The translations under genes were made by a program, and so were the position numbers. Of a stretch of DNA of 64,000 nt, positions 1-64,000 are shown piece after piece. The notes under the pieces are model-generated. The model searched no databases, had not been told where the DNA came from, and saw only the letters and a list, made by a program, of their open reading frames with translations. This DNA is from Flavobacterium johnsoniae. GTDB lineage: Bacteria > Bacteroidota > Bacteroidia > Flavobacteriales > Flavobacteriaceae. Positions within the stretch are counted from its first letter, which is position 1; each line of letters begins with the position of its first letter. Location of the stretch: NCBI RefSeq assembly GCF_030388325.1, contig NZ_CP103794.1, positions 558,001-622,000 on the forward strand, read 5' to 3'.

Positions 1-225
1 TGTCCGCCTTGGATGAACATTTTAGTTCGTGATCCAGAAGATGCTCTCACTTACTTGAAAGATGGAAAAACTGGCGGAATCAACGTTATTGATTTAGCCA
101 ATATTAATTCATGTTCTTTTATCGCAACTCAGGATTTAGGCAAAAAATATCCCAACAACTCTTTCGAGGTATTGGGACGTTTTGATAATTCTGATATTCG
201 TGGTTGTAACTTGATGGTTTTGTAA
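1..225 (+). CDS. LuxE-like acyl-protein synthetase / acyltransferase, C-terminal end (partial)
   Basis: The frame is open from base 1, so only the last 74 residues are here. The sequence begins CPPWMNILVRDPEDA and ends with GRFDNSDIRGCNLMVL, which I recognise as the C-terminus of Bacteroidota acyltransferases of the LuxE/PaaK-like adenylate-forming group. The SDxRGCNL ending is typical of that group. These proteins are thought to activate or transfer acyl groups, but the flavobacterial member's substrate is not known to me. The ATG at 13 is internal and should not be used as a start. The assignment rests on the tail alone. Confidence 0.55.
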   Translation, partial: CPPWMNILVRDPEDALTYLKDGKTGGINVIDLANINSCSFIATQDLGKKYPNNSFEVLGRFDNSDIRGCNLMVL

Positions 226-267
226 AAAGGTTTAATTTTTGAATCGGCTAAACAATTAAACAGTAAA

Positions 268-738
268 CTAATTTTCTTCTATTAAACCGATACTTTCTAT
301 TCCTTCTTTTTTAGATAATTCTTTTTCTTTTTCACCTTTGCTTTCTAAATATTTATAAACACCATAACAACCTAAACCTCCTAAAAGCGCAAAAAAGAAA
401 TCTAAGCTAGAGTCATAATTACTTTCATCATCCAGTGAATCAAATCCTTTTATAATTGCTATAGCAATTACATATACAATTGCGGATAGAAAAGTAATTC
501 CGTAATAAGATCCTAATCCGATAAAGAAATAATTCCATTTTTTCTTATCATATTCAATTGCCAAATTGCTAAAAGCTTTCCAAATCCAATAAATAAATAT
601 AAATCCGAGCATAAATTTTGGTTTTGTTTTAGATGATAAACATACTAAAAATTTTATTTGATTTGAAAAAATATCATCATTGAAGAAATATTCCACTGAT
701 GATTTTTTCAAATAAAAACCCAACATTCTTTCGAACAT
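268..738 (-). CDS. Hypothetical membrane protein
   Basis: A 156-aa protein that I cannot assign to a family. It has about three hydrophobic segments, near residues 43-63 (FMLGFIFIYWIWKAF), 70-97 and 113-130. A polar Lys/Glu-rich tail (GEKEKELSKKEG) follows, which suggests an inner-membrane protein with a cytoplasmic C-terminus. It lies downstream of tyrS on the same strand. The first codons sit inside a hairpin (about 719-744) followed by a T-run on the minus strand, which looks like the tyrS terminator. Translation may therefore begin at the second Met (726), and the gene may have little independent expression. It could be a low-conservation accessory gene. Confidence 0.55.
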   Translation of the reverse strand: MFERMLGFYLKKSSVEYFFNDDIFSNQIKFLVCLSSKTKPKFMLGFIFIYWIWKAFSNLAIEYDKKKWNYFFIGLGSYYGITFLSAIVYVIAIAIIKGFDSLDDESNYDSSLDFFFALLGGLGCYGVYKYLESKGEKEKELSKKEGIESIGLIEEN

Positions 739-744
739 TGGGTT
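719..744 (-). terminator. Probable tyrS terminator overlapping the next gene's start
   Basis: An imperfect hairpin with arms ACCCAA/TTGGGT and an inner TTC/GAA stem is followed on the minus strand by a T-rich run (GGGTTTTTATTTG). It lies 57 nt downstream of tyrS and overlaps the first codons of the 156-aa ORF. Confidence 0.4.
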
Positions 745-800
745 TCATATCATATTTAAATATCGTTACCAATCGATTAAACAATTAACCGATTAAACAA

Positions 801-2096
801 TTAAACCACTCTTATCACAAAGTAATTCTTCTTTCCACTTTGCAATAACACAAACTGATTATTAATTAAATCATTTGCAGTCAAAACAAAATCTTCTTTT
901 ATTTTTTCTCTATTTACAGAAATAGAATTTGCCGTTAAAGCTCTTCTCGCTTCTCCGTTTGATTTAAAGAAACCTGTTTTTTCGTTTAAAACAGCAATAA
1001 TTTCCAAACCGTTTTCTAAATCTGCTTTTGCGATTTCAGCTTGCGGAACTCCGTCAAAAACTTCCAAGAAAGTAGCTTCATCCAATTTCTTCAAATCTTC
1101 TGCCGTTGAATTTCCAAACAAAATATTCGAAGCCTGAATTGCTTTTTCTAATTCTTCACGATTGTGAACAAAAACAGTAATTTCTTCTGCCAATTTCTTT
1201 TGTAAAACTCTTAAATGCGGAGCTGTTTTGTGTTCTTCGATCAATGCATCAATTGTATCTTTATCTAAGAAAGTAAAGATTTTGATGTATTTCTCAGCAT
1301 CAACATCTGTTGTATTTACCCAAAATTGGTAAAATTTATAAACTGAAGTTTTATCAGCATCTAACCAAACATTTCCACCTTCAGATTTCCCGAATTTAGA
1401 ACCGTCTGCTTTTGTAATTAAAGGTGTTGTTAAAGCATACGCTTTTGCATTTTCTCCTCCCATTCTACGAACTAATTCTGTTCCCGTGGTAATATTACCC
1501 CATTGGTCAGAACCTCCCATTTGCAGAATACAATTGTTGTTTTTATATAAATGATAAAAATCGTAACCTTGAATTAACTGATATGTAAATTCTGTAAAAG
1601 ACATTCCCTCACCTTCTCCGCTAAATCTCTTTTTTACAGAATCTTTAGCCATCATATAATTTACAGTGATTCTTTTTCCAACTTCACGTGCAAAATCGAT
1701 AAAAGAGAATTCTTTCATCCAATCGTAGTTATTTACCATAACTGGCGCATTTGCTTCGTTTGAATTGAAATCTAAGAAACGAGACAGAACACTTTTAATT
1801 CCCGCCACGTTTTTAGCCAAAGCTTCTTCGTCAAGCAAGTTTCTTTCATCAGATTTACCAGAAGGATCTCCGATCATTCCTGTTGCTCCACCAACTAAAG
1901 CAATCGGTCTGTGTCCGAAATTCTTTAAGTGAACCAATAAAATAATCTGAACCATACTTCCGATATGCAGTGAATCAGCAGTTGGATCAAAACCAATATA
2001 CGCAGTGGTAGCTTCTTTTAGTAATTGTTCTTCCGTTCCAGGCATACTATCATGATATAACCCGCGCCATTTTAATTCTTCAACTAGATTCTTCAT
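801..2096 (-). CDS. tyrS: Tyrosyl-tRNA synthetase
   Basis: Class I tyrosyl-tRNA synthetase that charges tRNA-Tyr in the cytoplasm. Visible landmarks are the HIGH-type motif (DSLHIGS), the tyrosine-binding region [12 protein letters not shown], and the KMSKS-type loop [10 protein letters not shown]-terminal S4-like RNA-binding domain ([10 protein letters not shown]...) closes the protein. I place the start at [12 protein letters not shown] (2096), giving 431 aa, the usual bacterial TyrRS length. The frame extends eight codons further upstream to 2120, but that stretch does not resemble the family. Transcription is away from the divergent epimerase gene at 2271. The 2121-2270 gap holds Bacteroidota-type CAAAG-rich simple repeats. 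Confidence 0.96.
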
Positions 2097-2270
2097 TTTT
2101 TTATAAAATAATTTGCACAAATATAATCAATGGTAATGGCAATGACAAAAAACAATTTCAATGACAATTTGAATAACAATGCAAAAACCTTTGCATCTCT
2201 GTAACTTTGAACCTTTGAACCTTCCCCAAAAAACCTTTGCACCTTAAAAGCAAAAACTTATCTTTACAAC

Positions 2271-3272
2271 ATGATATTAGTAACTGGAGGAACTGGTTTA
2301 GTCGGCGCGCATTTATTGCTTCATTTAATTGAAAATGGAGAAAATGTTCGGGCAATTTATAGAACCCAAAAAAACATTCAGAAAACAAAATCGGTTTTTG
2401 ACTTTTATAAAAAAACAGATTTATTCGAGAAAATTAATTGGCTTGAAGCCGATATTTTAGATGTTCCTTCATTAGAAAATGCTTTTATCGATATTTCGGA
2501 AGTTTATCATTGCGCTGCTTTAATTTCGTTTGATCCAAAAGACGAAGAAAAACTCCGAAAAACCAACATCGAAGGCACAGCAAACATCGTCAATTTTTCG
2601 ATTGCAAAAAACATTCAGAAATTTTGCTTTATAAGTTCTATCGCTGCGCTTGGAGACATTGCTCCTCACGAAACGCATATTACAGAAGAAACAGATTGGA
2701 ATCCTGAAAAACCTCACAGCGATTATGCTATTTCTAAATATGGTGCAGAAATGGAAGTTTGGCGCGGACAACAAGAAGGATTAAATGTTATTATTGTAAA
2801 TCCTGGAGTTATTTTGGGTCCGATAGCAATGATGAATGTTTTCGAACAAGGAAGTAATGAAATTTACAAAAAAGTAGCCAACGGACTTTCTTTTTACACT
2901 CTTGGGAACACAGGTTTCATTTCTATTGATGATGTTGTAAAAACTACTTTCCAATTAATGAAAAGCGATATTAAAAACGAACGTTTTACGCTTATTTCAG
3001 ACAATATTGTTTTTAGAGATATTTTGAATACCGTAGCAGATACTTTAAAAGTCAAAAGGCCGCACATTCATGCCAAACCATTTTTCATGAATTTATTGTG
3101 GGTTTCGGATTTCTTATTCTCAAGCTTATTTTTTAGAAAAAGAAGCATCACAAAAGCAACAGCCAAAGCTTCTTATTCTACCAATTTATATAGTAACGAA
3201 AAAATAAAAACCGCTCTAGGAACGGTTTTTACTGATATTTATTATTACATTAAAGAAAGTTCAAAAGCTTAA
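2271..3272 (+). CDS. NAD-dependent epimerase/dehydratase (extended SDR)
   Basis: A 333-aa extended short-chain dehydrogenase. The N-terminal Rossmann motif GGTGLVG (residues 6-12) binds the dinucleotide. The catalytic YxxxK is Y152/K156 (DYAISKYGAE), preceded by the SSIAALG strand. It resembles the dihydroflavonol-4-reductase-like or nucleoside-diphosphate-sugar epimerase group. The substrate cannot be told from sequence. It is a single gene, divergent from tyrS and convergent with the DUF4296 gene, with which it is separated by a single base. A small GC hairpin (AAACCG/CGGTTT, around 3209-3230) lies within its last codons and may help end transcription. Confidence 0.85.
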   Translation: MILVTGGTGLVGAHLLLHLIENGENVRAIYRTQKNIQKTKSVFDFYKKTDLFEKINWLEADILDVPSLENAFIDISEVYHCAALISFDPKDEEKLRKTNIEGTANIVNFSIAKNIQKFCFISSIAALGDIAPHETHITEETDWNPEKPHSDYAISKYGAEMEVWRGQQEGLNVIIVNPGVILGPIAMMNVFEQGSNEIYKKVANGLSFYTLGNTGFISIDDVVKTTFQLMKSDIKNERFTLISDNIVFRDILNTVADTLKVKRPHIHAKPFFMNLLWVSDFLFSSLFFRKRSITKATAKASYSTNLYSNEKIKTALGTVFTDIYYYIKESSKA

Positions 3273-3273
3273 A

Positions 3274-3747
3274 TTATCTTCTTTGCTTTCTGTGCGCCAT
3301 TTCTAAAGAATCAATATTGACTTTTGGCGCTATTTTTCTAACCGAATCTTTAGAAACTTCTTTTATTTTGTTTTTCTTAGCCTTAGCCGCTTTTTTCTCA
3401 TCAATTTTAGTGAGAGAATCTGCTGCTCTTTGGTTTACAGCAATTCTTTTGTTTACCTCATCAAACATTTCTTTATAACTCTCATAATCTGAAGCATAAA
3501 AAATATTATTTTGAGCAAATTGAAGACTATCTACTTTATATTTTCTTAAAATAAATTTCTTCGGATCGCTTTCTAACGAATCTAAAGACATTGGTTTCTG
3601 ATATCTTATTGCTTCCAAAATCGCTAAATCATACATAATATCTACCATTTTTTCTTTCTCAATAAGTTTTGCAGGCTGTTTTACAAGCTCTTTTTTACAA
3701 CTTATAGAAAGAAATAAAACCAATAGTATTACTATAAAATTCTTCAT
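3274..3747 (-). CDS. DUF4296 lipoprotein
   Basis: A 157-aa lipoprotein with a signal peptide ending in the lipobox SISC (Cys17), followed by a conserved helical region (KMVDIMYDLAILEAIRYQK) and a basic, Lys-rich tail. It matches the DUF4296 family of Bacteroidota, which has no established function. It is the last gene of a three-gene minus-strand operon behind the glycosyltransferase and pyrC, starting 9 nt after the pyrC stop. DUF4296 next to a dihydroorotase is a layout I associate with Flavobacteriia. Expected location is the inner face of the outer membrane or the periplasm. Confidence 0.8.
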   Translation of the reverse strand: MKNFIVILLVLFLSISCKKELVKQPAKLIEKEKMVDIMYDLAILEAIRYQKPMSLDSLESDPKKFILRKYKVDSLQFAQNNIFYASDYESYKEMFDEVNKRIAVNQRAADSLTKIDEKKAAKAKKNKIKEVSKDSVRKIAPKVNIDSLEMAHRKQRR

Positions 3748-3756
3748 AATTGCTTT

Positions 3757-5097
3757 TTATCTGTCAAACAATAATCTTTTTCCAGCTCTGGTGTCTTTTA
3801 CTTTGAAATTGTTATAAACCAATTCTCCGTTCACAAAAGTATGCGTTATTCTAGATTTAAAAGTATAACCTTCAAAAGGAGACCATCCGCATTTGTATAA
3901 AATATTATCTGGTTTTACGCTCCAAGGCAAACTCGGATTAACAATAACTAAATCGGCGTGGTAACCTTCTCTAATAAATCCTCTTTTTTCAATTTTGAAA
4001 AGTTTAGCCGGATTGTGGCACATTTTCTCCACGATTTTCTCCACGCTAATTTTTCCTTGATGATGCGCTTCGAACATTGCCACAACTGCATGCTGCACCA
4101 ACGGACCTCCAGAAGGCGCGTTAAGATATGATTGTTGTTTTTCTTCTTTTGTATGAGGAGCATGATCGGTTGCAATTACATCAATTCTTCCGTCATTTAA
4201 AGCTTTCCAAAGTTCTGCACGATCATCGGCAGTTTTTACAGCTGGATTCCATTTAATGAAATTTCCTTTTGTTTTATAATCTTCATCTGTAAACCAAAGA
4301 TGATGTACACAAACCTCAGCTGTAATTTTTTTCTCTTCTAACGGAATTTTATTCGTAAACAATTCCATTTCTTTCGCTGTTGAAAGATGAAAAATATGCA
4401 ATCTCGCTCCAGTTTTTTTAGCTAAAGCGACTGCTTTTGAAGAAGAAATGTAACACGCCTCTGCACTTCTAATTAAATTATGTGCCGTTACCGGAACATC
4501 ATCTCCGTATTGTTCTTTAAAAGCTGCAAGATTATTTTTAATCGTTGTTTCATCTTCGCAATGAACTGCAATTAACATTGGCGTGCTAGAAAAAATCTTT
4601 TCTAAAACCGCTTCATTATCAACCAGCATATTTCCTGTTGAAGAACCCAAGAAAATCTTAATTCCAGCAACATTTTTTGGATTTGTTTTTAAAACTTCTT
4701 CCAAGTTATCGTTTGTTGCGCCCATCATAAACGAATAATTCGCAAATGATTTCTGAGCTGCAATTTGATATTTATCTTCTAAAATTTCTTGAGTAACCGC
4801 ATTCGGCACCGTATTTGGCTGTTCGATAAAAGAAGTGATTCCGCCTGCAACCGCTGCACGCGATTCAGATTCAATATCACCTTTATGCGTTAATCCTGGT
4901 TCTCTAAAATGCACTTGATCATCAATAGCGCCCGGCATTAAATAACTTCCTTCTGCATCAACTACAATACAATCTGATGTTTTTAATGAAATGCTGTCTG
5001 CAATTTCAACAATCAAATCATTTTCAATTAATACATCACCTTCAAAAATTGCCCCTTCGTTTACAATTTTGGCATTTTTTATTAAAATCCTGTTCAT
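3757..5097 (-). CDS. pyrC: Dihydroorotase (class I)
   Basis: A 446-aa amidohydrolase of de novo pyrimidine synthesis that cyclises carbamoyl-aspartate to dihydroorotate. Family landmarks: the DDQVHFREPG strand (59-68), Lys147 in GIKIFLGSSTGN (usual carbamylated lysine), His179 in AVHCED, His237 in IFHLSTAKE, and Asp311 in ATDHAPHT. The first His of the usual HxH metal pair is Gln (Q61), leaving only H63. I believe this is the normal state in Bacteroidota dihydroorotases and not damage. It is the middle gene of the glycosyltransferase-pyrC-DUF4296 operon, 10 nt after the glycosyltransferase. An allantoinase-like activity is less likely. Confidence 0.9.
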   Translation of the reverse strand: MNRILIKNAKIVNEGAIFEGDVLIENDLIVEIADSISLKTSDCIVVDAEGSYLMPGAIDDQVHFREPGLTHKGDIESESRAAVAGGITSFIEQPNTVPNAVTQEILEDKYQIAAQKSFANYSFMMGATNDNLEEVLKTNPKNVAGIKIFLGSSTGNMLVDNEAVLEKIFSSTPMLIAVHCEDETTIKNNLAAFKEQYGDDVPVTAHNLIRSAEACYISSSKAVALAKKTGARLHIFHLSTAKEMELFTNKIPLEEKKITAEVCVHHLWFTDEDYKTKGNFIKWNPAVKTADDRAELWKALNDGRIDVIATDHAPHTKEEKQQSYLNAPSGGPLVQHAVVAMFEAHHQGKISVEKIVEKMCHNPAKLFKIEKRGFIREGYHADLVIVNPSLPWSVKPDNILYKCGWSPFEGYTFKSRITHTFVNGELVYNNFKVKDTRAGKRLLFDR

Positions 5098-5107
5098 CGT
5101 GGTTGGT

Positions 5108-5833
5108 TTATAATGAATTGACTAATTTTCTTAATCTAAGTGAAATTACGCCAAGTATAGCTTCTTTAATAATGGCATTACTCATTTTAGAAACTCCTTT
5201 TGTTCTATCTGTAAAAATAATTGGGACTTCTGTAATTTGAAATTTACCGCAATATGTTCTGTATTTCATTTCAATTTGAAACGCGTAGCCAACAAATTTT
5301 ATTTTATTCAAATTGATTTTCTCTAGAACTTCTCTTTTGTAACATACAAAACCTGCCGTTGCATCGTGAATTTTCATTCCGGTAATAAATTTAACGTAAA
5401 CCGATGCAAAATAAGACATCAAAACGCGGCTTAAAGGCCAGTTGACAACATTTACTCCTGTAACATAACGAGACCCAATTGCAAGATCTGCTCCGCCAAA
5501 ATGACAGGCATCATACAATTTTTCTAAATCATTTGGATTATGAGAAAAGTCGGCATCCATCTCAAAAATGAATTGATAATCGCGCTCCAAAGCCCATTTA
5601 AAGCCGTGAACGTAAGCTGTTCCTAATCCTGATTTTTTAGCGCGTTGTTCTAAAAAAAGTTTTCCCGGAAATTCTTCCTGCAAAGCAATTACTTTATTTG
5701 CAGTATGATCAGGAGAATTATCATCGATAATAAGCAGATGAAAAGATTTATGCTGCGAAAGTACGGCTCTTACAATACTTTCTATATTTTCAATTTCGTT
5801 ATAAGTGGGAATTATGACAATACTATCATTCAT
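5108..5833 (-). CDS. Polyprenol monophosphomannose synthase-like glycosyltransferase (GT2)
   Basis: A 241-aa GT2 enzyme of the DPM1 type. It begins with the nucleotide-sugar fold (IVIIPTYNEIENIES), has the DDNSPD loop, the metal-binding DADFSH (DxD-like), and the conserved GSRYV and FVGYAFQIEMKYR segments. The family transfers mannose, or sometimes another sugar, from a nucleotide donor to a polyprenyl phosphate at the inner membrane. There is no C-terminal membrane domain, as in other short bacterial forms. It is the first gene of the operon with pyrC and the DUF4296 lipoprotein. The donor sugar is inferred from family only. Confidence 0.85.
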   Translation of the reverse strand: MNDSIVIIPTYNEIENIESIVRAVLSQHKSFHLLIIDDNSPDHTANKVIALQEEFPGKLFLEQRAKKSGLGTAYVHGFKWALERDYQFIFEMDADFSHNPNDLEKLYDACHFGGADLAIGSRYVTGVNVVNWPLSRVLMSYFASVYVKFITGMKIHDATAGFVCYKREVLEKINLNKIKFVGYAFQIEMKYRTYCGKFQITEVPIIFTDRTKGVSKMSNAIIKEAILGVISLRLRKLVNSL

Positions 5834-5939
5834 TTTTTCAAGGTAATTTCACCGCAAAAGTAAACTTTTTATAGCATTTGATTCATAATAAATATATAAT
5901 AAAAGTATTGCATCAAAAAATTACTAATTTTGTAACGCT

Positions 5940-6608
5940 ATGATTGAACAACTTCATCCTCGAATTCTGGAAAACAAAGACTGGGCAACACTTTTGTTTG
6001 TGTTGACTTTTGCTGTTGTTGCCATGACAAAATCTGCTTACGAAACTAGATTCAGTGAATTTAGTAAGCTTATTTTTTCTGACAAATACGCTAAAATTTA
6101 TCGAGATAATAACCATTTAAAAAGCAGCTTTACTGTTGGGCTGTTTTTTGTGCAGATTATTTCGTATGCATTTTTTATTTTGCTTACAATGAATATTTTT
6201 GGACAGGCATCCAAAACAGATTGGATTTTATTTATTCAGATTGCAACTTTCCTTCTTTATTTCATTCTAGGAAAATATTTAATCGAGAAAATTGTAGCGA
6301 CTTCCTTCAATATTGATGAGTTTGTAGAGTTATTTAACTTACAAAAAGTAACTTATAGAACTTATATTGGCGTTTTAATCCTTCCAATTAACGCTGTTTT
6401 GTTCTATTACAGCAATATTCCGAAGATTGTACCGCTAGCAATCATAGGTATTTCGCTGTGTATTAGTGTATACTCTTACTTTATTTCAATTAAAACATAT
6501 CAAAACGCAATTATCGGTAAGTTATTTTATTTTATTTTATATCTTTGCGCTCTTGAAATAGCCCCTTATTATTTTCTTTATTATTGGATAACAAAAGGGA
6601 GTGCTTAG
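5940..6608 (+). CDS. DUF4271 membrane protein
   Basis: A 222-aa polytopic membrane protein with about five or six hydrophobic segments, beginning with a soluble lead MIEQLHPRILENKDWATLLF. The pattern (ENKDWAT, SAYETRFSEF) matches DUF4271, found across Flavobacteriia directly upstream of hemD, as here with 14 nt between genes. Its function is unknown. A TAATTTTG sequence (5925-5932), an exact match to the Bacteroidota -7 element, ends only 7 nt before the ATG. If used, it would give an almost leaderless mRNA. Confidence 0.8.
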   Translation: MIEQLHPRILENKDWATLLFVLTFAVVAMTKSAYETRFSEFSKLIFSDKYAKIYRDNNHLKSSFTVGLFFVQIISYAFFILLTMNIFGQASKTDWILFIQIATFLLYFILGKYLIEKIVATSFNIDEFVELFNLQKVTYRTYIGVLILPINAVLFYYSNIPKIVPLAIIGISLCISVYSYFISIKTYQNAIIGKLFYFILYLCALEIAPYYFLYYWITKGSA

Positions 6609-6622
6609 AAAATGTTTATAAT

Positions 6623-7372
6623 ATGAAAGTGAAAACAATTTTGGTGTCACAGCCTGAACCTAAAGTGGAGAATTCTCCTTACTTTGAGCTCCAACAAAAA
6701 CACAAAATAAAAATTGATTTCAGACCATTTATTCATGTGGAAGGGGTTAGCGCAAAAGAGATTCGATTACAAAAAATCGATCTTAATCATTACACTGCGA
6801 TCATTTTAACAAGTAGAAATGCTGTAGATCATTTTTTTAGAGTTGCTGATGAAATGCGTTACAAAGTTCCTGAAGGATTGAAGTATTTCTGTCAATCTGA
6901 GGCTGTTGCGTTTTACCTTCAAAAGTATGTTGTGTACAGAAAACGTAAAATTTACGTTGGAGCAAAAGATTTTGCAGATTTATCTCCGCTAATTAAAAAG
7001 TACAAAGACGAGAAGTTTTTGCTTCCTGCATCTGACCAATTAAATGCAGATGCTCCTGTAACATTAAACAGTCTAAAAGTAGACTGGGCGCAAGCTATTT
7101 TTTACAGAACTGTAATGAGTGATTTATCTGATTTAGCAGACGTTTATTATGACGTTTTAGCTTTCTTCAGTCCAACTGGAATAAAGTCTTTGTTTAAAAA
7201 CTTCCCAGATTTTAAACAAAACGATACTAGAATTGCTGTTTTCGGAAGTACAACTCAAAAAGAGGCTCTTGATCATGGTTTAAGAATTGATATTCTTGCT
7301 CCAACTCCTGAAACGCCTTCTATGACAATGGCTCTTGAAAAATACGTTGCAGAAGCAAACAAAGGAAAATAA
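6623..7372 (+). CDS. hemD: Uroporphyrinogen-III synthase
   Basis: HemD-family enzyme, about 250 aa, that closes hydroxymethylbilane into uroporphyrinogen III for heme and corrinoid synthesis. The start MKVKTILVSQPEPK at 6623 is chosen because the upstream in-frame Met (6584) lies inside the DUF4271 gene. Typical features are the two-domain layout, ILTSRNAVDHFF near residues 62-73, and the later FFSPTGIKSLF segment. Sequence conservation in this family is low, so the call also leans on the DUF4271-hemD gene order. A strong hairpin terminator follows at 7396-7430. Confidence 0.88.
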   Translation: MKVKTILVSQPEPKVENSPYFELQQKHKIKIDFRPFIHVEGVSAKEIRLQKIDLNHYTAIILTSRNAVDHFFRVADEMRYKVPEGLKYFCQSEAVAFYLQKYVVYRKRKIYVGAKDFADLSPLIKKYKDEKFLLPASDQLNADAPVTLNSLKVDWAQAIFYRTVMSDLSDLADVYYDVLAFFSPTGIKSLFKNFPDFKQNDTRIAVFGSTTQKEALDHGLRIDILAPTPETPSMTMALEKYVAEANKGK

Positions 7373-7395
7373 ACCTGACCAGTAAAATATTTAAA

Positions 7396-7436
7396 TTCCA
7401 AATTTCAGATTAATCACCTGAAATTTGGAATTTTCT
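7396..7436 (+). terminator. hemD terminator
   Basis: Perfect 13-bp arms (TTCCAAATTTCAG and its complement) around a 9-nt loop, followed by TTTTCTTTTTT. Confidence 0.85.
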
Positions 7437-7454
7437 TTTTTACAGCATTTTAAC

Positions 7455-7462
7455 TACATTTG
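7455..7462 (+). promoter_or_regulatory. TAnnTTTG -7 element upstream of the Lrp/AsnC gene
   Basis: TACATTTG is an exact match to the Bacteroidota primary-sigma -7 consensus and lies about 50 nt before the ATG. I see no well-placed -33 TTG, so this is tentative. Confidence 0.35.
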
Positions 7463-7511
7463 ATTTCTATTCTAAACCCAAATCACAAAAAATAGTTTCA
7501 AATTGTAAGTT

Positions 7512-7982
7512 ATGAAAATCAACTCCCTTTTAATTGAAATTGACGGCATCGACAAGGAAATTCTTCGTTATTTAATGGACGATGCCCGAAAACCAATTCT
7601 GCAAATCGCCAATAAAATCGGAATTTCTGGAGCCGCAATTCACCAGAGATTAAAAAAGCTGGAACAATCTGGCGTTATTTCTGGATCTAAGTTTACTGTA
7701 AATCCAAAAGTTTTGGGTTATAACACTATGGCGTTTGTTGGTGTTTATCTAGACAAAGCTTCGCGAAACTCTGAGGCGGTAAAAGAATTAAGAAAAATTC
7801 CCGAGGTTTTAGAATGTCATTATACAACGGGAAACTGGTCGGTTTTAATTAAAATAATCTGTCGCGACAACGAACATTTGATGCAACTTTTAAATACTAA
7901 AATCCAAGCTATTGAAGGCGTTTCGAGAACAGAAACTTTTATTTCTCTAGATCAGCAGATTGATAGACAGATTCAATTATAA
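7512..7982 (+). CDS. Lrp/AsnC family transcriptional regulator
   Basis: A 156-aa feast/famine regulator. The N-terminal winged helix (IDKEILRYLMDDARKPILQIA then KIGISGAAIHQRLKKLEQSG) is followed by the alpha/beta effector-binding domain (FVGVYLDKASRNSEAVKELRKIPEVLECHYTTGNWS). Members oligomerise and often respond to amino acids. There is no adjacent transport or catabolic gene to suggest a ligand, so it may act globally or autoregulate. It is monocistronic with terminators on both sides. Confidence 0.9.
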   Translation: MKINSLLIEIDGIDKEILRYLMDDARKPILQIANKIGISGAAIHQRLKKLEQSGVISGSKFTVNPKVLGYNTMAFVGVYLDKASRNSEAVKELRKIPEVLECHYTTGNWSVLIKIICRDNEHLMQLLNTKIQAIEGVSRTETFISLDQQIDRQIQL

Positions 7983-8022
7983 ATTAGAGAATGTGTCAAT
8001 TTGATAATTAACTTATTATTAT

Positions 8023-8044
8023 AAACTGGACTGAAGTCCAGTTT
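8023..8044 (+). terminator. Hairpin after the Lrp/AsnC gene
   Basis: AAACTGGACT and its inverted copy form a tight stem followed by TTAATTTG. It probably ends the regulator transcript. Confidence 0.5.
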
Positions 8045-8070
8045 AATTTGTATAAATATGCAAAAAACAA

Positions 8071-8103
8071 AAACCCGACAGATTTTAAAAATCTGTCGGG
8101 TTT
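8071..8103. terminator. Bidirectional terminator of the CCCGACAGAT family
   Basis: AAACCCGACAGATTTT with its complementary arm makes a long perfect stem flanked by A- and T-runs, between convergent genes. A close relative occurs at 34221-34251. Confidence 0.75.
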
Positions 8104-8144
8104 GCTATAAATTATCTAATTGACTAATTATCTCAATTATCAAA

Positions 8145-8831
8145 TTAGTTTCTTCTACTTCCAGAATAAATCGAGATATAGTATAACAACGTTGCAATTG
8201 AACCAATTGCAGCAACTACATAAGTTCTTGCTGCCCATTTTAAAGCGTCTTTTGCTCCTGCTTGTTCTTCTTGTGTTAGCATATGTTTATTCTCAAGCCA
8301 AGCCAAAGCACGGTTACTCGCATCATATTCTACAGGAAGTGTAATAATCGAAAACAAAGTTGTAGCCGCAAAAATGATAATTCCGACCAATAATAATTGT
8401 GGAAAAACTTTAATCATCAAGATTCCTGCAATTAAAATCCATTGTACGTAGTTTGAAGCCACACTTACAATCGGCACTAATTTAGAACGCATAGTTAGCC
8501 ATTCGTAACCAATTGCGTGTTGCACCGCATGACCGCATTCGTGTGCCGCAACTGCCGCAGCCGCAGCATTTCTGTGACTATAAACAGCTTCACTTAAATT
8601 TACTGTTTTATCTGAAGGATTATAATGATCTGTTAACTGACCTGGTGTCGAGATAACACGAACATCAGTAATTCCGTTGTCGGCAAGCATTTTTTCGGCA
8701 ATTTCGGCGCCGCTCATTCCGTTTCTTAATTGTAATTTCGAGTATAATTCAAATTTACTCTTTAGCTGAGAACTTACCAGCCAGCTGAACAGCATAATTG
8801 CTCCAGCAATAATTAGATATCCAGATCCCAT
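8145..8831 (-). CDS. Zinc metallopeptidase, YugP-like (Zn_peptidase_2)
   Basis: A 228-aa membrane metalloprotease. The zinc site is HECGH (residues 97-101, HExxH type) in AAHECGHAVQHAIGY, and several transmembrane segments lie at residues 5-20 and 120-170 and near the C-terminus. It matches the YugP/Zn_peptidase_2 family, whose natural substrates are not established. A preceding segment (DHYNPSDKTVNLSEAVYS) is typical of the family. The gene is monocistronic and convergent with the Lrp gene. A housekeeping role in membrane protein quality control is an inference only. Confidence 0.85.
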   Translation of the reverse strand: MGSGYLIIAGAIMLFSWLVSSQLKSKFELYSKLQLRNGMSGAEIAEKMLADNGITDVRVISTPGQLTDHYNPSDKTVNLSEAVYSHRNAAAAAVAAHECGHAVQHAIGYEWLTMRSKLVPIVSVASNYVQWILIAGILMIKVFPQLLLVGIIIFAATTLFSIITLPVEYDASNRALAWLENKHMLTQEEQAGAKDALKWAARTYVVAAIGSIATLLYYISIYSGSRRN

Positions 8832-8933
8832 AGTTTTTTGATTTTTAGATTGATTTTAAATTTACAAAACAAACATCAAATTACGAACCATTTTAACAAA
8901 ATGTCATTTTGACATTTAATTACCATTTTTGAC

Positions 8934-9563
8934 TCAATTCAACATATTGTTTTTCAAAAGAAATGCAATTAATTCTGCCACATTTTTCATTTTATATTTT
9001 TGAAGAATATTTCGGCGATGCGTTTGGACTGTTAGAAAACTCAAAAACAAATCGTCGGCAATTTCCTGAGTCGATTTTCCTTGAGAAAGTAATAAAGCTA
9101 TATCGCGTTCTCTTCTGCTCAGACCTGGAATACGTTCTAAATCTTCAGACAATGGCTGACTGATAATCGTTTTTACTTCTTCGCTAAAAACAATTTCTCC
9201 ATCAATCGCTTTATAAATGCAGTTTTTGAATTCATCAAAAGAAGCGTTTTTCAAAATATAGCCATTTCCTCCGTTTTGAATAAACTGCATTACCAAACTT
9301 CTCTCAGATTGGCTGCTCATTCCGATAATGACTATTTTCGGATACTTTTGCTTGATTGTTTTACACAAATCGACTCCATTTATTATGGGAAGAAAAATAT
9401 CCATTAAAATCAAATCAATTTTATGATCTTCTATATATTCCAAAAGTGATATTCCGGAACCGAATTTTTGTACAATTTCTATATTTTCTAAATCCGCCAA
9501 TAAGCCAGCTATACCTGAAATAACTATCGGATGATCGTCTACAATTACTGTTCTGTATCTCAT
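8934..9563 (-). CDS. Response regulator, NarL/LuxR type
   Basis: A 209-aa response regulator with a receiver domain (DDHP near the N-terminus, phospho-acceptor Asp55 in LILMDIFLP, Lys in YILKNASFDEF) followed by a C-terminal LuxR-type helix-turn-helix (LSRRERDIALLLSQGKSTQEIA). It starts 15 nt after the TPR histidine kinase stop, so the two are an operon and almost certainly a cognate pair. Operator-like inverted repeats with TCAGGTAA half-sites lie between the kinase and the divergent lipoprotein gene (11632-11683), and are good candidates for its binding sites. Confidence 0.92.
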   Translation of the reverse strand: MRYRTVIVDDHPIVISGIAGLLADLENIEIVQKFGSGISLLEYIEDHKIDLILMDIFLPIINGVDLCKTIKQKYPKIVIIGMSSQSERSLVMQFIQNGGNGYILKNASFDEFKNCIYKAIDGEIVFSEEVKTIISQPLSEDLERIPGLSRRERDIALLLSQGKSTQEIADDLFLSFLTVQTHRRNILQKYKMKNVAELIAFLLKNNMLN

Positions 9564-9578
9564 AATAATAATTTGAGG

Positions 9579-11567
9579 TTATATTTTCAATTCTATATAA
9601 GTTGAAGTTCCTTTGTTTGGAATAGAATCGATTTCTAGTTTTCCATTCAAAAATGCCACGCGATTTTTAATATTTCTCAATCCCATTCCATCTCTTTTTT
9701 CCGCGTGTTTAACATTAAATCCGATTCCGTTATCTTCAACCGTGATATAAAAAACATCTTTGTTTTGCGAGCAGGAAATTAAAATTTGAGAGGCTTTAGC
9801 ATATTTAAGAGCATTATTCAGAAGTTCTTGAATAATTCTATAAATCATAATTTTAAAATGTTGCGGAAAAGTTGATTTTTTAATTAAATACTGAAAATCA
9901 ATTGTTGTTTCTGAAGTAGAATGCGAAGCACACAGATCTTTCAAGGCATGTTCCAAACCTAATTTCATTAAACTTTCGGGCATTAAATTTTGAGAAATAT
10001 TGCGAAGTTCTTTAATCGAATCATTAAGCATTCCGTTAATATTTGGATTGATTTCTTTATTTTCTCGATCGGCAAGATTCAAATGCATTTTTAAACCCGA
10101 AAGCATACTGCCGAGACCATCGTGCAATTCTCTAGCAATTCTTTTTCTCTCAATTTCTTCTCCCTCAATCAAAGCATTAGAAATCGATAATTTCTGCTGA
10201 TTTTCGAGCGCAGATAATTCTTGTTTATGATTTAGCTCTTTTTGAAAACTCAGCTTCTTTTGATAATTGCTGTAAATCCATAAAAACAAAACCGTTAAAA
10301 ACAACAGAAAAGAAAGCACCGCAAAAAGCATCGAATTCAAACGATTATTGTTGCCTTGCAAAACTGCTTTTTCATTTTCAGATTGAAGCAAATTGATTTT
10401 TCTTTCGCTTTCAGCTTTTTTGTATTTCGCTTCGAGTTCTACAATTTCGCTTCTCAATTTTGCATCGTTGAGACTATCGTTTATAACATTGTATTTATTC
10501 GAATAAAAATAAGCTTTTGGAAATTCTTTTGTCGCATTATAAACTTTAGACAATTCTTTGTAGTAATTCTTTTTATCTACAATAAAAGGCGTTTTTTCAA
10601 TTAAATATTCCAAATTACTTTTTGCTTTATCGTAATTTTTGAGTTTAAAAAGAACTTCATATTCAGCAAATTTCAGACGATTTAAAGCAATAGCATTTTG
10701 ATGATTTTCTGCTGATTTAATTCCTTTTTCAAAACTCACTAATGCTTCTTTATGCTTGTTTTGTTTTGCGAAATAAATTCCTTCCGAATAAAAATAAGAA
10801 TCGTTTAAGTTTGATTCTGGATATTTTTCTAAAGTCGAATACGCTTTGTCTAAGATTTCTTTAGCGTCGTAAAAATGTTTGAGTTCAACTAAATTTTCTG
10901 CGTTTATAATATACGTTTCCATCTTAGATTCTGCCAAAGTTGGCGATTTTTTAGATGTATTTTCAATATATTTCTGCGCTTGACCTAAATATTCCGAAGC
11001 TTTTTCACGTTCACTATTATTCATAAAAATAATCGCAACTGCTTTATTCAAAGCACTGATTAACTCATAATCGCCACTTTTTTTAGCAATCGGAATCGCT
11101 TCATTGACCAGCAATTTCATATAAGCGTTTTCATTATTCTTTCTTTGCTGCATAATTCCGTAGTTCTGAAGAATAACAGCACGAAGTTTATACGCTTCTT
11201 TATTACGATATCTTTTGAGTTTTGAATTAGCGTCGAGCAAAGCCTTTTCAAAACCTTCCATATCTCCTTTTGCAAGAAAACCCGAAGCATTATAAAAAAT
11301 AGAAGCGTCTTTTAAAAAAGGAAACTTCACTTTTAACCGATTGGCTTGTTCGAGATATTCTTTAGAACTTTTTGCGTTCTGCGCCATTAAAAACAGTTTA
11401 GACAATCTAAAACTATTCAAACTTTTTACACTGTCCGATTTTGTGTTTTTTGTGATTTTAACAATACTGTCGATGTACGCAGTATCATCATCTAATGAAA
11501 GAATTACCTGAGAATTGGAAATAACGGAGAAAAACAAAAAGAAAAGTAGGGCGTGGATTTTATTCAT
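9579..11567 (-). CDS. TPR-containing sensor histidine kinase (HisKA_3 type)
   Basis: A kinase of about 662 aa from the start MNKIHALLFFLFF. A signal peptide leads into roughly 330 residues of TPR-like helical repeats in the periplasm. One transmembrane segment follows (LNSMLFAVLSFLLFLTVLFLW), then a short coiled coil. The HisKA_3 dimerisation helix has phospho-His482 in RELHDGLGSM, and a HATPase domain contains NNALKYAKAS and GIGF. NarL-type kinases of this layout pair with LuxR-type regulators, which fits the adjacent gene. The upstream in-frame Met (11588) gives seven extra residues that would spoil the signal peptide. The signal detected is unknown. Confidence 0.9.
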   Translation of the reverse strand: MNKIHALLFFLFFSVISNSQVILSLDDDTAYIDSIVKITKNTKSDSVKSLNSFRLSKLFLMAQNAKSSKEYLEQANRLKVKFPFLKDASIFYNASGFLAKGDMEGFEKALLDANSKLKRYRNKEAYKLRAVILQNYGIMQQRKNNENAYMKLLVNEAIPIAKKSGDYELISALNKAVAIIFMNNSEREKASEYLGQAQKYIENTSKKSPTLAESKMETYIINAENLVELKHFYDAKEILDKAYSTLEKYPESNLNDSYFYSEGIYFAKQNKHKEALVSFEKGIKSAENHQNAIALNRLKFAEYEVLFKLKNYDKAKSNLEYLIEKTPFIVDKKNYYKELSKVYNATKEFPKAYFYSNKYNVINDSLNDAKLRSEIVELEAKYKKAESERKINLLQSENEKAVLQGNNNRLNSMLFAVLSFLLFLTVLFLWIYSNYQKKLSFQKELNHKQELSALENQQKLSISNALIEGEEIERKRIARELHDGLGSMLSGLKMHLNLADRENKEINPNINGMLNDSIKELRNISQNLMPESLMKLGLEHALKDLCASHSTSETTIDFQYLIKKSTFPQHFKIMIYRIIQELLNNALKYAKASQILISCSQNKDVFYITVEDNGIGFNVKHAEKRDGMGLRNIKNRVAFLNGKLEIDSIPNKGTSTYIELKI

Positions 11568-11631
11568 AATTGTAGGGCAATTACTCAAAGTTATTAAAGC
11601 TTAACGACTTTCGAAACAAAACCAAACACTT

Positions 11632-11683
11632 TTACCTGAAATCAGGTAATAAAAAATACATTTTATCAGGTATTGTTACCCGA
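11632..11683. promoter_or_regulatory. Operator-like paired palindromes between the kinase and lipoprotein genes
   Basis: TTACCTGA-AA-TCAGGTAA (11632-11649) is a perfect inverted repeat. A second, weaker one (TCAGGTA at 11666, TTACCCGA ending 11683) lies 16 nt further on. The second overlaps the -33 TTG of the lipoprotein promoter. The size and symmetry suit a dimeric NarL/LuxR-type regulator such as the neighbouring gene product, but binding is inferred. Confidence 0.55.
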
Positions 11684-11703
11684 ATTATTAGCTTCTAACT
11701 TTG
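11673..11703 (+). promoter_or_regulatory. Promoter of the small lipoprotein gene
   Basis: TTG (11673-11675), 20-nt spacer, then TAACTTTG (11696-11703), an exact match to the Bacteroidota TTG/TAnnTTTG promoter, about 40 nt before the ATG. Confidence 0.65.
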
Positions 11704-11745
11704 TTTAAATCAGATTTTGAATATAAATAATTAAAGAATTTACAC

Positions 11746-12141
11746 ATGAAAACACAATTGAAACAAATAATGTTAGCATTAACTCTTGTATTTACATTTG
11801 CTTCTTGCAGCAGCGACGACGATAAAGGCGGAAACAATTCAAGAGACGTTAAATATGAAATAACAGGAAACTTTTCTGGACAGATCGATGCAGTTTATAT
11901 GGAGTCTGGAGATGCAGGACAAAGTGTAGATATTACCAAATTACCTTGGACTAAAGAATTTACTGCTTCTGCAGGTACTACTGGTGCTGGAATCCAAGCT
12001 TCAGGTCATGGAGGTGTTGTTGATCAAACTTTAACTATAAAAATTTACGTTGGAGGAAAAGTAGAAAAAGAAACAACTGCGAAAGCAAAAGCTGACGGAA
12101 CAATCATTGCAATTCCAGGCACTTATATATTCCCTCTATAA
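11746..12141 (+). CDS. Small lipoprotein of unknown function
   Basis: A 131-aa secreted lipoprotein. The signal peptide ends FASCSSDDD with Cys21 as the lipid-attached residue. The acidic SSDDD after the Cys is the usual Bacteroidota surface or outer-membrane lipoprotein signature. The mature part is Gly/Thr/Lys-rich and looks beta-stranded (YEITGNFSGQIDAVY, LTIKIYVGGKVEKE), perhaps a small beta-sandwich. I do not recognise a named family. It is divergent from the kinase/regulator operon and has its own promoter next to the candidate operator, so it is likely a regulated output of that pair. A strong terminator follows. Confidence 0.75.
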   Translation: MKTQLKQIMLALTLVFTFASCSSDDDKGGNNSRDVKYEITGNFSGQIDAVYMESGDAGQSVDITKLPWTKEFTASAGTTGAGIQASGHGGVVDQTLTIKIYVGGKVEKETTAKAKADGTIIAIPGTYIFPL

Positions 12142-12183
12142 TATTAAAGATTAGGATTTAATTTTTTTGTTTTTGGTAAAGGA

Positions 12184-12218
12184 AAGCTTCGTAATCGTTA
12201 CGAAGCTTCTTTTTTTTT
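12184..12218 (+). terminator. Terminator of the lipoprotein gene
   Basis: AAGCTTCGTAA, loop TCG, TTACGAAGCTT, then CTTTTTTTTTT. Confidence 0.9.
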
Positions 12219-12279
12219 ATATCTCTTCGAATTCTTTTTTGAAACTTACCAAAATATTTGTTCTTTAATTACAAAGAGC

Positions 12280-12441
12280 GCAAGGTTATTTGCTCGCAAA
12301 GACGCGAAGTCGCAAAGTTTTTTTTCTCGAAATAACAAATCACACACATTGTCTGTCTGAGCGAAGTCGAAGACCACGTGCGTAACTCTACAAAGATTGG
12401 CGATTTTGATTGCGGGTCTTCGACTTCGCTCAGACTGACAA
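12280..12441. repeat. Repeat-filled gap: CGCAAAG motifs and a GAGCGAAGTCGAAG inverted repeat
   Basis: This 377-nt gap (12142-12517) has no credible gene. After the terminator it holds GCAAAG-type short repeats (12280-12325). Then comes an inverted repeat with 20-bp arms (12355-12374 and 12416-12435, core GAGCGAAGTCGAAG) around a 41-nt centre. The same core recurs at 17510-17531 and 34270-34331. The minus-strand ORF across it is a by-product of the repeat. Confidence 0.8.
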
Positions 12442-12517
12442 AACTAGACGCAAAAAAAATCCCAAACCCCAATCGTAAAATTGGAATTTGGAATTTTTAT
12501 ATTGAAAATTAATTTGG

Positions 12518-15382
12518 TTATCCTACCAAATTGATGATTTTCCCAGGAACAATAATCACTTTGTTTGGAGTTCTTCCGTCTAATTGTTTTTGAGTTCTTT
12601 CGTCTTTCATTACAATTTCTTCGATTTGTTCTTTAGTTAAATCCAAAGGCAATTCGATTGTGAAACGCATTTTTCCGTTGAAAGAAACTGGATATTCTTT
12701 ATTTGTCTCAACTAAATGTTTCTCTTCGAAAATTGGAAACGCAACTTCTGAAATTGAAGTTGTATGCCCTAACTGCGACCATAATTCTTCTGCAATATGA
12801 GGCGCATAAGGCGAAACCAAAATTGCTAACGGCTCTAAAATCGCTCTTGAATGACAGTTTTGAGAAGACAATTCATTTACACAAATCATAAACTGAGAAA
12901 CCGAAGTATTGAAAGAGAAATTCTCGATATCTTCTGCTACTTTTTTGATGGTTTTATGCAATGATTTTAAGTTGTCTTTTGTTGGTTCGTCGTTGTTTAC
13001 GATTAAACCATTATCATCAAAATACAATCTCCATAATTTTTTTAAGAAACCGAAAACTCCAGAAATTCCAGCAGTATTCCAAGGTTTTGCCTGTTCTAAC
13101 GGACCTAAGAACATTTCGTATAAACGTAATGTATCTGCACCGTATTCGTTACAAATATCATCTGGAGTTACAACATTATAGTATGATTTCGACATTTTTT
13201 CGACTTCTCGGCCAACAATGTATTTTCCGTTTTCGTCAAAAATAAATTCAGCTGTATTAAAATCTTCTCTCCAAGCTTTGAACTTTTCGATATTCAATTC
13301 ATCTGAAGAATTAACGAAATTAACATCAACACGAATTGGCTGTACATTTTGTCCTTCAATTTTATTTTTAGATACAAAAGTATTTGTTCCTTCCAATCTG
13401 TAAACATAAGCTGTCGTTCCTAAAATCATTCCCTGATTGATCAGTTTTTTGAATGGTTCTTCAGTTGGAGCAAAACCTTTGTCTTTTAAGAATTTATTCC
13501 AGAAACGAGAATACAATAAATGTCCAGTTGCGTGCTCGCTTCCTCCAATGTATAAATCTACATTTTCCCAATAAGCTAAAGCTTCTTTACTTGCAAATTC
13601 ATTTTCATTGTGCGCATCCATATAACGCATCCAATACCATGAACTTCCCGCCCAACCTGGCATTGTATTTAATTCCAATGGAAAAATAGTCACATTGTCA
13701 ATCAACTGAGTACTAACTACTGAACACTGAACACTGTCCCAAGCCCAAACTGCTGCGTTTCCTAAAGGTGGCAAACCATCTTCGGTTGGCAAATATTTTT
13801 CTACTTCTGGCAAAATAATCGGTAAATGTTGTGTATCGATCATTTTTGGTAATCCGTTTACATAATAAACAGGGAACGGTTCTCCCCAATAACGCTGACG
13901 AGAGAAAACCGCATCACGCAAACGGTAATTTGTTTTCCCTTTTCCTTGTCCAATTTCTTCTAATTTATAAATTGCTTTTGCTGTCGCATCTTTGTAATTT
14001 AATCCGTTTAAGAAATCAGAAGCTGTGATTTCAACGTTATCTTTTGATCCGTAAGCTGCTTCAGAAATATCAACATTCGCGAAAATGTTTTTTATTTCCT
14101 GCATTCCTTCAGTTCCTTTAAAGAAATTAGCAAAAGCGTAATCTCTTTCGTCTCCGCAAGGAACCGCCATTACTGCACCAGTTCCGTAACCTGCCAAAAC
14201 ATAATCGCCAATCCAAACCGGAATTGACTCTTTTGTAAATGGATGTTCTGCATAAGCTCCTGTGAAAACTCCTGAAATCGTTTTTACATCGGCCATACGT
14301 TCACGCTCAGAACGTTTTGACGTTTTTTCGATATACGCTTCAACCGCTTCTTTTTGTTCTGGTGTTGTAATTTTAGCCACCAAATCATGTTCTGGTGCCA
14401 AAGTCATAAAAGTAACTCCAAAAATAGTATCAGGACGAGTGGTGAAAACCTCGATTACTTCATCATGCTTTTTCACATTAAAAGTCACCAAAGCACCAAC
14501 CGATTTCCCGATCCAGTTTCTTTGAGATTCTTTGATTGACTCACTCCAATCTATATCATTTAAACCTTGAAGCAAGCGTTCGGCATAAGCAGAAATTCGC
14601 ATACTCCATTGTGTCATTTTTTTTCTTATAACAGGAAAGCCTCCACGTTCCGAAACTCCGTTTACAATTTCGTCATTTGCCAAAACAGTTCCTAAGCCTG
14701 GACACCAGTTTACTTCGGTTTCTGCCAAATACGTCATTCTGTATTGCAAAAGGATTTTTTCTTTTTGATCTTCAGAATATGATTTCCATTCGTCAGCAGT
14801 AAAAATCGCAACGTTATCATCACAAACTGCTTCAACCAAAGCATTTCCGCTTTCTTCAAAAACAACTACAAGATCTTTAATATCAAATGCTTTTCCTTGT
14901 TTTTTGCAATACCAAGAATTAAACAATTGAATAAAAATCCATTGTGTATGTTTGTAATAATCAGGATTTGACGTACGAACTTCGCGCGCCCAATCAAATG
15001 AAAAACCGATTTTATCTAATTGTTTTCTGTAACCCGCAATTTGTTTTCCTTCTTTGTCAACGCCACCGTCAATATTTACACGCGTCGTGTCTTCTGGACG
15101 CTGACCTGTCTGAATCGCATATTGTTCTGCCGGCAATCCGAAACTATCGTAACCCATTGGATGCAAAACATTGAAACCTTGATGTCTTTTGAAACGAGAA
15201 TACACATCTGAAGCTATATAACCCAGCGGATGCCCAACGTGTAATCCTGCTCCAGATGGATAAGGAAACATGTCGAGAACATAATGTTTCGGCTTTTCAG
15301 AGTTATTTTTTGCTGCAAAAGTTTGATTTTCTGCCCAATATTTTTGCCATTTGGCGTCAATTTCGTTTGGATTGTATTTCAT
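12518..15382 (-). CDS. leuS: Leucyl-tRNA synthetase
   Basis: A 954-aa class I synthetase that charges tRNA-Leu, with an inserted editing domain. Landmarks are the HIGH motif HVGHPLGY near residue 47, the editing-domain segment TTRPDTIFGVTFM, the WAGSSWYWMRYMD region, the KMSKS loop (EKMSKSYYNVV) and a C-terminal anticodon-binding part. The length is normal for Bacteroidota. One oddity is a simple-repeat-like stretch (13703-13737, minus-strand unit GTTCAGT) that encodes DSVQCSVVSTQ just before the conserved LIDN segment. It looks like an intergenic repeat that entered a variable loop in frame. No operon partner is adjacent. Confidence 0.97.
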   Translation of the reverse strand: MKYNPNEIDAKWQKYWAENQTFAAKNNSEKPKHYVLDMFPYPSGAGLHVGHPLGYIASDVYSRFKRHQGFNVLHPMGYDSFGLPAEQYAIQTGQRPEDTTRVNIDGGVDKEGKQIAGYRKQLDKIGFSFDWAREVRTSNPDYYKHTQWIFIQLFNSWYCKKQGKAFDIKDLVVVFEESGNALVEAVCDDNVAIFTADEWKSYSEDQKEKILLQYRMTYLAETEVNWCPGLGTVLANDEIVNGVSERGGFPVIRKKMTQWSMRISAYAERLLQGLNDIDWSESIKESQRNWIGKSVGALVTFNVKKHDEVIEVFTTRPDTIFGVTFMTLAPEHDLVAKITTPEQKEAVEAYIEKTSKRSERERMADVKTISGVFTGAYAEHPFTKESIPVWIGDYVLAGYGTGAVMAVPCGDERDYAFANFFKGTEGMQEIKNIFANVDISEAAYGSKDNVEITASDFLNGLNYKDATAKAIYKLEEIGQGKGKTNYRLRDAVFSRQRYWGEPFPVYYVNGLPKMIDTQHLPIILPEVEKYLPTEDGLPPLGNAAVWAWDSVQCSVVSTQLIDNVTIFPLELNTMPGWAGSSWYWMRYMDAHNENEFASKEALAYWENVDLYIGGSEHATGHLLYSRFWNKFLKDKGFAPTEEPFKKLINQGMILGTTAYVYRLEGTNTFVSKNKIEGQNVQPIRVDVNFVNSSDELNIEKFKAWREDFNTAEFIFDENGKYIVGREVEKMSKSYYNVVTPDDICNEYGADTLRLYEMFLGPLEQAKPWNTAGISGVFGFLKKLWRLYFDDNGLIVNNDEPTKDNLKSLHKTIKKVAEDIENFSFNTSVSQFMICVNELSSQNCHSRAILEPLAILVSPYAPHIAEELWSQLGHTTSISEVAFPIFEEKHLVETNKEYPVSFNGKMRFTIELPLDLTKEQIEEIVMKDERTQKQLDGRTPNKVIIVPGKIINLVG

Positions 15383-15514
15383 CTTAAAGTTTCAAAGTTG
15401 CAAAGTGACAAAGGTCCAAAGGTTTTCTCACTTTAATGAATTATCGCGCAAATTTACATTTATTGTTGCTTGTTCCAAAGCTATTTCGTTGACAAACAAA
15501 TAAATTTACTTTTT

Positions 15515-15548
15515 ACGTATTATCGATTAAGTAAAAATACGTATTATT
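15515..15548. promoter_or_regulatory. Repeated TACGTATTAT motif upstream of the ModE-like gene
   Basis: TTACGTATTATCG and ATACGTATTATTG occur 25 nt apart just before the gene. Two near-identical copies in the promoter region suggest an operator, perhaps autoregulatory. This is inference from position only. Confidence 0.35.
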
Positions 15549-15571
15549 GTAATTAAAAAATACTTATTTCG

Positions 15572-15919
15572 ATGATTGAAAATAAGAAATATAAGGTTGA
15601 AGTTCGCGTTTGGATTGAAGAAACTGAAGGTGCTTTTCTAGGAATTGGAAAAATCTGGCTTCTCGAAAATATCCGCAAAACGGGATCTATAACCAACGCT
15701 GCAAAGGAAATGAAAATGGCGTATCGACAAGCTTGGCAATTGGTTGAAGAAATGAATCAGCGTGCTGAATCTCCTTTAGTCGAAAAACTTCTCGGCGGAA
15801 AAGGCGGCGGTGGCGCTCGATTGACCGAAGCTGGAGAAAAAGCAATTGCTGTTTTTTATGAAGTTGAAAATCGAATTAAAGAATTTGCTCAGAAAGAAAC
15901 TCAAAATCTTAAGTTTTAA
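15572..15919 (+). CDS. ModE N-terminal-like winged-helix regulator
   Basis: A 115-aa protein corresponding to the DNA-binding half of ModE. It contains the winged helix KTGSITNAAKEMKMAYRQAWQLVEEMN and the GGKGGGGARLTEAGEKAI wing. There is no TOBE molybdate-binding part, so it cannot sense molybdate in the way full ModE does. It is annotated in many genomes as a LysR-type winged-helix or ModE-like protein. No molybdenum transport or cofactor gene is nearby in this window. Upstream (15481-15571) is short and AT-rich, with a duplicated TACGTATTA-like motif (tttacgtattatcg, aatacgtattattg) that could be an operator. Confidence 0.82.
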   Translation: MIENKKYKVEVRVWIEETEGAFLGIGKIWLLENIRKTGSITNAAKEMKMAYRQAWQLVEEMNQRAESPLVEKLLGGKGGGGARLTEAGEKAIAVFYEVENRIKEFAQKETQNLKF

Positions 15920-15940
15920 AAGATTTACCTCAAAAAATTT

Positions 15941-16155
15941 AACCGCAAAGTACGCAAGGTTTTATCACACTAAGCTTTGCGAACTTAATATTTAGATCTT
16001 ACTTACACTCTTCAAAAAGAAACTTTGCGAACTTTGCGTTAAAAAACCTGACGATTAACCGCAAAGGGCCCAAAGCTTTATCACACTAAGCTTTACGAAC
16101 TTTGCGTTAATAACATTAAGCATTAAAAAATCTTTACGTACTTTGCAGTTAAATC
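15941..16155. repeat. CGCAAAG / CTTTGCG repeat block between the ModE-like gene and ftsX
   Basis: The 341-nt gap (15920-16260) has no gene. It is built from alternating CCGCAAAG and CTTTGCG words. TTTATCACACTAAGCTTT occurs twice exactly (15961-15978 and 16077-16094), 116 bp apart, so at least one duplication of about 116 bp has occurred. The opposing words can form stems. Related words occur at 12280-12325 and 24182-24222. Confidence 0.75.
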
Positions 16156-16260
16156 AACTTTTTATTTCCTATCTAATTGTACATTTATAGTATAAAAGTT
16201 CGTTAATAACTTTAAATAAAGAAATTCTTTATTATTTTTACCACATAATTTTAGCAAACT

Positions 16261-17136
16261 ATGAGTTCTAACTTTGATAAATTTCAAAAGCGCAGGTTAA
16301 TTTCCTCTTATTTTTCGGTAGTATTAAGTGTTTTCTTGGTTTTATTCCTTTTAGGAGTACTGGGATTATTCATTATTAATTCTAAAAAACTGGCAGACGA
16401 TTTTAAAGAAAAAATCGCCATGACTGTTTTCTTCAAAAATGAAGCAAATGATAGCGTTGTCAAAGCCTTTAATACCGAATTAAAAAGAGCGCCATTTGCA
16501 CTTTCTTATGTGTATGTGTCTAAAGAAAAAGCGGCTAAAGAACACACAGACATTATCGGAGAAGATTTTTTAACCTTTTTAGGAGAAAATCCACTTTTGA
16601 ATTCATATGATATTCACTTAAAAGCAGATTATGTTGAAAGAGATAGTATCGTGAAAATCGAAAACCGTTTCCGTAAAAATGCAATGGTTTCAGATATTGT
16701 TTATGACAAACAATTGGTAAATCTAGTAAACGACAACATCAGAAAAGTAAGTATGTGGATTTTGATTATCAGTGGTTTCTTGACCGTAATTGCTGTTTTA
16801 TTAATCAATAGTTCATTGCGTTTATCGATACATTCTAATCGTTTTATTATCAAAACGATGCAAATGGTTGGAGCTACAAAAGCATTTATTCGAAAACCAT
16901 TTGTAACAAGAAGCGTAAAATTAGGAATGCTAGGCGCAGGATTGGCAATTATTGCTTTGATCGCACTTTTACTTTATGTAGAAAGTAATTTCCCAGGTTT
17001 AGGAATTTTAGAAGACAAAGCCTTAATCGGATTGGTTTTATTGGCCGTTTTCGGATTGGGAGTTTTAATTACTTGGGTAAGCACGCATTTTGCAACACAA
17101 CGTTTCTTGAATTTAAGAACTGACGATCTTTATTAA
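16261..17136 (+). CDS. ftsX: Cell division protein FtsX (ABC permease-like)
   Basis: A 291-aa FtsX. A short cytoplasmic N-terminus is followed by TM1 (about residues 18-40), a large extracytoplasmic domain (about 42-165), then three membrane segments, the last ones around residues 170-190, 220-240 and 255-280. With the ATPase FtsE it controls peptidoglycan hydrolases at the division site. ftsE is not adjacent, as is common in Bacteroidota. The gene leads a cluster ftsX-DUF3098-uppP-truB, all on the plus strand, that mixes envelope and RNA-modification functions. The upstream gap is filled with repeats. Confidence 0.92.
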   Translation: MSSNFDKFQKRRLISSYFSVVLSVFLVLFLLGVLGLFIINSKKLADDFKEKIAMTVFFKNEANDSVVKAFNTELKRAPFALSYVYVSKEKAAKEHTDIIGEDFLTFLGENPLLNSYDIHLKADYVERDSIVKIENRFRKNAMVSDIVYDKQLVNLVNDNIRKVSMWILIISGFLTVIAVLLINSSLRLSIHSNRFIIKTMQMVGATKAFIRKPFVTRSVKLGMLGAGLAIIALIALLLYVESNFPGLGILEDKALIGLVLLAVFGLGVLITWVSTHFATQRFLNLRTDDLY

Positions 17137-17147
17137 TTTTTGATTGC

Positions 17148-17231
17148 AGTCCCGAAGCCTCGGGATAGATTTTAGATTGAAATATAAACTCATATAAACA
17201 GAGGATCAGATTGCTTCGTTCCTCGCAATGA
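17148..17231. repeat. Two short repeat elements between ftsX and the DUF3098 gene
   Basis: TCCCGAAGCCTCGGGA (17150-17165) is a near-perfect palindrome also seen at 24288, 39768 and 53102. GATTGCTTCGTTCCTCGCAA with the following TGACA (about 17207-17231) is the same family as 47143-47169 in the other orientation. The second ends 5 nt before the DUF3098 ATG and must form part of its leader. Confidence 0.7.
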
Positions 17232-17235
17232 CAAA

Positions 17236-17490
17236 ATGAAAAACAACAACAATAACGTAGAACAACAGCCAAAACAGGAATTCCTTTTTGACGGCATCAA
17301 TTACAAAATCCTTTTAATTGGTATTGCCGTAATTGCTTTAGGATTTATTTTAATGTCTGGCGGAGGAAGTAAAGATCCGAATGTTTTTAACGAAGAAATT
17401 TTCAATTTTAGACGTATTCGTTTAGCGCCGACAACTGTTTTAATCGGTTTCGGAATCACGATTTATTCTATATTTAAAAAATCAAAATAA
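17236..17490 (+). CDS. DUF3098 small membrane protein
   Basis: An 84-aa protein with a charged Asn-rich start, two transmembrane segments (LLIGIAVIALGFILM and TVLIGFGITIYSIF) and a conserved GGGSKDPNVFNEEIFNFRRIRLAP loop between them. This is the DUF3098 family of Bacteroidota, typically sitting between ftsX and uppP as here. Its function is unknown, but its fixed place among envelope genes suggests a role in division or peptidoglycan recycling. Confidence 0.88.
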   Translation: MKNNNNNVEQQPKQEFLFDGINYKILLIGIAVIALGFILMSGGGSKDPNVFNEEIFNFRRIRLAPTTVLIGFGITIYSIFKKSK

Positions 17491-17509
17491 ATTGGTTTGT
17501 AGATTTTTT

Positions 17510-17567
17510 GTCACCCTGAGCGAAGTCGAAGGGCAATCTGAAATCTAAAATCTAAAATCTAAAATTC
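17510..17567. repeat. GAGCGAAGTCGAAG half-element and TCTAAAATC run before uppP
   Basis: CACCCTGAGCGAAGTCGAAG is a single arm of the element seen as inverted pairs at 12355 and 34270. It is followed by a short tandem run of AATCTAAA-type units reaching the uppP start. The same unit is found at 38009-38052, 38194-38226 and 60580-60609. Confidence 0.7.
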
Positions 17568-17570
17568 TAA

Positions 17571-18368
17571 ATGAACACATTACAAGCTATTGTTCTTGCC
17601 ATTATTGAAGGAATTACAGAATTTTTACCTGTTTCTTCAACTGGACACATGATTATTGCCTCTTCTTTTTTTGGAATCGCACACGACGATTTCACAAAAC
17701 TTTTCACCATTGTAATTCAGCTTGGCGCAATACTTTCAGTTGTAATTTTATACTTCAAACGTTTCTTTCAAACTTTTGATTTTTACTTTAAACTTTTAGT
17801 TGCTTTTATTCCTGCCGTAGTTTTAGGATTATTATTAAGCGATATTATTGACGGATTATTAGAAAATCCAGTTACAGTTGCTGTTTCACTTTTAATTGGA
17901 GGAATTATTTTATTGAAAGTTGACGAATGGTTTAATAAACCAAACGATCCAGAAGTTTCAACTGAAATTACATATGCAAAAGCTTTAAAAATTGGATTAT
18001 TTCAATGTCTTGCGATGATTCCTGGAGTTTCTCGAAGCGGTGCAAGTATAGTTGGAGGAATGTCACAAAAATTGACTAGAACTTCAGCAGCTGAATTTTC
18101 ATTTTTCTTAGCCGTCCCAACTATGTTAGGAGCAACTGCAAAAAAATGCTACGATTATTATAAAGCTGGTTTCGAATTATCTCATGATCAAATAAACATA
18201 CTTGTTATTGGAAATGTCGTTGCTTTTATTGTAGCGCTTTTAGCCATTAAAACTTTCATCGGATTTTTAACTAAAAATGGTTTCAAAGTTTTTGGTTATT
18301 ACCGAATTCTTGCTGGAATCATTTTATTATTGATTCACTTTTTCATTCATCCGCTTACCATTATATAA
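17571..18368 (+). CDS. uppP: Undecaprenyl-diphosphatase (BacA type)
   Basis: A 265-aa inner-membrane phosphatase that recycles undecaprenyl pyrophosphate to the monophosphate carrier for peptidoglycan and polysaccharide synthesis. Both family signatures are visible: [14 protein letters not shown] near residues 14-27 and [13 protein letters not shown] near residues 147-159. There are about seven or eight hydrophobic segments. The stop overlaps the truB start by one base (TAATG), so the two are translationally coupled. Expected to confer the family's background bacitracin tolerance. Confidence 0.97.
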
Positions 18369-19057
18369 TGACACCTGAAGAATATTTAGACGGACAAGTT
18401 TTATTGATTGACAAACCATTAAAATGGAGTTCGTTTCAAGCTGTCAATAAATTAAAATACCTTTTAATTAATAAAGTTGGACTTCCTAAAAAGTTCAAAA
18501 TTGGTCATGCAGGAACTCTAGACCCTTTGGCGACCGGACTTTTATTAATCTGCACCGGAAAATTCACTAAAAAAATATCTGAGCTTCAAGGTCAGGCAAA
18601 AGAATATACGGGAACATTTTACATTGGAGCCACTACTCCATCTTATGATTTGGAAACTGAAATCGATCAGACTTTTCCAACCGATCATATTGATGAAGCT
18701 TTAATCCATAAAACAGTGAAGCAATTTTTAGGTGAAATCGATCAAAAACCGCCTATTTTTTCTGCCATTAAAAAAGACGGCGTTCGTTTATACGAACATG
18801 CGCGTGCGGGAGAAACAGTAGAAATTGCGAGCAGAAAAACGACTATTCACGAATTTGAAATCACAAGAATTGAATTACCAGAAATCGATTTTAGAGTTGT
18901 TTGTTCTAAAGGAACTTACATTCGTTCTCTTGCCTTTGATTTTGGAAAAGCGATGAATTCTGGTTCGCATTTAACCGTTTTACGTCGAACTAAAATTGGC
19001 GAATACGATGTTAAAAATGCAATTGATATTACTTTGTTTGAAGAAAGTTTTAAATAA
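18368..19057 (+). CDS. truB: tRNA pseudouridine-55 synthase
   Basis: A 229-aa TruB that makes pseudouridine 55 in the T-loop of tRNAs. The catalytic Asp is in GHAGTLDPLATGLL near residue 57, and a later KGTYIRSLAFDFG motif is visible. It is compact and lacks a long C-terminal PUA domain, as in Bacteroidota. It overlaps uppP by one base and ends the ftsX cluster. A hairpin follows within 36 nt (19065-19093). Confidence 0.96.
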   Translation: MTPEEYLDGQVLLIDKPLKWSSFQAVNKLKYLLINKVGLPKKFKIGHAGTLDPLATGLLLICTGKFTKKISELQGQAKEYTGTFYIGATTPSYDLETEIDQTFPTDHIDEALIHKTVKQFLGEIDQKPPIFSAIKKDGVRLYEHARAGETVEIASRKTTIHEFEITRIELPEIDFRVVCSKGTYIRSLAFDFGKAMNSGSHLTVLRRTKIGEYDVKNAIDITLFEESFK

Positions 19058-19064
19058 TAAAAAA

Positions 19065-19093
19065 GCACATTACTTTTTTATGGAGTAATGTGC
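19065..19093. terminator. Hairpin after truB
   Basis: GCACATTACT and AGTAATGTGC (10-bp perfect arms, 9-nt loop), preceded by A5 and followed by CGTGTTT. It can serve truB on the plus strand and the tiny ORF at 19145-19222 on the minus strand, where the T-run follows directly. Confidence 0.6.
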
Positions 19094-19144
19094 CGTGTTT
19101 CCTAAAGTCTATAAGTAAAATTATTTCATACTTATTTCCTTGAG

Positions 19145-19222
19145 TTAATAGTGAGGCACATTTTTTCCTCCAAATAAAAATTGAGAGAAGAAATCATAGA
19201 ACCTTTCGAATAACTTTTTCAT
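19145..19222 (-). CDS. Possible 25-aa microprotein
   Basis: A tiny ORF, MKKLFERFYDFF then SQFLFGGKNVPHY, amphipathic with basic and aromatic residues. It lies alone in the 339-nt gap between truB and the thioredoxin-like gene, with a terminator-shaped hairpin on its 3' side and an A-rich leader (ATTAAAAAATCACTATT) on its 5' side. Without comparative data it could be chance. The gene-like packaging of leader, ORF and hairpin is the reason to list it. The rest of the gap (19223-19396) shows nothing else recognisable. Confidence 0.35.
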   Translation of the reverse strand: MKKLFERFYDFFSQFLFGGKNVPHY

Positions 19223-19396
19223 AATAGTGATTTTTTAATTGTTAAACATTAAATAAACACCAATAAAAAGAGTAAATCAGAAAGTTATAATAGACGTGGG
19301 TTAGCAATACTAAGATACAAAATTCATCTTAAAACAAAAAGACTTTAAGATAATTTTATCAACCAAATTATTTGTTTATCAACATATTAAGAAAAA

Positions 19397-20014
19397 TCAA
19401 AGTCGATTGTACTTGATGTTTTCCATAATTTCCAGCAATTCTTCCTGAACAGAAATTCCTTTGTCTGCCAAATACCATAATTGCAAATCGGTTTTTATTT
19501 TTTCGTCAATCGGCCCAACCTCTCTTTTGTGTTTTGCCATTAATTCTGAAGCCCCTTTTGGTCTTGGTCCCCAATCTGTACGAACAATTCCTGCTTCTTT
19601 ACAAATAACAATTACTTTCGGAATCGCTCTTCCACCATTCGTTAAATAATGACTCATTAAATCTTCATTTTCATCTCGAAATGCAATTCTTAAATCTATT
19701 TTTTTATTTGAAGCCAAAGCCATTTTATTCAAAATTGGAAGAATTTGAGCCGCATCTCCACACCAACCTTCAGAAAGAACGAGCCAAATGTAATGATTGT
19801 CTAAGTTTTGAAGTTTATTAGCAACATCATCAGAAATTGTGATTGTTTTTTCCAAACGGTTCATTCTCGCTTCATTCAATTTAGAATAATTCGTCAAACT
19901 TTCTGATTGTTCATTTCCGGTTGATTTTCCTTCAGATAATAAATCGGTTACAATCTTTCTATATTCAATATAAGAGTGACTATTGAACAAACCTTTGGCT
20001 ACGATGCTTTTCAT
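19397..20014 (-). CDS. Thioredoxin-family protein
   Basis: A protein of about 205 aa from MKSIVAKGLFNSHSY. The C-terminal half has a thioredoxin fold with the active-site-like segment LSEGWCGDAAQILPILNKMA and the cis-Pro region RAIPKVIVICKEAG. Only one Cys is present (WCGDA instead of WCxxC), so it is not a standard disulfide reductase. Such WCGDA proteins are common in Bacteroidota and Firmicutes and their role is poorly defined. The in-frame Met at 20080 gives a hydrophobic lead not seen in relatives, so I chose 20014. Confidence 0.8.
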   Translation of the reverse strand: MKSIVAKGLFNSHSYIEYRKIVTDLLSEGKSTGNEQSESLTNYSKLNEARMNRLEKTITISDDVANKLQNLDNHYIWLVLSEGWCGDAAQILPILNKMALASNKKIDLRIAFRDENEDLMSHYLTNGGRAIPKVIVICKEAGIVRTDWGPRPKGASELMAKHKREVGPIDEKIKTDLQLWYLADKGISVQEELLEIMENIKYNRL

Positions 20015-20176
20015 ATTTTTTATTTTTAGGATATATAAAAATACGAAATTTAGGAAGATGGAGAAAATGACATTTGTCACATTAGAAATAAAATAACATT
20101 TAAAACGTATATTGATTTAAATTTGCAACGACAATTAATTTTTTACAAACATTATTTCTAAAAATCAGAATATGTC

Positions 20177-20184
20177 TATATTTG
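20177..20184 (+). promoter_or_regulatory. pyrH -7 element
   Basis: TATATTTG, exact TAnnTTTG match, 22 nt before the pyrH ATG. A -33 TTG at the right distance is not clear. Confidence 0.45.
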
Positions 20185-20206
20185 CACAAATTAACGCGAC
20201 ACACAC

Positions 20207-20914
20207 ATGAAATATAAAAGAATTCTTCTAAAACTTAGCGGCGAAGCGCTGATGGGTGATTTACAATACGGTATAGACCCGAAAAGATTAGCCGAATATG
20301 CAGATGAAATCAAGCAGATTCACGATAAAGGAGTAGAAATTGCCATCGTTATTGGAGGAGGAAATATATTTAGAGGCGTTGCTGGTGCAAGTGCTGGTAT
20401 GGACAGAGTTCAAGGAGATTACATGGGAATGCTTGCAACCGTTATTAACGGAATGGCTTTACAAGGCGCTCTTGAAGACAAAGGAATGAAAACACGTCTT
20501 CAAACTGCTTTAAAAATGGAATCTATTGCAGAACCATACATTAAAAGAAGAGCAGATCGTCACCTTGAAAAAGGTAGAATTGTAATTTTTGGCGCTGGAA
20601 CTGGAAATCCTTATTTTACAACTGACACGGCAGCAGTTTTAAGAGGAATTGAAATTAATGCTGATGTTATCCTTAAAGGAACTCGCGTTGATGGCGTTTA
20701 CGATTCTGATCCAGAGAAAAACGCTTCGGCAGTAAAATTCGACCTTATTACTTTTGATGACGTTCTGAAAAAAGGATTAAATGTGATGGATACAACTGCA
20801 TTTACTTTAAGCCAGGAAAACAAATTGCCAATCGTTGTTTTTGATATGAATAAAATCGGAAACCTTTTGAAAATTTGTGACGGTGAAAATATCGGAACTG
20901 TAGTACATATATAG
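20207..20914 (+). CDS. pyrH: UMP kinase
   Basis: A 235-aa hexameric bacterial UMP kinase of the amino-acid-kinase fold that phosphorylates UMP to UDP. Landmarks are [11 protein letters not shown] at the N-terminus, the [10 protein letters not shown] phosphate loop, [16 protein letters not shown] and the [13 protein letters not shown] segment. It precedes frr by 74 nt, the standard bacterial pyrH-frr pair. The gap contains ACTGAAA-type simple repeats (20940-20980), so the genes may still be cotranscribed. Confidence 0.98.
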
Positions 20915-20988
20915 TCGTCAGTAACAGTTACAGTCGCATTTAACGACTTGATCTGAAAACTGAAAAAGAAAACTGAAAACAAAAAAAA

Positions 20989-21552
20989 ATGACTGAAGAA
21001 ATAGACTTTATTTTAGAAAGTACTGAAGAATCAATGAACGGTACTATTGCACACTTAGAGAAAGAATTTCTTAATATTCGTGCAGGAAAAGCTTCTCCAG
21101 CTATGCTTGGAGGTGTATTTGTAGATTATTACGGATCTCAAACACCGCTTTCTCAGGTATCTAAAATTAGTGTTCCAGATGCTAGAACAATTACATTACA
21201 GCCATTTGAAAAAAATATGCTGCAAGCAATTGAAAAAGCAATCTTAATCGCAAACATTGGTTTTAACCCAATGAATAATGGTGATATGGTAATTATCAGT
21301 GTACCGCCATTAACAGAAGAGCGTCGTCGTGATTTAGCGAAACAAGCAAAATCTGAAGCTGAAGATGCTAAAATCGGTATTCGTAATTCTCGTAAAGATG
21401 CGAATACAGACATTAAAAAATTAGAAAAAGAAGGAACTTCAGAAGATGTTTGTAAATCTGCAGAAGAAGAAGTTCAAAACTTAACAAACGCTTACATCAA
21501 AAAAATTGATGAATTATTGGTTGCAAAAGAAGCCGAAATCATGAAAGTTTAA
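20989..21552 (+). CDS. frr: Ribosome recycling factor
   Basis: A 187-aa RRF that, with EF-G, splits post-termination ribosomes. Conserved segments NIRAGKASPAML, GSQTPLSQVSKISVPDARTI, PPLTEERRRDLAKQAK and the long coiled-coil arms (KKLEKEGTSEDVCKSAEEEVQ) are all present. It forms the usual pair with pyrH and ends in a strong terminator at 21573-21609. Confidence 0.98.
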   Translation: MTEEIDFILESTEESMNGTIAHLEKEFLNIRAGKASPAMLGGVFVDYYGSQTPLSQVSKISVPDARTITLQPFEKNMLQAIEKAILIANIGFNPMNNGDMVIISVPPLTEERRRDLAKQAKSEAEDAKIGIRNSRKDANTDIKKLEKEGTSEDVCKSAEEEVQNLTNAYIKKIDELLVAKEAEIMKV

Positions 21553-21572
21553 GTAAGATTTGTGATAAAATA

Positions 21573-21609
21573 AAAATCCGTTTGGTTTATTTGCCAGACG
21601 GATTTTTTT
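21573..21609 (+). terminator. frr terminator
   Basis: AAAATCCGTTTGG pairs with CCAGACGGATTTT around a short loop and is followed by a T-run. Confidence 0.8.
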
Positions 21610-21614
21610 ATTCC

Positions 21615-21622
21615 TACTTTTG
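21615..21622 (+). promoter_or_regulatory. -7 element upstream of the DUF5686 gene
   Basis: TACTTTTG, exact TAnnTTTG match, 47 nt before the ATG and just after the frr terminator. Confidence 0.45.
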
Positions 21623-21669
21623 CATACGAAAATTAAAATCTTTTCGTTTTTGAAACTATATCATTCTGT

Positions 21670-24165
21670 ATGAAGCTATTTTGTTTTTTGACTTTGTTTT
21701 TTACGCTTACACTTCAAGCGCAAATTCAAATAAACGGAATCATAACCGATTCGAATAATAAACCTCTTCCGTTTGCCACAATTACGACTTCTGAAAACAA
21801 CAACACTATTACAGATGTTGATGGAAAGTTTATTTTTAAAATCAGCTCATCGGCAAATACCCTCACCGTATCTTATATTGGTTTTCAAACTAAAACTATT
21901 GCTTTATTAAACAGCAAAACTTTTTATGCAGTTTCTCTTGTGCAGCAAACAGATGATTTAAAAGAAGTTGTTGTTTCTAATGAAAATCCAGCATTAACGA
22001 TAATTCGAAAAGTTATTGCAAACAAATCGCTCAATGATCCGCAGAAGAAACTCACTAATTTTGAATATAAAACGTATAACAAACTTATAGTAACCGCCAA
22101 TCCGGATTCTATCGACGGCCGAATAGATTCTAGTGCATCATATAAAAATCTGGATAAAAAAATCATCAATATTGATTCTTCCGATTATAAATTCAAAGAG
22201 ATTGTAAGCAAACAACATTTGTTTCAAACAGAAAAAGTTTCGCAATATCAATTCGCAAACAATAAATTAAAAGAAACTGTTCTTGGAACTAAAATAGCGG
22301 GTTTCAAACAGCCGATTTATGAAGTTCTGGCATTCAACTTACAATCTATTTCTATTTACGATCCGAAATATGAATTGTTTGAAACGAAATATGAAAATCC
22401 GATTTCGAGTTCTGCTCCTTCAAGCTATAATTACAAATTGTTAGACACCGTAAGCATTCGCGGACGTGATACTTACATGATTTATTTCAAAAACAAATCG
22501 AAACGAAAATCATCTGGTTTAGAAGGTGTTTTATATATTGATAAAGAAAATTTTGCCGTTGCAAAAGCCGTAATGCGCGTTAAAGGCGTTTTGGATATCA
22601 GTGGAATTCATGAATTTGAATATATTCCGAAAGAGAAAATTTGGTTTCAAAGCAATACAACATTCAAAATTGTAAAAGGAAAAAATGACGATGATATTAG
22701 AATTTTGGGAGGAACGATTCAATTTGACGGAGACGTTGAAGAGAATTTCGAACCTAGAAAAAAAGTCGCTTCTGATTTTACTTATCTAATTTCTGAAAGT
22801 AATAGCTTTGATATTCGTGTCAACACCAACAATCCGATAAAAAATCCATCGCTTTATATCGAAATTAAAGACGATGCGGCAAAAAAACCAGAAAACTTCT
22901 GGGAAGGGTATCGTAAAGAAAATCTTGATTTAAAAAGCCAGAAAACGTATTTATTGCTAGACAGTCTTTCTGTAAGCAATCGAGTTGAAAAACGTTTAGG
23001 AATTGGAAGAAAAATCATTAATGGCTTTTATCCGATTGGACCTGTAGATTTGGATTTGAAGAAAATCATCAGTTATAATAATTATGAAGGATTCAGACTT
23101 GGATTGGGAGGAATTACCAATGATCGTTTTTCTAAAAATTTCAGAATTGAAGGCTATGGCGCGTATGGAACAAAAGACGGTGTTTTTAAATACAGCGTAG
23201 GTTCTGGAGTTTTATTAGACAAATACACCAATACTTGGCTTAACGGATATTATACAGATGATGTTCGAGAAATTGCAAGTACTGTTTTTGCAGTTGACAA
23301 ACGTGTTTTCAAAATTTATGATCCACGACCTATTAACATTAGTACTTTTTACCATTATACGGCTTGGAAAGCAAATGTGCAAACCAAAATTATTCCGAAA
23401 ACAGAAGCTGTTTTCGAATTAGCCAGAACATATGTCGAACCTAAATTTGATTATCTTTTTAATTATAACGGACAGCTGTATTCTCATTATGTGATGACAA
23501 CAGCAATGGCATCTATTGTTTGGGCGCCATTTAGCGATTTCATGCAAACGCCAACTGGAAGAACAGAATCTGATAAGAGATTTCCAAGGTTTACGTTTCA
23601 ATTTACGCAGTCTTTGCCAGACGTTTTAGATAATGATTTTAAATTCAGCAAAATCGATTTTAAAACAGAATACGAGAAAAAATATCTAAACGGTCAAAAA
23701 ACAAGTTTGCTTTTACAAGCAGGTTATGCAACTGGCGATGTTCCGATTACGCATTTGTACAATACGATGCCTAACAATTTAACCAAAGAAACTGTTATTC
23801 AGCGTATTACTTTTGCTGGTAGAAATAGTTTTGAAACCATGTTTTTTAATGAATTTTTCTCTAGTCAATACGTTTTTTTCCAAATTAAACATGGTTTTGA
23901 TCGAATTAAAATCATGAAAAAAGTCCGTCCATCTTTGGTTTTGGTAACAAGAATGGCTTGGGGACATATGGAAAATCCAGAACAGCACGTTGGACCAGAT
24001 TATAAAACATTGGACAAAGGTTTCTTTGAATCAGGAATTGAATTGAACAAAATTTTCAAAGGTTTTGGTTTGGGCGGATTCTATCGTTACGGCCCAAATC
24101 AGCTGTTGAAATTTGAAGATAATATTGCGGTTAAGATTTCTTATGTTCTTGATTTGGGACTTTAA
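21670..24165 (+). CDS. DUF5686 outer-membrane protein with N-terminal carboxypeptidase-regulatory-like domain
   Basis: An 831-aa secreted protein. It has a signal peptide (MKLFCFLTLFFTLTLQAQ), then a CarboxypepD_reg-like beta-sandwich (residues about 20-105, IQINGIITDSNNKPLPFATI...SYIGFQTK), as on TonB-dependent receptors. The long DUF5686 region that follows has many aromatic beta-strands and ends FEDNIAVKISYVLDLGL, a terminal beta-signal-like stretch suggesting an outer-membrane barrel. There is no TonB box or plug. Its function is unknown, and members are widespread in Bacteroidota. It is monocistronic. Confidence 0.85.
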   Translation: MKLFCFLTLFFTLTLQAQIQINGIITDSNNKPLPFATITTSENNNTITDVDGKFIFKISSSANTLTVSYIGFQTKTIALLNSKTFYAVSLVQQTDDLKEVVVSNENPALTIIRKVIANKSLNDPQKKLTNFEYKTYNKLIVTANPDSIDGRIDSSASYKNLDKKIINIDSSDYKFKEIVSKQHLFQTEKVSQYQFANNKLKETVLGTKIAGFKQPIYEVLAFNLQSISIYDPKYELFETKYENPISSSAPSSYNYKLLDTVSIRGRDTYMIYFKNKSKRKSSGLEGVLYIDKENFAVAKAVMRVKGVLDISGIHEFEYIPKEKIWFQSNTTFKIVKGKNDDDIRILGGTIQFDGDVEENFEPRKKVASDFTYLISESNSFDIRVNTNNPIKNPSLYIEIKDDAAKKPENFWEGYRKENLDLKSQKTYLLLDSLSVSNRVEKRLGIGRKIINGFYPIGPVDLDLKKIISYNNYEGFRLGLGGITNDRFSKNFRIEGYGAYGTKDGVFKYSVGSGVLLDKYTNTWLNGYYTDDVREIASTVFAVDKRVFKIYDPRPINISTFYHYTAWKANVQTKIIPKTEAVFELARTYVEPKFDYLFNYNGQLYSHYVMTTAMASIVWAPFSDFMQTPTGRTESDKRFPRFTFQFTQSLPDVLDNDFKFSKIDFKTEYEKKYLNGQKTSLLLQAGYATGDVPITHLYNTMPNNLTKETVIQRITFAGRNSFETMFFNEFFSSQYVFFQIKHGFDRIKIMKKVRPSLVLVTRMAWGHMENPEQHVGPDYKTLDKGFFESGIELNKIFKGFGLGGFYRYGPNQLLKFEDNIAVKISYVLDLGL

Positions 24166-24181
24166 TTTTTATTGAGATTTT

Positions 24182-24310
24182 AACGCAAAGGCCGCAAAGT
24201 TTTTTCGCAAAGGTCGCTAAAGATAATTTTAGGAAATAAATTTTGATGAGAGCGCAAAGCTATTACTTATTTTGTCTTCCTGAGCAATCCCGAGGCTTCG
24301 GGAGAAGGAT
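24182..24310. repeat. CGCAAAG words and a TCCCGAGGCTTCGGGA palindrome
   Basis: The 253-nt gap (24166-24418) contains ACGCAAAGGCCGCAAAG-type words (24182-24222). A palindrome of the TCCCGAAGCTTCGGGA family lies at 24288-24303, inside a CCTGAGCAATCCCGAGG context. It ends with the terminator at 24364-24398. Confidence 0.7.
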
Positions 24311-24363
24311 CGTTTAGTAATTCTATAAAGAAAATCTCCAAATTATAATTATAGAAAAAAATA

Positions 24364-24398
24364 AAATCCCAAATTCAAACAAGAATTTGGGATTTTTT
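24364..24398. terminator. Bidirectional terminator between convergent genes
   Basis: AAAATCCCAAATTC, loop, GAATTTGGGATTTTTT, with A- and T-runs on both sides. Confidence 0.85.
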
Positions 24399-24418
24399 AT
24401 ATTGAAATTTCTAAAATA

Positions 24419-26689
24419 TTACGGTTTCAAAATCAAAACCGAAGGTGTATTATTCAACCATGTACTTTGAGATTCGATTAGTTTTTTCCAGCTGTCTAAA
24501 CTTATAATCATTAAATCCTGGCCGTCTAAAAACTCTTTTTTAATTGTTCTGTCATTCATAATCATAATATGATTTGGAGCAATCTGTTCTATAGATCGGA
24601 TAGTTTCCTGAATATCGCGTGTGTTTTTAACTTCACCGCTAGCATCTAAAACCGTAATTTGCGAACCATTATTATTGATTAATTTTTTAGCATAATCTAT
24701 CAAAAACGCATCTTCTTTACTAAAAACAGGAATAAAAACCTGATTGATTTCTTCTAAATCTTTATCGATAAAAATACCAACTGGCATTTTGGTTTTTGCA
24801 ATAATATGACGAGTTCTTTCATCAAAAGGATTATTTTCGAACAAACCTTCTTTTCCTGTAAACTTATCAATTAGACGATCTGGATTTACAATTCGGGTGG
24901 TAAAACCAAGAATTTTTCCAAGAAGAGTTCCGTCAAAAATAGATTGTCCTAAACCGATCAATAACAAGTCATATTCTCCATTATTTGCCGAATCAATAAT
25001 ATCAGTATCAATATCATTAGAAACTTTAAACAGACTCACAACATTCTGATTCAAACGATTAGATTCTTCTATAACTGGAACCAGCATTTTTCGTTCGTGA
25101 TCTTTTACATCAAAAGAGTGAATTTCTGTACTTAATGATAAATGCATTGCGGTTACAATCGAATTATCCGGCTGTTTCTTAACCAAACTGTTCGCAATTT
25201 GAAGCAATTTTTTCCCTCTTTCTGGAGTCGCAAACGAAAGCAGAATTTTGTATTTGCTTTTATTTCCAATTTCCTGTGGTACGGCTGTTTCTTTATCTTT
25301 AAAAATAAATCCGATGAAATCTAAAGCTGGACCTGTCATAAAAGTGGTAACCAAAGCCATAATAACCATCATGGTAAAAATCTCTGTAGACAAAACTCCA
25401 AGATCATAACCGATATTCAAAACAACAAGTTCCATTAATCCGCGAGTATTCATAAGAGCTCCGATAGACAAACTGTCTTTCCAGTTTTGCCCGACAAATT
25501 TTGCGGCTAGCGCACTTCCAAAGAATTTACCTGCAACTGCAACAGCAATAATTAATCCTGTTATTTTCCATAATTCAGGATCATTTAGCAAGCCTATTTG
25601 TGTACGCAAACCTGTAAATACGAAAAACAAAGGCAGTAAAACAATAATCGCAACATCTTCTACTTTTTCGATAAATATATTTCTGAACTTACTGTTTTCT
25701 GGCATAATTGCTCCCGCTAAGAAAGCTCCGAATAAAGCGTGAATTCCGATTAATTCTGAAGCATACGCCGAAATTAAAAGTGTAATAAAGAAAATTGCAA
25801 CAACTGGTTTATTCAAACTTTCGCGAGTTGCATTTAAATCTCCAACACGTTTCAAGAACGGACGAACGATTTTCAGCATTACAATTACATACAGAATCGC
25901 TAAACCAATAACATATAACGAACTTGTAAACGAACCCGCTTTTACAATGGCAATTACAACTGCCAAAATACACCAAGCCGTAATATCATCGGCAGCGGCG
26001 CAAGTAATGGCGATAGTTCCGAGTTTTGTTTTCTGCATTCCTCTTTCCTGAACAATTCTAGCCAAAACCGGAAAAGCAGTAATACTCATGGCAATTCCCA
26101 TAAATAATCCGAAAGAAGAAAATTCAACACCAATTGGGGCAAAAGTGTGGTATATAAAATAAGCTAAACTTAATCCTAATGCAAAAGGAATAACAATACT
26201 CGCGTGACTAATAACAACAGCATCATGCGCTTTGTTTTTTAGCACTTTAAGATCCAATTCCATTCCGATAACGAACATGAAAAGAATTAAACCAATCTGG
26301 CTTAAAAACTGTAAGTTCCCTAAAGATTCTTTTGGAAATAAAGCGGAAGAAAATTCAGGAAAATACATTCCGACCAAAGATGGGCCTAGAACAATCCCTG
26401 CAATCATTTCTCCGATTACAGACGGCTGACCGATTTTTCTGAAAAACCATCCAAATAAACGGGCAACTAAAATAATGGTTACAATCTGCGCCAATAAAAT
26501 GGCTAAAGGATGCTGTAAATTATGAACCATAGAATCCAGAAAATCATTCCAATGGTTGCTTTCGATTTGTTTTTTAACGATGTTTCGTCCCGCTTCTAAT
26601 GCGACACCTTTTGAAATTACCCAATAAATCAGCGCTGTAAAACCGCCAATAATTGTAATGTAAAATACAGAGTTTTTAATGTTATTCAT
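24419..26689 (-). CDS. Cation:proton antiporter (CPA2) with C-terminal USP-like domain
   Basis: About 756 aa from MNNIKNSVFYITII. The N-terminal two-thirds is a Na+/H+ exchanger membrane domain with 12-13 helices. It contains the conserved GQPSVIGEMIAGIVLGPS entry and the AADDITAWCILA segment with the ion-binding acidic pair. The C-terminal third (about 490-756) resembles one or two universal-stress-protein folds (KILLSFATPERGKKLL, LLIGLGQSIF), as in KefB/NhaS-like exchangers. It expels Na+ or K+ in exchange for protons. The in-frame Met at 26749 would add 20 polar residues without family support. Confidence 0.88.
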   Translation of the reverse strand: MNNIKNSVFYITIIGGFTALIYWVISKGVALEAGRNIVKKQIESNHWNDFLDSMVHNLQHPLAILLAQIVTIILVARLFGWFFRKIGQPSVIGEMIAGIVLGPSLVGMYFPEFSSALFPKESLGNLQFLSQIGLILFMFVIGMELDLKVLKNKAHDAVVISHASIVIPFALGLSLAYFIYHTFAPIGVEFSSFGLFMGIAMSITAFPVLARIVQERGMQKTKLGTIAITCAAADDITAWCILAVVIAIVKAGSFTSSLYVIGLAILYVIVMLKIVRPFLKRVGDLNATRESLNKPVVAIFFITLLISAYASELIGIHALFGAFLAGAIMPENSKFRNIFIEKVEDVAIIVLLPLFFVFTGLRTQIGLLNDPELWKITGLIIAVAVAGKFFGSALAAKFVGQNWKDSLSIGALMNTRGLMELVVLNIGYDLGVLSTEIFTMMVIMALVTTFMTGPALDFIGFIFKDKETAVPQEIGNKSKYKILLSFATPERGKKLLQIANSLVKKQPDNSIVTAMHLSLSTEIHSFDVKDHERKMLVPVIEESNRLNQNVVSLFKVSNDIDTDIIDSANNGEYDLLLIGLGQSIFDGTLLGKILGFTTRIVNPDRLIDKFTGKEGLFENNPFDERTRHIIAKTKMPVGIFIDKDLEEINQVFIPVFSKEDAFLIDYAKKLINNNGSQITVLDASGEVKNTRDIQETIRSIEQIAPNHIMIMNDRTIKKEFLDGQDLMIISLDSWKKLIESQSTWLNNTPSVLILKP

Positions 26690-26802
26690 AACTCGTTCTT
26701 TTGATTTATTGCCGCAAATATCAGAACTGAGTTTTAAGTGAAGAAGCAAATTTCCAGCTAATTTTCAATGTATGTAACAAGTCGGAAAAACTTTGTAATA
26801 AG

Positions 26803-27522
26803 TTATAATTTCACCTTTTTCAAAAAATCAGAACGATAAGTTTCGCTCAGAATTAGAGCCGTATTTTTATTGTTTTCTTCTAAATGATGAAGCACAATTT
26901 CGTTATGGTTAAAGAATTTTATTGCCTTTACCGCGACTATTTCTTTCTTGTTGATTCTACAGAAATCGGCATCGGGCAATTCTTTTAAAAGTGTGTCGAA
27001 TTTTACATTTTTCAAATTCAGAAAACTTCCGTCTGCCAATAAAACTGTTTTATCTCGGCTATCACTTGCTGCTGTTGTGATGTATTGGATTTTATTGAAA
27101 TACAAAAGCGTCTTCCCTTTATCTGTATTCAATTGAATAAACTTTTTAGAATTATCCGATTTATCAAAACGTTCAAAAGCTTTCGTAATCGCTTTTTGAA
27201 GACGCTCCAGTTTTACAGGTTTTGTGATATAATCAACCGCATCAATATTAAAAGCATCGGCGGCATAATCTTTATAAGCCGTGCAGAAAATCACCAGTTT
27301 ATTGTCCAGCATTTCAGCCAAATGCAAACCATCCATTCCTGGCATTTCGATATCAGAAATTAAGAGATCAAAATCCAGTTCGGGAATATCAGACAAAAGT
27401 TTCTGCGGATTGTTAAATGTCTTTACAATTTCCAGTTCCGGAATTTGCTCGCAAAGCATTTTTAGGTAAGTCAATCCCGGAAGCTCATCGTCCAGAAGCA
27501 AGCATTTCAGTTTTGTATTCAA
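26803..27522 (-). CDS. LytTR-family response regulator
   Basis: A 239-aa regulator with a receiver domain (DDELPG at 11-16, phospho-acceptor Asp57 in LLISDIEMPGMDG, Lys in YITKPVKLERL) and a C-terminal LytTR DNA-binding domain (about 140-237, FIQLNTDKGKTLLYFNKIQYI...FCRINKKEIVAVKAI). It overlaps the 3' end of the LytS-like kinase gene by 38 nt and is translationally coupled to it. Such pairs control diverse functions in Bacteroidota. The closest downstream gene is the antiporter, in the same orientation 114 nt away, which could be a target. Confidence 0.93.
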   Translation of the reverse strand: MNTKLKCLLLDDELPGLTYLKMLCEQIPELEIVKTFNNPQKLLSDIPELDFDLLISDIEMPGMDGLHLAEMLDNKLVIFCTAYKDYAADAFNIDAVDYITKPVKLERLQKAITKAFERFDKSDNSKKFIQLNTDKGKTLLYFNKIQYITTAASDSRDKTVLLADGSFLNLKNVKFDTLLKELPDADFCRINKKEIVAVKAIKFFNHNEIVLHHLEENNKNTALILSETYRSDFLKKVKL

Positions 27523-28291
27523 GTAAATCTATTTTTAAATGTGCAATATAAATGTCGTTTTCTACAAACTTATCGAGTTTAAAATTATTCTTGTAGATAA
27601 TTCGCAGTCGATGTTCTAAAGTCGCGTGTCCGAAACCGCTTCGCTCCTTTTTTAATACTTTTTTATCGGAGATTTTATTAGAAACCGTCATAAAAAAAGC
27701 ATTGTCTTTAAACTCAAAAACAACCGAAATAAAAGCGTCGGCACTTTGAAGATCGGCATGTTTAAAAGCATTTTCGATTAAATCAATAGAAATCAAAGGC
27801 GCCAACAAAGGCTGATCGTATAATTTATCGTCTTCGTTAATATTGGTTTTGATTTTTAATTCAAAAAGCGGACTTATTTTTATTTTATTGATTTCGATTA
27901 AATTCAGTGCAAAATTGATTTCTTCTTTTGCCGTTACGAATTTCTTTTTGCTTTCGTATAAAATATAATCCAGAACATTTGCCAGTTTATCTAGCGCAAA
28001 ATAAGTTTGATAAGCATGCGATTGAATCGAATTTAAAATATTTTTAAACAAATGCGGATTCAGTTTCGATTCTAAATTTTCCAGCTGCAGATCGTTTACT
28101 TTAGATTCTAAAGCATAAAAACTTTTCTCTGCATCATCTTTCGCTTTTTTGATTTGCATTAATTGATAAATCATAAAACAAATGATAATGATGAGCAATA
28201 GCAGAATTGCTAGGAAAATAAAAGTTGTTGTATTGTTTTGCTGCATAAAACTGTTTTGAATTATTTGTATGATATCAATTGTAGTTTTCAA
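27485..28291 (-). CDS. LytS-like sensor histidine kinase
   Basis: A 268-aa kinase with one N-terminal membrane helix (TTFIFLAILLLLIIIICFMIYQ), a coiled coil, and the His_kinase domain. The phospho-His is in LESKLNPHLFKNILNSIQSHAY, followed by a degenerate HATPase (LIENAFKHAD, RSGFGHATLEHRL). There is no separate sensor domain, so the signal probably comes through the membrane helix or a partner. It forms an overlapping operon with the LytTR regulator. The start at 28291 (MKTTIDIIQII) or the internal Met at about 28246 are both possible. Confidence 0.92.
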   Translation of the reverse strand: MKTTIDIIQIIQNSFMQQNNTTTFIFLAILLLLIIIICFMIYQLMQIKKAKDDAEKSFYALESKVNDLQLENLESKLNPHLFKNILNSIQSHAYQTYFALDKLANVLDYILYESKKKFVTAKEEINFALNLIEINKIKISPLFELKIKTNINEDDKLYDQPLLAPLISIDLIENAFKHADLQSADAFISVVFEFKDNAFFMTVSNKISDKKVLKKERSGFGHATLEHRLRIIYKNNFKLDKFVENDIYIAHLKIDLLEYKTEMLASGR

Positions 28292-28431
28292 AAGATTTCA
28301 GTACAAATATGAGAAAAGCTACTCATTCTATAACAAAAACTAACAAAATTCTCACAACAGAACCTCGTTCAGAGATGTGTTAACATTAAGTAAAATACAA
28401 TCGATTATTTATGATTTCGAGCACTTTTCAC

Positions 28432-28439
28432 TACATTTG
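28432..28439 (+). promoter_or_regulatory. -7 element of the MMPL exporter gene
   Basis: TACATTTG, exact TAnnTTTG match, 20 nt before the ATG. Confidence 0.45.
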
Positions 28440-28459
28440 CATCCATTTTTAAAGAATAT

Positions 28460-30826
28460 ATGAAAAACGCTGTCCAAGTCGGATTTTGGGAGAAATTGGC
28501 CCGAATTATACTTAAAAACAGAATAACTATTTTAGTTATTCTTTCCTTGTTAACTGTTTTCTTTGGTTATCAATGGAAAAACTTGTCTATGACTTATACC
28601 GAAGCCAATCTGCTTCCAAAAGATCATATTGCCAATAAAGAATATCAAAAATTCCTAGATAAATTTGGTGAAGAAGGAAATCTAATTGTTATTGGTTTTA
28701 AAGATCCTAAGTTTTTTACACCTAAAAATTACGCTGCTTGGACCGAATTGATGAATGGTCTGAAAAAAGCAAAGGAAGTAGATTTGGTAATTTCTTTGAA
28801 CGATTTAAAGAAATTGGAAAAAGATACTGTAAACCAAAAATTTGTTCTTGCCCCTTTTATTCAAGAAAGCAAAGCTCTTGATCCGGCTTATTTAAAAACG
28901 GTTCAATACGATTTGTTTCACAATCTTCCTTTTTACGAAGGACTTTTGTTTAACAAAGAAAGCGGTAGCGTTCGTTCTGCCATTTACATGAACAAAGCGC
29001 TGGTAAATACTGCTGAAAGAAAGGTTTTTATCTTAAAAGATTTAGTTCCGAAAATCGATAAATTCGAAAAAACTACTGGAATCGATCTTAAAGTTTCTGG
29101 AATGCCATACATCCGTACAATCAACGCGGACAATATGAAAGGCGAAATTGGGCTTTTCATTGGAGCGTCTTTATTGACGGTTTCTTTGATTTTCTTTTTC
29201 TTTTTCCGTTCGTTTAGAGCTACTTTTATTTCGATTTGTATTTTAATTGTCGGTGTAACCTGGTCGTTTGGAACACTTGGATTATTTGGTTACAAAATCA
29301 CGATTTTAACAGCAATTATTCCGCCACTGATTATCGTAATCGGAATTACAAACTGTATTTTCCTGATTAATAAATATCAGCAGGAAATTAAGATTCATAA
29401 CAATCAGGCAAAAGCTTTACAGCGTGTTATTTCAAAAATTGGATCTTCAACTTTGATGACCAATTTAACGGCTGCGATTGGTTTTGCAACCTTGATGATT
29501 ACAGGAAACGAATTGCTTTTTGAGTTCGGATTGGTAACTTCAATCAACGTACTTTCTGTTTATACTTTGACACTTTTTATCGTGCCAATTATTTACAGTT
29601 TTATGCCGTTGCCAAAAGCAAAACACTTATACCACTTAGACAAAACATACATTTCGACACTTTTAAACACGGTTGCAACAGTAGTAAAAGGCAAAAAAAC
29701 AATCGTTTATATTATTTATGCGATACTTTTTGCAGTAAGTTTAAATGGAGTTAGACAAATGAAAGTGTCGGGAAGTTTAATTGGCGAAATGCCGAAAAGC
29801 GCTTCTTTCTTTAAAGATATTTTATTTTACGAAAAAGAATTCAACGGCGTAATGCCGCTTGAAATTATGATTGACACCAAAAAGAAAAAAGGTGTTATGA
29901 AACCATCGACAATTCGTAAAATGGATGAATTGCAAAATACTATTTCCGAAGTTCCAGAATTGGCAAAACCAGTTTCGGTTGTAAACTTGGTTAAATATGC
30001 AAAACAGGCTTTCTACAACGGAAATCCTGAATATTACCAATTGCCAACTTCTCAAGAACAAACTTTCATTTTAGGTTATGCTAAAAATGCAACCAAAAAC
30101 AGTAAAGAAAACTTAATGAAAGCCTATGTGGATTCGACTGGACAATATGCCAGAATTACCACTTTCATGAAAGATATCGGGACAGATGAAATGGCAAAAG
30201 TAGAAGGAAAACTGCGCAAGAAAATTGACGAGATTTTCCCTAAAGAACGTTATGAAGTTACAATTACAGGAAAAGCGTTGGTTTTCCAAAAAGGAACAAC
30301 TTATTTGGCGCACAACTTAATCGAATCCTTATTGTTTGCGATTTTGACGATTGCAATTTTAATGCTGTATTTATTCCGTTCGTTCAAAATGGTAGCTGCT
30401 TCTTTGATTACGAATATTTTACCGCTTTGCATCACTTCGGGATTAATGGGTTATTTCGGAATTCCGTTAAAACCATCAACGATTCTGGTATTCAGTATCG
30501 CATTCGGAATCTCAGTAGATAATGCAATTCAGTTTATGGCGAAATACAAACATGATCTGATGCAAAACAAAGGAAAAGTAAAGAAATCTGTTTTCAGCGC
30601 CTTAAGAGAAACTGGAGTAAGTACATTCTATACTTCTGTGGTTTTGATTTTAGGTTTTGCGACTTTTACCTTATCAAGCTTCAGCGGAACTATTGCTTTA
30701 GGAGGATTAATTTCTTGTACTTTGGTTTTTGCGATGTTTGCAAACTTGGTTGTATTGCCTTCATTGGTTTTAACTTTCGAAAAGAAAAAAACTAAGAAAG
30801 AAGAATTAGAGAATTTGGAGAAGTAA
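28460..30826 (+). CDS. MMPL/RND-family transporter
   Basis: A 788-aa inner-membrane transporter with the RND duplication. Each half has one membrane helix, a large periplasmic loop (about 45-225 and 430-600) and a bundle of about five helices (SLLTVSLIFFFFFRSFRATF and SLLFAILTIAILMLYLFRSF). The sterol-sensing-like core FSIAFGISVDNAIQFM is visible in the second half. It lacks adjacent membrane-fusion and outer-membrane partners, so it belongs with the HpnN/MMPL-like exporters that carry lipids or hydrophobic compounds, not with tripartite drug pumps. The substrate is unknown. A hairpin of the CTTTGNCAAAG family follows. Confidence 0.88.
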   Translation: MKNAVQVGFWEKLARIILKNRITILVILSLLTVFFGYQWKNLSMTYTEANLLPKDHIANKEYQKFLDKFGEEGNLIVIGFKDPKFFTPKNYAAWTELMNGLKKAKEVDLVISLNDLKKLEKDTVNQKFVLAPFIQESKALDPAYLKTVQYDLFHNLPFYEGLLFNKESGSVRSAIYMNKALVNTAERKVFILKDLVPKIDKFEKTTGIDLKVSGMPYIRTINADNMKGEIGLFIGASLLTVSLIFFFFFRSFRATFISICILIVGVTWSFGTLGLFGYKITILTAIIPPLIIVIGITNCIFLINKYQQEIKIHNNQAKALQRVISKIGSSTLMTNLTAAIGFATLMITGNELLFEFGLVTSINVLSVYTLTLFIVPIIYSFMPLPKAKHLYHLDKTYISTLLNTVATVVKGKKTIVYIIYAILFAVSLNGVRQMKVSGSLIGEMPKSASFFKDILFYEKEFNGVMPLEIMIDTKKKKGVMKPSTIRKMDELQNTISEVPELAKPVSVVNLVKYAKQAFYNGNPEYYQLPTSQEQTFILGYAKNATKNSKENLMKAYVDSTGQYARITTFMKDIGTDEMAKVEGKLRKKIDEIFPKERYEVTITGKALVFQKGTTYLAHNLIESLLFAILTIAILMLYLFRSFKMVAASLITNILPLCITSGLMGYFGIPLKPSTILVFSIAFGISVDNAIQFMAKYKHDLMQNKGKVKKSVFSALRETGVSTFYTSVVLILGFATFTLSSFSGTIALGGLISCTLVFAMFANLVVLPSLVLTFEKKKTKKEELENLEK

Positions 30827-30860
30827 TTTTTTGCTGCAAATTCACAAGTTAAAATAAAAA

Positions 30861-31005
30861 AACTTTGCCAAAGTTTTGAACTTTGGCAAAGCTCAACACA
30901 AAGTCTGTCACTTCGACGAAGGAGAAATCTCCGCAAGCAGCTCCGCACAGTGATTTTCAGCTTTGTCGAGTTTCTTACGGAGATTTCTCCTTCGTCGAAA
31001 TGACA
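30861..31005. repeat. CTTTGCCAAAG hairpin and 28-bp inverted repeat
   Basis: AACTTTGCCAAAGTT TTG AACTTTGGCAAAG (30861-30893) can act as terminator for the MMPL gene and recurs at 38062 and 46071. Next is a long inverted repeat with 28-nt arms, one mismatch (30906-30933 and 30978-31005, core TTCGACGAAGGAGAAATCTC), related to 17204 and 47143. This fills most of the 293-nt gap before asnS. Confidence 0.75.
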
Positions 31006-31066
31006 AAAAATGGAAATATTAGAAACTCTATAAAAAATTCAACTTCCCAAATTAATTATTATCGAT

Positions 31067-31074
31067 TATATTTG
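31067..31074 (+). promoter_or_regulatory. asnS -7 element
   Basis: TATATTTG, exact TAnnTTTG match, 45 nt before the ATG, located after the repeat block. Confidence 0.45.
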
Positions 31075-31119
31075 CAGTTGTTCAAAACGAATATTATTTA
31101 ATATCAATTATATATAAAA

Positions 31120-32565
31120 ATGAAACACACAAAAGTTAGAGACTTATTAAACAGTACGACGACGTTACAGGAAGTGAATGCAAAAGGTTGGGTGAGAACT
31201 TTTAGAAATAATCAGTTCATCGCGCTTAATGACGGTTCTACAATTAATAATATTCAATGTGTTGTTGATTTTGAAAATACACCAGAAGAAACTTTAAAAA
31301 GAATCACGACTGGAGCAGCGGTTTCTGTAATTGGAACTTTGGTTGAAAGTAAAGGTGCGGGTCAGAAATACGAAATTCAAGTTACAAAACTGGAAATTCT
31401 TGGAGATTCTGATGCTGAGAAATTCCCAATGCAACCTAAAAAACACTCTTTAGAATTTTTACGTGAAAACGCTCACTTGCGTGTACGTACAAATGCTTTT
31501 GGTGCGATTATGCGTGTGCGTTCGGTATTGTCTTATGCGGTTCACAAATATTTTCAGGATAAAGGTTTCGTTTACGTAAACACGCCAATTATCACCGGAG
31601 CTGATGCTGAAGGTGCTGGAGAAATGTTTCAAGTTACTTCTTTGCCATTGGATAATCTTCCTAAAAATGAAGAAGGAAATATTGACTTCAAAAAAGATTT
31701 CTTTGGAAAACATACCAACTTAACGGTTTCTGGACAATTAGAAGGAGAAACTTTCGCAATGGCTTTAGGTCAGATTTATACTTTTGGACCAACTTTTAGA
31801 GCGGAGAATTCAAACACTTCTCGTCACCTTGCTGAGTTTTGGATGATCGAGCCAGAAGTTGCTTTCAACAACCTTGACGACAACATGGACTTGGCTGAAG
31901 ATTTTATTCAGTACGTAATTAAATATGCTTTAGACAACTGTAAAGACGATTTGAAATTCTTAGAAGGAAGACTTTTAGAAGAAGAAAAATCAAAACCACA
32001 GGCAGAAAGAAGCGAAATGGCTTTGTTAGAGAAATTGAACTTCGTTTTGGAGAACAACTTCAAACGTGTTTCTTATACGGAAGCAATTGACATTTTAAGA
32101 GATTCAACTCCAAATAAAAAGAAGAAATTCCAATATATCATCAACGAGTGGGGAGCTGATTTACAATCAGAACACGAGCGTTATTTAGTAGAAAAGCATT
32201 TTAAATGTCCGGTAATTTTGTTTGATTACCCAGCAAACATTAAAGCATTTTACATGCGTTTGAATGACAATACAGAACCTGGAAGAGAAACGGTTCGCGC
32301 AATGGATATTCTTTTCCCTGGAATTGGAGAAATCGTTGGTGGTTCTGAAAGAGAAGAGCGTTACGATGTTTTGGTTGAAAAAATGAAAGCATTAGAAATT
32401 GATCAAGAAGAATTATACTGGTATTTAGACACCAGAAGATTTGGTTCTGCTACACACGCTGGTTTCGGTTTAGGATTCGAACGTTTAGTATTGTTTGTAA
32501 CAGGAATGACAAACATTAGAGACGTAATTCCTTTCCCAAGAACTCCAGGTAGCGCGGAATTCTAA
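31120..32565 (+). CDS. asnS: Asparaginyl-tRNA synthetase
   Basis: A 481-aa class II synthetase. An N-terminal OB-fold ([22 protein letters not shown]) binds the anticodon. The catalytic core has motif 2 ([24 protein letters not shown]) and motif 3 ([12 protein letters not shown]). The residues that separate AsnRS from AspRS fit AsnRS, so the organism charges Asn directly. It is monocistronic, with repeat-rich DNA on both sides. Confidence 0.97.
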
Positions 32566-32577
32566 GAAGTTTAAAAA

Positions 32578-32704
32578 AGTTTCAAGTTTCAGGTTTCAAG
32601 TTTATTGGAACCTAAAATTAAAATATATAAAATTTGGTTCAAGTTTCAGATTTCAAGTTGTGCTCATTTAGTGAGGAACTTGAAACTTGAAACTTGAAAC
32701 TTTT
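32578..32704. repeat. GTTTCAAG / CTTGAAAC repeat array between asnS and rpoN
   Basis: The gap contains repeated GTTTCAAG/GTTTCAGG words on one side and three tandem CTTGAAA units on the other (about 32678-32702), so the transcript can fold into a long stem. It ends 12 nt before the rpoN ATG and forms its leader. Confidence 0.7.
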
Positions 32705-32715
32705 AACAAAAACAA

Positions 32716-34176
32716 ATGCTAAAGCAATTTTTAAATTTAAAATTATCCCAAAAATTATCTCCACAGCAAATTCAGCTGATGAAGTTAATTCAATTGCCTA
32801 CGCAAGCTTTTGAACAGCGTTTATTAGAAGAAATGAACGAAAATCCAGCTTTGGAAGCTGGTAAAGAAGACGATTACGAAGCTGATGAATATGCAAATGA
32901 AGACTACGACGATTATGATGATGCAGAATCAGACAGAATCGAAGCAGACGACATTAACATTGACGAATATCTAAGCGACGACGATACGCCTGATTATAAA
33001 ACTCAGGTAAACAATTACAGTGATGACGAGGAACGCGAAACACCTTTTGCGGCTCCGATAAGTTTCCATCAGGATTTAATCAATCAGCTGAATACTTTTA
33101 TTTTGAATGATGAAGAACGCGAAATCGCTGAATTCCTTGTTGGAAGTATTGATGATATGGGTTATATCCGCAGAAGCATTCCAGATATTGTTGACGACAT
33201 GGCTTTTACTCAGGGAATTTATACTGATGAAGCAATGGTCGAAAAAATGATGACGGTAATTCACGAATTAGAACCTTCGGGAGTTGGAGCGCGTGATTTA
33301 CAGGAATGTTTGTTATTGCAATTAAAGCACAAAACCCCAACCGAATACGTTGATTTAGCGATTGATATTATCGAAAATCAGTTTGATGCTTTTACAAAGA
33401 AACATTACGATAAACTTTTACAGAAATACAGCGTTTCGAACGAACAGCTTAAAAAAGCAATTCACGAAATAGAAAGATTAAACCCAAAACCGGGCGGATC
33501 TTTTACAGGAAATAATAAAGTTACAGAAAATGTTGTTCCAGATTTTGCAATCAGAATTGTTGATGGCGAACTTGAATTAACATTAAACGGACGTAACGCT
33601 CCTTCCCTGCACGTTTCTAAAGATTATCAGGAAATGATGCAAACGTATAAAGAATCTCGTGATAAATCGACTGCTCAAAAAGATGCAGTTCAGTTTATCA
33701 AACAAAAACTGGATTCTGCTAAATGGTTTATCGATGCAATCAGACAACGTCAAGAAACGCTTTTTGTAACGATGAACGCGATAATGCATTATCAGGAAGA
33801 ATATTTCTTGGATGGCGACGAAACCAAACTAAAACCAATGATCTTAAAAGACATTGCAGATATGGTTGGTTTGGATATTTCGACAATTTCGCGTGTTGCA
33901 AACAGCAAATATGTTGAAACGCCATACGGAACCAAACTAATTAAAGAGTTTTTCTCTGAAGCCATGAAAAATGATCAAGGTGAAGATGTTTCGACTTTAG
34001 AAATCAAAAAAATTCTTCAAAATACAATTGAAGAAGAAGACAAGAGAAAACCACTTCCAGACGATCAATTGGCAGAAATCTTAAAAGAAAAAGGTTATCC
34101 AATTGCGAGAAGAACTATCGCAAAATATCGTGAACAACTAGATATTCCTGTTGCGAGAATGAGAAAGAAAATCTAG
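32716..34176 (+). CDS. rpoN: RNA polymerase sigma-54 factor
   Basis: A 486-aa sigma-54. Region I is Gln/Leu-rich (LNLKLSQKLSPQQIQLMKLIQLPTQAF), region II is strongly acidic (residues about 50-95, many Asp), and the core-binding and DNA-binding parts follow. The RpoN box reads ARRTIAKYREQLDIP near the C-terminus. It directs transcription from -24/-12 promoters with NtrC-type activators, one of which is at 55772-57130 in this window. The leader consists of GTTTCAAG repeats. A repeat copy and three hairpins follow. Confidence 0.97.
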   Translation: MLKQFLNLKLSQKLSPQQIQLMKLIQLPTQAFEQRLLEEMNENPALEAGKEDDYEADEYANEDYDDYDDAESDRIEADDINIDEYLSDDDTPDYKTQVNNYSDDEERETPFAAPISFHQDLINQLNTFILNDEEREIAEFLVGSIDDMGYIRRSIPDIVDDMAFTQGIYTDEAMVEKMMTVIHELEPSGVGARDLQECLLLQLKHKTPTEYVDLAIDIIENQFDAFTKKHYDKLLQKYSVSNEQLKKAIHEIERLNPKPGGSFTGNNKVTENVVPDFAIRIVDGELELTLNGRNAPSLHVSKDYQEMMQTYKESRDKSTAQKDAVQFIKQKLDSAKWFIDAIRQRQETLFVTMNAIMHYQEEYFLDGDETKLKPMILKDIADMVGLDISTISRVANSKYVETPYGTKLIKEFFSEAMKNDQGEDVSTLEIKKILQNTIEEEDKRKPLPDDQLAEILKEKGYPIARRTIAKYREQLDIPVARMRKKI

Positions 34177-34186
34177 TTTTTTTTAC

Positions 34187-34217
34187 AACCATATAAGAAA
34201 TATAAGTTCATTTAAAT
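34187..34217 (+). repeat. Copy of the AACCATATAAG element
   Basis: AACCATATAAGAAATATAAG then TTCATTTAAAT differs at two positions from the inverted arms at 50809-50838 and 50954-50983. It begins 11 nt after the rpoN stop. Confidence 0.65.
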
Positions 34218-34220
34218 AAC

Positions 34221-34385
34221 AACCCGACAGATTTTAAAATCTTGTCGGGTTTTTTATGTTCTCAATTTATTGTCAGGCTGAGCGAAGTCGAAGCATTGCG
34301 TATAGGGCTTCGACTTCGCTCAGCCTGACAATCGTTTTCAAAAAAGCAAACCCGATAGATCTTAAATATCTATCGGGTTTGCTTT
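34221..34385. terminator. Three consecutive hairpins between rpoN and the convergent gene
   Basis: (1) ACCCGACAGATTTT hairpin with a T-run (34221-34251), relative of 8071-8103. (2) A 25-bp perfect stem with core GAGCGAAGTCGAAG (34270-34294 and 34307-34331), a full inverted element of the family at 12355. (3) AGCAAACCCGATAGAT hairpin (34343-34385). The first and third act as terminators. The middle one is a repeat. Confidence 0.8.
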
Positions 34386-34400
34386 ATAAATTAATCTTGA

Positions 34401-34820
34401 TTATTTATATTGATCTGGCAATATCTTCACATCAAATAAAAATTCCTTCTTTTTATCGCTATAATGGTAAATCAAAGTATAATCATTATCTCTAAAAACC
34501 TGAAGTCCTGGATTTGCTTTTGCTGTACTAATCAAACTTTTTTCAATTTCTTCTTTAATAACATTTATCTCCGCCGTTTCTTTAACAACATTCAATAAAG
34601 TCAAATTATACTGAACAAATCTTTCTTCAGGAAGACTTACGCTGTCTAAACGAATTCCTTCCTGAATGTTTAACGGGCAATTTTTATTGTATTTTGCAAC
34701 CAATTCGACTACTTCTGTATTTACTTCATTGGCATTTTCAGAAAGAAAAAGTTGAAAATATGCTACTAATGCAACCGCAATTCCAATCAATATTAATAAT
34801 AAAATGTTTTGTTTTCTCAT
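34401..34820 (-). CDS. Hypothetical membrane-anchored protein
   Basis: A 139-aa protein with one N-terminal membrane helix (ILLLILIGIAVALVAYFQLFL), followed by an extracytoplasmic part with PLNIQEGIRLDSV and LIYHYSDKKKEFLFDVKILPDQY. The shape (TM anchor and small alpha/beta domain containing NKNCPLNIQEGIRLDSVSL) recurs in Flavobacteriia hypothetical proteins. I cannot name the family. It is 32 nt downstream of tdk in the same direction and may share its transcript. Confidence 0.7.
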   Translation of the reverse strand: MRKQNILLLILIGIAVALVAYFQLFLSENANEVNTEVVELVAKYNKNCPLNIQEGIRLDSVSLPEERFVQYNLTLLNVVKETAEINVIKEEIEKSLISTAKANPGLQVFRDNDYTLIYHYSDKKKEFLFDVKILPDQYK

Positions 34821-34852
34821 ATCTCAGATTAATTACGGCTAATAATTAAATT

Positions 34853-35443
34853 TTATTTTTCCTGATTTTTTTTCATGGCATTAAAATACGCTGCACGGCT
34901 AAGTGGCTCGTATTCTTCAGTTTCACCAAGCATCACTAATTTATCATTTGCGGTTTTTCTAAAACTATAATTGGCTAAATTCCCAGTTCTGGTACAAACG
35001 GCATGAACTTTCGTCACATATTCGGCAGTTGCCATAAGTCCTGGCATTGGACCAAACGGATTTCCTTTAAAATCCATATCCAATCCGGCAACAATTACGC
35101 GTATTCCTTGATTTGCCAAATCATTACAAACGGTAATAATTTCGTCATCAAAAAATTGTGCTTCATCAATACCAATCACATCACAGCCTTGCGCTAAAAT
35201 TAAAATATTAGCCGCAGCAGGAACTGGTGTAGAGCGAATTTCATTGGCGTCGTGAGATACAACCATTTCGTCATGATAGCGTGTATCAATAGCAGGTTTA
35301 AAGATTTCGACTCTTTGTTTGGCAAATTGAGCGCGTTTTAATCTACGAATCAGCTCTTCGGTTTTACCCGAAAACATTGATCCACAAATAACTTCAATCC
35401 AACCAAATTGTTCTTTGTGATTTACTGTATTTTCGAGAAACAT
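34853..35443 (-). CDS. tdk: Thymidine kinase (type II, TK1-like)
   Basis: About 196 aa from [18 protein letters not shown]. The Walker A loop [14 protein letters not shown], the DEAQFFDD segment with the catalytic Glu and the [12 protein letters not shown] lasso region are conserved. It phosphorylates thymidine in the salvage pathway. The C-terminal zinc-ribbon cysteines of most TK1 enzymes are missing here. The first CxxC position reads VCTRTG, a variant I associate with Bacteroidota. The frame is open to 35536, but the extra 31 residues lack family resemblance. Confidence 0.94.
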
Positions 35444-35679
35444 TTTGTATTTTTCTGCCTTTAAAAATGAATAGTTTTTATTACTTTGTACTGGTAATAA
35501 ATCGACGTAAAAATGTGTTGTTTTACATTTTTTCAAAAGTAGAAAATTTTTATCAAATCGAATATTAGCGAAAGCTTATTAACAGAAATAAAAAATTATC
35601 TTTTGATTTTTCCTTGAGAATAGAGACATTCAGACGTTAAATACACTAAAATACCTTATTCACTATAATTTCAACAGTT

Positions 35680-36732
35680 ATGAAAAAAAAATTGGAAGCA
35701 GATTTAATCAGCATTGCTCATCGAATTTTGAAGCTTAAGAACAAATCCGATATCAATCAATTATACCTTGAAACTCAGAAATTATACGAGAAATTAGCGG
35801 TATTAAAATTTGTAGAAGAGAATTTTGACGCTGCAAAACCAACAATTGGACAAAATGATATTACTTCAGAGTTAGAAACAATTTTCGATAAAGAAGAAAC
35901 AATTCCAGCTCAAATAGAAACTCCTGAACCATCAGCAATAATTGAACTTGAAGAATCTTACGAACCAGAAGTTGCAGAAGAAATCGTTGCTGAAACTCCT
36001 GAAACAATTGAACAAGAAATAGAAGAACCAATTGCTGCTGAAGTTATTGAAGAAGAAACTGAGCCGATTGCTGCTGAGATAATTGAATCTATTGAAGAGA
36101 AAACAGAGGAACCAATAGCAGAAAAAGAAATAGAACAAATCGAAGAATCTAAAACTGCGATTGATGAACTTTCTTTTACAACTGTAAACGAATTGAAACC
36201 AATTCCAGATTTTAAACCTGCTTTCGAATTAGAAACTGAAGAAATTAAAGACGAAGTTAAAGAAGAACCAAAAGCTAAAACTTCTCCAATTCCAACCATT
36301 TTATTCGAAGATTTTGGAGTAAATTATGCTGATGCGCAATTTGTAAAAGTTGATAGTTTTGAAGCTGTTCCTGCTAAAACTCCTTCAATAAATGATTTTA
36401 AAGAAGAAAAAAAGGAGGAGAAAAAAGAAGAGAAAAAAGTAGAAACTGCTATTCTTGAAACTCCAGCACAACCAAAAGCAGTAAGTTTAAACGAAAAATT
36501 GGCGAGAGGTTTTCATATTGATTTGAATGACAGAATTGCTTTCACTAAAAATCTTTTCGGAAATAGCACTGAAGATTACAGTCGCGTTTTAAACCAATTA
36601 TTGACTTTTGATTCTTATGCAGAAGCGCAAGAATTTATCGAAAATATGGTAAAACCAGATTATAATAATTGGGAAGGAAAAGACGATTACGCAGAACGTT
36701 TTCTTGGAATTATTGAGAAGAAATTTTCATAA
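35680..36732 (+). CDS. Glu-rich, low-complexity protein with conserved N- and C-terminal domains
   Basis: A 350-aa protein. The N-terminus (MKKKLEADLISIAHRILKLKNKSDINQLYLETQKLYEKLAVLKFVEE) is a conserved helical domain. Residues about 65-270 are a long acidic stretch with repeated IEEPIAAEVIEEE-like units and a KKEEKKEEKK run. The C-terminal 80 residues (LARGFHIDLNDRIAFTKNLF...NWEGKDDYAERFLGIIEKKF) look folded. I recognise this layout from Flavobacteriia but no function. It is followed by the rsmI gene in the same direction. The acidic middle is probably disordered. Confidence 0.75.
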   Translation: MKKKLEADLISIAHRILKLKNKSDINQLYLETQKLYEKLAVLKFVEENFDAAKPTIGQNDITSELETIFDKEETIPAQIETPEPSAIIELEESYEPEVAEEIVAETPETIEQEIEEPIAAEVIEEETEPIAAEIIESIEEKTEEPIAEKEIEQIEESKTAIDELSFTTVNELKPIPDFKPAFELETEEIKDEVKEEPKAKTSPIPTILFEDFGVNYADAQFVKVDSFEAVPAKTPSINDFKEEKKEEKKEEKKVETAILETPAQPKAVSLNEKLARGFHIDLNDRIAFTKNLFGNSTEDYSRVLNQLLTFDSYAEAQEFIENMVKPDYNNWEGKDDYAERFLGIIEKKFS

Positions 36733-36734
36733 AT

Positions 36735-36832
36735 GATAAAAACACGAATTACACAAATTAGCACTAATTCATTTGTTTAGTGAATTTTTAGTATTACAAA
36801 TTTGTGCCAATTCGTGAAATCCGTGTTAAATA
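36735..36832. repeat. CACGAATT inverted words between the Glu-rich gene and rsmI
   Basis: AACACGAATTACACAAATTAG on the left and CAATTCGTGAAATCCGTGTT on the right form an imperfect long stem, a simple-repeat type common between genes in this group. It precedes rsmI by 12 nt. Confidence 0.6.
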
Positions 36833-36844
36833 TTAAAATAGAAT

Positions 36845-37564
36845 ATGTCAAAATTATATATCGTTCCAACGCCAATTGGCAATCTTGAAGACATGACTTT
36901 TAGAGCCATTCGGGTTTTGAAAGAAGTCGATTTGATTTTGGCTGAAGATACACGCACAAGCGGAAAACTCTTGAAGCATTTTGAAATCGGCACGCACATG
37001 CACAGCCATCATATGCACAACGAGCATAAAACTACCGAAAATTTAATTGCTCGTTTGAAGGCCGGTGAAACTATCGCTTTAATTTCTGACGCTGGAACTC
37101 CAGCAATTTCTGATCCAGGTTTTTTACTAACTCGCGCTTGTGTCGAAAATAAAATTGAAGTGGAATGTCTTCCTGGCGCAACAGCTTTTGTTCCAGCTCT
37201 TGTCAATAGCGGACTCCCAAATGACAAATTTATTTTTGAAGGTTTTCTACCTGATAAAAAGGGACGTCAAACTCGTTTTTTGGCTTTAGCCGAAGAAACC
37301 CGAACGATGATTTTATATGTTTCTCCACATAAACTCGTTAAAACTTTAGGTGAGTTTATTCAATATTTTGGAGAAGACCGACAAGTTTGCGTTTCGAGAG
37401 AATTATCAAAATTACACGAAGAAAATGTACGCGGAACTGCAAAAGAAGTTCTAGCACATTTTGAAAAAACAGCTCCACGCGGCGAAATTGTCGTTGTCGT
37501 TGCTGGAAAAACAATAGAAAAAGAAGCTAAGAAAAGTAAATATTCTAAGGACGAAGAAGAATAA
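36845..37564 (+). CDS. rsmI: 16S rRNA (cytidine-1402-2'-O)-methyltransferase
   Basis: A 239-aa SAM-dependent methyltransferase of the tetrapyrrole-methylase fold that modifies C1402 in the ribosomal P site. The family start LYIVPTPIGNLEDMTFRAI, LAEDTRTSGKLLKHF, LISDAGTPAISDPGFLL and GFLPDKKGRQ are all present. It belongs to a run of plus-strand genes (Glu-rich protein, rsmI, hopJ, recJ, MFS) separated by repeat-rich gaps. Confidence 0.96.
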   Translation: MSKLYIVPTPIGNLEDMTFRAIRVLKEVDLILAEDTRTSGKLLKHFEIGTHMHSHHMHNEHKTTENLIARLKAGETIALISDAGTPAISDPGFLLTRACVENKIEVECLPGATAFVPALVNSGLPNDKFIFEGFLPDKKGRQTRFLALAEETRTMILYVSPHKLVKTLGEFIQYFGEDRQVCVSRELSKLHEENVRGTAKEVLAHFEKTAPRGEIVVVVAGKTIEKEAKKSKYSKDEEE

Positions 37565-37577
37565 ATAATTATTTCAG

Positions 37578-37643
37578 CCACAGATTAAAAAGATTCTCAC
37601 AGATTATTTTAAAAAATCCTTTTTAATCCTTTCAATCTGTGGC
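37578..37643. repeat. CCACAGATT inverted element
   Basis: GCCACAGATTAAAAAGATT and AATCCTTTCAATCTGTGGC face each other between rsmI and hopJ. A second version is at 38112-38150. Confidence 0.6.
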
Positions 37644-37663
37644 AAAAAAATCAAATCACAATC

Positions 37664-38008
37664 ATGAACATACAAGCCTTTTTAGAAAAAGTAAAACAAA
37701 CTCCAACACAAATCACATTTCCTGAAACTATTGCCGTAATTGAAGAAAACTACAACTTTACTCCAACAGCTTTTCAAAACGGAACACAACATAACGCAGC
37801 AGGCGAAAATTCAGGTTCTTGCAAATTATTTTCTTTCGCGAAACTTCAGAATTTAAGTAAAGAGGATACTTTAGCTTGTTTTGGAGCTTTTTATTTTGAA
37901 GAAGTTTTGGGAGATCCAAACGGAACAAATCATCAAAATATTAGAAATTTCATCAACTTAGGTTGGGACGGAATTCAATTTGAAGGAAATGCTTTAGAAG
38001 CAAAATAA
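37664..38008 (+). CDS. HopJ-family protein
   Basis: A 114-aa protein that matches the HopJ type III effector family by its full-length signature: FPETIAVIEENYNFTPTAFQNG, NSGSCKLFSFAKLQNLSKEDTLACFGAFYFEEVL, and NHQNIRNFINLGWDGIQFEG. Despite the name, the family is widespread in free-living bacteria with no type III system, and none is seen here. It is probably a small cytoplasmic enzyme or binding protein of unknown function. Confidence 0.88.
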   Translation: MNIQAFLEKVKQTPTQITFPETIAVIEENYNFTPTAFQNGTQHNAAGENSGSCKLFSFAKLQNLSKEDTLACFGAFYFEEVLGDPNGTNHQNIRNFINLGWDGIQFEGNALEAK

Positions 38009-38226
38009 TATTTTAGATTTTAGAATGTAGATTTTAGATTTCTGAAATCTGCATTCTAAAAAACTTTGTCAAAGTTTGAAACTTTGACAAAGTTAAAAAC
38101 TGAATATCTCTACTACAGATTAAAAATCCGTTTAAATATTTTAATCTGTGGCAAAAAAAATTACCAATCAGATTAAACGATTTCAGAAATCCACAATCTA
38201 AAATCAATAATCTAAAATCTAAAATC
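38009..38226. repeat. Repeat-only leader before recJ (three families)
   Basis: In order: AGATTTTAGA-type tandem words (38009-38052), the CTTTGTCAAAG hairpin (38062-38094, identical to 46071-46103), a CACAGATT/AATCTGTGG pair (38112-38150) and AATCTAAAATC units (38194-38226). Almost the whole gap is made of repeats found elsewhere in the window. Confidence 0.75.
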
Positions 38227-38231
38227 AACCC

Positions 38232-39947
38232 ATGCGTTGGACCTTAAAACCAAAACCTTCTGAAGATAAAATTAAACATTTGGCACAAGCTTTAAATGTA
38301 GAAGATTTTGTAGCAACACTTTTGATTCAGCGTGGCATTGAAACTTTTGAAGATGCAAAAAACTTTTTTCGTCCGTCTTTAGAACATCTTCATGATCCAT
38401 ATTTAATGAAAGATATGGACAAAGCCGTTTCTCGAATCGAACAAGCCATTGAAAATCAAGAAAATATTTTGGTTTTTGGTGATTATGATGTCGATGGAAC
38501 AACGGCCGTTTCTTTGGTTTCTTCGTATTTAAAATCACATTATCCAAATATTGCAACTTACATTCCAGATCGTTACGACGAAGGTTACGGAATCTCTTAT
38601 AAAGGAATTGACTACGCAGACGATAACGGAATTTCTTTAATTATCGCTCTCGATTGCGGAATTAAATCAATCGATCATATTGCTTACGCGAAAGCGAAAA
38701 ACATCGATTTTATAATCTGTGATCACCATAGACCTGGAGAATTTCTTCCAGATGCGGTTGCGGTTTTAGATCCTAAAAGAGAAGATTGTAATTATCCTTA
38801 CGATGAATTGTGCGGTTGCGGAGTTGGTTTTAAGCTGATTCAAGCTTTAGGTCAAAATCGAGAGGAAACTATCGAAGATTTGGTTCCGTATTTGGATTTG
38901 GTTGCTACGGCAATTGCAGCAGATATTGTCCCGATAACGGGAGAAAATCGTGTTTTGGCTTATTTTGGTTTAAAGGTTATTAACACTGAACCTCGACCAG
39001 GAATTAAAGCTTTGGTTCATCAAGTAAAAAAGAAAGTTCTCGATATTACCGACGTTGTTTTTATTATTTCTCCTCGAATTAATGCCGCGGGAAGAATAAA
39101 ACACGGAAATCATGCTGTCGAATTATTAACGGAATTTGATTTTGAACAAGCACAACAATTCGCTTCAGAAATTGAACAATACAACGCTGATCGAAAAGAT
39201 TTAGACAAAAAAATAACAAAAGAAGCTTTTCAGCAGATTTTGCAAAATAACGAAGAAGAACGTTTTTCTACCGTAGTTTTTCAGGAAGATTGGCACAAAG
39301 GCGTAATCGGAATTGTAGCTTCGAGATTAATTGAAACCTATTATCGCCCGACTTTGGTTTTTACTAAAAGCGGAGATAAATATGCCGCTTCTGCCCGATC
39401 TGTAAAAGGTTTTGATGTTTACAATGCTTTGGATGCCTGTTCTGAACATTTGGAGCAATTTGGAGGACATATGTATGCGGCGGGAATGACTTTAAAAGCA
39501 GAAAATTATTCTGTATTTAAAGACGCTTTCGAAAAACAAGTTTCTGCAACTATTCTTCCCGAAATGCTTACACCAGAAATCGAAATTGACGCCGAAATTA
39601 ATTTCTCAGATATCACACCAAAACTCATTCGAATTTTAAAACAATTTGAACCTTTTGGTCCACAAAATATGACGCCAGTTTTTATGACTGCGGATGTAAA
39701 AGACACCGGTTATGCGAAAACTTTAGGCGCAGAAGAAGAACATTTAAGGCTTTTTGCCAAACAAATCTCCCGAAGCGTCGGGACTGACGGAATCGCCGCA
39801 ATTGGCTTTGGACTCGGAAAAAAATTAAATATTGTACAAAATCAAAATCTGTTTCAACTCGCGTATTGCATTGCCGAAAATGAATGGAACGGAACTGTTT
39901 CAACACAGCTTATGCTGAAAGATATTAGACCAAATGGAAGAAATTAA
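38232..39947 (+). CDS. recJ: Single-stranded-DNA exonuclease RecJ
   Basis: A 571-aa DHH-family 5'-3' exonuclease for recombination and mismatch repair. Motifs are FGDYDVDGTTAVSL (78-91 area), ALDCGI, ICDHHRPGE (DHH) and the DHHA1 motif GGHMYAAGMTL, followed by an OB-fold. Length is normal. Residues 513-517 (SRSVG) are encoded by TCCCGAAGCGTCGGGA, a palindrome otherwise found between genes in this window, just before the conserved GIAAIGFGLG. It therefore looks like a tolerated in-frame insertion. The stop overlaps the MFS gene start by 14 nt. Confidence 0.95.
   Translation: MRWTLKPKPSEDKIKHLAQALNVEDFVATLLIQRGIETFEDAKNFFRPSLEHLHDPYLMKDMDKAVSRIEQAIENQENILVFGDYDVDGTTAVSLVSSYLKSHYPNIATYIPDRYDEGYGISYKGIDYADDNGISLIIALDCGIKSIDHIAYAKAKNIDFIICDHHRPGEFLPDAVAVLDPKREDCNYPYDELCGCGVGFKLIQALGQNREETIEDLVPYLDLVATAIAADIVPITGENRVLAYFGLKVINTEPRPGIKALVHQVKKKVLDITDVVFIISPRINAAGRIKHGNHAVELLTEFDFEQAQQFASEIEQYNADRKDLDKKITKEAFQQILQNNEEERFSTVVFQEDWHKGVIGIVASRLIETYYRPTLVFTKSGDKYAASARSVKGFDVYNALDACSEHLEQFGGHMYAAGMTLKAENYSVFKDAFEKQVSATILPEMLTPEIEIDAEINFSDITPKLIRILKQFEPFGPQNMTPVFMTADVKDTGYAKTLGAEEEHLRLFAKQISRSVGTDGIAAIGFGLGKKLNIVQNQNLFQLAYCIAENEWNGTVSTQLMLKDIRPNGRN
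39768..39783. repeat. TCCCGAAGCGTCGGGA palindrome inside recJ
   Basis: Member of the family at 17150, 24288 and 53102, but within a coding sequence and in frame. Confidence 0.7.
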
Positions 39948-41217
39948 ATCGAATAAGCCAGATCCATATCAGGCATTGCGTTACAGAGAATTCAATGTAT
40001 TTTTATTATTGCGTTTTGCCATTGTTTTTGCTTGGTCAATGCAATTTATTGTAATTGAATGGGAAGTTTACAGCTTAACTAAAAATCCGCTTTCTTTAGG
40101 AATTATTGGTTTAATGGAAGTTATTCCAGCCGTTTCTATGGCACTGTTTGCAGGTCATATTGTCGACCAAAAAGAAAAGAAAAGTTTATTGGTGAAATGT
40201 ATTTTCGGTTTTTCAGTAATCAGTTTTGGGTTGTTTTTATTGACTTGGCCAAAAGTGGTTGGCGGTTGGTCTTCTCATGTAATTTTGTATTCGATTTACG
40301 CTTTAGTATTTTTTGGAGGTTTGGTTCGTGCTTTTCTTGGTCCAACTATTTTCTCTCTTTTATCACTTATTATTCCTAAAAAAGCATATCCAAATGCTGC
40401 TACTTGGAGCAGTACAGTTTGGCAAATTGGAGCCGTTATGGGACCAGCACTTGCCGGATTTTCAATTAATTGGATTGGTGTTCACTGGTCAATGTGTTTG
40501 GTTTTCGGCTTTTCTATTCTTTCCTTAATTGCTTTATCGCAAATCAGTTCAAAACCAATTATTAATCCGAAAATTGGAGAATCGATAAAAGACAGTCTTA
40601 CAGAAGGTTTAACATTTGTATTTAGAAACCAAATTGTTTTAGGAGCTTTGTCACTAGACATGATTGCTGTATTATTTGGAGGCGCTGTAGCATTATTACC
40701 TGTTTTTGCACAAGATATTTTAAAAGTGGGTTCTGAAGGATTCGGTATTTTAAGAGCCGCGCCTGCCGTTGGAGCTTTTATTACCATGATTGTTTCGGCC
40801 TATATTCCTTTATATAAAAACGCAGGAAAGAAACTTTTAGCAGCGATTTTCGTTTTTGGTTTATCGATTATTTTATTCGGATTCTCGACCTCATTTTGGC
40901 TTTCGGTTTTTGCTTTATTTTTGAGCGGATTGGCAGACGGAATCTCTGTTGTAATTCGCCAAACAATCTTACAGCTTAAAACTCCAGATCATATGCGTGG
41001 GCGTGTTGGCGCAGTAAATTCGATTTTTGTTGGATCTTCTAATGAACTAGGAGCTTTTGAAAGCGGCGCAACTGCAAAATTAATGGGAACTGTAACTTCT
41101 GTAATTTTTGGCGGAAGCATTACTCTTCTAACTGTATTAGGTTTTAGTTTTATATCTCCAACTTTTAGAAATTTAGATCTTCAAAAAGATATGGACGATC
41201 ATCATAAATTGGAGTAA
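39934..41217 (+). CDS. MFS exporter (EntS-like)
   Basis: A 427-aa major facilitator with about 12 membrane helices. The MFS loop-2/3 signature appears as FAGHIVDQKEKKSLL, and the C-terminal half carries DHMRGRVGAVNSIFVGSSNELGAFESG, typical of the MFS_3/enterobactin-exporter-like group. The substrate is unknown. It overlaps recJ by 14 nt and abuts the following gene, so the three are likely cotranscribed. Confidence 0.88.
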   Translation: MEEIKSNKPDPYQALRYREFNVFLLLRFAIVFAWSMQFIVIEWEVYSLTKNPLSLGIIGLMEVIPAVSMALFAGHIVDQKEKKSLLVKCIFGFSVISFGLFLLTWPKVVGGWSSHVILYSIYALVFFGGLVRAFLGPTIFSLLSLIIPKKAYPNAATWSSTVWQIGAVMGPALAGFSINWIGVHWSMCLVFGFSILSLIALSQISSKPIINPKIGESIKDSLTEGLTFVFRNQIVLGALSLDMIAVLFGGAVALLPVFAQDILKVGSEGFGILRAAPAVGAFITMIVSAYIPLYKNAGKKLLAAIFVFGLSIILFGFSTSFWLSVFALFLSGLADGISVVIRQTILQLKTPDHMRGRVGAVNSIFVGSSNELGAFESGATAKLMGTVTSVIFGGSITLLTVLGFSFISPTFRNLDLQKDMDDHHKLE

Positions 41218-41796
41218 ATGCCGAAATTGAAAAAAACACTCTTAAGAGTTCATTTAGCGACATTAATTATGCTTGTATGTAATGTCGTAATTATTGGCGC
41301 TTTTGGAGTTAGTTTGATCTCTAATCTCCTCTTAATTTTTAGAGTTTTATTTTACGTTTCAGCCGCTGTACTTTTCTTTTTTTATATAAAACCTTTTAAA
41401 AAGAAAGCAATCTATTTCGGATTTTATTTCTTCTATCCAATATTTGCTTTTTTGGGCTGGCTAATGGACGGAATTTTTGGAGCTATTCTGTCTTCTCTTT
41501 TATTTCTATTTTTTAGTCCAACAGACTGTAGATTTGAAAATGATCAAATTCAAATAAATAAACCGTTTACAGGGTTCTTAAGCGGATGCTGTAAATATGA
41601 AGTTATAGAGAAAAAATATTTCCTGTTTCAAAAAAAAGTAGCTACTTTTCAGTTTGAAGAAGATTTGTATTTAAAAAAAAATGACATTAAAATTCAGGAT
41701 AATTCTTTGCAAATACATCTTCTCTTGAAAGAATTTAATCCAAATGAAGATAATTATATAGCTAAGGACTCAACTATCTATGTTTTATTGAAATAA
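41218..41796 (+). CDS. Hypothetical membrane protein
   Basis: A 192-aa protein starting directly after the MFS stop. Residues about 12-70 contain three hydrophobic stretches (LIMLVCNVVIIGAFGVSLI, VLFYVSAAVLFFFYI, AIYFGFYFFYPIFAFLGWLMDG), followed by a polar C-terminal part of about 90 residues with Lys-rich beta-like segments. I do not recognise a family. It may work with the MFS exporter because of the coupling. Confidence 0.65.
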   Translation: MPKLKKTLLRVHLATLIMLVCNVVIIGAFGVSLISNLLLIFRVLFYVSAAVLFFFYIKPFKKKAIYFGFYFFYPIFAFLGWLMDGIFGAILSSLLFLFFSPTDCRFENDQIQINKPFTGFLSGCCKYEVIEKKYFLFQKKVATFQFEEDLYLKKNDIKIQDNSLQIHLLLKEFNPNEDNYIAKDSTIYVLLK

Positions 41797-41933
41797 AAAT
41801 TTTAATAGATTTCCTTAGTTTCTATTTATGAATTTGTAAATCAACAAAATGCATTCCTTTCAAATGTTAAAAATTGGCTAAAATAGATTTCTGATTTAAT
41901 CTTATTTCATTTCTTTATTTAAAAAATAATTGA

Positions 41934-42797
41934 ATGAAATATACTTCTACTCTATTTTTCTTCTTTTTGTCTTTCGGATTTTATGCGCAGGAAAATATAA
42001 TTTCTGGCGCAATAAAAGATTCAAAAACTAATTCTTCTTTAGAATATGTGAATATCGGAATCGTCAATAAAAATGCGGGAACAGTTTCAGACGAAAAAGG
42101 AATTTTCAAATTAAAATTGAACGAAAAAGTAAATCCAAACGATACAATTGTATTTTCTCATATCGGTTTTGAAACCAAAAAACTAATTGTAAATCAATTA
42201 AAATCGGAGCAAAATTTGATTGAAATGACGCCTTCCGAAAATACTTTAAAAGAAGTTATTGTAACATTCAAAAAACCAAAAGAGAAACAATTCGGAAGAA
42301 GTTCAAAAGGACTTGGACTTATGCATTTCAATTTTTTTACTGCTTTAGACAAAACCGTTGATGATTATTTAAGCCGTGAAAGAGGAATGGAATTCACAAT
42401 TAAAAAAGACTGCAAAGTAACCGACTTCAATTTTAATATTACTTCTAATGAATTTAAATCGGTCAAATTTAGATTGAATTTTTATAAAATTGAAAACGGC
42501 CTTCCTTCCAAAATCTTAATTGAAAAAGACATTATTTTTGAAGTAAAAGATAACAAACTTGGATTATTTACATTCGATTTAAAACCGTACGATATTTATC
42601 TAGATAAAGAAATGGGCGATATTGCCGTAACAATTCAATGGATTGAAAGTGTAAAAAGTAACGAAAAAAGCAAATACTTTTCTATCTCTACAGCGATGTC
42701 AGCCACAGAAAATAGTTTTTACAGAGAAAAAAATATGGCAAACTGGAGCAAAACGGGACAAAGCCTAACTTTTTACCTCAACACTTTGTGTCAATAA
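41934..42797 (+). CDS. Secreted protein with carboxypeptidase-regulatory-like domain
   Basis: A 287-aa protein with a signal peptide (MKYTSTLFFFFLSFGFYAQ) and a CarboxypepD_reg-like domain at about 20-105 (ISGAIKDSKTNSSLEYVNIGIVNKNAGTVSDEKGIFKLKL). The C-terminal domain of about 170 residues is beta-rich and unassigned (VKFRLNFYKIENGLPSKILIEKDI), a pattern common in Bacteroidota secreted proteins. There is no TonB-dependent barrel. It is monocistronic by context. Confidence 0.75.
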   Translation: MKYTSTLFFFFLSFGFYAQENIISGAIKDSKTNSSLEYVNIGIVNKNAGTVSDEKGIFKLKLNEKVNPNDTIVFSHIGFETKKLIVNQLKSEQNLIEMTPSENTLKEVIVTFKKPKEKQFGRSSKGLGLMHFNFFTALDKTVDDYLSRERGMEFTIKKDCKVTDFNFNITSNEFKSVKFRLNFYKIENGLPSKILIEKDIIFEVKDNKLGLFTFDLKPYDIYLDKEMGDIAVTIQWIESVKSNEKSKYFSISTAMSATENSFYREKNMANWSKTGQSLTFYLNTLCQ

Positions 42798-42881
42798 ATC
42801 GTTTAGATTCCGAATTTGTTAGCTTAACAAAATTTTATTCTTTTTATGATTTTTTTATTTAGAATTAATATAAATAATATT

Positions 42882-42889
42882 TATATTTG
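42882..42889 (+). promoter_or_regulatory. -7 element of the Cys-rich protein gene
   Basis: TATATTTG, exact TAnnTTTG match, 20 nt before the ATG. Confidence 0.4.
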
Positions 42890-42909
42890 TTGAATTAAAA
42901 GGTTTTAGG

Positions 42910-43266
42910 ATGAGAGAAATTGAACAGATATATCATAATAATTTTGGGATAGCTTTTTACTGGAAAGATCATAACACGACAATTTCAGACAAAATACAAT
43001 TGGTATTTAAAGAAACTGGCTTTTATTTTACCGTTCAAGAATTAAATCTTTTCTGCGATTTAATTGAAGATAGTATGATTGAAAACGCTTGTTGCGAAGC
43101 TTGCGAAATGAAATATTCTTGCCATAAATTTCTATTGAAAACACCTTGCAATTCGATAGATTTAGCTGTAAATATGACCGAATTAAAATCGATTAAAGAT
43201 TTGGTTGAAGGTTCTTTGTTCAAAATTGAACTTGACGAATATATTTATGGAGTTGGAATGAATTAA
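42910..43266 (+). CDS. Small Cys-rich protein (DUF6686-like)
   Basis: A 118-aa soluble protein with a Cys cluster ENACCEACEMKYSCHKFLLKTPC (about residues 57-79) that could bind a metal, flanked by helical segments. It resembles a Flavobacteriia family I believe is DUF6686, with no known function. It precedes the heptaheme cytochrome gene by 83 nt in the same direction, so a shared role in metal or redox chemistry is conceivable but unproven. Confidence 0.6.
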   Translation: MREIEQIYHNNFGIAFYWKDHNTTISDKIQLVFKETGFYFTVQELNLFCDLIEDSMIENACCEACEMKYSCHKFLLKTPCNSIDLAVNMTELKSIKDLVEGSLFKIELDEYIYGVGMN

Positions 43267-43349
43267 GAAACATTCTAAATATTTTAACAACATTTTTTCA
43301 TTATTGAAATATATTTTGATTCAAATCAAAAAAAAGTATATTTACAGCA

Positions 43350-44561
43350 ATGAAAAAAGCTGTATTTCTACTAACCAACATTCTTTTGACAATTTTCTTT
43401 GTCAGCTGCAACAACAAATCAGAAGAATACATTGATCCGCGCGGAACTGATTTTGCGGGTTCAGAAAGCTGTGTACAATGCCACAAAGTACAATCTGAAA
43501 TGGTTTTTAAAAGTTCTCACTTTAAAGCTACCGCTCCAGCATTATTAGAAAATGTATCGGGAGATTTCGATTATAAAAATCATACTTTTATTTACGACAA
43601 GAATACCAAATTGGTCATGGAAAAACATGGCGACAGCTTATATCAGGTTTTGTACAAAAACGGAAAAGAAACTGCGAGATATAAATTTGAAATTGTATTT
43701 GGCACAAAACACGCACAAACTTCCGTTTATTGGAGAGAAAATAACACTTACGAATTACCGATTTCCTTTTATCATTCTATAAATAATTGGGCGACAAGTC
43801 CTGGATTTCCTGCTGATAAACCTTATTTTGACCGAATGGTTGTTAAGGATTGTTATGCTTGTCACAGTTCTAATGTAAGTTCCAGAATGGTTGAGCAAAG
43901 TTCTGGACAAAAGAACTTTATGTCTATGGATGTGGAAGATATCATTAATAAAAAAACAATAGTTTACGGAATTGACTGCGAACGGTGCCACGGGCCAGCT
44001 AAAAAACACGTAGAATTTCACTTGAAAAACCCAAATGTAAAAGTTGCTAATAGCATTACAAGTTATAAAACACTAAATCGTCAGCAAAAATTAGACGCTT
44101 GCGCGTTGTGTCATTCTGGAAATGACGGAATGAAATTAAGATCGCGTTTTGAATTTAAGCCTGGAGATAATTTATCTGAATTCTTTCGTGAAAACAGAAA
44201 TATTACCGATAGTGCAAAATTTGATGTTCACGGAAATCAATTTCGTTTAATGGCGCAAAGCAAATGCTTTATGAAAAGTGATAAAATGGATTGCATTACG
44301 TGTCATAATCCGCATGAAAATGCGTCTAAAAATATGGCATCGTATTCTAAAATTTGCATGAGTTGTCATCAAGGTTTAAAACATAATGAAACCACGCTTA
44401 AAACGATGCCTGAGAAATTATTAGCCGATAATTGTGTAGAATGTCATATGCCGAAAAAAGCTTCAAACGCGATTAGTTTTCAGCTTTCAAACAGCAAACA
44501 ATTATCGAATTATATTTTGAGAACGCACCGAATCGGAATTTATCCGAATGCGAAAAAGTAA
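43350..44561 (+). CDS. Seven-heme cytochrome c lipoprotein
   Basis: A 403-aa secreted lipoprotein with lipobox FFVSC (Cys20). Seven CxxCH heme-attachment motifs are visible in order: CVQCH, CYACH, CERCH, CALCH, CITCH, CMSCH and CVECH. This spacing resembles cytochrome c554/NrfA-relative multiheme proteins (including CHNPH and CHMPKK) that move electrons in the periplasm or at the outer membrane. It lacks the CxxCK of nitrite reductases. No denitrification or cytochrome maturation genes are adjacent. It converges on lpxH with no gap. Confidence 0.88.
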   Translation: MKKAVFLLTNILLTIFFVSCNNKSEEYIDPRGTDFAGSESCVQCHKVQSEMVFKSSHFKATAPALLENVSGDFDYKNHTFIYDKNTKLVMEKHGDSLYQVLYKNGKETARYKFEIVFGTKHAQTSVYWRENNTYELPISFYHSINNWATSPGFPADKPYFDRMVVKDCYACHSSNVSSRMVEQSSGQKNFMSMDVEDIINKKTIVYGIDCERCHGPAKKHVEFHLKNPNVKVANSITSYKTLNRQQKLDACALCHSGNDGMKLRSRFEFKPGDNLSEFFRENRNITDSAKFDVHGNQFRLMAQSKCFMKSDKMDCITCHNPHENASKNMASYSKICMSCHQGLKHNETTLKTMPEKLLADNCVECHMPKKASNAISFQLSNSKQLSNYILRTHRIGIYPNAKK

Positions 44562-45305
44562 TTATTTTTTGAATTCTTTTAATTCGAATTTTTCGCCGTC
44601 AAAAACGCCATATGTAAAATAGCCAATCCAATCTCCAAGATTAACATATTCTGAGTTTTCGCCAACAGAACGAATCATTGGCAAATGGCGATGCCCGAAA
44701 ACAAAATAATTATAATGTTTAGTTTCTAGTTTTCGCTTGGCGTACAAAATAAGCCATTCTTTTTCTTCTCCTAAAAACTTAATGTCTTCATCGCCAGAAA
44801 TCAATTTATTTTTGACTGATAAATATTGCGCTAAACTTACGCCAACATCTGGATGAAGCCAACGAAAAAGCCATTTTGAAAACGGATTTGTAAACACCTT
44901 TTTCATTCTTTTATACCCTTTGTCGCCAGGGCCTTTTCCGTCGCCGTGACCGATTAAAAAAGTTTTTCCGTTAAAAGTAAATTCTTTGTTATCATGATAA
45001 ACCGGAATATTCAATTCGGTTTCAAAATAATCATTCATCCACAAATCATGATTGCCTACGAAGAAATAAATCGGAATTCCGCTGTCGCGAATTTCAGCCA
45101 GTTTGCCTAAAATTCGAACAAAACCTTTTGGAACAACCGTTTTGTATTCGAACCAAAAATCAAATAAATCTCCTAATAGAAAAATCGCTTCAGCATCTTC
45201 TTTAACCTCATCTAGCCAAGCAACGAATTTTTTCTCGCGCGGCAAACTCAATTCTGGAGTTGGCGCACCAAAATGCTGATCTGAAGCAAAATATATTTTT
45301 TTCAT
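44562..45305 (-). CDS. lpxH: UDP-2,3-diacylglucosamine diphosphatase
   Basis: A 247-aa calcineurin-like metallophosphoesterase of lipid A synthesis that releases UMP from UDP-2,3-diacylglucosamine. The two-metal motifs are FASDQHFGAP, LLGDLFDFWFEY, FVGNHDLWMNDYF, LIGHGDGKGPGD and VFGHRHLP. It lies 69 nt downstream of queD in the same direction. The gap carries GACTTTT repeats. A more generic phosphohydrolase role is possible, but the motif set and length fit LpxH. Confidence 0.88.
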   Translation of the reverse strand: MKKIYFASDQHFGAPTPELSLPREKKFVAWLDEVKEDAEAIFLLGDLFDFWFEYKTVVPKGFVRILGKLAEIRDSGIPIYFFVGNHDLWMNDYFETELNIPVYHDNKEFTFNGKTFLIGHGDGKGPGDKGYKRMKKVFTNPFSKWLFRWLHPDVGVSLAQYLSVKNKLISGDEDIKFLGEEKEWLILYAKRKLETKHYNYFVFGHRHLPMIRSVGENSEYVNLGDWIGYFTYGVFDGEKFELKEFKK

Positions 45306-45344
45306 TTAGATTTTTAGATTGTTAGACAACTAAGATAAAATCTT

Positions 45345-45376
45345 TCGACTTTTGACTTTTGACTTTCGACTTTTTT
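45345..45376. repeat. GACTTTT tandem repeat
   Basis: CGACTTTTGACTTTTGACTT then TCGACTTTTTT, four to five tandem units in the queD-lpxH gap. Confidence 0.65.
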
Positions 45377-45827
45377 ACAAATTATCTGAAGCGTACCATT
45401 CTGCAAAAGACGATTCTGTTTCTTGAAGTTTTAATGAGAAAAGAGAAATTCCTTCTGGAAGTCTCGCAACGATTCTTTCAGCAAAATCAACCACCATATT
45501 TTCACTTGTTGGCTGGTAATCAACTAAAATAACATGATGACCACGGTTTTTCAGTTCGGCAGCTAATTCAACATGCGGAGTAGTTTGATTGAAAACAGTG
45601 GCATGATCAAATTGATCGACGATTTCTTCTTTTACAATTTTCTTTAGATCCGAAAAATCAATCACCATTCCGAATTTCACATTCGATCGGTCTGTAATTG
45701 GCGAACCAATAACCGTTACCGATAATTTATAACTGTGTCCGTGAACGTTCTTGCATTTTCCGTCGTAACCGTACAATGCATGTCCAGTTTCGAAGCTAAA
45801 TTGTTTTGTAATTCTGATATTACTCAT
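45375..45827 (-). CDS. queD: 6-carboxy-tetrahydropterin synthase
   Basis: A 150-aa PTPS/QueD enzyme that converts dihydroneopterin triphosphate to 6-carboxy-tetrahydropterin for queuosine. The zinc-binding His are in FETGHALYGYDGKCKNVHGHSYKL, and the catalytic Cys is in this same GKCKNVHGH segment, with the later DFSDLKKIV and LQETESSFAEWY motifs. Other queuosine genes are not adjacent. It is preceded by a 58-aa membrane protein gene 33 nt upstream. Confidence 0.92.
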   Translation of the reverse strand: MSNIRITKQFSFETGHALYGYDGKCKNVHGHSYKLSVTVIGSPITDRSNVKFGMVIDFSDLKKIVKEEIVDQFDHATVFNQTTPHVELAAELKNRGHHVILVDYQPTSENMVVDFAERIVARLPEGISLFSLKLQETESSFAEWYASDNL

Positions 45828-45860
45828 CGATGTTTAATTTTAAGCTTGCAAATTTACAAA

Positions 45861-46037
45861 TTAATAACCGTTTTTATCTCTTTTTTTAGCGCGGTTATAC
45901 ATCCACAAAGCAATTCCGCCTAAAATCAGAAACGGAATAAAAGATCCGATGACAACGCCAATTTGATAACCGCTGTCTGGAGCGTCTTTTATTTTCTCTG
46001 CAATGTCAACTTTTTGTAGTAATGATATGAATTTCAT
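45861..46037 (-). CDS. Small single-pass membrane protein (58 aa)
   Basis: A short ORF starting MKFISLLQKVDIAEKIKDAP with one membrane helix (IGVVIGSFIPFLILGGIALWMY) and a basic tail ending AKKRDKNGY. The positive-inside rule puts the C-terminus in the cytoplasm. It is 33 nt upstream of queD on the same strand. The good codon pattern and membrane helix support a real gene. No function can be assigned. Confidence 0.7.
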   Translation of the reverse strand: MKFISLLQKVDIAEKIKDAPDSGYQIGVVIGSFIPFLILGGIALWMYNRAKKRDKNGY

Positions 46038-46070
46038 TTTGAATTATATTTACTTTTCACTCTAATGTTC

Positions 46071-46103
46071 AACTTTGTCAAAGTTTGAAACTTTGACAAA
46101 GTT
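46071..46103. repeat. CTTTGTCAAAG/CTTTGACAAAG palindrome
   Basis: A 33-nt hairpin (AACTTTGTCAAAGTTT ... ACTTTGACAAAGTT), identical to 38062-38094 and related to 30861-30893. It lies between the crotonase and the 58-aa gene and may act as terminator for the former. Confidence 0.75.
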
Positions 46104-46134
46104 ACTGTAAACCGAGACTGAGACTGAAAATTTT

Positions 46135-46899
46135 CTATTTCTTAAACTGAAGCAATGCATTTCTAGTAAAATCAGATAAAACCAATTTTCCAGTAATTGC
46201 CGCACGTTCAAAAAGAAGCGATTCCCATTGTTCTGTTCCTTCCCAAATAACCTTTTTCATTTCATATAAAGCGTCTGGATTGTACGAACTTAATTTCTTA
46301 GCAAAGCTTTCTACTTTTTCATCCAAATTTTCAGCTTCCGTTAAAACAGAATAAAGTCCTTTTTGAAAAGCCCATTCTGCCGATTTCCATTTATCTCCCG
46401 ACAAAGTCATTTCTGTCATTGCCGTTTTTCCAATTTTACGAGAAACTGCTGGTTCGATTACAAAAGGTCCGATTCCGATCACTAATTCAGATAATTTAAT
46501 ATCGCTTTGCGGAGTAGCAAAAACATAATCGCAAGCCGAAATAATTCCGACACCGCCGCCAACAGCTTTTCCTTGCACACGACCGATAATTAATTTATCA
46601 CAATTTCTCATTGCATTTAATAAATGGGCAAAACCCGAAAAGAATTCTAAACCTTGTTCTTCGTTTTCAACTTTCAAAAGTTCATCAAAAGAAGCCCCAG
46701 AACAAAATGCTTTCTCGCCTTGACTCTTTAGAATAATAACAGAAACCTCTTCATTTCTGCTTAACGAATTAATTTCATTGGTTAATTTATTTAATAATTC
46801 TCTCGGAAAGGAATTACTTGCAGGATGTCCAAACTCTACCGTTGCAATTGTATTTTGAAAAGAAGTTTCTAAACTTCCATTTAGATTTTCAGAACTCAT
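46135..46899 (-). CDS. Enoyl-CoA hydratase/isomerase family protein
   Basis: A 254-aa crotonase-fold protein. The oxyanion-hole segments are FCSGASFDEL and GRVQGKAVGGGVGIISACDYVFA, followed by SDIKLSELVIGIGPFVIEPAVSRKIG. It would act on a CoA thioester, as a hydratase or isomerase in fatty-acid or branched-chain amino-acid breakdown. A methylglutaconyl-CoA hydratase is one possibility. It is monocistronic, so the pathway is not indicated by neighbours. Confidence 0.85.
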   Translation of the reverse strand: MSSENLNGSLETSFQNTIATVEFGHPASNSFPRELLNKLTNEINSLSRNEEVSVIILKSQGEKAFCSGASFDELLKVENEEQGLEFFSGFAHLLNAMRNCDKLIIGRVQGKAVGGGVGIISACDYVFATPQSDIKLSELVIGIGPFVIEPAVSRKIGKTAMTEMTLSGDKWKSAEWAFQKGLYSVLTEAENLDEKVESFAKKLSSYNPDALYEMKKVIWEGTEQWESLLFERAAITGKLVLSDFTRNALLQFKK

Positions 46900-47004
46900 A
46901 AAAATAGATTTAAAGGTAAAGTTACGCTTTTGAAAAATTATATTCTTGAAACTCTTTGAAATTTGTTTTTTGAAGATTATTTGACTTTATTTGTTTACAC
47001 TTTT

Positions 47005-47078
47005 GGGGGATTAGCTCATCTGGCTAGAGCGTTACGCTGGCAGCGTAGAGGTGATCGGTTCGAGCCCGATATTCTCCA
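47005..47078 (+). tRNA. tRNA-Ala (anticodon GGC)
   Basis: A 74-nt cloverleaf. The acceptor arms are GGGGGAT/ATTCTCC (with G-U pairs), the D-arm is GCTC...GAGC, the anticodon arm is TTACG-CTGGCAG-CGTAG with anticodon GGC, and the T-arm is ATCGG-TTCGAGC-CCGAT. The discriminator is A and the complete CCA end is not encoded (the sequence continues CAAAAA). It reads GCC and GCU alanine codons. A hairpin terminator follows. Confidence 0.95.
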
Positions 47079-47086
47079 CAAAAACA

Positions 47087-47125
47087 AAAACCCTTGTATT
47101 TAACTTTACAAGGGTTTTGTTTTTC
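47087..47125 (+). terminator. tRNA-Ala terminator
   Basis: AAAACCCTTGTA, short loop, TACAAGGGTTTT, then GTTTTTC. Confidence 0.85.
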
Positions 47126-47142
47126 TATAATTTCACAATCTT

Positions 47143-47169
47143 GTCATTTCGAGGAACGAGAATCTCATT
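47143..47169. repeat. GTCATTTCGAGGAACGAGAA element
   Basis: Relative of the sequence at about 17207-17231 (opposite orientation) and of the arms at 30906/30978. Confidence 0.6.
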
Positions 47170-47197
47170 AGTTGCTCGACAAAGACCGTAGAATTAA

Positions 47198-47374
47198 TTA
47201 TTTCTCATTCGCCGAATCTTCAGCATTCACATCGTCTTTTTCTGTTTTTTTGAAATCGTTATTCAGCAAATTTTCCAATTTCTTTTTCTCTTTCAGGTTT
47301 TTTCTGATTGTTAGTACAACAAGAATAATTACCAATATTGCTACAACTCCAATTATATTCCAATTAATATCCAT
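47198..47374 (-). CDS. Small single-pass membrane protein (58 aa)
   Basis: The ORF starts MDINWNIIGVVAILVIILVV. One N-terminal membrane helix is followed by a basic coiled stretch (RKNLKEKKKLENLLNN) and an acidic tail (KDDVNAEDSANEK). Orientation by charge is N-out, C-in. The overlapping plus-strand ORF (47172-47462) has a poor composition and is a shadow. Small proteins of this shape are common beside tRNA genes in Flavobacteriia, but I cannot name the family. Confidence 0.7.
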   Translation of the reverse strand: MDINWNIIGVVAILVIILVVLTIRKNLKEKKKLENLLNNDFKKTEKDDVNAEDSANEK

Positions 47375-47636
47375 AATATTATTTTTTACTAATTTAAAAA
47401 ATAATGTTATTCGTCATATTATCAAAAAGTTAAGATGTTCACAAGCAATTAAAAGAAGCTAGTTATTTTATCTATAAGCTCGATACAATCATAAAATGCT
47501 ATTTTTTATTATTAAACAAAAGCTATTTCTGCATCTTCATTGATTATTACATAATTTAGCAGCTAATTTTAAACGTAATTTTAAATTATAAACAAAAACT
47601 TAACCTTAAATTGAGAATTAATCAACAAAGAGTTTG

Positions 47637-47834
47637 TAGTTTTGCAAAATATTTGAGTAGGAACTGAATTAATATCGAAGCATATTCAAATTTTACAAAT
47701 TGACAAATGTCTGTAATTGAATTAAGTATCATTTTTAAATATTTCTGAATTAGTACCCCGAAATTATTAAGATAAAAGTTCATATAGGCAAAATGCCAAA
47801 AAAAGCCGTAACAAATTCGTTACGGCTTTTTTTG
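47637..47834 (+). ncRNA. Possible non-coding transcript in a gene-free stretch
   Basis: 47375-47926 has no ORF worth calling. A plus-strand TTG (47611) and TAGTTTTG (47637-47644) resemble a promoter with a 23-nt spacer. About 150 nt later there is a strong hairpin with a T-run (47799-47834), so a transcript of about 180 nt is possible. It holds TGAATTA three times and a GGCAAAATGCC hairpin. The hairpin can also serve as the terminator of the opposite LpxR-like operon, so a separate RNA is uncertain. I considered a 6S-type RNA but cannot fold it convincingly by eye. Confidence 0.3.
47799..47834. terminator. Bidirectional terminator
   Basis: AAAAAAAGCCGTAAC, loop AAATTC, GTTACGGCTTTTTTT. Confidence 0.85.
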
Positions 47835-47926
47835 AATTATTTTGTTACTCAATAAGTTAAAATAATGTTTTACAGTTTTGTGAGTTTCTTTTTTAGCGGA
47901 ATGAAAAACACAACCTCTTAAAGAAA

Positions 47927-48895
47927 TTACTTCAACAAAAACCCCATCCTAATCGAACCAAAAAAGTAGCCTTTATTAGTATCAATTCCAGGATCTTTTA
48001 ATTCTCGTCCGCGATAAATAAAAGAATATGAAATATTGAAATTGTTATAGCGATATTTTAAACCAGCTTCTGCATTAAAACGAAGCGGTTCCAAATCAAA
48101 AGTAATCGGACTTGTATCATTAAACATACTGCCTTCAATCGTTGCGTCATAAAACTGATAATTGACACTTGGTGCTGCATAAAAATAAAATTCTCTAATA
48201 TTTAGGCGTTCTTCAGCATTTACCGAAGCATCATGCATATTAGAATCATAAATTGGAAGTAAATTTTTAAAACCAAATCTAGCCATAAATCCTGTAGAAA
48301 CTCCAGTAAAAATAGTTCCCAAATTAGCTTCAGATTGCCAATGAAGATCTACAAAATCATTGTGCTTTGATGGAAATAGTTTTTTAGAATACATGACATG
48401 CGCTTGTAATCCTAAAGCATTATGAATTTGATTTTCCCAGCCAAATACTTTTTTATAGCCAATAATTTTGTGAAATCCTTCTTGCAATTCTTCTCCAAAA
48501 GCATTCGGGCCAAGAAAACCAATTTGAAAATCGGTCTTCAAAACTGATTCACTTTGGTAAAAAAAGCTTTTTCCAACTTCGGCAAAAAGATAACCTGCAA
48601 AAGGACGATCGTTTATATCAACAGCTTCGGCATTTATAAATCTCGGATTGTAAAGATATTGCCCAATTCTAAATTCGGTAATTTCTTTATTGATTTTCTG
48701 GTTGTCATTTTTACTCAAAAATCGGTAAAAAAGCTCCAAACCATTGGTATAATACATGTCATTTTTAGAAGATGTATACAAATCATTGTCTGAAATAAAA
48801 CCTATTTCTGTTTTTTTTCCTTGTCCAAAAGTGAGCGTTGCTGTCAATATTAGAAAAGCAAAAAGCTTTTTTTTACTTCTCTTTTTCTGTACCAT
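47927..48895 (-). CDS. LpxR-family outer-membrane lipid A deacylase-like protein
   Basis: A 322-aa protein with a signal peptide (KKLFAFLILTATLTFGQ) followed by the LpxR/DUF2219 pattern: IGFISDNDLYTSSKNDMYYTNGLELFYRF, FRIGQYLYNPRF, DRPFAGYLFAEVG, and beta-barrel strands to the end (FFGSIRMGFLLK). LpxR removes the 3'-acyloxyacyl group of lipid A in Salmonella. Whether this member does so is inferred. The start overlaps the mtgA stop by 23 nt, so it is coupled to mtgA. Confidence 0.82.
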   Translation of the reverse strand: MVQKKRSKKKLFAFLILTATLTFGQGKKTEIGFISDNDLYTSSKNDMYYTNGLELFYRFLSKNDNQKINKEITEFRIGQYLYNPRFINAEAVDINDRPFAGYLFAEVGKSFFYQSESVLKTDFQIGFLGPNAFGEELQEGFHKIIGYKKVFGWENQIHNALGLQAHVMYSKKLFPSKHNDFVDLHWQSEANLGTIFTGVSTGFMARFGFKNLLPIYDSNMHDASVNAEERLNIREFYFYAAPSVNYQFYDATIEGSMFNDTSPITFDLEPLRFNAEAGLKYRYNNFNISYSFIYRGRELKDPGIDTNKGYFFGSIRMGFLLK

Positions 48896-49661
48896 TATAA
48901 TTTATTTTTCCAACGTAACGCATTTCGCGAACAATTCTTTCTTTTCTTCTATTAATATAACTTGAAGAACCTGTAGCTTTAAATTTTCTAGGATTTGGCA
49001 GAATTGCCGCAATTCCAGCCGCCTGCATTGCTGTCAAACTCGACGCATCTCGACGATACCAATGTTCTGTAGCTGCATAAGCACCGTAAACACCATCTCC
49101 CATTTCGATACTATTTAGATAAACTTCCATAATACGTTCTTTGCCCCAGATAATTTCTATTAAAACTGTAAAATAAGCTTCAAGACCTTTACGCAAATAA
49201 CTTTTTCCTTGCCATAAAAAGACATTTTTAGCAGTTTGTTGCGAAATTGTACTTCCGCCACGAATTCTGCGTCCGCGTTCGTTGCTTTTATATGCTTTTT
49301 GAAGTGCCTTAAAATCAAAACCATTATGCGTTAAAAAAGTGGCGTCTTCGCTGGCAATTACGGCTTTTTGCAAATTCATTGAAATTTTTTCGAGTGGTTC
49401 CCAATCATGGTCAAAATACACTTCTTTTCCGCCAAGTTTATTTTCGATGGCACGAATAAGCATTAACGGAGTAAAAGGAACTGGCACATATTTGAAGAAA
49501 ATAACTGAACCAATAGATAATCCAAAAAACCATAAAGCAGCTTTGATAAAGAACCATTTTATTTTTTCTCCCAAAGATCGATTTCCTTTTTTAGGAGACG
49601 ATTTTGGTTTTGGTTTCGCTGCGGTTGTTTTTTTTGGTGCTGGTTTTTTGGGTGCTGCCAT
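48873..49661 (-). CDS. mtgA: Monofunctional peptidoglycan glycosyltransferase
   Basis: About 262 aa from MAAPKKPAPKKTT. A Lys/Pro/Ala-rich cytoplasmic lead and one membrane helix (AALWFFGLSIGSVIFF) precede a GT51 transglycosylase domain with EDATFLTHNGFD (catalytic Glu), RGGSTISQQTAKNVFLW and KERIMEVYLNSIEMGDGVYG. It polymerises lipid II into glycan strands. There is no transpeptidase domain. The ATG overlaps the stop of the FAD-oxidoreductase by one base (TAATG). The frame extends upstream to 49736 inside that gene, which I rejected. Confidence 0.95.
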   Translation of the reverse strand: MAAPKKPAPKKTTAAKPKPKSSPKKGNRSLGEKIKWFFIKAALWFFGLSIGSVIFFKYVPVPFTPLMLIRAIENKLGGKEVYFDHDWEPLEKISMNLQKAVIASEDATFLTHNGFDFKALQKAYKSNERGRRIRGGSTISQQTAKNVFLWQGKSYLRKGLEAYFTVLIEIIWGKERIMEVYLNSIEMGDGVYGAYAATEHWYRRDASSLTAMQAAGIAAILPNPRKFKATGSSSYINRRKERIVREMRYVGKINYNGTEKEK

Positions 49662-50773
49662 TATATTAAATCTGCTAATTCGGTTCCTATTAAACTGCCT
49701 ATTGCAACTCCCATTCCGCCTAAACGCACTCCACAAAACACGTTTTCAGATAGTTGAGTTACAACAGGATTTTTGCTGTTTCCGATTCCCATAATGCCGC
49801 TCCAACGATGGGCAATCTGAAAATCCTGATTTGGTAAAATTACATTTTTCAGTAAATCTTCCAATTTATTTTGAATAATTTTCGTCTGTCCAAATTCGGT
49901 TGTGGTTTCGCCTTCAAAATCTAGATTTCTGCCGCCGCCCAATAAAATTCGATCGTTGATATTTCTAAAATAATAATACCCTTTATCTAAATGAAACGTT
50001 CCTTTTATGTCTAAATTGTGAATTGGTTCTGTAATTAAAACTTGTGCTCTTGCAGGTTTTACGGCTCCATTTGTTAGAGATTCCGAAAAACCGTTTGTAG
50101 CAAAAAGCAGTTTTTGCGTTTTAAAACTAAAATCATTCAAAACCACTTCAACGTGATTTCCTGCATCGGCGTAAGAAGTAACGGTTTGTTGATTTAGAAT
50201 TAAAATATCTGAAGAAATAGCTTGTTTCAATAATTCCTGCATCATATTTCCCGTATCGATCTGCGCTTCAAACGGATTAAAAACTAAATATTCCTGAATG
50301 TTTTCAAATCCAAAACGGTCTATTTCTTTAGAAAAAACATCGGCTTTAAAAATTGGTTTTAGAACTTCATTAATAAACGGAATTTTCGAAATACATTCAT
50401 TAAATCCAGATTCGTCTTCTTTCAAAAACAATTCATATCCGCCATGAGGTTTAAAATCGATTGCAGAATCTCCGAGTTTTTTTCGAAGCAATTGAAGACC
50501 TTTCCAGCGTTTTTCAATTAGAGCCACAACGTCTTCTTCAGAATGTGTTTTTAAATCATCTAAAATTTCAGAAAGACTTCCGAAACAGGCAAAACCAGCA
50601 TTTTTTGTGCTTGCGCCTTGCGGCAACATTCCTCTTTCGAGAACGAGAATTTTGGCAACAGGAAATCTTTCGCGTAAGCGTAATGCAGTATGTAGACCAA
50701 CAATTCCACTTCCCACAATGGTGCAGTCAATAGCTGTAAACCAGTTTTTTAGTTCCCAATAGCTCAATTCCAT
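49661..50773 (-). CDS. FAD-dependent oxidoreductase (DAO family)
   Basis: A 370-aa D-amino-acid-oxidase-fold flavoprotein. The dinucleotide-binding motif is CTIVGSGIVGLHTALRLRERFP (near residues 18-39), with KNAGFACFG and the C-terminal FAD contact HRWSGIMGIG...GVRLGGMGVAIGSLIG. It would oxidise an amino acid or amine, but the substrate is unknown. It is the first gene of a coupled operon with mtgA and the LpxR-like gene, an unexpected partnership with envelope functions. Confidence 0.85.
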   Translation of the reverse strand: MELSYWELKNWFTAIDCTIVGSGIVGLHTALRLRERFPVAKILVLERGMLPQGASTKNAGFACFGSLSEILDDLKTHSEEDVVALIEKRWKGLQLLRKKLGDSAIDFKPHGGYELFLKEDESGFNECISKIPFINEVLKPIFKADVFSKEIDRFGFENIQEYLVFNPFEAQIDTGNMMQELLKQAISSDILILNQQTVTSYADAGNHVEVVLNDFSFKTQKLLFATNGFSESLTNGAVKPARAQVLITEPIHNLDIKGTFHLDKGYYYFRNINDRILLGGGRNLDFEGETTTEFGQTKIIQNKLEDLLKNVILPNQDFQIAHRWSGIMGIGNSKNPVVTQLSENVFCGVRLGGMGVAIGSLIGTELADLI

Positions 50774-50808
50774 TTTTAGAGTTTTTTATAAAAATAATGA
50801 TTTTTTTG

Positions 50809-50983
50809 AACCATATAAGTTATATAAGTTCATTTAAATTGAGTTTTTAAAGATTTCATTTTTAAAACCAATCATTAAGAAATTAATTTATATAAGAAGT
50901 AGTACTTAATTTTCTTAATCTCCTAATGGTAAAGAGAAAACCATTTATTACTGTTTAAATGAACTTATATAACTTATATGGTT
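50809..50983. repeat. Inverted-repeat element, 30-bp perfect arms (MITE-like)
   Basis: The arms at 50809-50838 and 50954-50983 (AACCATATAAGTTATATAAG and its continuation) are exact inverted copies around a 115-nt AT-rich centre. The centre has further inverted words (ATTAAGAAATTAA and its counterpart). There is no ORF inside. A third copy of one arm is at 34187. It occupies the promoter gap of the S9 peptidase, ending 20 nt before its TTG. It could be a miniature transposable element or a long hairpin terminator. Confidence 0.7.
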
Positions 50984-51001
50984 TAAAACCTTTTTAACAT
51001 T

Positions 51002-51029
51002 TTGTTGCAAAATTATATTCGTACTTTTA
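51002..51029 (+). promoter_or_regulatory. Promoter-like TTG / TACTTTTA before the S9 peptidase
   Basis: TTG (51002 or 51005) and TACTTTTA (51022-51029, one mismatch to TAnnTTTG) with a 14-17-nt spacer, 28 nt before the ATG. Confidence 0.4.
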
Positions 51030-51056
51030 GCGCCACAAAAAATAGAATAATTGATT

Positions 51057-52958
51057 ATGAAAAAAGTATTATTAACAACCTTAATAATGATGAGTTTAAG
51101 CGCTATCGGACAGAATGTAATGTCGCCAGAATTGTTATGGAAATTAGGAAGAGTAACACCTCTTGGCATTTCTAAAGATGCAAAAAATGTGGTTTTTAAA
51201 GTTTCTACGCCTTCTGTAGAAGAAAATAAATCGTCTTCAAAATTGTATACGATTCCTGTAACTGGAGGAAATGCAGTTGAAATTAAAGACACAAAAGATA
51301 TTTTGGCAGACAAAAATATTTCTCCTGACGGAAAATATGTTGTTTATAATGAAGAAGTAAAAATCGATAAAGTTTTAGGTAAAGATTTTTATCCAAACTT
51401 AACAAAATCTGACGCTCAAATCTACGACGGATTAGATTATCGTCATTGGGATACTTGGAACGAAGGAAAATTTAACCATGTTTTTTATAAAGAAAACAAA
51501 GATGGCGCAAAAGGAATTGACATCTTGAAAGGTGAAACTTTCGATTCTCCGCAAAAACCATTTGGCGGCGACGAAGATTATATCTGGTCGCCAGACAGCA
51601 AAAGTATTTTTTATGTTTGCAAGAAAAAAGCAGGAACGGCTTACGCAATTTCTACAAATACTGATATTTACGAGTACAATTTAGAAACTCAAAAAACAGT
51701 TAATAAAACCGACGGTAATTTAGGTTACGATACGGCTCCGCAATTTTCTTCGACAGGAAATTTAACTTGGTTGCAAATGAAACGCGATGGTTATGAGTCT
51801 GATAAAAACGATATTATTGTTGAATTTAAAGGTATCAAAACAAATCTGACTGCAAACTGGGACGGAACTGTAGATAATTTTATCTGGAGCAAAGACGGAA
51901 AAACAGTATTTTTTGTAGCGCCAATTGACGGAACAAAACAAATCTTCTCTGTTAATTTTCCAGGTTTAACTAAAATCGCGATCAACGTTAACCAAATAAC
52001 AAAAGGAGATTTTGATGTTAATGATTTAGTTGGATTTTCTGGAGATGATCTTATCGTAACAAGAAACGATATGAATCACGCTGCTGAAATTTATAGTTTT
52101 AATTTGAAGAAAAACACTTGGAAACAGCTTTCTAACGTAAATACAGAAACTTACAAATCTTTAGCGTTAAGCAAAACAGAAAGACGTTATGTTACAACAA
52201 CCGACGGTAAAAAAATGTTGGTTTGGGTAATTTTACCTCCAAATTTTGATGCTTCAAAAAAATATCCAACATTATTATATTGCCAAGGCGGGCCGCAAAG
52301 TGCATTGACACAATCGTATTCTTACCGTTGGAATTTCTCTTTAATGGCTGCAAAAGGTTATGTAGTTGTTGCACCAAACCGCCGCGGAATGCCAGGTCAC
52401 GGTGTTGAATGGAATGAACAAATTAGTAAAGATTGGGGCGGACAAGTTATGGATGATTACCTTTCTGCAATTGATGATGTTGCAAAAGAAAGCTACGTTG
52501 ATAAATCTCGTTTAGGTTGCGTTGGTGCAAGTTATGGAGGATATTCGGTATTTTATTTAGCTGGAATTCACAAAAACCGTTTCAAAACTTTTATTGCTCA
52601 CGATGGTGTTTTCAATACCGTTTCTATGTTAGGAACAACAGAAGAAGTTTTCTTTAACAACTGGGATTTTGGTGGCGCTTATTGGGAAAAAGATAATGCT
52701 GTAGCACAAAAAGCTTACACGACTTTTAACCCTGCAACTTTGGTTCAGAATTGGAACAGACCAATTTTGATTTTCCAAGGCGGAAAAGATTACCGTGTTC
52801 CAATCGGACAAGGACAAGAAGCTTTTCAAGCAGCTCAATTAAGAGGAATCAAAAGTAGATTTGTGTATTTTCCAGATGAAAATCATTGGGTTTTAAAACC
52901 GCAAAATGCTCAAGTTTGGCAAGGCGAATTTTTTAAATGGCTAAGCGAAACTTTATAA
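51057..52958 (+). CDS. S9-family (prolyl oligopeptidase/DPP-like) secreted peptidase
   Basis: A protein of about 633 aa from MKKVLLTTLIMMSL with a signal peptide ending in IGQ. Residues about 25-370 form a beta-propeller (repeated KDGKTVFFV-type blades). The C-terminal alpha/beta-hydrolase has Ser492 in GASYGGYSVFY, Asp in GGKDYRVP and His in DENHWVL. It would cut short peptides, often after Pro or Ala, in the periplasm. An alternative start two codons upstream (51051) makes little difference. It is monocistronic, with a terminator at 52977-53015. Confidence 0.92.
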   Translation: MKKVLLTTLIMMSLSAIGQNVMSPELLWKLGRVTPLGISKDAKNVVFKVSTPSVEENKSSSKLYTIPVTGGNAVEIKDTKDILADKNISPDGKYVVYNEEVKIDKVLGKDFYPNLTKSDAQIYDGLDYRHWDTWNEGKFNHVFYKENKDGAKGIDILKGETFDSPQKPFGGDEDYIWSPDSKSIFYVCKKKAGTAYAISTNTDIYEYNLETQKTVNKTDGNLGYDTAPQFSSTGNLTWLQMKRDGYESDKNDIIVEFKGIKTNLTANWDGTVDNFIWSKDGKTVFFVAPIDGTKQIFSVNFPGLTKIAINVNQITKGDFDVNDLVGFSGDDLIVTRNDMNHAAEIYSFNLKKNTWKQLSNVNTETYKSLALSKTERRYVTTTDGKKMLVWVILPPNFDASKKYPTLLYCQGGPQSALTQSYSYRWNFSLMAAKGYVVVAPNRRGMPGHGVEWNEQISKDWGGQVMDDYLSAIDDVAKESYVDKSRLGCVGASYGGYSVFYLAGIHKNRFKTFIAHDGVFNTVSMLGTTEEVFFNNWDFGGAYWEKDNAVAQKAYTTFNPATLVQNWNRPILIFQGGKDYRVPIGQGQEAFQAAQLRGIKSRFVYFPDENHWVLKPQNAQVWQGEFFKWLSETL

Positions 52959-52976
52959 TCATTAAAAAATTATAAA

Positions 52977-53015
52977 AAAACAGCCGTAGATTTTACATAA
53001 TCTACAGCTGTTTTT
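52977..53015 (+). terminator. Terminator of the S9 peptidase
   Basis: AAAACAGCCGTAGATT pairs with AATCTACAGCTGTTTT (one mismatch), followed by a T-run. Confidence 0.8.
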
Positions 53016-53101
53016 GTTTTCAAACATGACAATTATATAACAGATTCGAAAGGTTTAGGTTTCCGAAAACAGATTTTTTTAGATAAATTGCAATGTTTTA
53101 A

Positions 53102-53117
53102 TCCCGAAGCTTCGGGA
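53102..53117. repeat. TCCCGAAGCTTCGGGA palindrome
   Basis: Perfect 16-bp palindrome, 28 nt before the hybrid kinase ATG. Relatives at 17150, 24288 and 39768. Confidence 0.7.
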
Positions 53118-53145
53118 CCAAATTTCCCAAATCCTTCAATAAAAT

Positions 53146-55578
53146 ATGGAGACTAAAAAAAGTTACACCGCAATAAAAGTTTTATTCAGCTATGTTGCAT
53201 TATTAGCTTTGGTTGTCACCGTTGGATGGTTTCTGTATTCTGAAAATGTTGTTTACAATAAACTAGAAGACAAAATTGCTTTAGAAAAAACCAAAATACT
53301 ACGAGTAAGCAGACTTTACTCAAATGTTTATAAAACGGAAAGTCTAGCAAGACAAACCATTCAAAATAACTCTCAAAAAGATTTCAAAAACTATTTGATC
53401 GAAACAGATTCGCTTCGCAAACGAATCGATACTTTAAAACAAATTGTTACAACAGAATATCAAAAAACACTTTTAGATAGTGTAACTTATTTTTTGGCTG
53501 AAAAAACCGAAAACATCAAGCAATTAAGAGAAATTAAAAACAAAGCAGATGACGAAACTTCTGTAAATAATGCCATTGATGAAATTACCAAAATGGAGTT
53601 CAATTTGAGAAAATTGGAACTTCAGGATTTCACCAAAAACCCAAATCAATTAGGGAGTTATCAGCGAAACGTTTTACAGCGTTATGTTGATTATATGAAT
53701 TCTAATATTCCAGACGACAGCACAAATACTTTAAGCAAAAAAGCTTCAGATTCGATTTTAGCGAATTCTAAAAAGCTTTTAAGTTCTGTAAAATTAAAAG
53801 CGGAGAAGAAAAAAGAATCTTTAAATTTTGAAGAAAATAAATTGCTTCAGAACGAAATTGCCATTTCAGATCAGCTTAGAAAAATACTTCGAATTATTGA
53901 ACGAGAAATCATCATCAACTCCATAAAGAGCAATACATTAAAAGAAAAATCATTAAAAAGAGTCAATGAAATTGTAACGGCTTCGGCAGTAATTGGTTTA
54001 TTATTGACTTTATTTTTCTCTATTTTAATTGTAAGCGATTATTCGAAATCTCAAGTTTATAAAAAGCAATTGGAGATCGCTAATTTCAAAACCAAAAACC
54101 TGCTCAAAAGCCGCGAACAATTAATTTCGACAGTTAGTCACGACTTAAAAACGCCTTTAAGCACCATTGTCGGTTATTCTGAACTTCTTGGAAATTCAGA
54201 CATTAACACCAAACAATCTTATTTCGTTAAAAACATTAAAAATTCTTCTGAGTATATTTCTCAGTTAGTTCAAGATTTGCTGGATTTTTCAAAAATAGAA
54301 GCAGGAAAAATTACAATAGAAAAAGTTCCGTTTTTACTTCCGGAAATTATTGAAGATATTGCTAGAAATATTCAAACCGTTTACAAGCATAAAAACATCG
54401 ATTTAATTATCAATATTGATGAGAAATTTCAAAAACGTATTGTTGGCGATCCATTTAGATTGAAACAGATTCTGACTAATATTATCGGAAATGCCTATAA
54501 ATTTACAGAAGAAGGATATATTAGAATTGCCGCTTTCGCGAATGATGAGCAGTCTTTTACCATTACAATTCAAGATACAGGAATCGGAATCGAGAAAGAA
54601 AACCAGAAATTAGTCTTTGAAGAATTTGCTCAAGCGAATGAAAACATTGAAAAAAAATATGGCGGAACTGGTTTAGGATTATCAATTTGCCAGAAAATAA
54701 TTTCTATTTTGGGAGGTAAATTAAACCTTGAAAGTGTTTTTGGAAAAGGAAGCACTTTTAAAATCCAATTGCCTCTAATATTTGATAATAGCCAGAATAA
54801 TCCCGCTGCTCCATCAAAACCTAAAACTGCAAAGAATACTAAAAAACAAACTTTTATTGTGGTTGATGATGATATTAATCTTTTAAATCTGACTTGCGGC
54901 GTTTTAAGACAAGAACAACATCAAGTTCTTTCTTTCAGCAATCCTGAAAAGGCTTTAGAAGCCATTCAGAATACACCTTTTGATTTTGTTATTACGGATA
55001 TTCAAATGCCAGGAATTGACGGATTTGAGTTATTGGAAAAACTTCGTGAGCTTCCTATTTTTAAAAATCAGCCTGTAATTGCTTTAACCGGAAGAACAGA
55101 TTTGGACCTTTCTGTTTACAAAGATGCTGGTTTTACTACGGTTGTAAAAAAACCTTATTCGCCAAAGATTTTATTGGAAACGATTCAGCATATTTTAGAT
55201 CACGAAGAAATTCCTGAAACTGAAACTACTGAGGTTCAAAACCATAATTCTTCGCAAATGTATTCTCTAGAAACCTTAAATGATTTTCTGGGGAAAGACG
55301 AATCTGCTTTGAAAGAAGTTTTAAATTCTTTTATAGAAACAAGTATCGAGAATTTAGCTTCTTTAAAAACCGCAGTTAACGAAGAAAATCATGAAGAAAT
55401 AAAATCAATCGCACATAGAATTGCGCCAATGTTCAGACAAATTCAAGCCAATGAAATTGGAGAACTCCTTAAAGATTTGGAAAAAGAAGATCTCAACAAA
55501 ATTGATATAAAAAGTACATTTGCTGATTTGAAAAGTAAAATAGAAACGTTATTCGAAAATTTAAAACAGGAAATTTAA
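53146..55578 (+). CDS. Hybrid sensor histidine kinase with receiver and HPt domains
   Basis: An 810-aa membrane kinase. TM1 (about 10-30) and TM2 (about 278-300) bound a helical extracytoplasmic sensor of about 245 residues with no family I can name. The HisKA has His332 in STVSHDLKTPLSTIVGYSELL. The HATPase domain contains NIIGNAYKFTEEG, DTGIGIEKENQ and GGTGLGLSICQKI. A receiver domain carries Asp618 (VITDIQMPGIDGFELLE, KKPYSP). A C-terminal HPt domain has His757 (IAHRIAPMFRQI). The phosphorelay therefore ends at an HPt, and the natural next acceptor is the NtrC-type regulator convergent with it at 55772-57130. Confidence 0.93.
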   Translation: METKKSYTAIKVLFSYVALLALVVTVGWFLYSENVVYNKLEDKIALEKTKILRVSRLYSNVYKTESLARQTIQNNSQKDFKNYLIETDSLRKRIDTLKQIVTTEYQKTLLDSVTYFLAEKTENIKQLREIKNKADDETSVNNAIDEITKMEFNLRKLELQDFTKNPNQLGSYQRNVLQRYVDYMNSNIPDDSTNTLSKKASDSILANSKKLLSSVKLKAEKKKESLNFEENKLLQNEIAISDQLRKILRIIEREIIINSIKSNTLKEKSLKRVNEIVTASAVIGLLLTLFFSILIVSDYSKSQVYKKQLEIANFKTKNLLKSREQLISTVSHDLKTPLSTIVGYSELLGNSDINTKQSYFVKNIKNSSEYISQLVQDLLDFSKIEAGKITIEKVPFLLPEIIEDIARNIQTVYKHKNIDLIINIDEKFQKRIVGDPFRLKQILTNIIGNAYKFTEEGYIRIAAFANDEQSFTITIQDTGIGIEKENQKLVFEEFAQANENIEKKYGGTGLGLSICQKIISILGGKLNLESVFGKGSTFKIQLPLIFDNSQNNPAAPSKPKTAKNTKKQTFIVVDDDINLLNLTCGVLRQEQHQVLSFSNPEKALEAIQNTPFDFVITDIQMPGIDGFELLEKLRELPIFKNQPVIALTGRTDLDLSVYKDAGFTTVVKKPYSPKILLETIQHILDHEEIPETETTEVQNHNSSQMYSLETLNDFLGKDESALKEVLNSFIETSIENLASLKTAVNEENHEEIKSIAHRIAPMFRQIQANEIGELLKDLEKEDLNKIDIKSTFADLKSKIETLFENLKQEI

Positions 55579-55629
55579 ATAGAAAAAAGGCTTCATAAAA
55601 GTTGCAATCTTTAATAGATAAAAAAAAGT

Positions 55630-55684
55630 TCCAGAGGATCGGTATACATAAATTGCAAAAAAAACATGTCGCTCCTCTGGAGCT
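55630..55684. repeat. TCCAGAGGA inverted repeat in the gap between kinase and regulator
   Basis: AGTTCCAGAGGA (55630) and TCCTCTGGAGCT (about 55673) can form a stem spanning a 30-nt AT-rich centre. The 193-nt gap (55579-55771) has no gene. The stem may be a convergent terminator or a dispersed element. Confidence 0.5.
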
Positions 55685-55771
55685 TTCTATTGCATACAAA
55701 ACCTCTTTTTCTATAAATATTTTGCTTCTCCGAAGCTTACAGAAAGAAACTTTTTCTTTTTAGACGCACCT

Positions 55772-57130
55772 TTATTCTAATTCAATATTGTAATGCTTCA
55801 ATTTGTTGTAAAGTGTTTTTCTTGTAATTTTTAAAAGTTTAGCCGCTTCAGATTTATTATTTTTTGCTTTTGATAAGGCATGAATAATCGCTTCTTTTTC
55901 GTTATCAGACAAAGCAAAACTTTCGTCTGCACTTGAATCGTTTTTTTGAATTTGAAAAAATTCTGCAGGAAGCACTTCACTTTCTATAAAATCACCGCGA
56001 GTTAAAAGTGTGGCACGTTTTACACAATTTTGCAATTCGCGTAAATTTCCTGGCCAATTGTAATTTTGAAAAATAGAAACCACTTCTGGAGAAAATCCGA
56101 TAACATCTTTGTTTAATTGCTGATTGGCTTTTTCAAGAAAATAATCTGCAAAAAGCATTAAATCTTCATCACGATCTTTTAAAGATGGAGATTCAATAGA
56201 GAATTCGTTGATTCTATGGTATAAATCTTCTCTAAAATCGCCGTTTTTTACTGCTTCACGCAAATCTTCGTTTGTAGCTGTAATAATGCGTATATCGACG
56301 TTTATTTCTTTATTACTCCCAACAGGTTTAATTTTTCTTTCTTGAAGCGCTCTCAACAACTGAATTTGATTTTCGTACGAAAGGTTGCCGATTTCATCCA
56401 AAAATATAGTTCCGCCATTCGCAGCTTCAAAATAACCCATTTTATCACTGATTGCTCCAGTAAAAGATCCTTTCAAATGTCCGAAAAACTCGCTTGCCGC
56501 TAATTCTTTCGGAATCGCTCCGCAATCAACCGCAATAAAATTATTGTTTTTTCTTTGGCTTTGCTGATGAATGCTTTTGGCAATTATTTCTTTTCCAGTT
56601 CCGCTTTCACCAATAATTAAAACTGACATATCAGTCGGACTAACCAATTGAATATGATCTAAAAGTTTTTTTGAAGCAACAGAAATTCCTTTTACAAATT
56701 CATTTTCTGTAGAAGTTTGTTTTTTCGACGCTTTTTTTTCTTTAGCAGGAGCTTGTTCCTCTTCTTCTTTTGGAGCTTGCAGCGCATTATTAATTACAAG
56801 TAAAACCTCATCAGGATTGAAAGGTTTAGAAATATAATCTGCTGCACCATTTTTAATTGCTTTAACGGCAGTATTTACATCAGAGTAACCTGTCATTAAA
56901 ATAATTGGAATATGCGGGTGAGAATTCTTAAATTCAGACATTAATCCAATACCGTCAAAATCAGGCAAACGAAGATCTGTCAAAATCAAATCAAACGATT
57001 CTTTTTTGATTGCTTCGCGTGCTTCTGCGGCTGAGAAAGCAATGGTTACATCGTACGATTTCTTGATTAGAAATTTTTCTAATAGTTTACAAAACGCGAT
57101 GTCGTCTTCTATCAATAATATCTTCGGCAT
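55772..57130 (-). CDS. Sigma-54-dependent response regulator (NtrC/ZraR type)
   Basis: A 452-aa activator with three domains. The receiver has Asp52 (LILTDLRLPDFDGIGL). The central AAA+ domain has Walker A GESGTGKE, the sigma-54 contact loop GSFTGA and Walker B GGTIFLDEIG. The C-terminus is a Fis-type helix-turn-helix (NKSEAAKLLKITRKTLYNKL). It oligomerises on phosphorylation and opens sigma-54 complexes. It sits between the hybrid kinase gene and the PepSY-like array, reading in the same direction as the array but separated from it by a terminator (57198-57228). The UAS-like half-sites at 59011-59063 are candidate binding sites. Confidence 0.96.
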   Translation of the reverse strand: MPKILLIEDDIAFCKLLEKFLIKKSYDVTIAFSAAEAREAIKKESFDLILTDLRLPDFDGIGLMSEFKNSHPHIPIILMTGYSDVNTAVKAIKNGAADYISKPFNPDEVLLVINNALQAPKEEEEQAPAKEKKASKKQTSTENEFVKGISVASKKLLDHIQLVSPTDMSVLIIGESGTGKEIIAKSIHQQSQRKNNNFIAVDCGAIPKELAASEFFGHLKGSFTGAISDKMGYFEAANGGTIFLDEIGNLSYENQIQLLRALQERKIKPVGSNKEINVDIRIITATNEDLREAVKNGDFREDLYHRINEFSIESPSLKDRDEDLMLFADYFLEKANQQLNKDVIGFSPEVVSIFQNYNWPGNLRELQNCVKRATLLTRGDFIESEVLPAEFFQIQKNDSSADESFALSDNEKEAIIHALSKAKNNKSEAAKLLKITRKTLYNKLKHYNIELE

Positions 57131-57197
57131 TTGCTTTTAGGGAGTTTTTTGCTAAAATAAGACTATTAAAATTGGATTTTCACAAAATTATGCAAAA

Positions 57198-57228
57198 AAA
57201 AAGAGATTGCACGTCGCAATCTCTTTTT
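57198..57228. terminator. Terminator closing the PepSY-like array
   Basis: AAAAAGAGATTGC, loop, GCAATCTCTTTTT, with A- and T-runs on both strands. Confidence 0.85.
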
Positions 57229-57258
57229 CACCAAAAACATAAATCTAAATTCACCTAA

Positions 57259-57555
57259 TTATATTTTCAACCAGTTACCATTGACATCTGAGTATACAGT
57301 AGCCTTTTGGTCTCCAACTGATATTTCTAGTTTGTATTCTTTTTTTTCGTTTACAAATGCCTTTTCCAGTTTTGCACCTGGATAAGCCGTCTGCAAAGCC
57401 GTTTTAACAGCTGCAGGCACAGCATCTGCAGTAACTTCTGTATATTCTGTTTGAACAATTACAGTTGCTTTTGTGTCTTTAGAAACAGGCAATACATTTG
57501 CTTGAATTGACATTGTTCCGAAAAGAACTACTGCTGATAAGATTAACTTTTTCAT
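57259..57555 (-). CDS. Small secreted PepSY-like protein, copy 5 of the array
   Basis: A 98-aa protein with a signal peptide (MKKLILSAVVLFGTMSIQA), then the shared core TEVTADAVPAAVKTALQTAYPG, KLEKAFVNEKKEYKLEISVG and a terminal YSDVNGNWLKI. The fold resembles PepSY-like domains (putative beta-lactamase-inhibitor-like, PF11396), known as small periplasmic proteins of unclear role. The last of five tandem genes and the most diverged, with copies 3 and 4. Gaps between members are 15-75 nt, consistent with one operon. Confidence 0.85.
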   Translation of the reverse strand: MKKLILSAVVLFGTMSIQANVLPVSKDTKATVIVQTEYTEVTADAVPAAVKTALQTAYPGAKLEKAFVNEKKEYKLEISVGDQKATVYSDVNGNWLKI

Positions 57556-57570
57556 GATGCTGATTTTTAA

Positions 57571-57864
57571 TTATTTTTTGATGATGTTACCAGAAGCATC
57601 TGTAAAAATAGTATACTTCTTTTCTCCACTTGAAATCTCAAGTTTATACTCGTTTTTCTCGTTTTTATAAGCCTTTTCAAGCTTAGTATTCGGGAAAGAT
57701 TTTTCAATTGTAGACTTCACTGCTGCCGGAACAGCATCTGCAGTTACTTCGGTAAATCCATCTTGAATAAGTACTGATTGAGTGATCGAAATCGCTGGAA
57801 GAACTGCGGCATTAACCGATAAACTTCCTAACACAATCGCCGCTGATAAAACTAACTTTTTCAT
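57571..57864 (-). CDS. Small secreted PepSY-like protein, copy 4
   Basis: A 97-aa protein with a signal peptide (MKKLVLSAAIVLGSLSVNA), core FTEVTADAVPAAVKSTIEKSFPN, KLEKAYKNEKNEYKLEISSG and ending TDASGNIIKK. It shares VTADAVPAAVK with copy 5 and KxEYKLEIS with the family. It starts 15 nt upstream of copy 5 and follows copy 3 by 17 nt. No Cys, so no disulfides or heme attachment. Confidence 0.85.
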   Translation of the reverse strand: MKKLVLSAAIVLGSLSVNAAVLPAISITQSVLIQDGFTEVTADAVPAAVKSTIEKSFPNTKLEKAYKNEKNEYKLEISSGEKKYTIFTDASGNIIKK

Positions 57865-57881
57865 AATATTGTGGTTTAAAA

Positions 57882-58172
57882 TTATTTTTTAAGAATGTTA
57901 CCAGAAGCATCGGTATAAACGATCGATTTTTCACCTCGAACGGTTATCTCAATTTTATACTCCTTTTTGTCATTCACCCATGCTTTTTCAAGCACTACAC
58001 CAGGATAAGCGTCGTCTAAGCCTTTTTTAACAGCTGCTGGAACTCCGTCTACTTCTTTATATCCATCCTGATCATTTACTGTCTGCACCATTGTGTTGGC
58101 TACAGCAGTGGTTTCTGCGTGCATCGACAAACTGCCTAAAACAATTGCTGCCGATAGAATCAACTTTTTCAT
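57882..58172 (-). CDS. Small secreted PepSY-like protein, copy 3
   Basis: A 96-aa protein with a signal peptide (MKKLILSAAIVLGSLSMHA), core YKEVDGVPAAVKKGLDDAYPG, VLEKAWVNDKKEYKIEITVRG and ending TDASGNILKK. It is shortened by two residues before the VPAAV helix. It otherwise follows the family pattern of one helix and a strand pair. It lies 28 nt from copy 2. Confidence 0.85.
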   Translation of the reverse strand: MKKLILSAAIVLGSLSMHAETTAVANTMVQTVNDQDGYKEVDGVPAAVKKGLDDAYPGVVLEKAWVNDKKEYKIEITVRGEKSIVYTDASGNILKK

Positions 58173-58200
58173 AGTAATAGTTTTAAGGGTTAGTATTTAA

Positions 58201-58497
58201 TTATTTTTTAATCCAAGTTCCATCTGCGTTAGCAAATAGATTTCCTGTTTTATCTCCAACAGTTACTTCAAGCTTGTATTCAGACTTTGTATTTTTAAAT
58301 GCTTTTGTTAAAACTGCATCTGGATACGCTTTTTTAAGCGCGTCTGTTACGGCTGCTGGAAGTTCTTCTAATTTAATCTCTGTATAATCATCTTGGATAG
58401 AGATTGTTTTTACGATAGTATTTGAAATTGGCGAAGTTGAAGCAAATGATGTTAAACCTCCCAAAACGATTGCGGCTGATAAAAATAAATTTTTCAT
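58201..58497 (-). CDS. Small secreted PepSY-like protein, copy 2
   Basis: A 98-aa protein with a signal peptide (MKNLFLSAAIVLGGLTSFAS), then YTEIKLEELPAAVTDALKKA, VLTKAFKNTKSEYKLEVTVG and FANADGTWIKK. By my count 81 of 98 residues match copy 1, so the two are a recent duplication. Gap to copy 1 is 74 nt, the longest in the array, without a visible terminator. Confidence 0.87.
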   Translation of the reverse strand: MKNLFLSAAIVLGGLTSFASTSPISNTIVKTISIQDDYTEIKLEELPAAVTDALKKAYPDAVLTKAFKNTKSEYKLEVTVGDKTGNLFANADGTWIKK

Positions 58498-58571
58498 GAT
58501 AATTCTGTTTTAATATTGTTAATTTGATCTTAGTATTCTTGATCTGGATTTTCAAAATCTATAAGATTAGA

Positions 58572-58868
58572 TTATTTTTTAATCCAAGTTCCGTCTGCAT
58601 TAGCGAAAAGATTTCCAACTTTGTCACCTACTGTAACATCAAGTTTATACTCAGATTTTTCGTTTTTATATGCTTTAGTAATTACAGCTTCTGGATATGC
58701 TTTTTTCAAAGATTCAGTAATTGCTGCTGGTAATTCTTCTAATTTGATTTCAGTGTATTCGTCTTCAACAGAAATCGTTTTTACGATTGTATTATTTACT
58801 TGTGTAGTTGAAGCGAATGAAGTTAAACTTCCTAAGACAATTGCGGCTGATAAAAATAAATTTTTCAT
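58572..58868 (-). CDS. Small secreted PepSY-like protein, copy 1 (first in the array)
   Basis: A 98-aa protein with a signal peptide (MKNLFLSAAIVLGSLTSFAS), core YTEIKLEELPAAITESLKKA, VITKAYKNEKSEYKLDVTVG and FANADGTWIKK. The first gene after the regulatory region that carries the -24-like element and the four AAGTGTKTA half-sites, so its promoter probably drives the whole array. It is expected to be periplasmic or secreted, with an unknown binding partner. Confidence 0.87.
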   Translation of the reverse strand: MKNLFLSAAIVLGSLTSFASTTQVNNTIVKTISVEDEYTEIKLEELPAAITESLKKAYPEAVITKAYKNEKSEYKLDVTVGDKVGNLFANADGTWIKK

Positions 58869-58933
58869 AACGTATATATTTAAATTAATAGTTGTTTACG
58901 CTTTAGGTAATGAAATTATTATGCCGTAAAAGA

Positions 58934-58950
58934 AAAGAACTGTGCCAAAC
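58934..58950 (-). promoter_or_regulatory. Sigma-54 promoter candidate of the PepSY-like array
   Basis: On the minus strand: TTGGCACA-GTTC-TTTTC. The -24 part matches TTGGCAC exactly. The -12 part lacks the GC of TTGCW, so the match is partial. It is about 65 nt upstream of the first gene. An alternative is a primary-sigma promoter, but no exact TAnnTTTG is nearby. Confidence 0.45.
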
Positions 58951-59010
58951 CCGTTAAAGCCTTATTTTTAAAGGGTTTCTTTAAATATGCCAAAAAACAG
59001 CCAATATTAA

Positions 59011-59063
59011 AAAGTGTGTAAATGAAGAAAAAAGTGTGTAATAAGTAAACACTTAAAGTGTTA
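59011..59063. promoter_or_regulatory. UAS-like cluster of AAGTGTKTA half-sites
   Basis: AAAGTGTGTA at 59011-59020 and again at 59031-59040, 20 bp apart (two helical turns). Then a perfect palindrome AACACTT-A-AAGTGTT (59048-59062) adds one forward and one inverted half-site. The cluster lies about 65-115 bp upstream of the -24 element, the normal position for enhancer sites of NtrC-type activators. The regulator at 55772 is the obvious candidate. No such repeat was seen elsewhere in the window. Confidence 0.6.
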
Positions 59064-59130
59064 CCTTAGAAAAATTTCAAGTATCAAGTTGAATCTAAAG
59101 AACGTATTCAAAACTTATATAAAGAAAAAA

Positions 59131-59152
59131 GGCTGTCAAAAAATTGACAGCC
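59131..59152 (-). terminator. accC terminator
   Basis: GGCTGTCAA, loop, TTGACAGCC, then TTTTTTC on the minus strand. Confidence 0.85.
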
Positions 59153-59159
59153 TTTATAA

Positions 59160-60506
59160 TTATTCTGGATTATTCATTTTAAATGTATCCATAAATGCAG
59201 TTGTATAATCTCCTGCAATATATTTTGGATCATCCATTAATTGTCTGTGGAAAGGAATTGTAGTTTTCACACCTTCAATTACGAATTCATCAAGAGCTCT
59301 TCGCATTTTGCTGATAGCTTCTTCACGAGATTGTGCAGTTGTAATTAACTTAGCAATCATAGAATCGTAGTTTGGCGGAATGCTATATCCTGAATACACG
59401 TGAGTATCTAAACGAACTCCGTGTCCTCCTGGCATATGAAGCGTAGTAATTTTTCCTGGTGAAGGTCTGAAATCATTATAAGGATCTTCAGCATTAATAC
59501 GACATTCGATAGCATGTAATTCAGGAAGATAGTTTTTACCAGAAATCGGAATTCCAGCAGCAACCATAATTTGCTCACGAATTAAATCATAATCAATAAC
59601 TTGTTCTGTGATTGGGTGCTCTACTTGAATACGAGTATTCATTTCCATGAAATAGAAGTTTCTGTGTTTGTCAACCAAAAACTCTACAGTTCCAGCTCCT
59701 TCATATTTAATGAACTCAGCAGCTTTTACAGCAGCCTCACCCATTCTAGCACGAAGTTCATCTGTCATAAACGGAGAAGGAGTTTCTTCCGTTAATTTTT
59801 GGTGACGACGTTGTACAGAACAATCTCTTTCAGAAAGGTGACAAGCTTTACCATAAGCATCACCAACAACCTGAATTTCGATATGACGTGGCTCTTCAAT
59901 AAGTTTCTCCATGTACATTCCGTCATTTCCAAATGCTGCAGCAGCTTCTTGACGTGCGCTTTCCCAAGCTTTTAAAAGCTCTTCTTCCTTCCAGATAGCA
60001 CGCATTCCTTTTCCACCACCACCAGCTGTAGCTTTCATCATAACTGGATAACCAATTTCTTTAGCTGTTTTTTGTGCATGTTCGTAAGATTCTAATAATC
60101 CGTCTGAACCTGGTACACAAGGTACTCCTGCCGCTTTCATTGTAGCTTTTGCAGAAGCTTTATCTCCCATTCGGTCGATCATTTCAGGAGCCGCACCAAT
60201 AAATTTGATTCCGTGCTCTTGACAAATTTTTGAGAATTTAGCATTCTCAGAAAGAAATCCATAACCTGGATGAATTGCATCTGCATTTGTAATTTCTGCA
60301 GCTGCAATAATATTTGACATTTTCAAATACGATAAGTTACTCGGAGGAGGACCAATACAAACCGCTTCGTCAGCAAATTTAACGTGTAAACTTTCTGCGT
60401 CGGCTGTAGAGTAAACTGCAACAGTTTTGATTCCCATTTCCTTACATGTACGAATTACACGTAGTGCAATTTCTCCTCTATTCGCAATTAATATTTTTTT
60501 AAACAT
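59160..60506 (-). CDS. accC: Acetyl-CoA carboxylase, biotin carboxylase subunit
   Basis: A 448-aa ATP-grasp enzyme that carboxylates the biotin on AccB with ATP and bicarbonate, the first step of fatty-acid synthesis. Landmarks: [20 protein letters not shown] start, [13 protein letters not shown] glycine loop, [16 protein letters not shown], and [16 protein letters not shown]. It follows accB (105 nt) and fabH on the same strand and is ended by the hairpin at 59131. The gap to accB has ATTAGATAATT and TCTAAAATC simple repeats. Confidence 0.97.
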
Positions 60507-60611
60507 CTTACTTTAATTAGATAATTAGACAATTTGATAATTAGATAATTTTAGATGATCAATAAAAATCGCTTATAAATCAATCTAAAATCTAAAATCT
60601 AAAATCTAAAT
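60507..60611. repeat. ATTAGATAATT and TCTAAAATC simple repeats between accB and accC
   Basis: TAATTAGATAATTAGAC-type words (60515-60558) are followed by tandem AATCTAAA units (60580-60609). The first type also occurs at 8107-8150 and the second at 17535, 38009 and 38194. Confidence 0.65.
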
Positions 60612-61100
60612 TTATGATGGATCTACTAAGAATAAAGGTTGGTCAAATTCTACTGGAGACATATCGTCAACTAGAATTTTTACAATTTTACCAGAAACTT
60701 CAGATTCGATTTCGTTGAATAATTTCATTGCTTCAATTACACAAAGAACATCGCCTTTAGATACAGTACTTCCTACTTCAGTAAATACTGGTTTGTCTGG
60801 AGATGGTTTTCTATAGAATGTTCCAATGATTGGAGATTTTATAGTAATGTATTTAGAATCGTCTTTAGCAGCCGGAGCTTCTGGAGTTACATTTACAACT
60901 GTTGGAGCTGTAACTTGTGGAACTTGAGCTTGCGGTAAAGCTGCTTGAGCAGGTAATTGCTGTACATAAGTTGCTTCAGTTACATTTGTTTCTAAAGTTG
61001 TTCTGATCGTGATTTTCACATCATCCATTTCTAACTTCACTTCTGCAACGCCCGAATTTGCAACAAATTTGATTAGGTTTTGAATTTCTTTTAAATCCAT
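60612..61100 (-). CDS. accB: Acetyl-CoA carboxylase biotin carboxyl carrier protein
   Basis: A 162-aa BCCP. An N-terminal helical part ([17 protein letters not shown]), a Pro/Ala/Gln-rich linker (about 48-78) and the biotinyl domain with Lys126 in [13 protein letters not shown] (the usual AMKLMNE with Phe for Met) are present. The protein carries CO2 between AccC and the carboxyltransferase. It lies between fabH and accC in the standard Bacteroidota order. Confidence 0.97.
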
Positions 61101-61123
61101 AATGATTCGTTTTTAGTTTTAAT

Positions 61124-62122
61124 TTATTTCTTATCGTAAGCCCATTTTAAATAGATAGATCCCCAAGTGAATCCACCACCAAAGGCAGCAAAGATAACAT
61201 TATCTCCTTTTTTCAATTTATCTTCAAAATCAGCTAATACTAATGGAAGAGTTCCAGAAGTAGTATTTCCGTATCTTTCAATGTTTACCAAAACTTTAGA
61301 ATCATCCAATTCTAATCTTCCAGCAGTAGCATCAATAATACGCTTGTTTGCCTGGTGTGGTACTAACCAGTCAACATCCTGATTTGTCAAATTATTTCTT
61401 TGTAAAATCAATTCGCTGGCATCTGCCATGTTCGTTACAGCATATTTGAAAACAGTTTTACCGTCTTGCATAATATTGTGCTGTCTGTTTTTTACTGTTT
61501 CTTCGCTAGGCGGAATCAAAGAACCTCCTGCAGGGATTTTAAGAAAATCGCGTCCTACACCATCACTTCTTAGATATTCATCCTGCAAACCTAAACCTTC
61601 ATAATTTGGTTCGAAAAGAACTGCACCAGCTCCATCGCCAAAAATAATACAAGTTGCTCTGTCTGTATAATCTACAATTGATGACATTTTATCGGCACCA
61701 ATTAAAAGTACTTTTTTGTAACGTCCAGACTGCACATAAGCCGCAGCAGTAGACATTCCGTACAAGAAACTTGAACACGCTGCTTGCAAATCGTATGCAA
61801 ATGCATTTGTAGCTCCAATTTCTGTTGCAACATATACTCCTGTAGAAGCCACCATCATGTCTGGTGTTGCTGTTGCCATGATAATCATATCAATCTCTAA
61901 CGGATCGATATTTGCTTTTGCAATTAAGTCCTGTGCTGCTTTTATTGCAAGGTATGATGTCCCTTTATCAGCATCTTTAAGAATTCTTCTTTCTTTAATT
62001 CCTGTTCGAGTGGTAATCCACTCATCATTGGTTTCAACCATTGTTTCTAAAACTTTGTTTGTAAGAACAAAGTCAGGAACGTATCCTCCAACAGCGGTAA
62101 TTGCGGCTGTGATTGTATTCAT
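61124..62122 (-). CDS. fabH: Beta-ketoacyl-ACP synthase III
   Basis: A 332-aa thiolase-fold enzyme that condenses acetyl- or branched acyl-CoA with malonyl-ACP to start fatty acids. The catalytic Cys116 is in DLQAACSSFLYG, the His in WLVPHQANKRI and the Asn in ERYGNTTSGT. Flavobacteria use branched starters. It lies 24 nt upstream of accB, in one operon. A terminator (62246-62274) separates it from rpmF. Confidence 0.96.
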   Translation of the reverse strand: MNTITAAITAVGGYVPDFVLTNKVLETMVETNDEWITTRTGIKERRILKDADKGTSYLAIKAAQDLIAKANIDPLEIDMIIMATATPDMMVASTGVYVATEIGATNAFAYDLQAACSSFLYGMSTAAAYVQSGRYKKVLLIGADKMSSIVDYTDRATCIIFGDGAGAVLFEPNYEGLGLQDEYLRSDGVGRDFLKIPAGGSLIPPSEETVKNRQHNIMQDGKTVFKYAVTNMADASELILQRNNLTNQDVDWLVPHQANKRIIDATAGRLELDDSKVLVNIERYGNTTSGTLPLVLADFEDKLKKGDNVIFAAFGGGFTWGSIYLKWAYDKK

Positions 62123-62245
62123 TATATTCTACTATTTTCCTTCCAAATTATCATTAATTTGAAAAATTTTTAAAAGGCTTGAAAATTACAAAAAAAAACG
62201 AAACGATTTTGTCTATATTTTCCTAAAAAACGAAAATTATAACCA

Positions 62246-62274
62246 ACAAAAAAAACTCTCACTATGTGAGAGTT
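62246..62274 (-). terminator. rpmF terminator
   Basis: AACTCTCAC, loop, GTGAGAGTT, then TTTTTTTG on the minus strand, between rpmF and fabH. Confidence 0.85.
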
Positions 62275-62297
62275 CTAGTATAATTTACAAAAACGTA

Positions 62298-62492
62298 TTA
62301 AGCAACCGCTTCAGATTTATCGATAACAACTTGCCCTCTGTAGTACATTTTACCTTCATGCCAGTAAGCTCTGTGGTATAAATGTGCTTCTCCAGTAATT
62401 GGACATGTAGCGATTTGAGCTACAGTAGCTTTGTAATGTGTTCTTCTCTTATCTCTTCTTGTTTTCGAGGTCTTTCTCTTAGGATGTGCCAT
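62298..62492 (-). CDS. rpmF: 50S ribosomal protein L32
   Basis: A 64-aa L32 ([20 protein letters not shown]). It lacks the four-Cys zinc site of some L32 (here C-PITGEAH only), the zinc-free type. It starts 9 nt after the DUF177 gene, the usual pair. Confidence 0.97.
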
Positions 62493-62501
62493 TTTACTAT
62501 A

Positions 62502-63044
62502 TTATTTATCCGTTAATAGTTTCTTTAATTTTTCCCAACGCGGGTCAATATCTTCTTCTTTGTTACTCTCTTCCTTTTGTTCTTTTACACTCAACTCATT
62601 CAGTTTTGTTAAAGCTTCTGTCTGCAGACTTCCGTCTTTAACTCCTGGATGAATTCTTTTTTGAGGTACAGAAAGCGCGATCATTTCATAAATATACTGC
62701 GCAACATCTATTTCAAACTCACCATGTGATAAAATCAACAATTCTTCATTATCATTATTGAATTCATCTCCAAAGCGAACAATAAGCTTCATTTTCCCTT
62801 TTATAGGTAAATCAAAATCTTCGCCTGTTAGATCACAAGGCACATTTACGGTTCCTTTGTGTTTGAATTCTAATTCTAACATTGTGCTTTTCTTTTCAAA
62901 AAGCAATTTGACTTTTATATCCGAACTCTGAAACTCATCGTATTCAAAATCCTTAAAAAACTCATTATTTATCTGATACTCAAAATGGTGTTTTCCTAGT
63001 TTTAATCCTACGAAAGGAATTAAAAATTCTTTTGTTTTGCTCAT
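62502..63044 (-). CDS. DUF177 (YceD-like) protein
   Basis: A 180-aa member of the DUF177/YceD family. It has the conserved VPCDLTGEDFDLPI segment and a C-terminal SVPQKRIHPGVKDGSLQTEAL, ending in a charged tail (DPRWEKLKKLL). In bacteria and plants the family is linked to 23S rRNA maturation and usually stands just upstream of rpmF, as here (9 nt). It is likely transcribed with pdxA upstream. Confidence 0.92.
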   Translation of the reverse strand: MSKTKEFLIPFVGLKLGKHHFEYQINNEFFKDFEYDEFQSSDIKVKLLFEKKSTMLELEFKHKGTVNVPCDLTGEDFDLPIKGKMKLIVRFGDEFNNDNEELLILSHGEFEIDVAQYIYEMIALSVPQKRIHPGVKDGSLQTEALTKLNELSVKEQKEESNKEEDIDPRWEKLKKLLTDK

Positions 63045-63149
63045 TTCAACATCAATTTGATCAATTCGTTTCTAAAACTAGATATCTGAATTGGGGTGCA
63101 AAGATATAAAATTATTATAAATCTAATAATCTTATTCACCTTTTTTTGT

Positions 63150-64000
63150 TTATAACTGTTTTTCTTTTATTTTAAGAGGTTTTTGGCTAATCTCCTCATA
63201 CTGATTACGCGAGCGAAAAATATCGATCGCAAGATATACTGCTTCTGTAAAAGAATTGTAATCTGCCATATCTTTTCCTGCAATATCATAAGCTGTGCCG
63301 TGATCTGGCGAAGTTCTAACTTTATTTAAACCTGCCGTATAATTGACTCCTTTTCCAAAAGATAATGTTTTGAACGGAATTAATCCTTGATCGTGATACA
63401 TAGCTACAATTGCATCGTATTTTTCATAATGACCGCTTCCGAAAAAACCATCCGCTGGAAACGGACCAAAAACCATTGTTCCTGAATCGAATATTTTCTT
63501 TAATGTTGGTTTTAAAACCAAATCATCTTCTTTTCCGATAACACCACCATCGCCAGCATGCGGATTTAATCCTAAAACTGCAATTTTCGGTTTTACAATA
63601 CTAAAATCCTGAACCAACGATTTTCTTATAGTTTCAATTTTTGTAGTAATTAATTCTTCTGTTAAATGTGAAGCAACTTGGTTTAATGGTACATGATCTG
63701 TAATTAATCCTACTCGCAAATTATCTTGAACCATCATCATAAGCGCATTGCCTTCTAATTCCTGATCTAAATAATCGGTATGTCCTGGAAATTTAAAATC
63801 ATCCGATTGGATATTATATTTATTGATAGGTGCTGTTACCAAAACATCAATTTCTCCGTCTTTGAGAGCTTTAGTTGCCGCAACAAATGATTTAATCGCA
63901 TATTCTCCAATTTTTGAATCATTTGTTCCTAAATTAATATCAACACCTTCTCTCCAAAGATTAAAAACATTTACTTTTCCCGGAATGACCTGATCTAACT
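63150..64000 (-). CDS. pdxA: 4-hydroxythreonine-4-phosphate dehydrogenase (partial, runs off window)
   Basis: The C-terminal 283 residues of PdxA, which oxidises 4-phosphohydroxy-L-threonine in vitamin B6 (pyridoxal phosphate) synthesis. Conserved segments: VLVTAPINKYN, PGHTDYLDQEL, GLNPHAGDGGVIGKEDD, GPFPADGFFG, DAIVAMYHDQGLIPFK and RTSPDHGTAYDIAG with the metal His residues. The frame is open to the window edge, so the TTG at 63842 is internal and not a start. About 106 nt separate its stop from the DUF177 gene. Confidence 0.95.
   Translation of the reverse strand, partial: LDQVIPGKVNVFNLWREGVDINLGTNDSKIGEYAIKSFVAATKALKDGEIDVLVTAPINKYNIQSDDFKFPGHTDYLDQELEGNALMMMVQDNLRVGLITDHVPLNQVASHLTEELITTKIETIRKSLVQDFSIVKPKIAVLGLNPHAGDGGVIGKEDDLVLKPTLKKIFDSGTMVFGPFPADGFFGSGHYEKYDAIVAMYHDQGLIPFKTLSFGKGVNYTAGLNKVRTSPDHGTAYDIAGKDMADYNSFTEAVYLAIDIFRSRNQYEEISQKPLKIKEKQL

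Follow-up and report, generated by a model that had tools for sequence, protein, structure and literature searches.

The 64,000-nucleotide stretch of DNA analysed here (the window) probably carries a sigma-54 phosphorelay module whose output comprises both an array of small exported proteins and an RNA. Comparison with related sequences supports the linkage of the parts, a conserved promoter, upstream half-sites and an RNA element, and on this basis the hybrid kinase and its sigma-54 activator very probably switch on the neighbouring array; the phosphotransfer, the direction of control and the function of a small RNA are what we infer. The features of the locus, together with the gene of the sigma factor that the promoter would need, are the following:

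32716..34176, plus strand, rpoN (sigma-54) open reading frame; PF04552 match at C1:591691-592170 (E 2.2e-51)
53146..55578, plus strand, hybrid sensor kinase of 810 aa; helical, predicted periplasmic sensor, HisKA (H332), HATPase, REC (D618) and HPt (H757)
55772..57130, minus strand, sigma-54-dependent response regulator; Pfam REC, Sigma54_activat and HTH_8, with D52, GSFTGA and a Fis-type HTH
57193..57268, minus strand, conserved RNA element at the predicted 3' end of the array transcript, including a terminator hairpin at about 57197-57229
57259..57555, minus strand, array gene 5; predicted exported PepSY-like protein, 98 aa, below the PF11396 cut-off
57571..57864, minus strand, array gene 4; predicted exported PepSY-like protein, 97 aa, above the PF11396 cut-off
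57882..58172, minus strand, array gene 3; predicted exported PepSY-like protein, 96 aa, without PF11396 match
58201..58497, minus strand, array gene 2; predicted exported PepSY-like protein, 98 aa, below the PF11396 cut-off
58572..58868, minus strand, array gene 1; predicted exported PepSY-like protein, 98 aa, below the PF11396 cut-off, with a fold model
58912..58925, minus strand, conserved -24/-12 type promoter GGCATAATAATTTC (GG-N10-TC), from footprinting and upstream pattern counts
59013..59065, minus strand, enhancer-like half-site cluster; palindrome AACACTTTAAGTGTT (59048-59062) and two copies of TTACACACT

The array (57259-58868) and the regulator are both encoded by the minus strand, towards which the kinase gene runs convergently; the locus is therefore not a single operon in reading order.

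Promoter and RNA element of the array transcript

Comparison of the upstream regions places the conserved -24/-12-type promoter of the array at 58912-58925. Of 79 sequences upstream of the array, 72 contain the pattern GGYAYN5TTTC (shuffles: mean 0.11, maximum 1), which occurs in none of the control regions upstream of the regulator (0/79), the kinase (0/79), the peptidase (0/75) and accC (0/76); of the seven upstream regions without the exact pattern one is at a contig edge and six carry near variants. The -12 element is TTTC, not TTGC, giving GG-N10-TC where the sigma-54 pattern GG-N10-GC has a G. The same form precedes all five diverged regulator-linked arrays and three of the seven unlinked array paralogs (four genomes), and a whole-genome scan of one relative (G033) for TGTGGAATTCCACA with one mismatch returned exactly two sites, both array-type promoters, against none in the control. 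A second TGTGGAATTCCACA match in another relative (G134) lies inside a coding frame and was discarded as a promoter. The more consensus-looking site, TGGCAC...TTTTC at -79 (window about 58932-58947), was rejected as promoter because it is poorly conserved: the TGGCAY-type pattern is present in 13 of 80 upstream sequences, nine times at the -79 place and four times nearer the gene. The rpoN gene of the same genome lies about 20 kb away.

The conserved RNA element at 57193-57268 is new here; the initial annotation missed it and so probably gives an incomplete picture of the output. The element includes a canonical hairpin with a T run (hairpin z -3.58). The covariance model R2, built from diverged relatives only and from loci other than the window, gives one clear match in the window, the element itself (E 2.6e-6), the next match over the 64 kb having E 0.99; it also matches 61 of the 79 named loci, in every case within the gap between array and regulator. 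With model R1 the element of the window is not recovered, and no element was found in L171, L277 or L270-L272. Covariation was 0.631 against 0.282 in shuffled alignments, for an 18-row alignment fitted to the structure, one row of which is the reverse-strand match of L160; part of it is the terminator stem, and any terminator would show such covariation. Elements of relatives were collected by an exact AGTAAGGTGA scan, which covered the window, L160-L177 and L270-L279, so that the exactness of the motif in relatives is partly by construction; extended to the named loci, the scan found it in none of the 80 window-type gaps. Rfam searches at E up to 1 over window positions 52900-59300 gave two matches, both weak and both away from the element, and at gathering score in 11 relative loci only rRNA, tRNA and Flavo-1, all elsewhere than the element. 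A small peptide encoded in the element was considered and rejected, because the lengths of the A-run and T-run vary among relatives (as judged by eye) and break the frame; in L163 and L167 no plausible open reading frame was seen between promoter and terminator.

The persistence of this piece at the transcript end, also in some relatives without the protein genes, suggests a second, RNA-based output. A competing account, to which we give somewhat less than an even chance, keeps the sigma-54 control of the array and regards the element as a strong terminator and mRNA-end stability element without a trans-acting RNA. It fits the canonical hairpin and T run, the poor pairing of the first stem in the window group (R2 alignment), and the weak matches that R2 also gives, one closing the unlinked paralog L228 with E 0.0075, the other, with E 0.0068, at an unrelated position in L232. 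It accounts less well for eight relatives in which the element precedes the regulator below a sigma-54-like promoter with no array gene in between (pattern exact in three of the eight, the -24 half alone good in five). Against it stand also the lack of any other match below E 0.9 in the 64-kb window and the 36-nt leader of the element, which is mostly unpaired and whose conservation exceeds that of every other noncoding stretch measured, the promoter among them (mean identity 0.873 across 56 loci, against 0.55-0.60 for three other noncoding stretches). If the element does act as an RNA, one can tentatively go further and regard a small RNA as the constant output of the phosphorelay, with insertion or loss of PepSY-like genes (0-7 copies) in the same sigma-54 unit, which would then combine an evolvable protein part with a conserved RNA part; we hold this extension to be possible rather than probable.

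Kinase, regulator and array proteins

The domain assignments of the initial annotation were borne out: the kinase scores above the Pfam cut-offs for HisKA, HATPase_c, Response_reg and Hpt, and the regulator has the features of the NtrC type (REC Asp, GAFTGA-type loop, AAA+ domain and Fis HTH). His332, Asp618 and His757 of the kinase and Asp52 and GSFTGA of the regulator are at the positions it had given. The phosphorelay residues are invariant in the 79 named loci and, among further relatives, in all 16 kinases and all 24 regulators that were aligned; GSFTGA and D52 are present in 103 of 103 aligned regulators. The regulator remains below the NCBIfam equivalog cut-offs for ZraR, AtoC and NtrC, the best being the ZraR model with 404.6 bits against a cut-off of 760.

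The array consists, as originally described, of five tandem open reading frames of one family (96-98 aa), the other four products being 39-83% identical to the first. Values of dN/dS are 0-0.24 in 15 comparisons (five genes by three relatives). At the level of Pfam one protein of five passes the PF11396 gathering score of 28.3 bits (30.3, followed by 23.9, 17.4 and 15.6, and one protein unmatched). The fold is assigned from the match of an array protein to 3u1w in a profile search of solved structures (E 7.3e-7) and from the predicted model, a helix followed by four strands. The eight best PDB matches of the model are weak (E 0.01-0.28) and are Bacteroides and Parabacteroides periplasmic proteins of the PepSY/DUF2874 type, from seven entries: 3due, 4k61 and 4ipb (DUF2874), 4fr9 (BLIP-like), 3u1w and 3db7 (named as calcium-binding or -regulated) and 4hbr (putative periplasmic). 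The array proteins are thus predicted to have a PepSY/BLIP-like fold, and their sequences indicate exported, single-unit, PepSY/DUF2874-like proteins. A ZraP-like small protein is not among them, Pfam and NCBIfam giving PepSY_like or nothing relevant, and a phage-family scan of two of the proteins gave a single weak match of unknown function (E 0.0071).

It is conceivable, if rather unlikely, that the array proteins serve mainly as CpxP-like negative-feedback partners of the kinase and not as effectors. The copy number varies from 1 to 7 among loci while the genes stay linked to the kinase, which has a large helical sensor: its N-terminal 310 residues give an all-helical predicted model (pLDDT 80, pTM 0.54), for which the fold search returned very weak helical-bundle matches only, among them McpS (E 0.007) and TorS (E 0.19). 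CpxP itself is described as both feedback inhibitor and effector (PMC4817254). A mainly feedback role is at odds, however, with the loci that keep kinase and regulator without an array (L163, L164, L167, L170 and L176) and with the array paralogs that are unlinked.

Linkage of the parts and targets of the regulator

Whether the three parts stay together had been proposed as a survey by the initial annotation, and they do: array, regulator and kinase are found together in all 79 named loci examined, out of at least 106 array loci found, most of the compared sequences being from one genus and not independent. The trio is also present in 5 of 18 diverged regulator loci, whose neighbourhoods are other than that of the window, and outside the genus at L270-L272 (three genomes, two other genera), and the linkage is therefore more than inherited synteny. 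The array was found in all 41 genomes whose regulator is 73-100% identical. The array is absent from 13 of the 59 genomes that carry the regulator; five of these 13 lack the RNA element as well, and eight have the element only. Arrays far from any kinase/regulator pair, which were to count against the module, are seen only in part, as the seven unlinked paralogs and as a more distant single homolog at L273 with no regulator within the stretch seen, but the seven are in four genomes that each also hold a linked array. Four genomes (G070, G079, G087 and G103) were dismissed as regulator-less array genomes, their partial matches being to open frames of 143-188 aa that are not of the array type.

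The half-site cluster of the initial annotation is real and conserved. It lies 90-140 bp upstream of the array promoter, and 68 of the 79 upstream regions contain half-site pairs (mean of the shuffles 1.84). Motif scans of the genome of the window show no wider regulon. Two scans were not above the reversed-pattern control (50 against 69; 49/50 against 54/65); a third exceeded it (23/22 against 14/9), and among 30 of its 45 sites listed the half-site cluster was at the array site only. When 15 and 20 enhancer-like sites from the first two scans were checked for GGYAYN5TTTC/TTGC within 250 nt, only L116, besides the array, had the promoter pattern, and was excluded as antisense inside a coding frame, as was the sole other exact GGYAYAATWATTTC match (C1:448832). 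A generic TTGGYAYN5TTKCA scan was uninformative (six matches, control five). The targets of the regulator are therefore not independently defined.

This last point, and the neighbours accC (76/79) and peptidase (75/79) common to most named loci, would suit an adjacency by descent only, in which the array would have a housekeeping promoter and kinase and regulator would act on other genes, but we consider it improbable given the trio in differing neighbourhoods and genera, the promoter pattern conserved upstream of the array alone among the five regions compared, and its presence on some unlinked paralogs. The same linkage, the conserved promoter and enhancer-like elements, the invariant phosphorelay residues and the three paralogs with the promoter support in part the original interpretation that the relay feeds the regulator, which switches on the array.

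Proposed mechanism and comparison with known systems

In the proposed phosphorelay the helical sensor of the kinase would receive a periplasmic signal, and phosphate would travel along His332-Asp618-His757 and reach Asp52 of the regulator, whose gene is convergent with that of the kinase. Once active, the regulator would bind the TGTNTA/TANACA-type half-sites 90-140 bp upstream of GGCATAATAATTTC and bring sigma-54 polymerase to transcribe the array genes. The resulting mRNA would carry the genes of five small exported one-unit PepSY-like proteins and, after them, the conserved RNA element, which includes a terminator; the regulator gene downstream would have a separate start. The proteins are most likely periplasmic binding or inhibitory proteins, which may also damp the kinase, and the element most likely yields a small RNA.

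Regulation and envelope homeostasis are poorly mapped in Bacteroidota, and the locus offers a sensor, an activator, a promoter, an enhancer motif, proteins and a candidate RNA that are testable in laboratory strains of Flavobacterium, of which ATCC 35103 is one that carries the locus (L020). It also opens a way to learn what DUF2874-type proteins do; according to PMC2954215 none of these was biochemically characterised as of 2010. If the RNA part is true, the two-component link of a small periplasmic protein with a 3'-end RNA arose separately from CpxP/CpxQ, with sigma-54 replacing the CpxR-type activator.

The ZraSR-ZraP system of Enterobacteria is similar in that a two-component pair with a sigma-54-dependent regulator switches on a small periplasmic protein, whereas in the present locus the kinase is a hybrid with HPt, the small proteins are PepSY-like and encoded in tandem, and the 3' end has a conserved RNA element. 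In the LuxO-Qrr system of Vibrio a phosphorelay likewise runs via HPt to a sigma-54 response regulator, which there drives small RNAs; the HPt of that system is a separate protein, and there are no small periplasmic proteins. CpxR, unlike the regulator described here, is not known to be a sigma-54 activator. The CpxAR system of E. coli resembles the locus in joining a two-component system, a small periplasmic protein gene and a 3' RNA, its strongest target encoding CpxP and the 3' UTR of that gene yielding the small RNA CpxQ (PMC4817254), while here production of the RNA is predicted only.

PF11396 PepSY_like/DUF2874 proteins are described as exported with a proposed inhibitory role (PMC2954215); BVU2987, BT0923 and BDI_1975 resemble the array proteins in fold and profile match, but the solved relatives have 126-250 residues and up to several units, against one unit here. 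In the HaeSR system of Porphyromonas gingivalis the DUF2874 lipoprotein gene PG0717 is likewise near a two-component pair, there a classical kinase and response regulator, and the terms 'sigma54' and 'PepSY' do not appear in the text of this source (PMC3764172). In Flavobacterium psychrophilum a sigma-54 regulon (motif SM4) likewise covers genes of the envelope-stress response and exported proteins of unknown function, together with protein quality control, gliding and a single putative RNA, Rfp36, with no PepSY array or kinase-regulator-RNA module described in the accessible part of that report (PMC9723704). We read the module as a sigma-54 phosphorelay with a protein and an RNA output, comparable to CpxP/CpxQ and to LuxO-Qrr.

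The array, its regulator and kinase, and their linkage

The source genome is a single contig of 5.32 Mb, in which the window occupies C1:558001-622000, and the genes of interest are, in window coordinates:

57259-58868, minus strand, five tandem array genes for PepSY-like proteins (ORF call)
55772-57130, minus strand, sigma-54 response regulator (ORF call)
53146-55578, plus strand, hybrid kinase, convergent with the regulator (ORF call)
32716-34176, rpoN (family match and ORF)

An rpoN family match is present in 116 of the 121 genomes of the genus. The domain content which the initial annotation had assigned to kinase and regulator was borne out in the Pfam domain search, and His332, Asp618, His757, Asp52 and GSFTGA were found at the residues it had named. 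All are invariant in 79/79 named relatives, and likewise in the further relatives aligned (16/16 kinases, 24/24 regulators).

When genome contigs were searched with an alignment of the array, at least 106 relatives came up, and 79 distinct loci were kept among the matches listed; the titles read Flavobacterium for 77 of them, and '[Flexibacter] sp. ATCC 35103' and 'Flavobacteriaceae bacterium CRH' for the other two. In 79/79 loci the array (1-7 copies), the regulator and the convergent kinase are adjacent, so that the three parts do stay together. As most of these loci also share accC upstream (76/79) and the S9 peptidase downstream (75/79), this conservation could be explained by synteny alone. 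Within the genus 59 of 121 genomes carry the regulator, one each (threshold E 1e-120 or better); the array is present in 41/41 genomes whose regulator is 73-100% identical, and at 54-60% identity 5/18 do so, with a diverged array gene next to regulator and kinase and with surroundings that differ. The trio of array, regulator and kinase is also kept outside the genus: in L270-L272, three genomes from two other genera of the family, its neighbourhood is different again, and in L274, from another family, the trio is more distant and lacks the promoter pattern described below. From these findings, within the genus and outside it, we argue that the link between the three would be functional, beyond synteny.

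The array is absent from 13/59 regulator-bearing genomes of the genus, and 4/50 array-positive ones are without such a regulator, their matches being partial and to longer frames. An order-wide search of 246 genomes gave an array match at E 1e-8 in 26, seven of them outside the genus; besides the four trios and L273, these seven comprise L275 and L276, which stop at a contig edge. An array far from any kinase/regulator pair, which the initial annotation had held to speak against its model, is not the arrangement of any of the 79 loci, but it is seen in the unlinked paralogs described below and in L273, outside the genus, where an array-like gene has no regulator within the stretch seen. In L173, L174, L175 and L177 the relative of the regulator is solitary: neither kinase nor array nor RNA element was seen next to it. 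In a regulator tree of 39 rows, with partial support and long branches flagged, the window group joins L171, L176, L277 and L270-L272, and the diverged group, with its more distant regulators, is placed near the element-only loci, which have the RNA element before the regulator and no array gene.

Promoter and enhancer-like half-sites

In an alignment of 78 upstream regions conservation is strongest in a block that spans roughly -57 to -37, counted from the start codon of the first gene. The pattern GGYAYN5TTTC is found within it in 72/79 upstream sequences (the window and 78 loci; L083 has no upstream sequence and was left out), against an average of 0.11 and a maximum of 1 in shuffled sequences, and is found upstream of the regulator, kinase, peptidase and accC in 0/79, 0/79, 0/75 and 0/76. 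Seven regions lack the exact pattern: six show near variants, and in L064 the contig only begins within the array. The -12 half of a textbook sigma-54 promoter is TTGC, whereas that of the array promoter is TTTC. Enhancer-like half-sites are placed 90-140 bp above the promoter, and the cluster reported in the initial annotation proved to be conserved, with inverted or direct pairs in 68/79 upstream regions (shuffle mean 1.84) and both kinds together in 43/79 (shuffle 0.06). The same half-sites and spacing, GTGTGTA-N5-TACACAC, were recognised by eye in L270 and L271, from another genus.

Among diverged array genes linked to a regulator, 5/5 carry GGYAYN5TTTC at a distance of 46-64 nt above the start. 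Four of these five genomes contain seven further, unlinked array paralogs, of which three (L229, L231, L232) have the same promoter and half-sites; L279, from a near relative, is a fourth promoter-bearing case. The remaining four of the seven (L228, L230, L233, L234) are single array-like paralogs without a sigma-54-type promoter pattern, adjoining genes which we take to be of msr type. Five whole genomes were scanned for TGTGGAATTCCACA with one mismatch allowed. In G033 it occurs at two places, exactly the linked and unlinked array promoters, and in G134 also at two, the array promoter and a site within a coding frame; the three other genomes had none, and with the reversed pattern as control a single genome showed matches, one on each strand. 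In the genome of the window itself, comparable motif scans turned up no further convincing promoter, and therefore no wider regulon is claimed.

A conserved RNA element at the end of the array transcript

The regulator is separated from the last array gene by a conserved noncoding stretch (57193-57268, minus strand), absent from the initial annotation, in which a terminator hairpin is preceded by a leader, TTAGGTGAATTTAG...GGTGAAAA. The identity of the 36-nt leader to the window in 56 close relatives has a mean of 0.873 (median 0.946, lowest 0.389), compared with means of 0.769 for the promoter, 0.604 for the array gene 1-2 gap and 0.551 for both the kinase-peptidase gap and the spacer above the promoter. 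AGGTRR is found in the array-regulator gap of 66/80 sequences.

The diverged group has, at the same place, AGTAAGGTGA, a first hairpin and a terminator hairpin. AGTAAGGTGA was spotted by eye and afterwards scanned for exactly in the window, L160-L177 and L270-L279, giving 15 matches, three elsewhere and 12 before the regulator, the exactness in these 12 being partly by construction because the scan demanded the exact motif. L161 has a degenerate form, and in window-type loci the motif is in 0/80 array-regulator gaps, with four occurrences elsewhere in the named loci. AAGGTGA in the element of L160-L172 resembles a Shine-Dalgarno sequence, which is unusual for a group reported to be without them (PMC9723704); the motif may serve as a pairing seed. 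The element precedes the regulator without an array ORF in 8/13 array-less regulator loci (L163, L164, L165, L167, L168, L169, L170, L172). Exact GGYAYN5TTTC is upstream of it in L167, L168 and L169; in L163-L165, L170 and L172 the -24 half is present and the -12 half degenerate, by eye. Flavo-1 RNAs (RF01705), distinct from this element, lie near the regulator at L167:7982-8062 (plus) and L164:10665-10743 (minus).

Two covariance models were built, R1 from six element-only loci and R2 from six diverged-group elements. In the 64-kb window R2 matched the element at E 2.6e-6, the next match being 0.99, and of the 79 named loci 61 had a match at E 0.1 or better, a single one each, which lay in the array-regulator gap in 61/61. 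Among element-only loci it matched L172 (3e-4) and L164 (9e-4), with only 0.05-0.2 for L165, L168, L169 and L170; it also matched other places weakly, among them the end of L228 (0.0075) and a site within L232 (0.0068). R1 matched six diverged-group elements (E 3e-5 to 0.015) and did not match the window element at E 1 or better. The other five array-less loci, L173-L177, had no match to either model at E up to 1. Set against the regulator tree, two groups have the RNA together with the array, while part of the diverged group and the element-only group have the RNA and no array.

Covariation over 18 rows, one of them a reverse-strand match of L160, was 0.631 against 0.282 shuffled and was reached by no shuffle, in an alignment fitted to the structure; it lies mostly in the terminator helix, helix 1 being 76% paired. 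RNAalifold on 12 diverged and element-only sequences predicted the terminator helix alone. Rfam gave no family at the element, either in the window or in the 11 relatives that were scanned. A sigma-A type -7 box (TAnnTTTG) stands before the regulator in 7/7 diverged-group and 6/6 element-only-group loci and only 28/79 named loci, which fits array/RNA and regulator as separate transcription units.

Array proteins and comparison with known systems

The array genes are under purifying selection (dN/dS 0-0.24, five genes against three relatives). Their dS of 0.12-0.51 (57259-58868) is below the 0.51-1.07 of regulator and kinase in each of three comparisons, for which high expression could be a cause. 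The assignment to a PepSY-like family agrees with fold and profile matches to solved structures, but only 1/5 proteins passed the PF11396 cut-off. A profile of 25 array proteins matched 3u1w (E 7.3e-7), 3due (3.4e-6) and 3db7 (1.5e-4). In the predicted model (pTM 0.50, mean pLDDT 72, with about 83-88 in blocks of residues 41-98) one helix precedes four strands, and the model's eight best PDB matches (seven entries; weak, E 0.01-0.28) are periplasmic Bacteroides/Parabacteroides proteins, three named DUF2874, one BLIP-like, two calcium-binding or calcium-regulated and one putative periplasmic. Each array protein would therefore be a single PepSY-like unit behind a signal peptide, the latter recognised by eye; the best-matched solved relatives are longer. 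In G070 (L235:1846-4396) genes for a small response regulator and a kinase are followed by a PepSY_like gene of 179 aa, which again adjoins a two-component pair.

The open-access journal papers searched included none joining Flavobacterium, sigma-54 and PepSY, and one joining PepSY-like and Flavobacterium, which by its title and the start of its abstract is on another topic. The portions of the F. psychrophilum transcriptome study considered (PMC9723704) do not describe the kinase-regulator-array-RNA module; Rfp36, a putative RNA governed by sigma-54 there, may be a counterpart of the element. Our reading of the parts is a putative sigma-54 phosphorelay, in which a sensor kinase with internal REC and HPt domains and a regulator would act through enhancer and promoter on a transcript for small exported proteins that ends in a conserved RNA. 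An inhibitory role has been proposed for DUF2874 proteins (PMC2954215), and a DUF2874 gene lies near a two-component pair in P. gingivalis (PMC3764172). For the predicted RNA at the 3' end of the array transcript, CpxQ (PMC4817254) offers a parallel.
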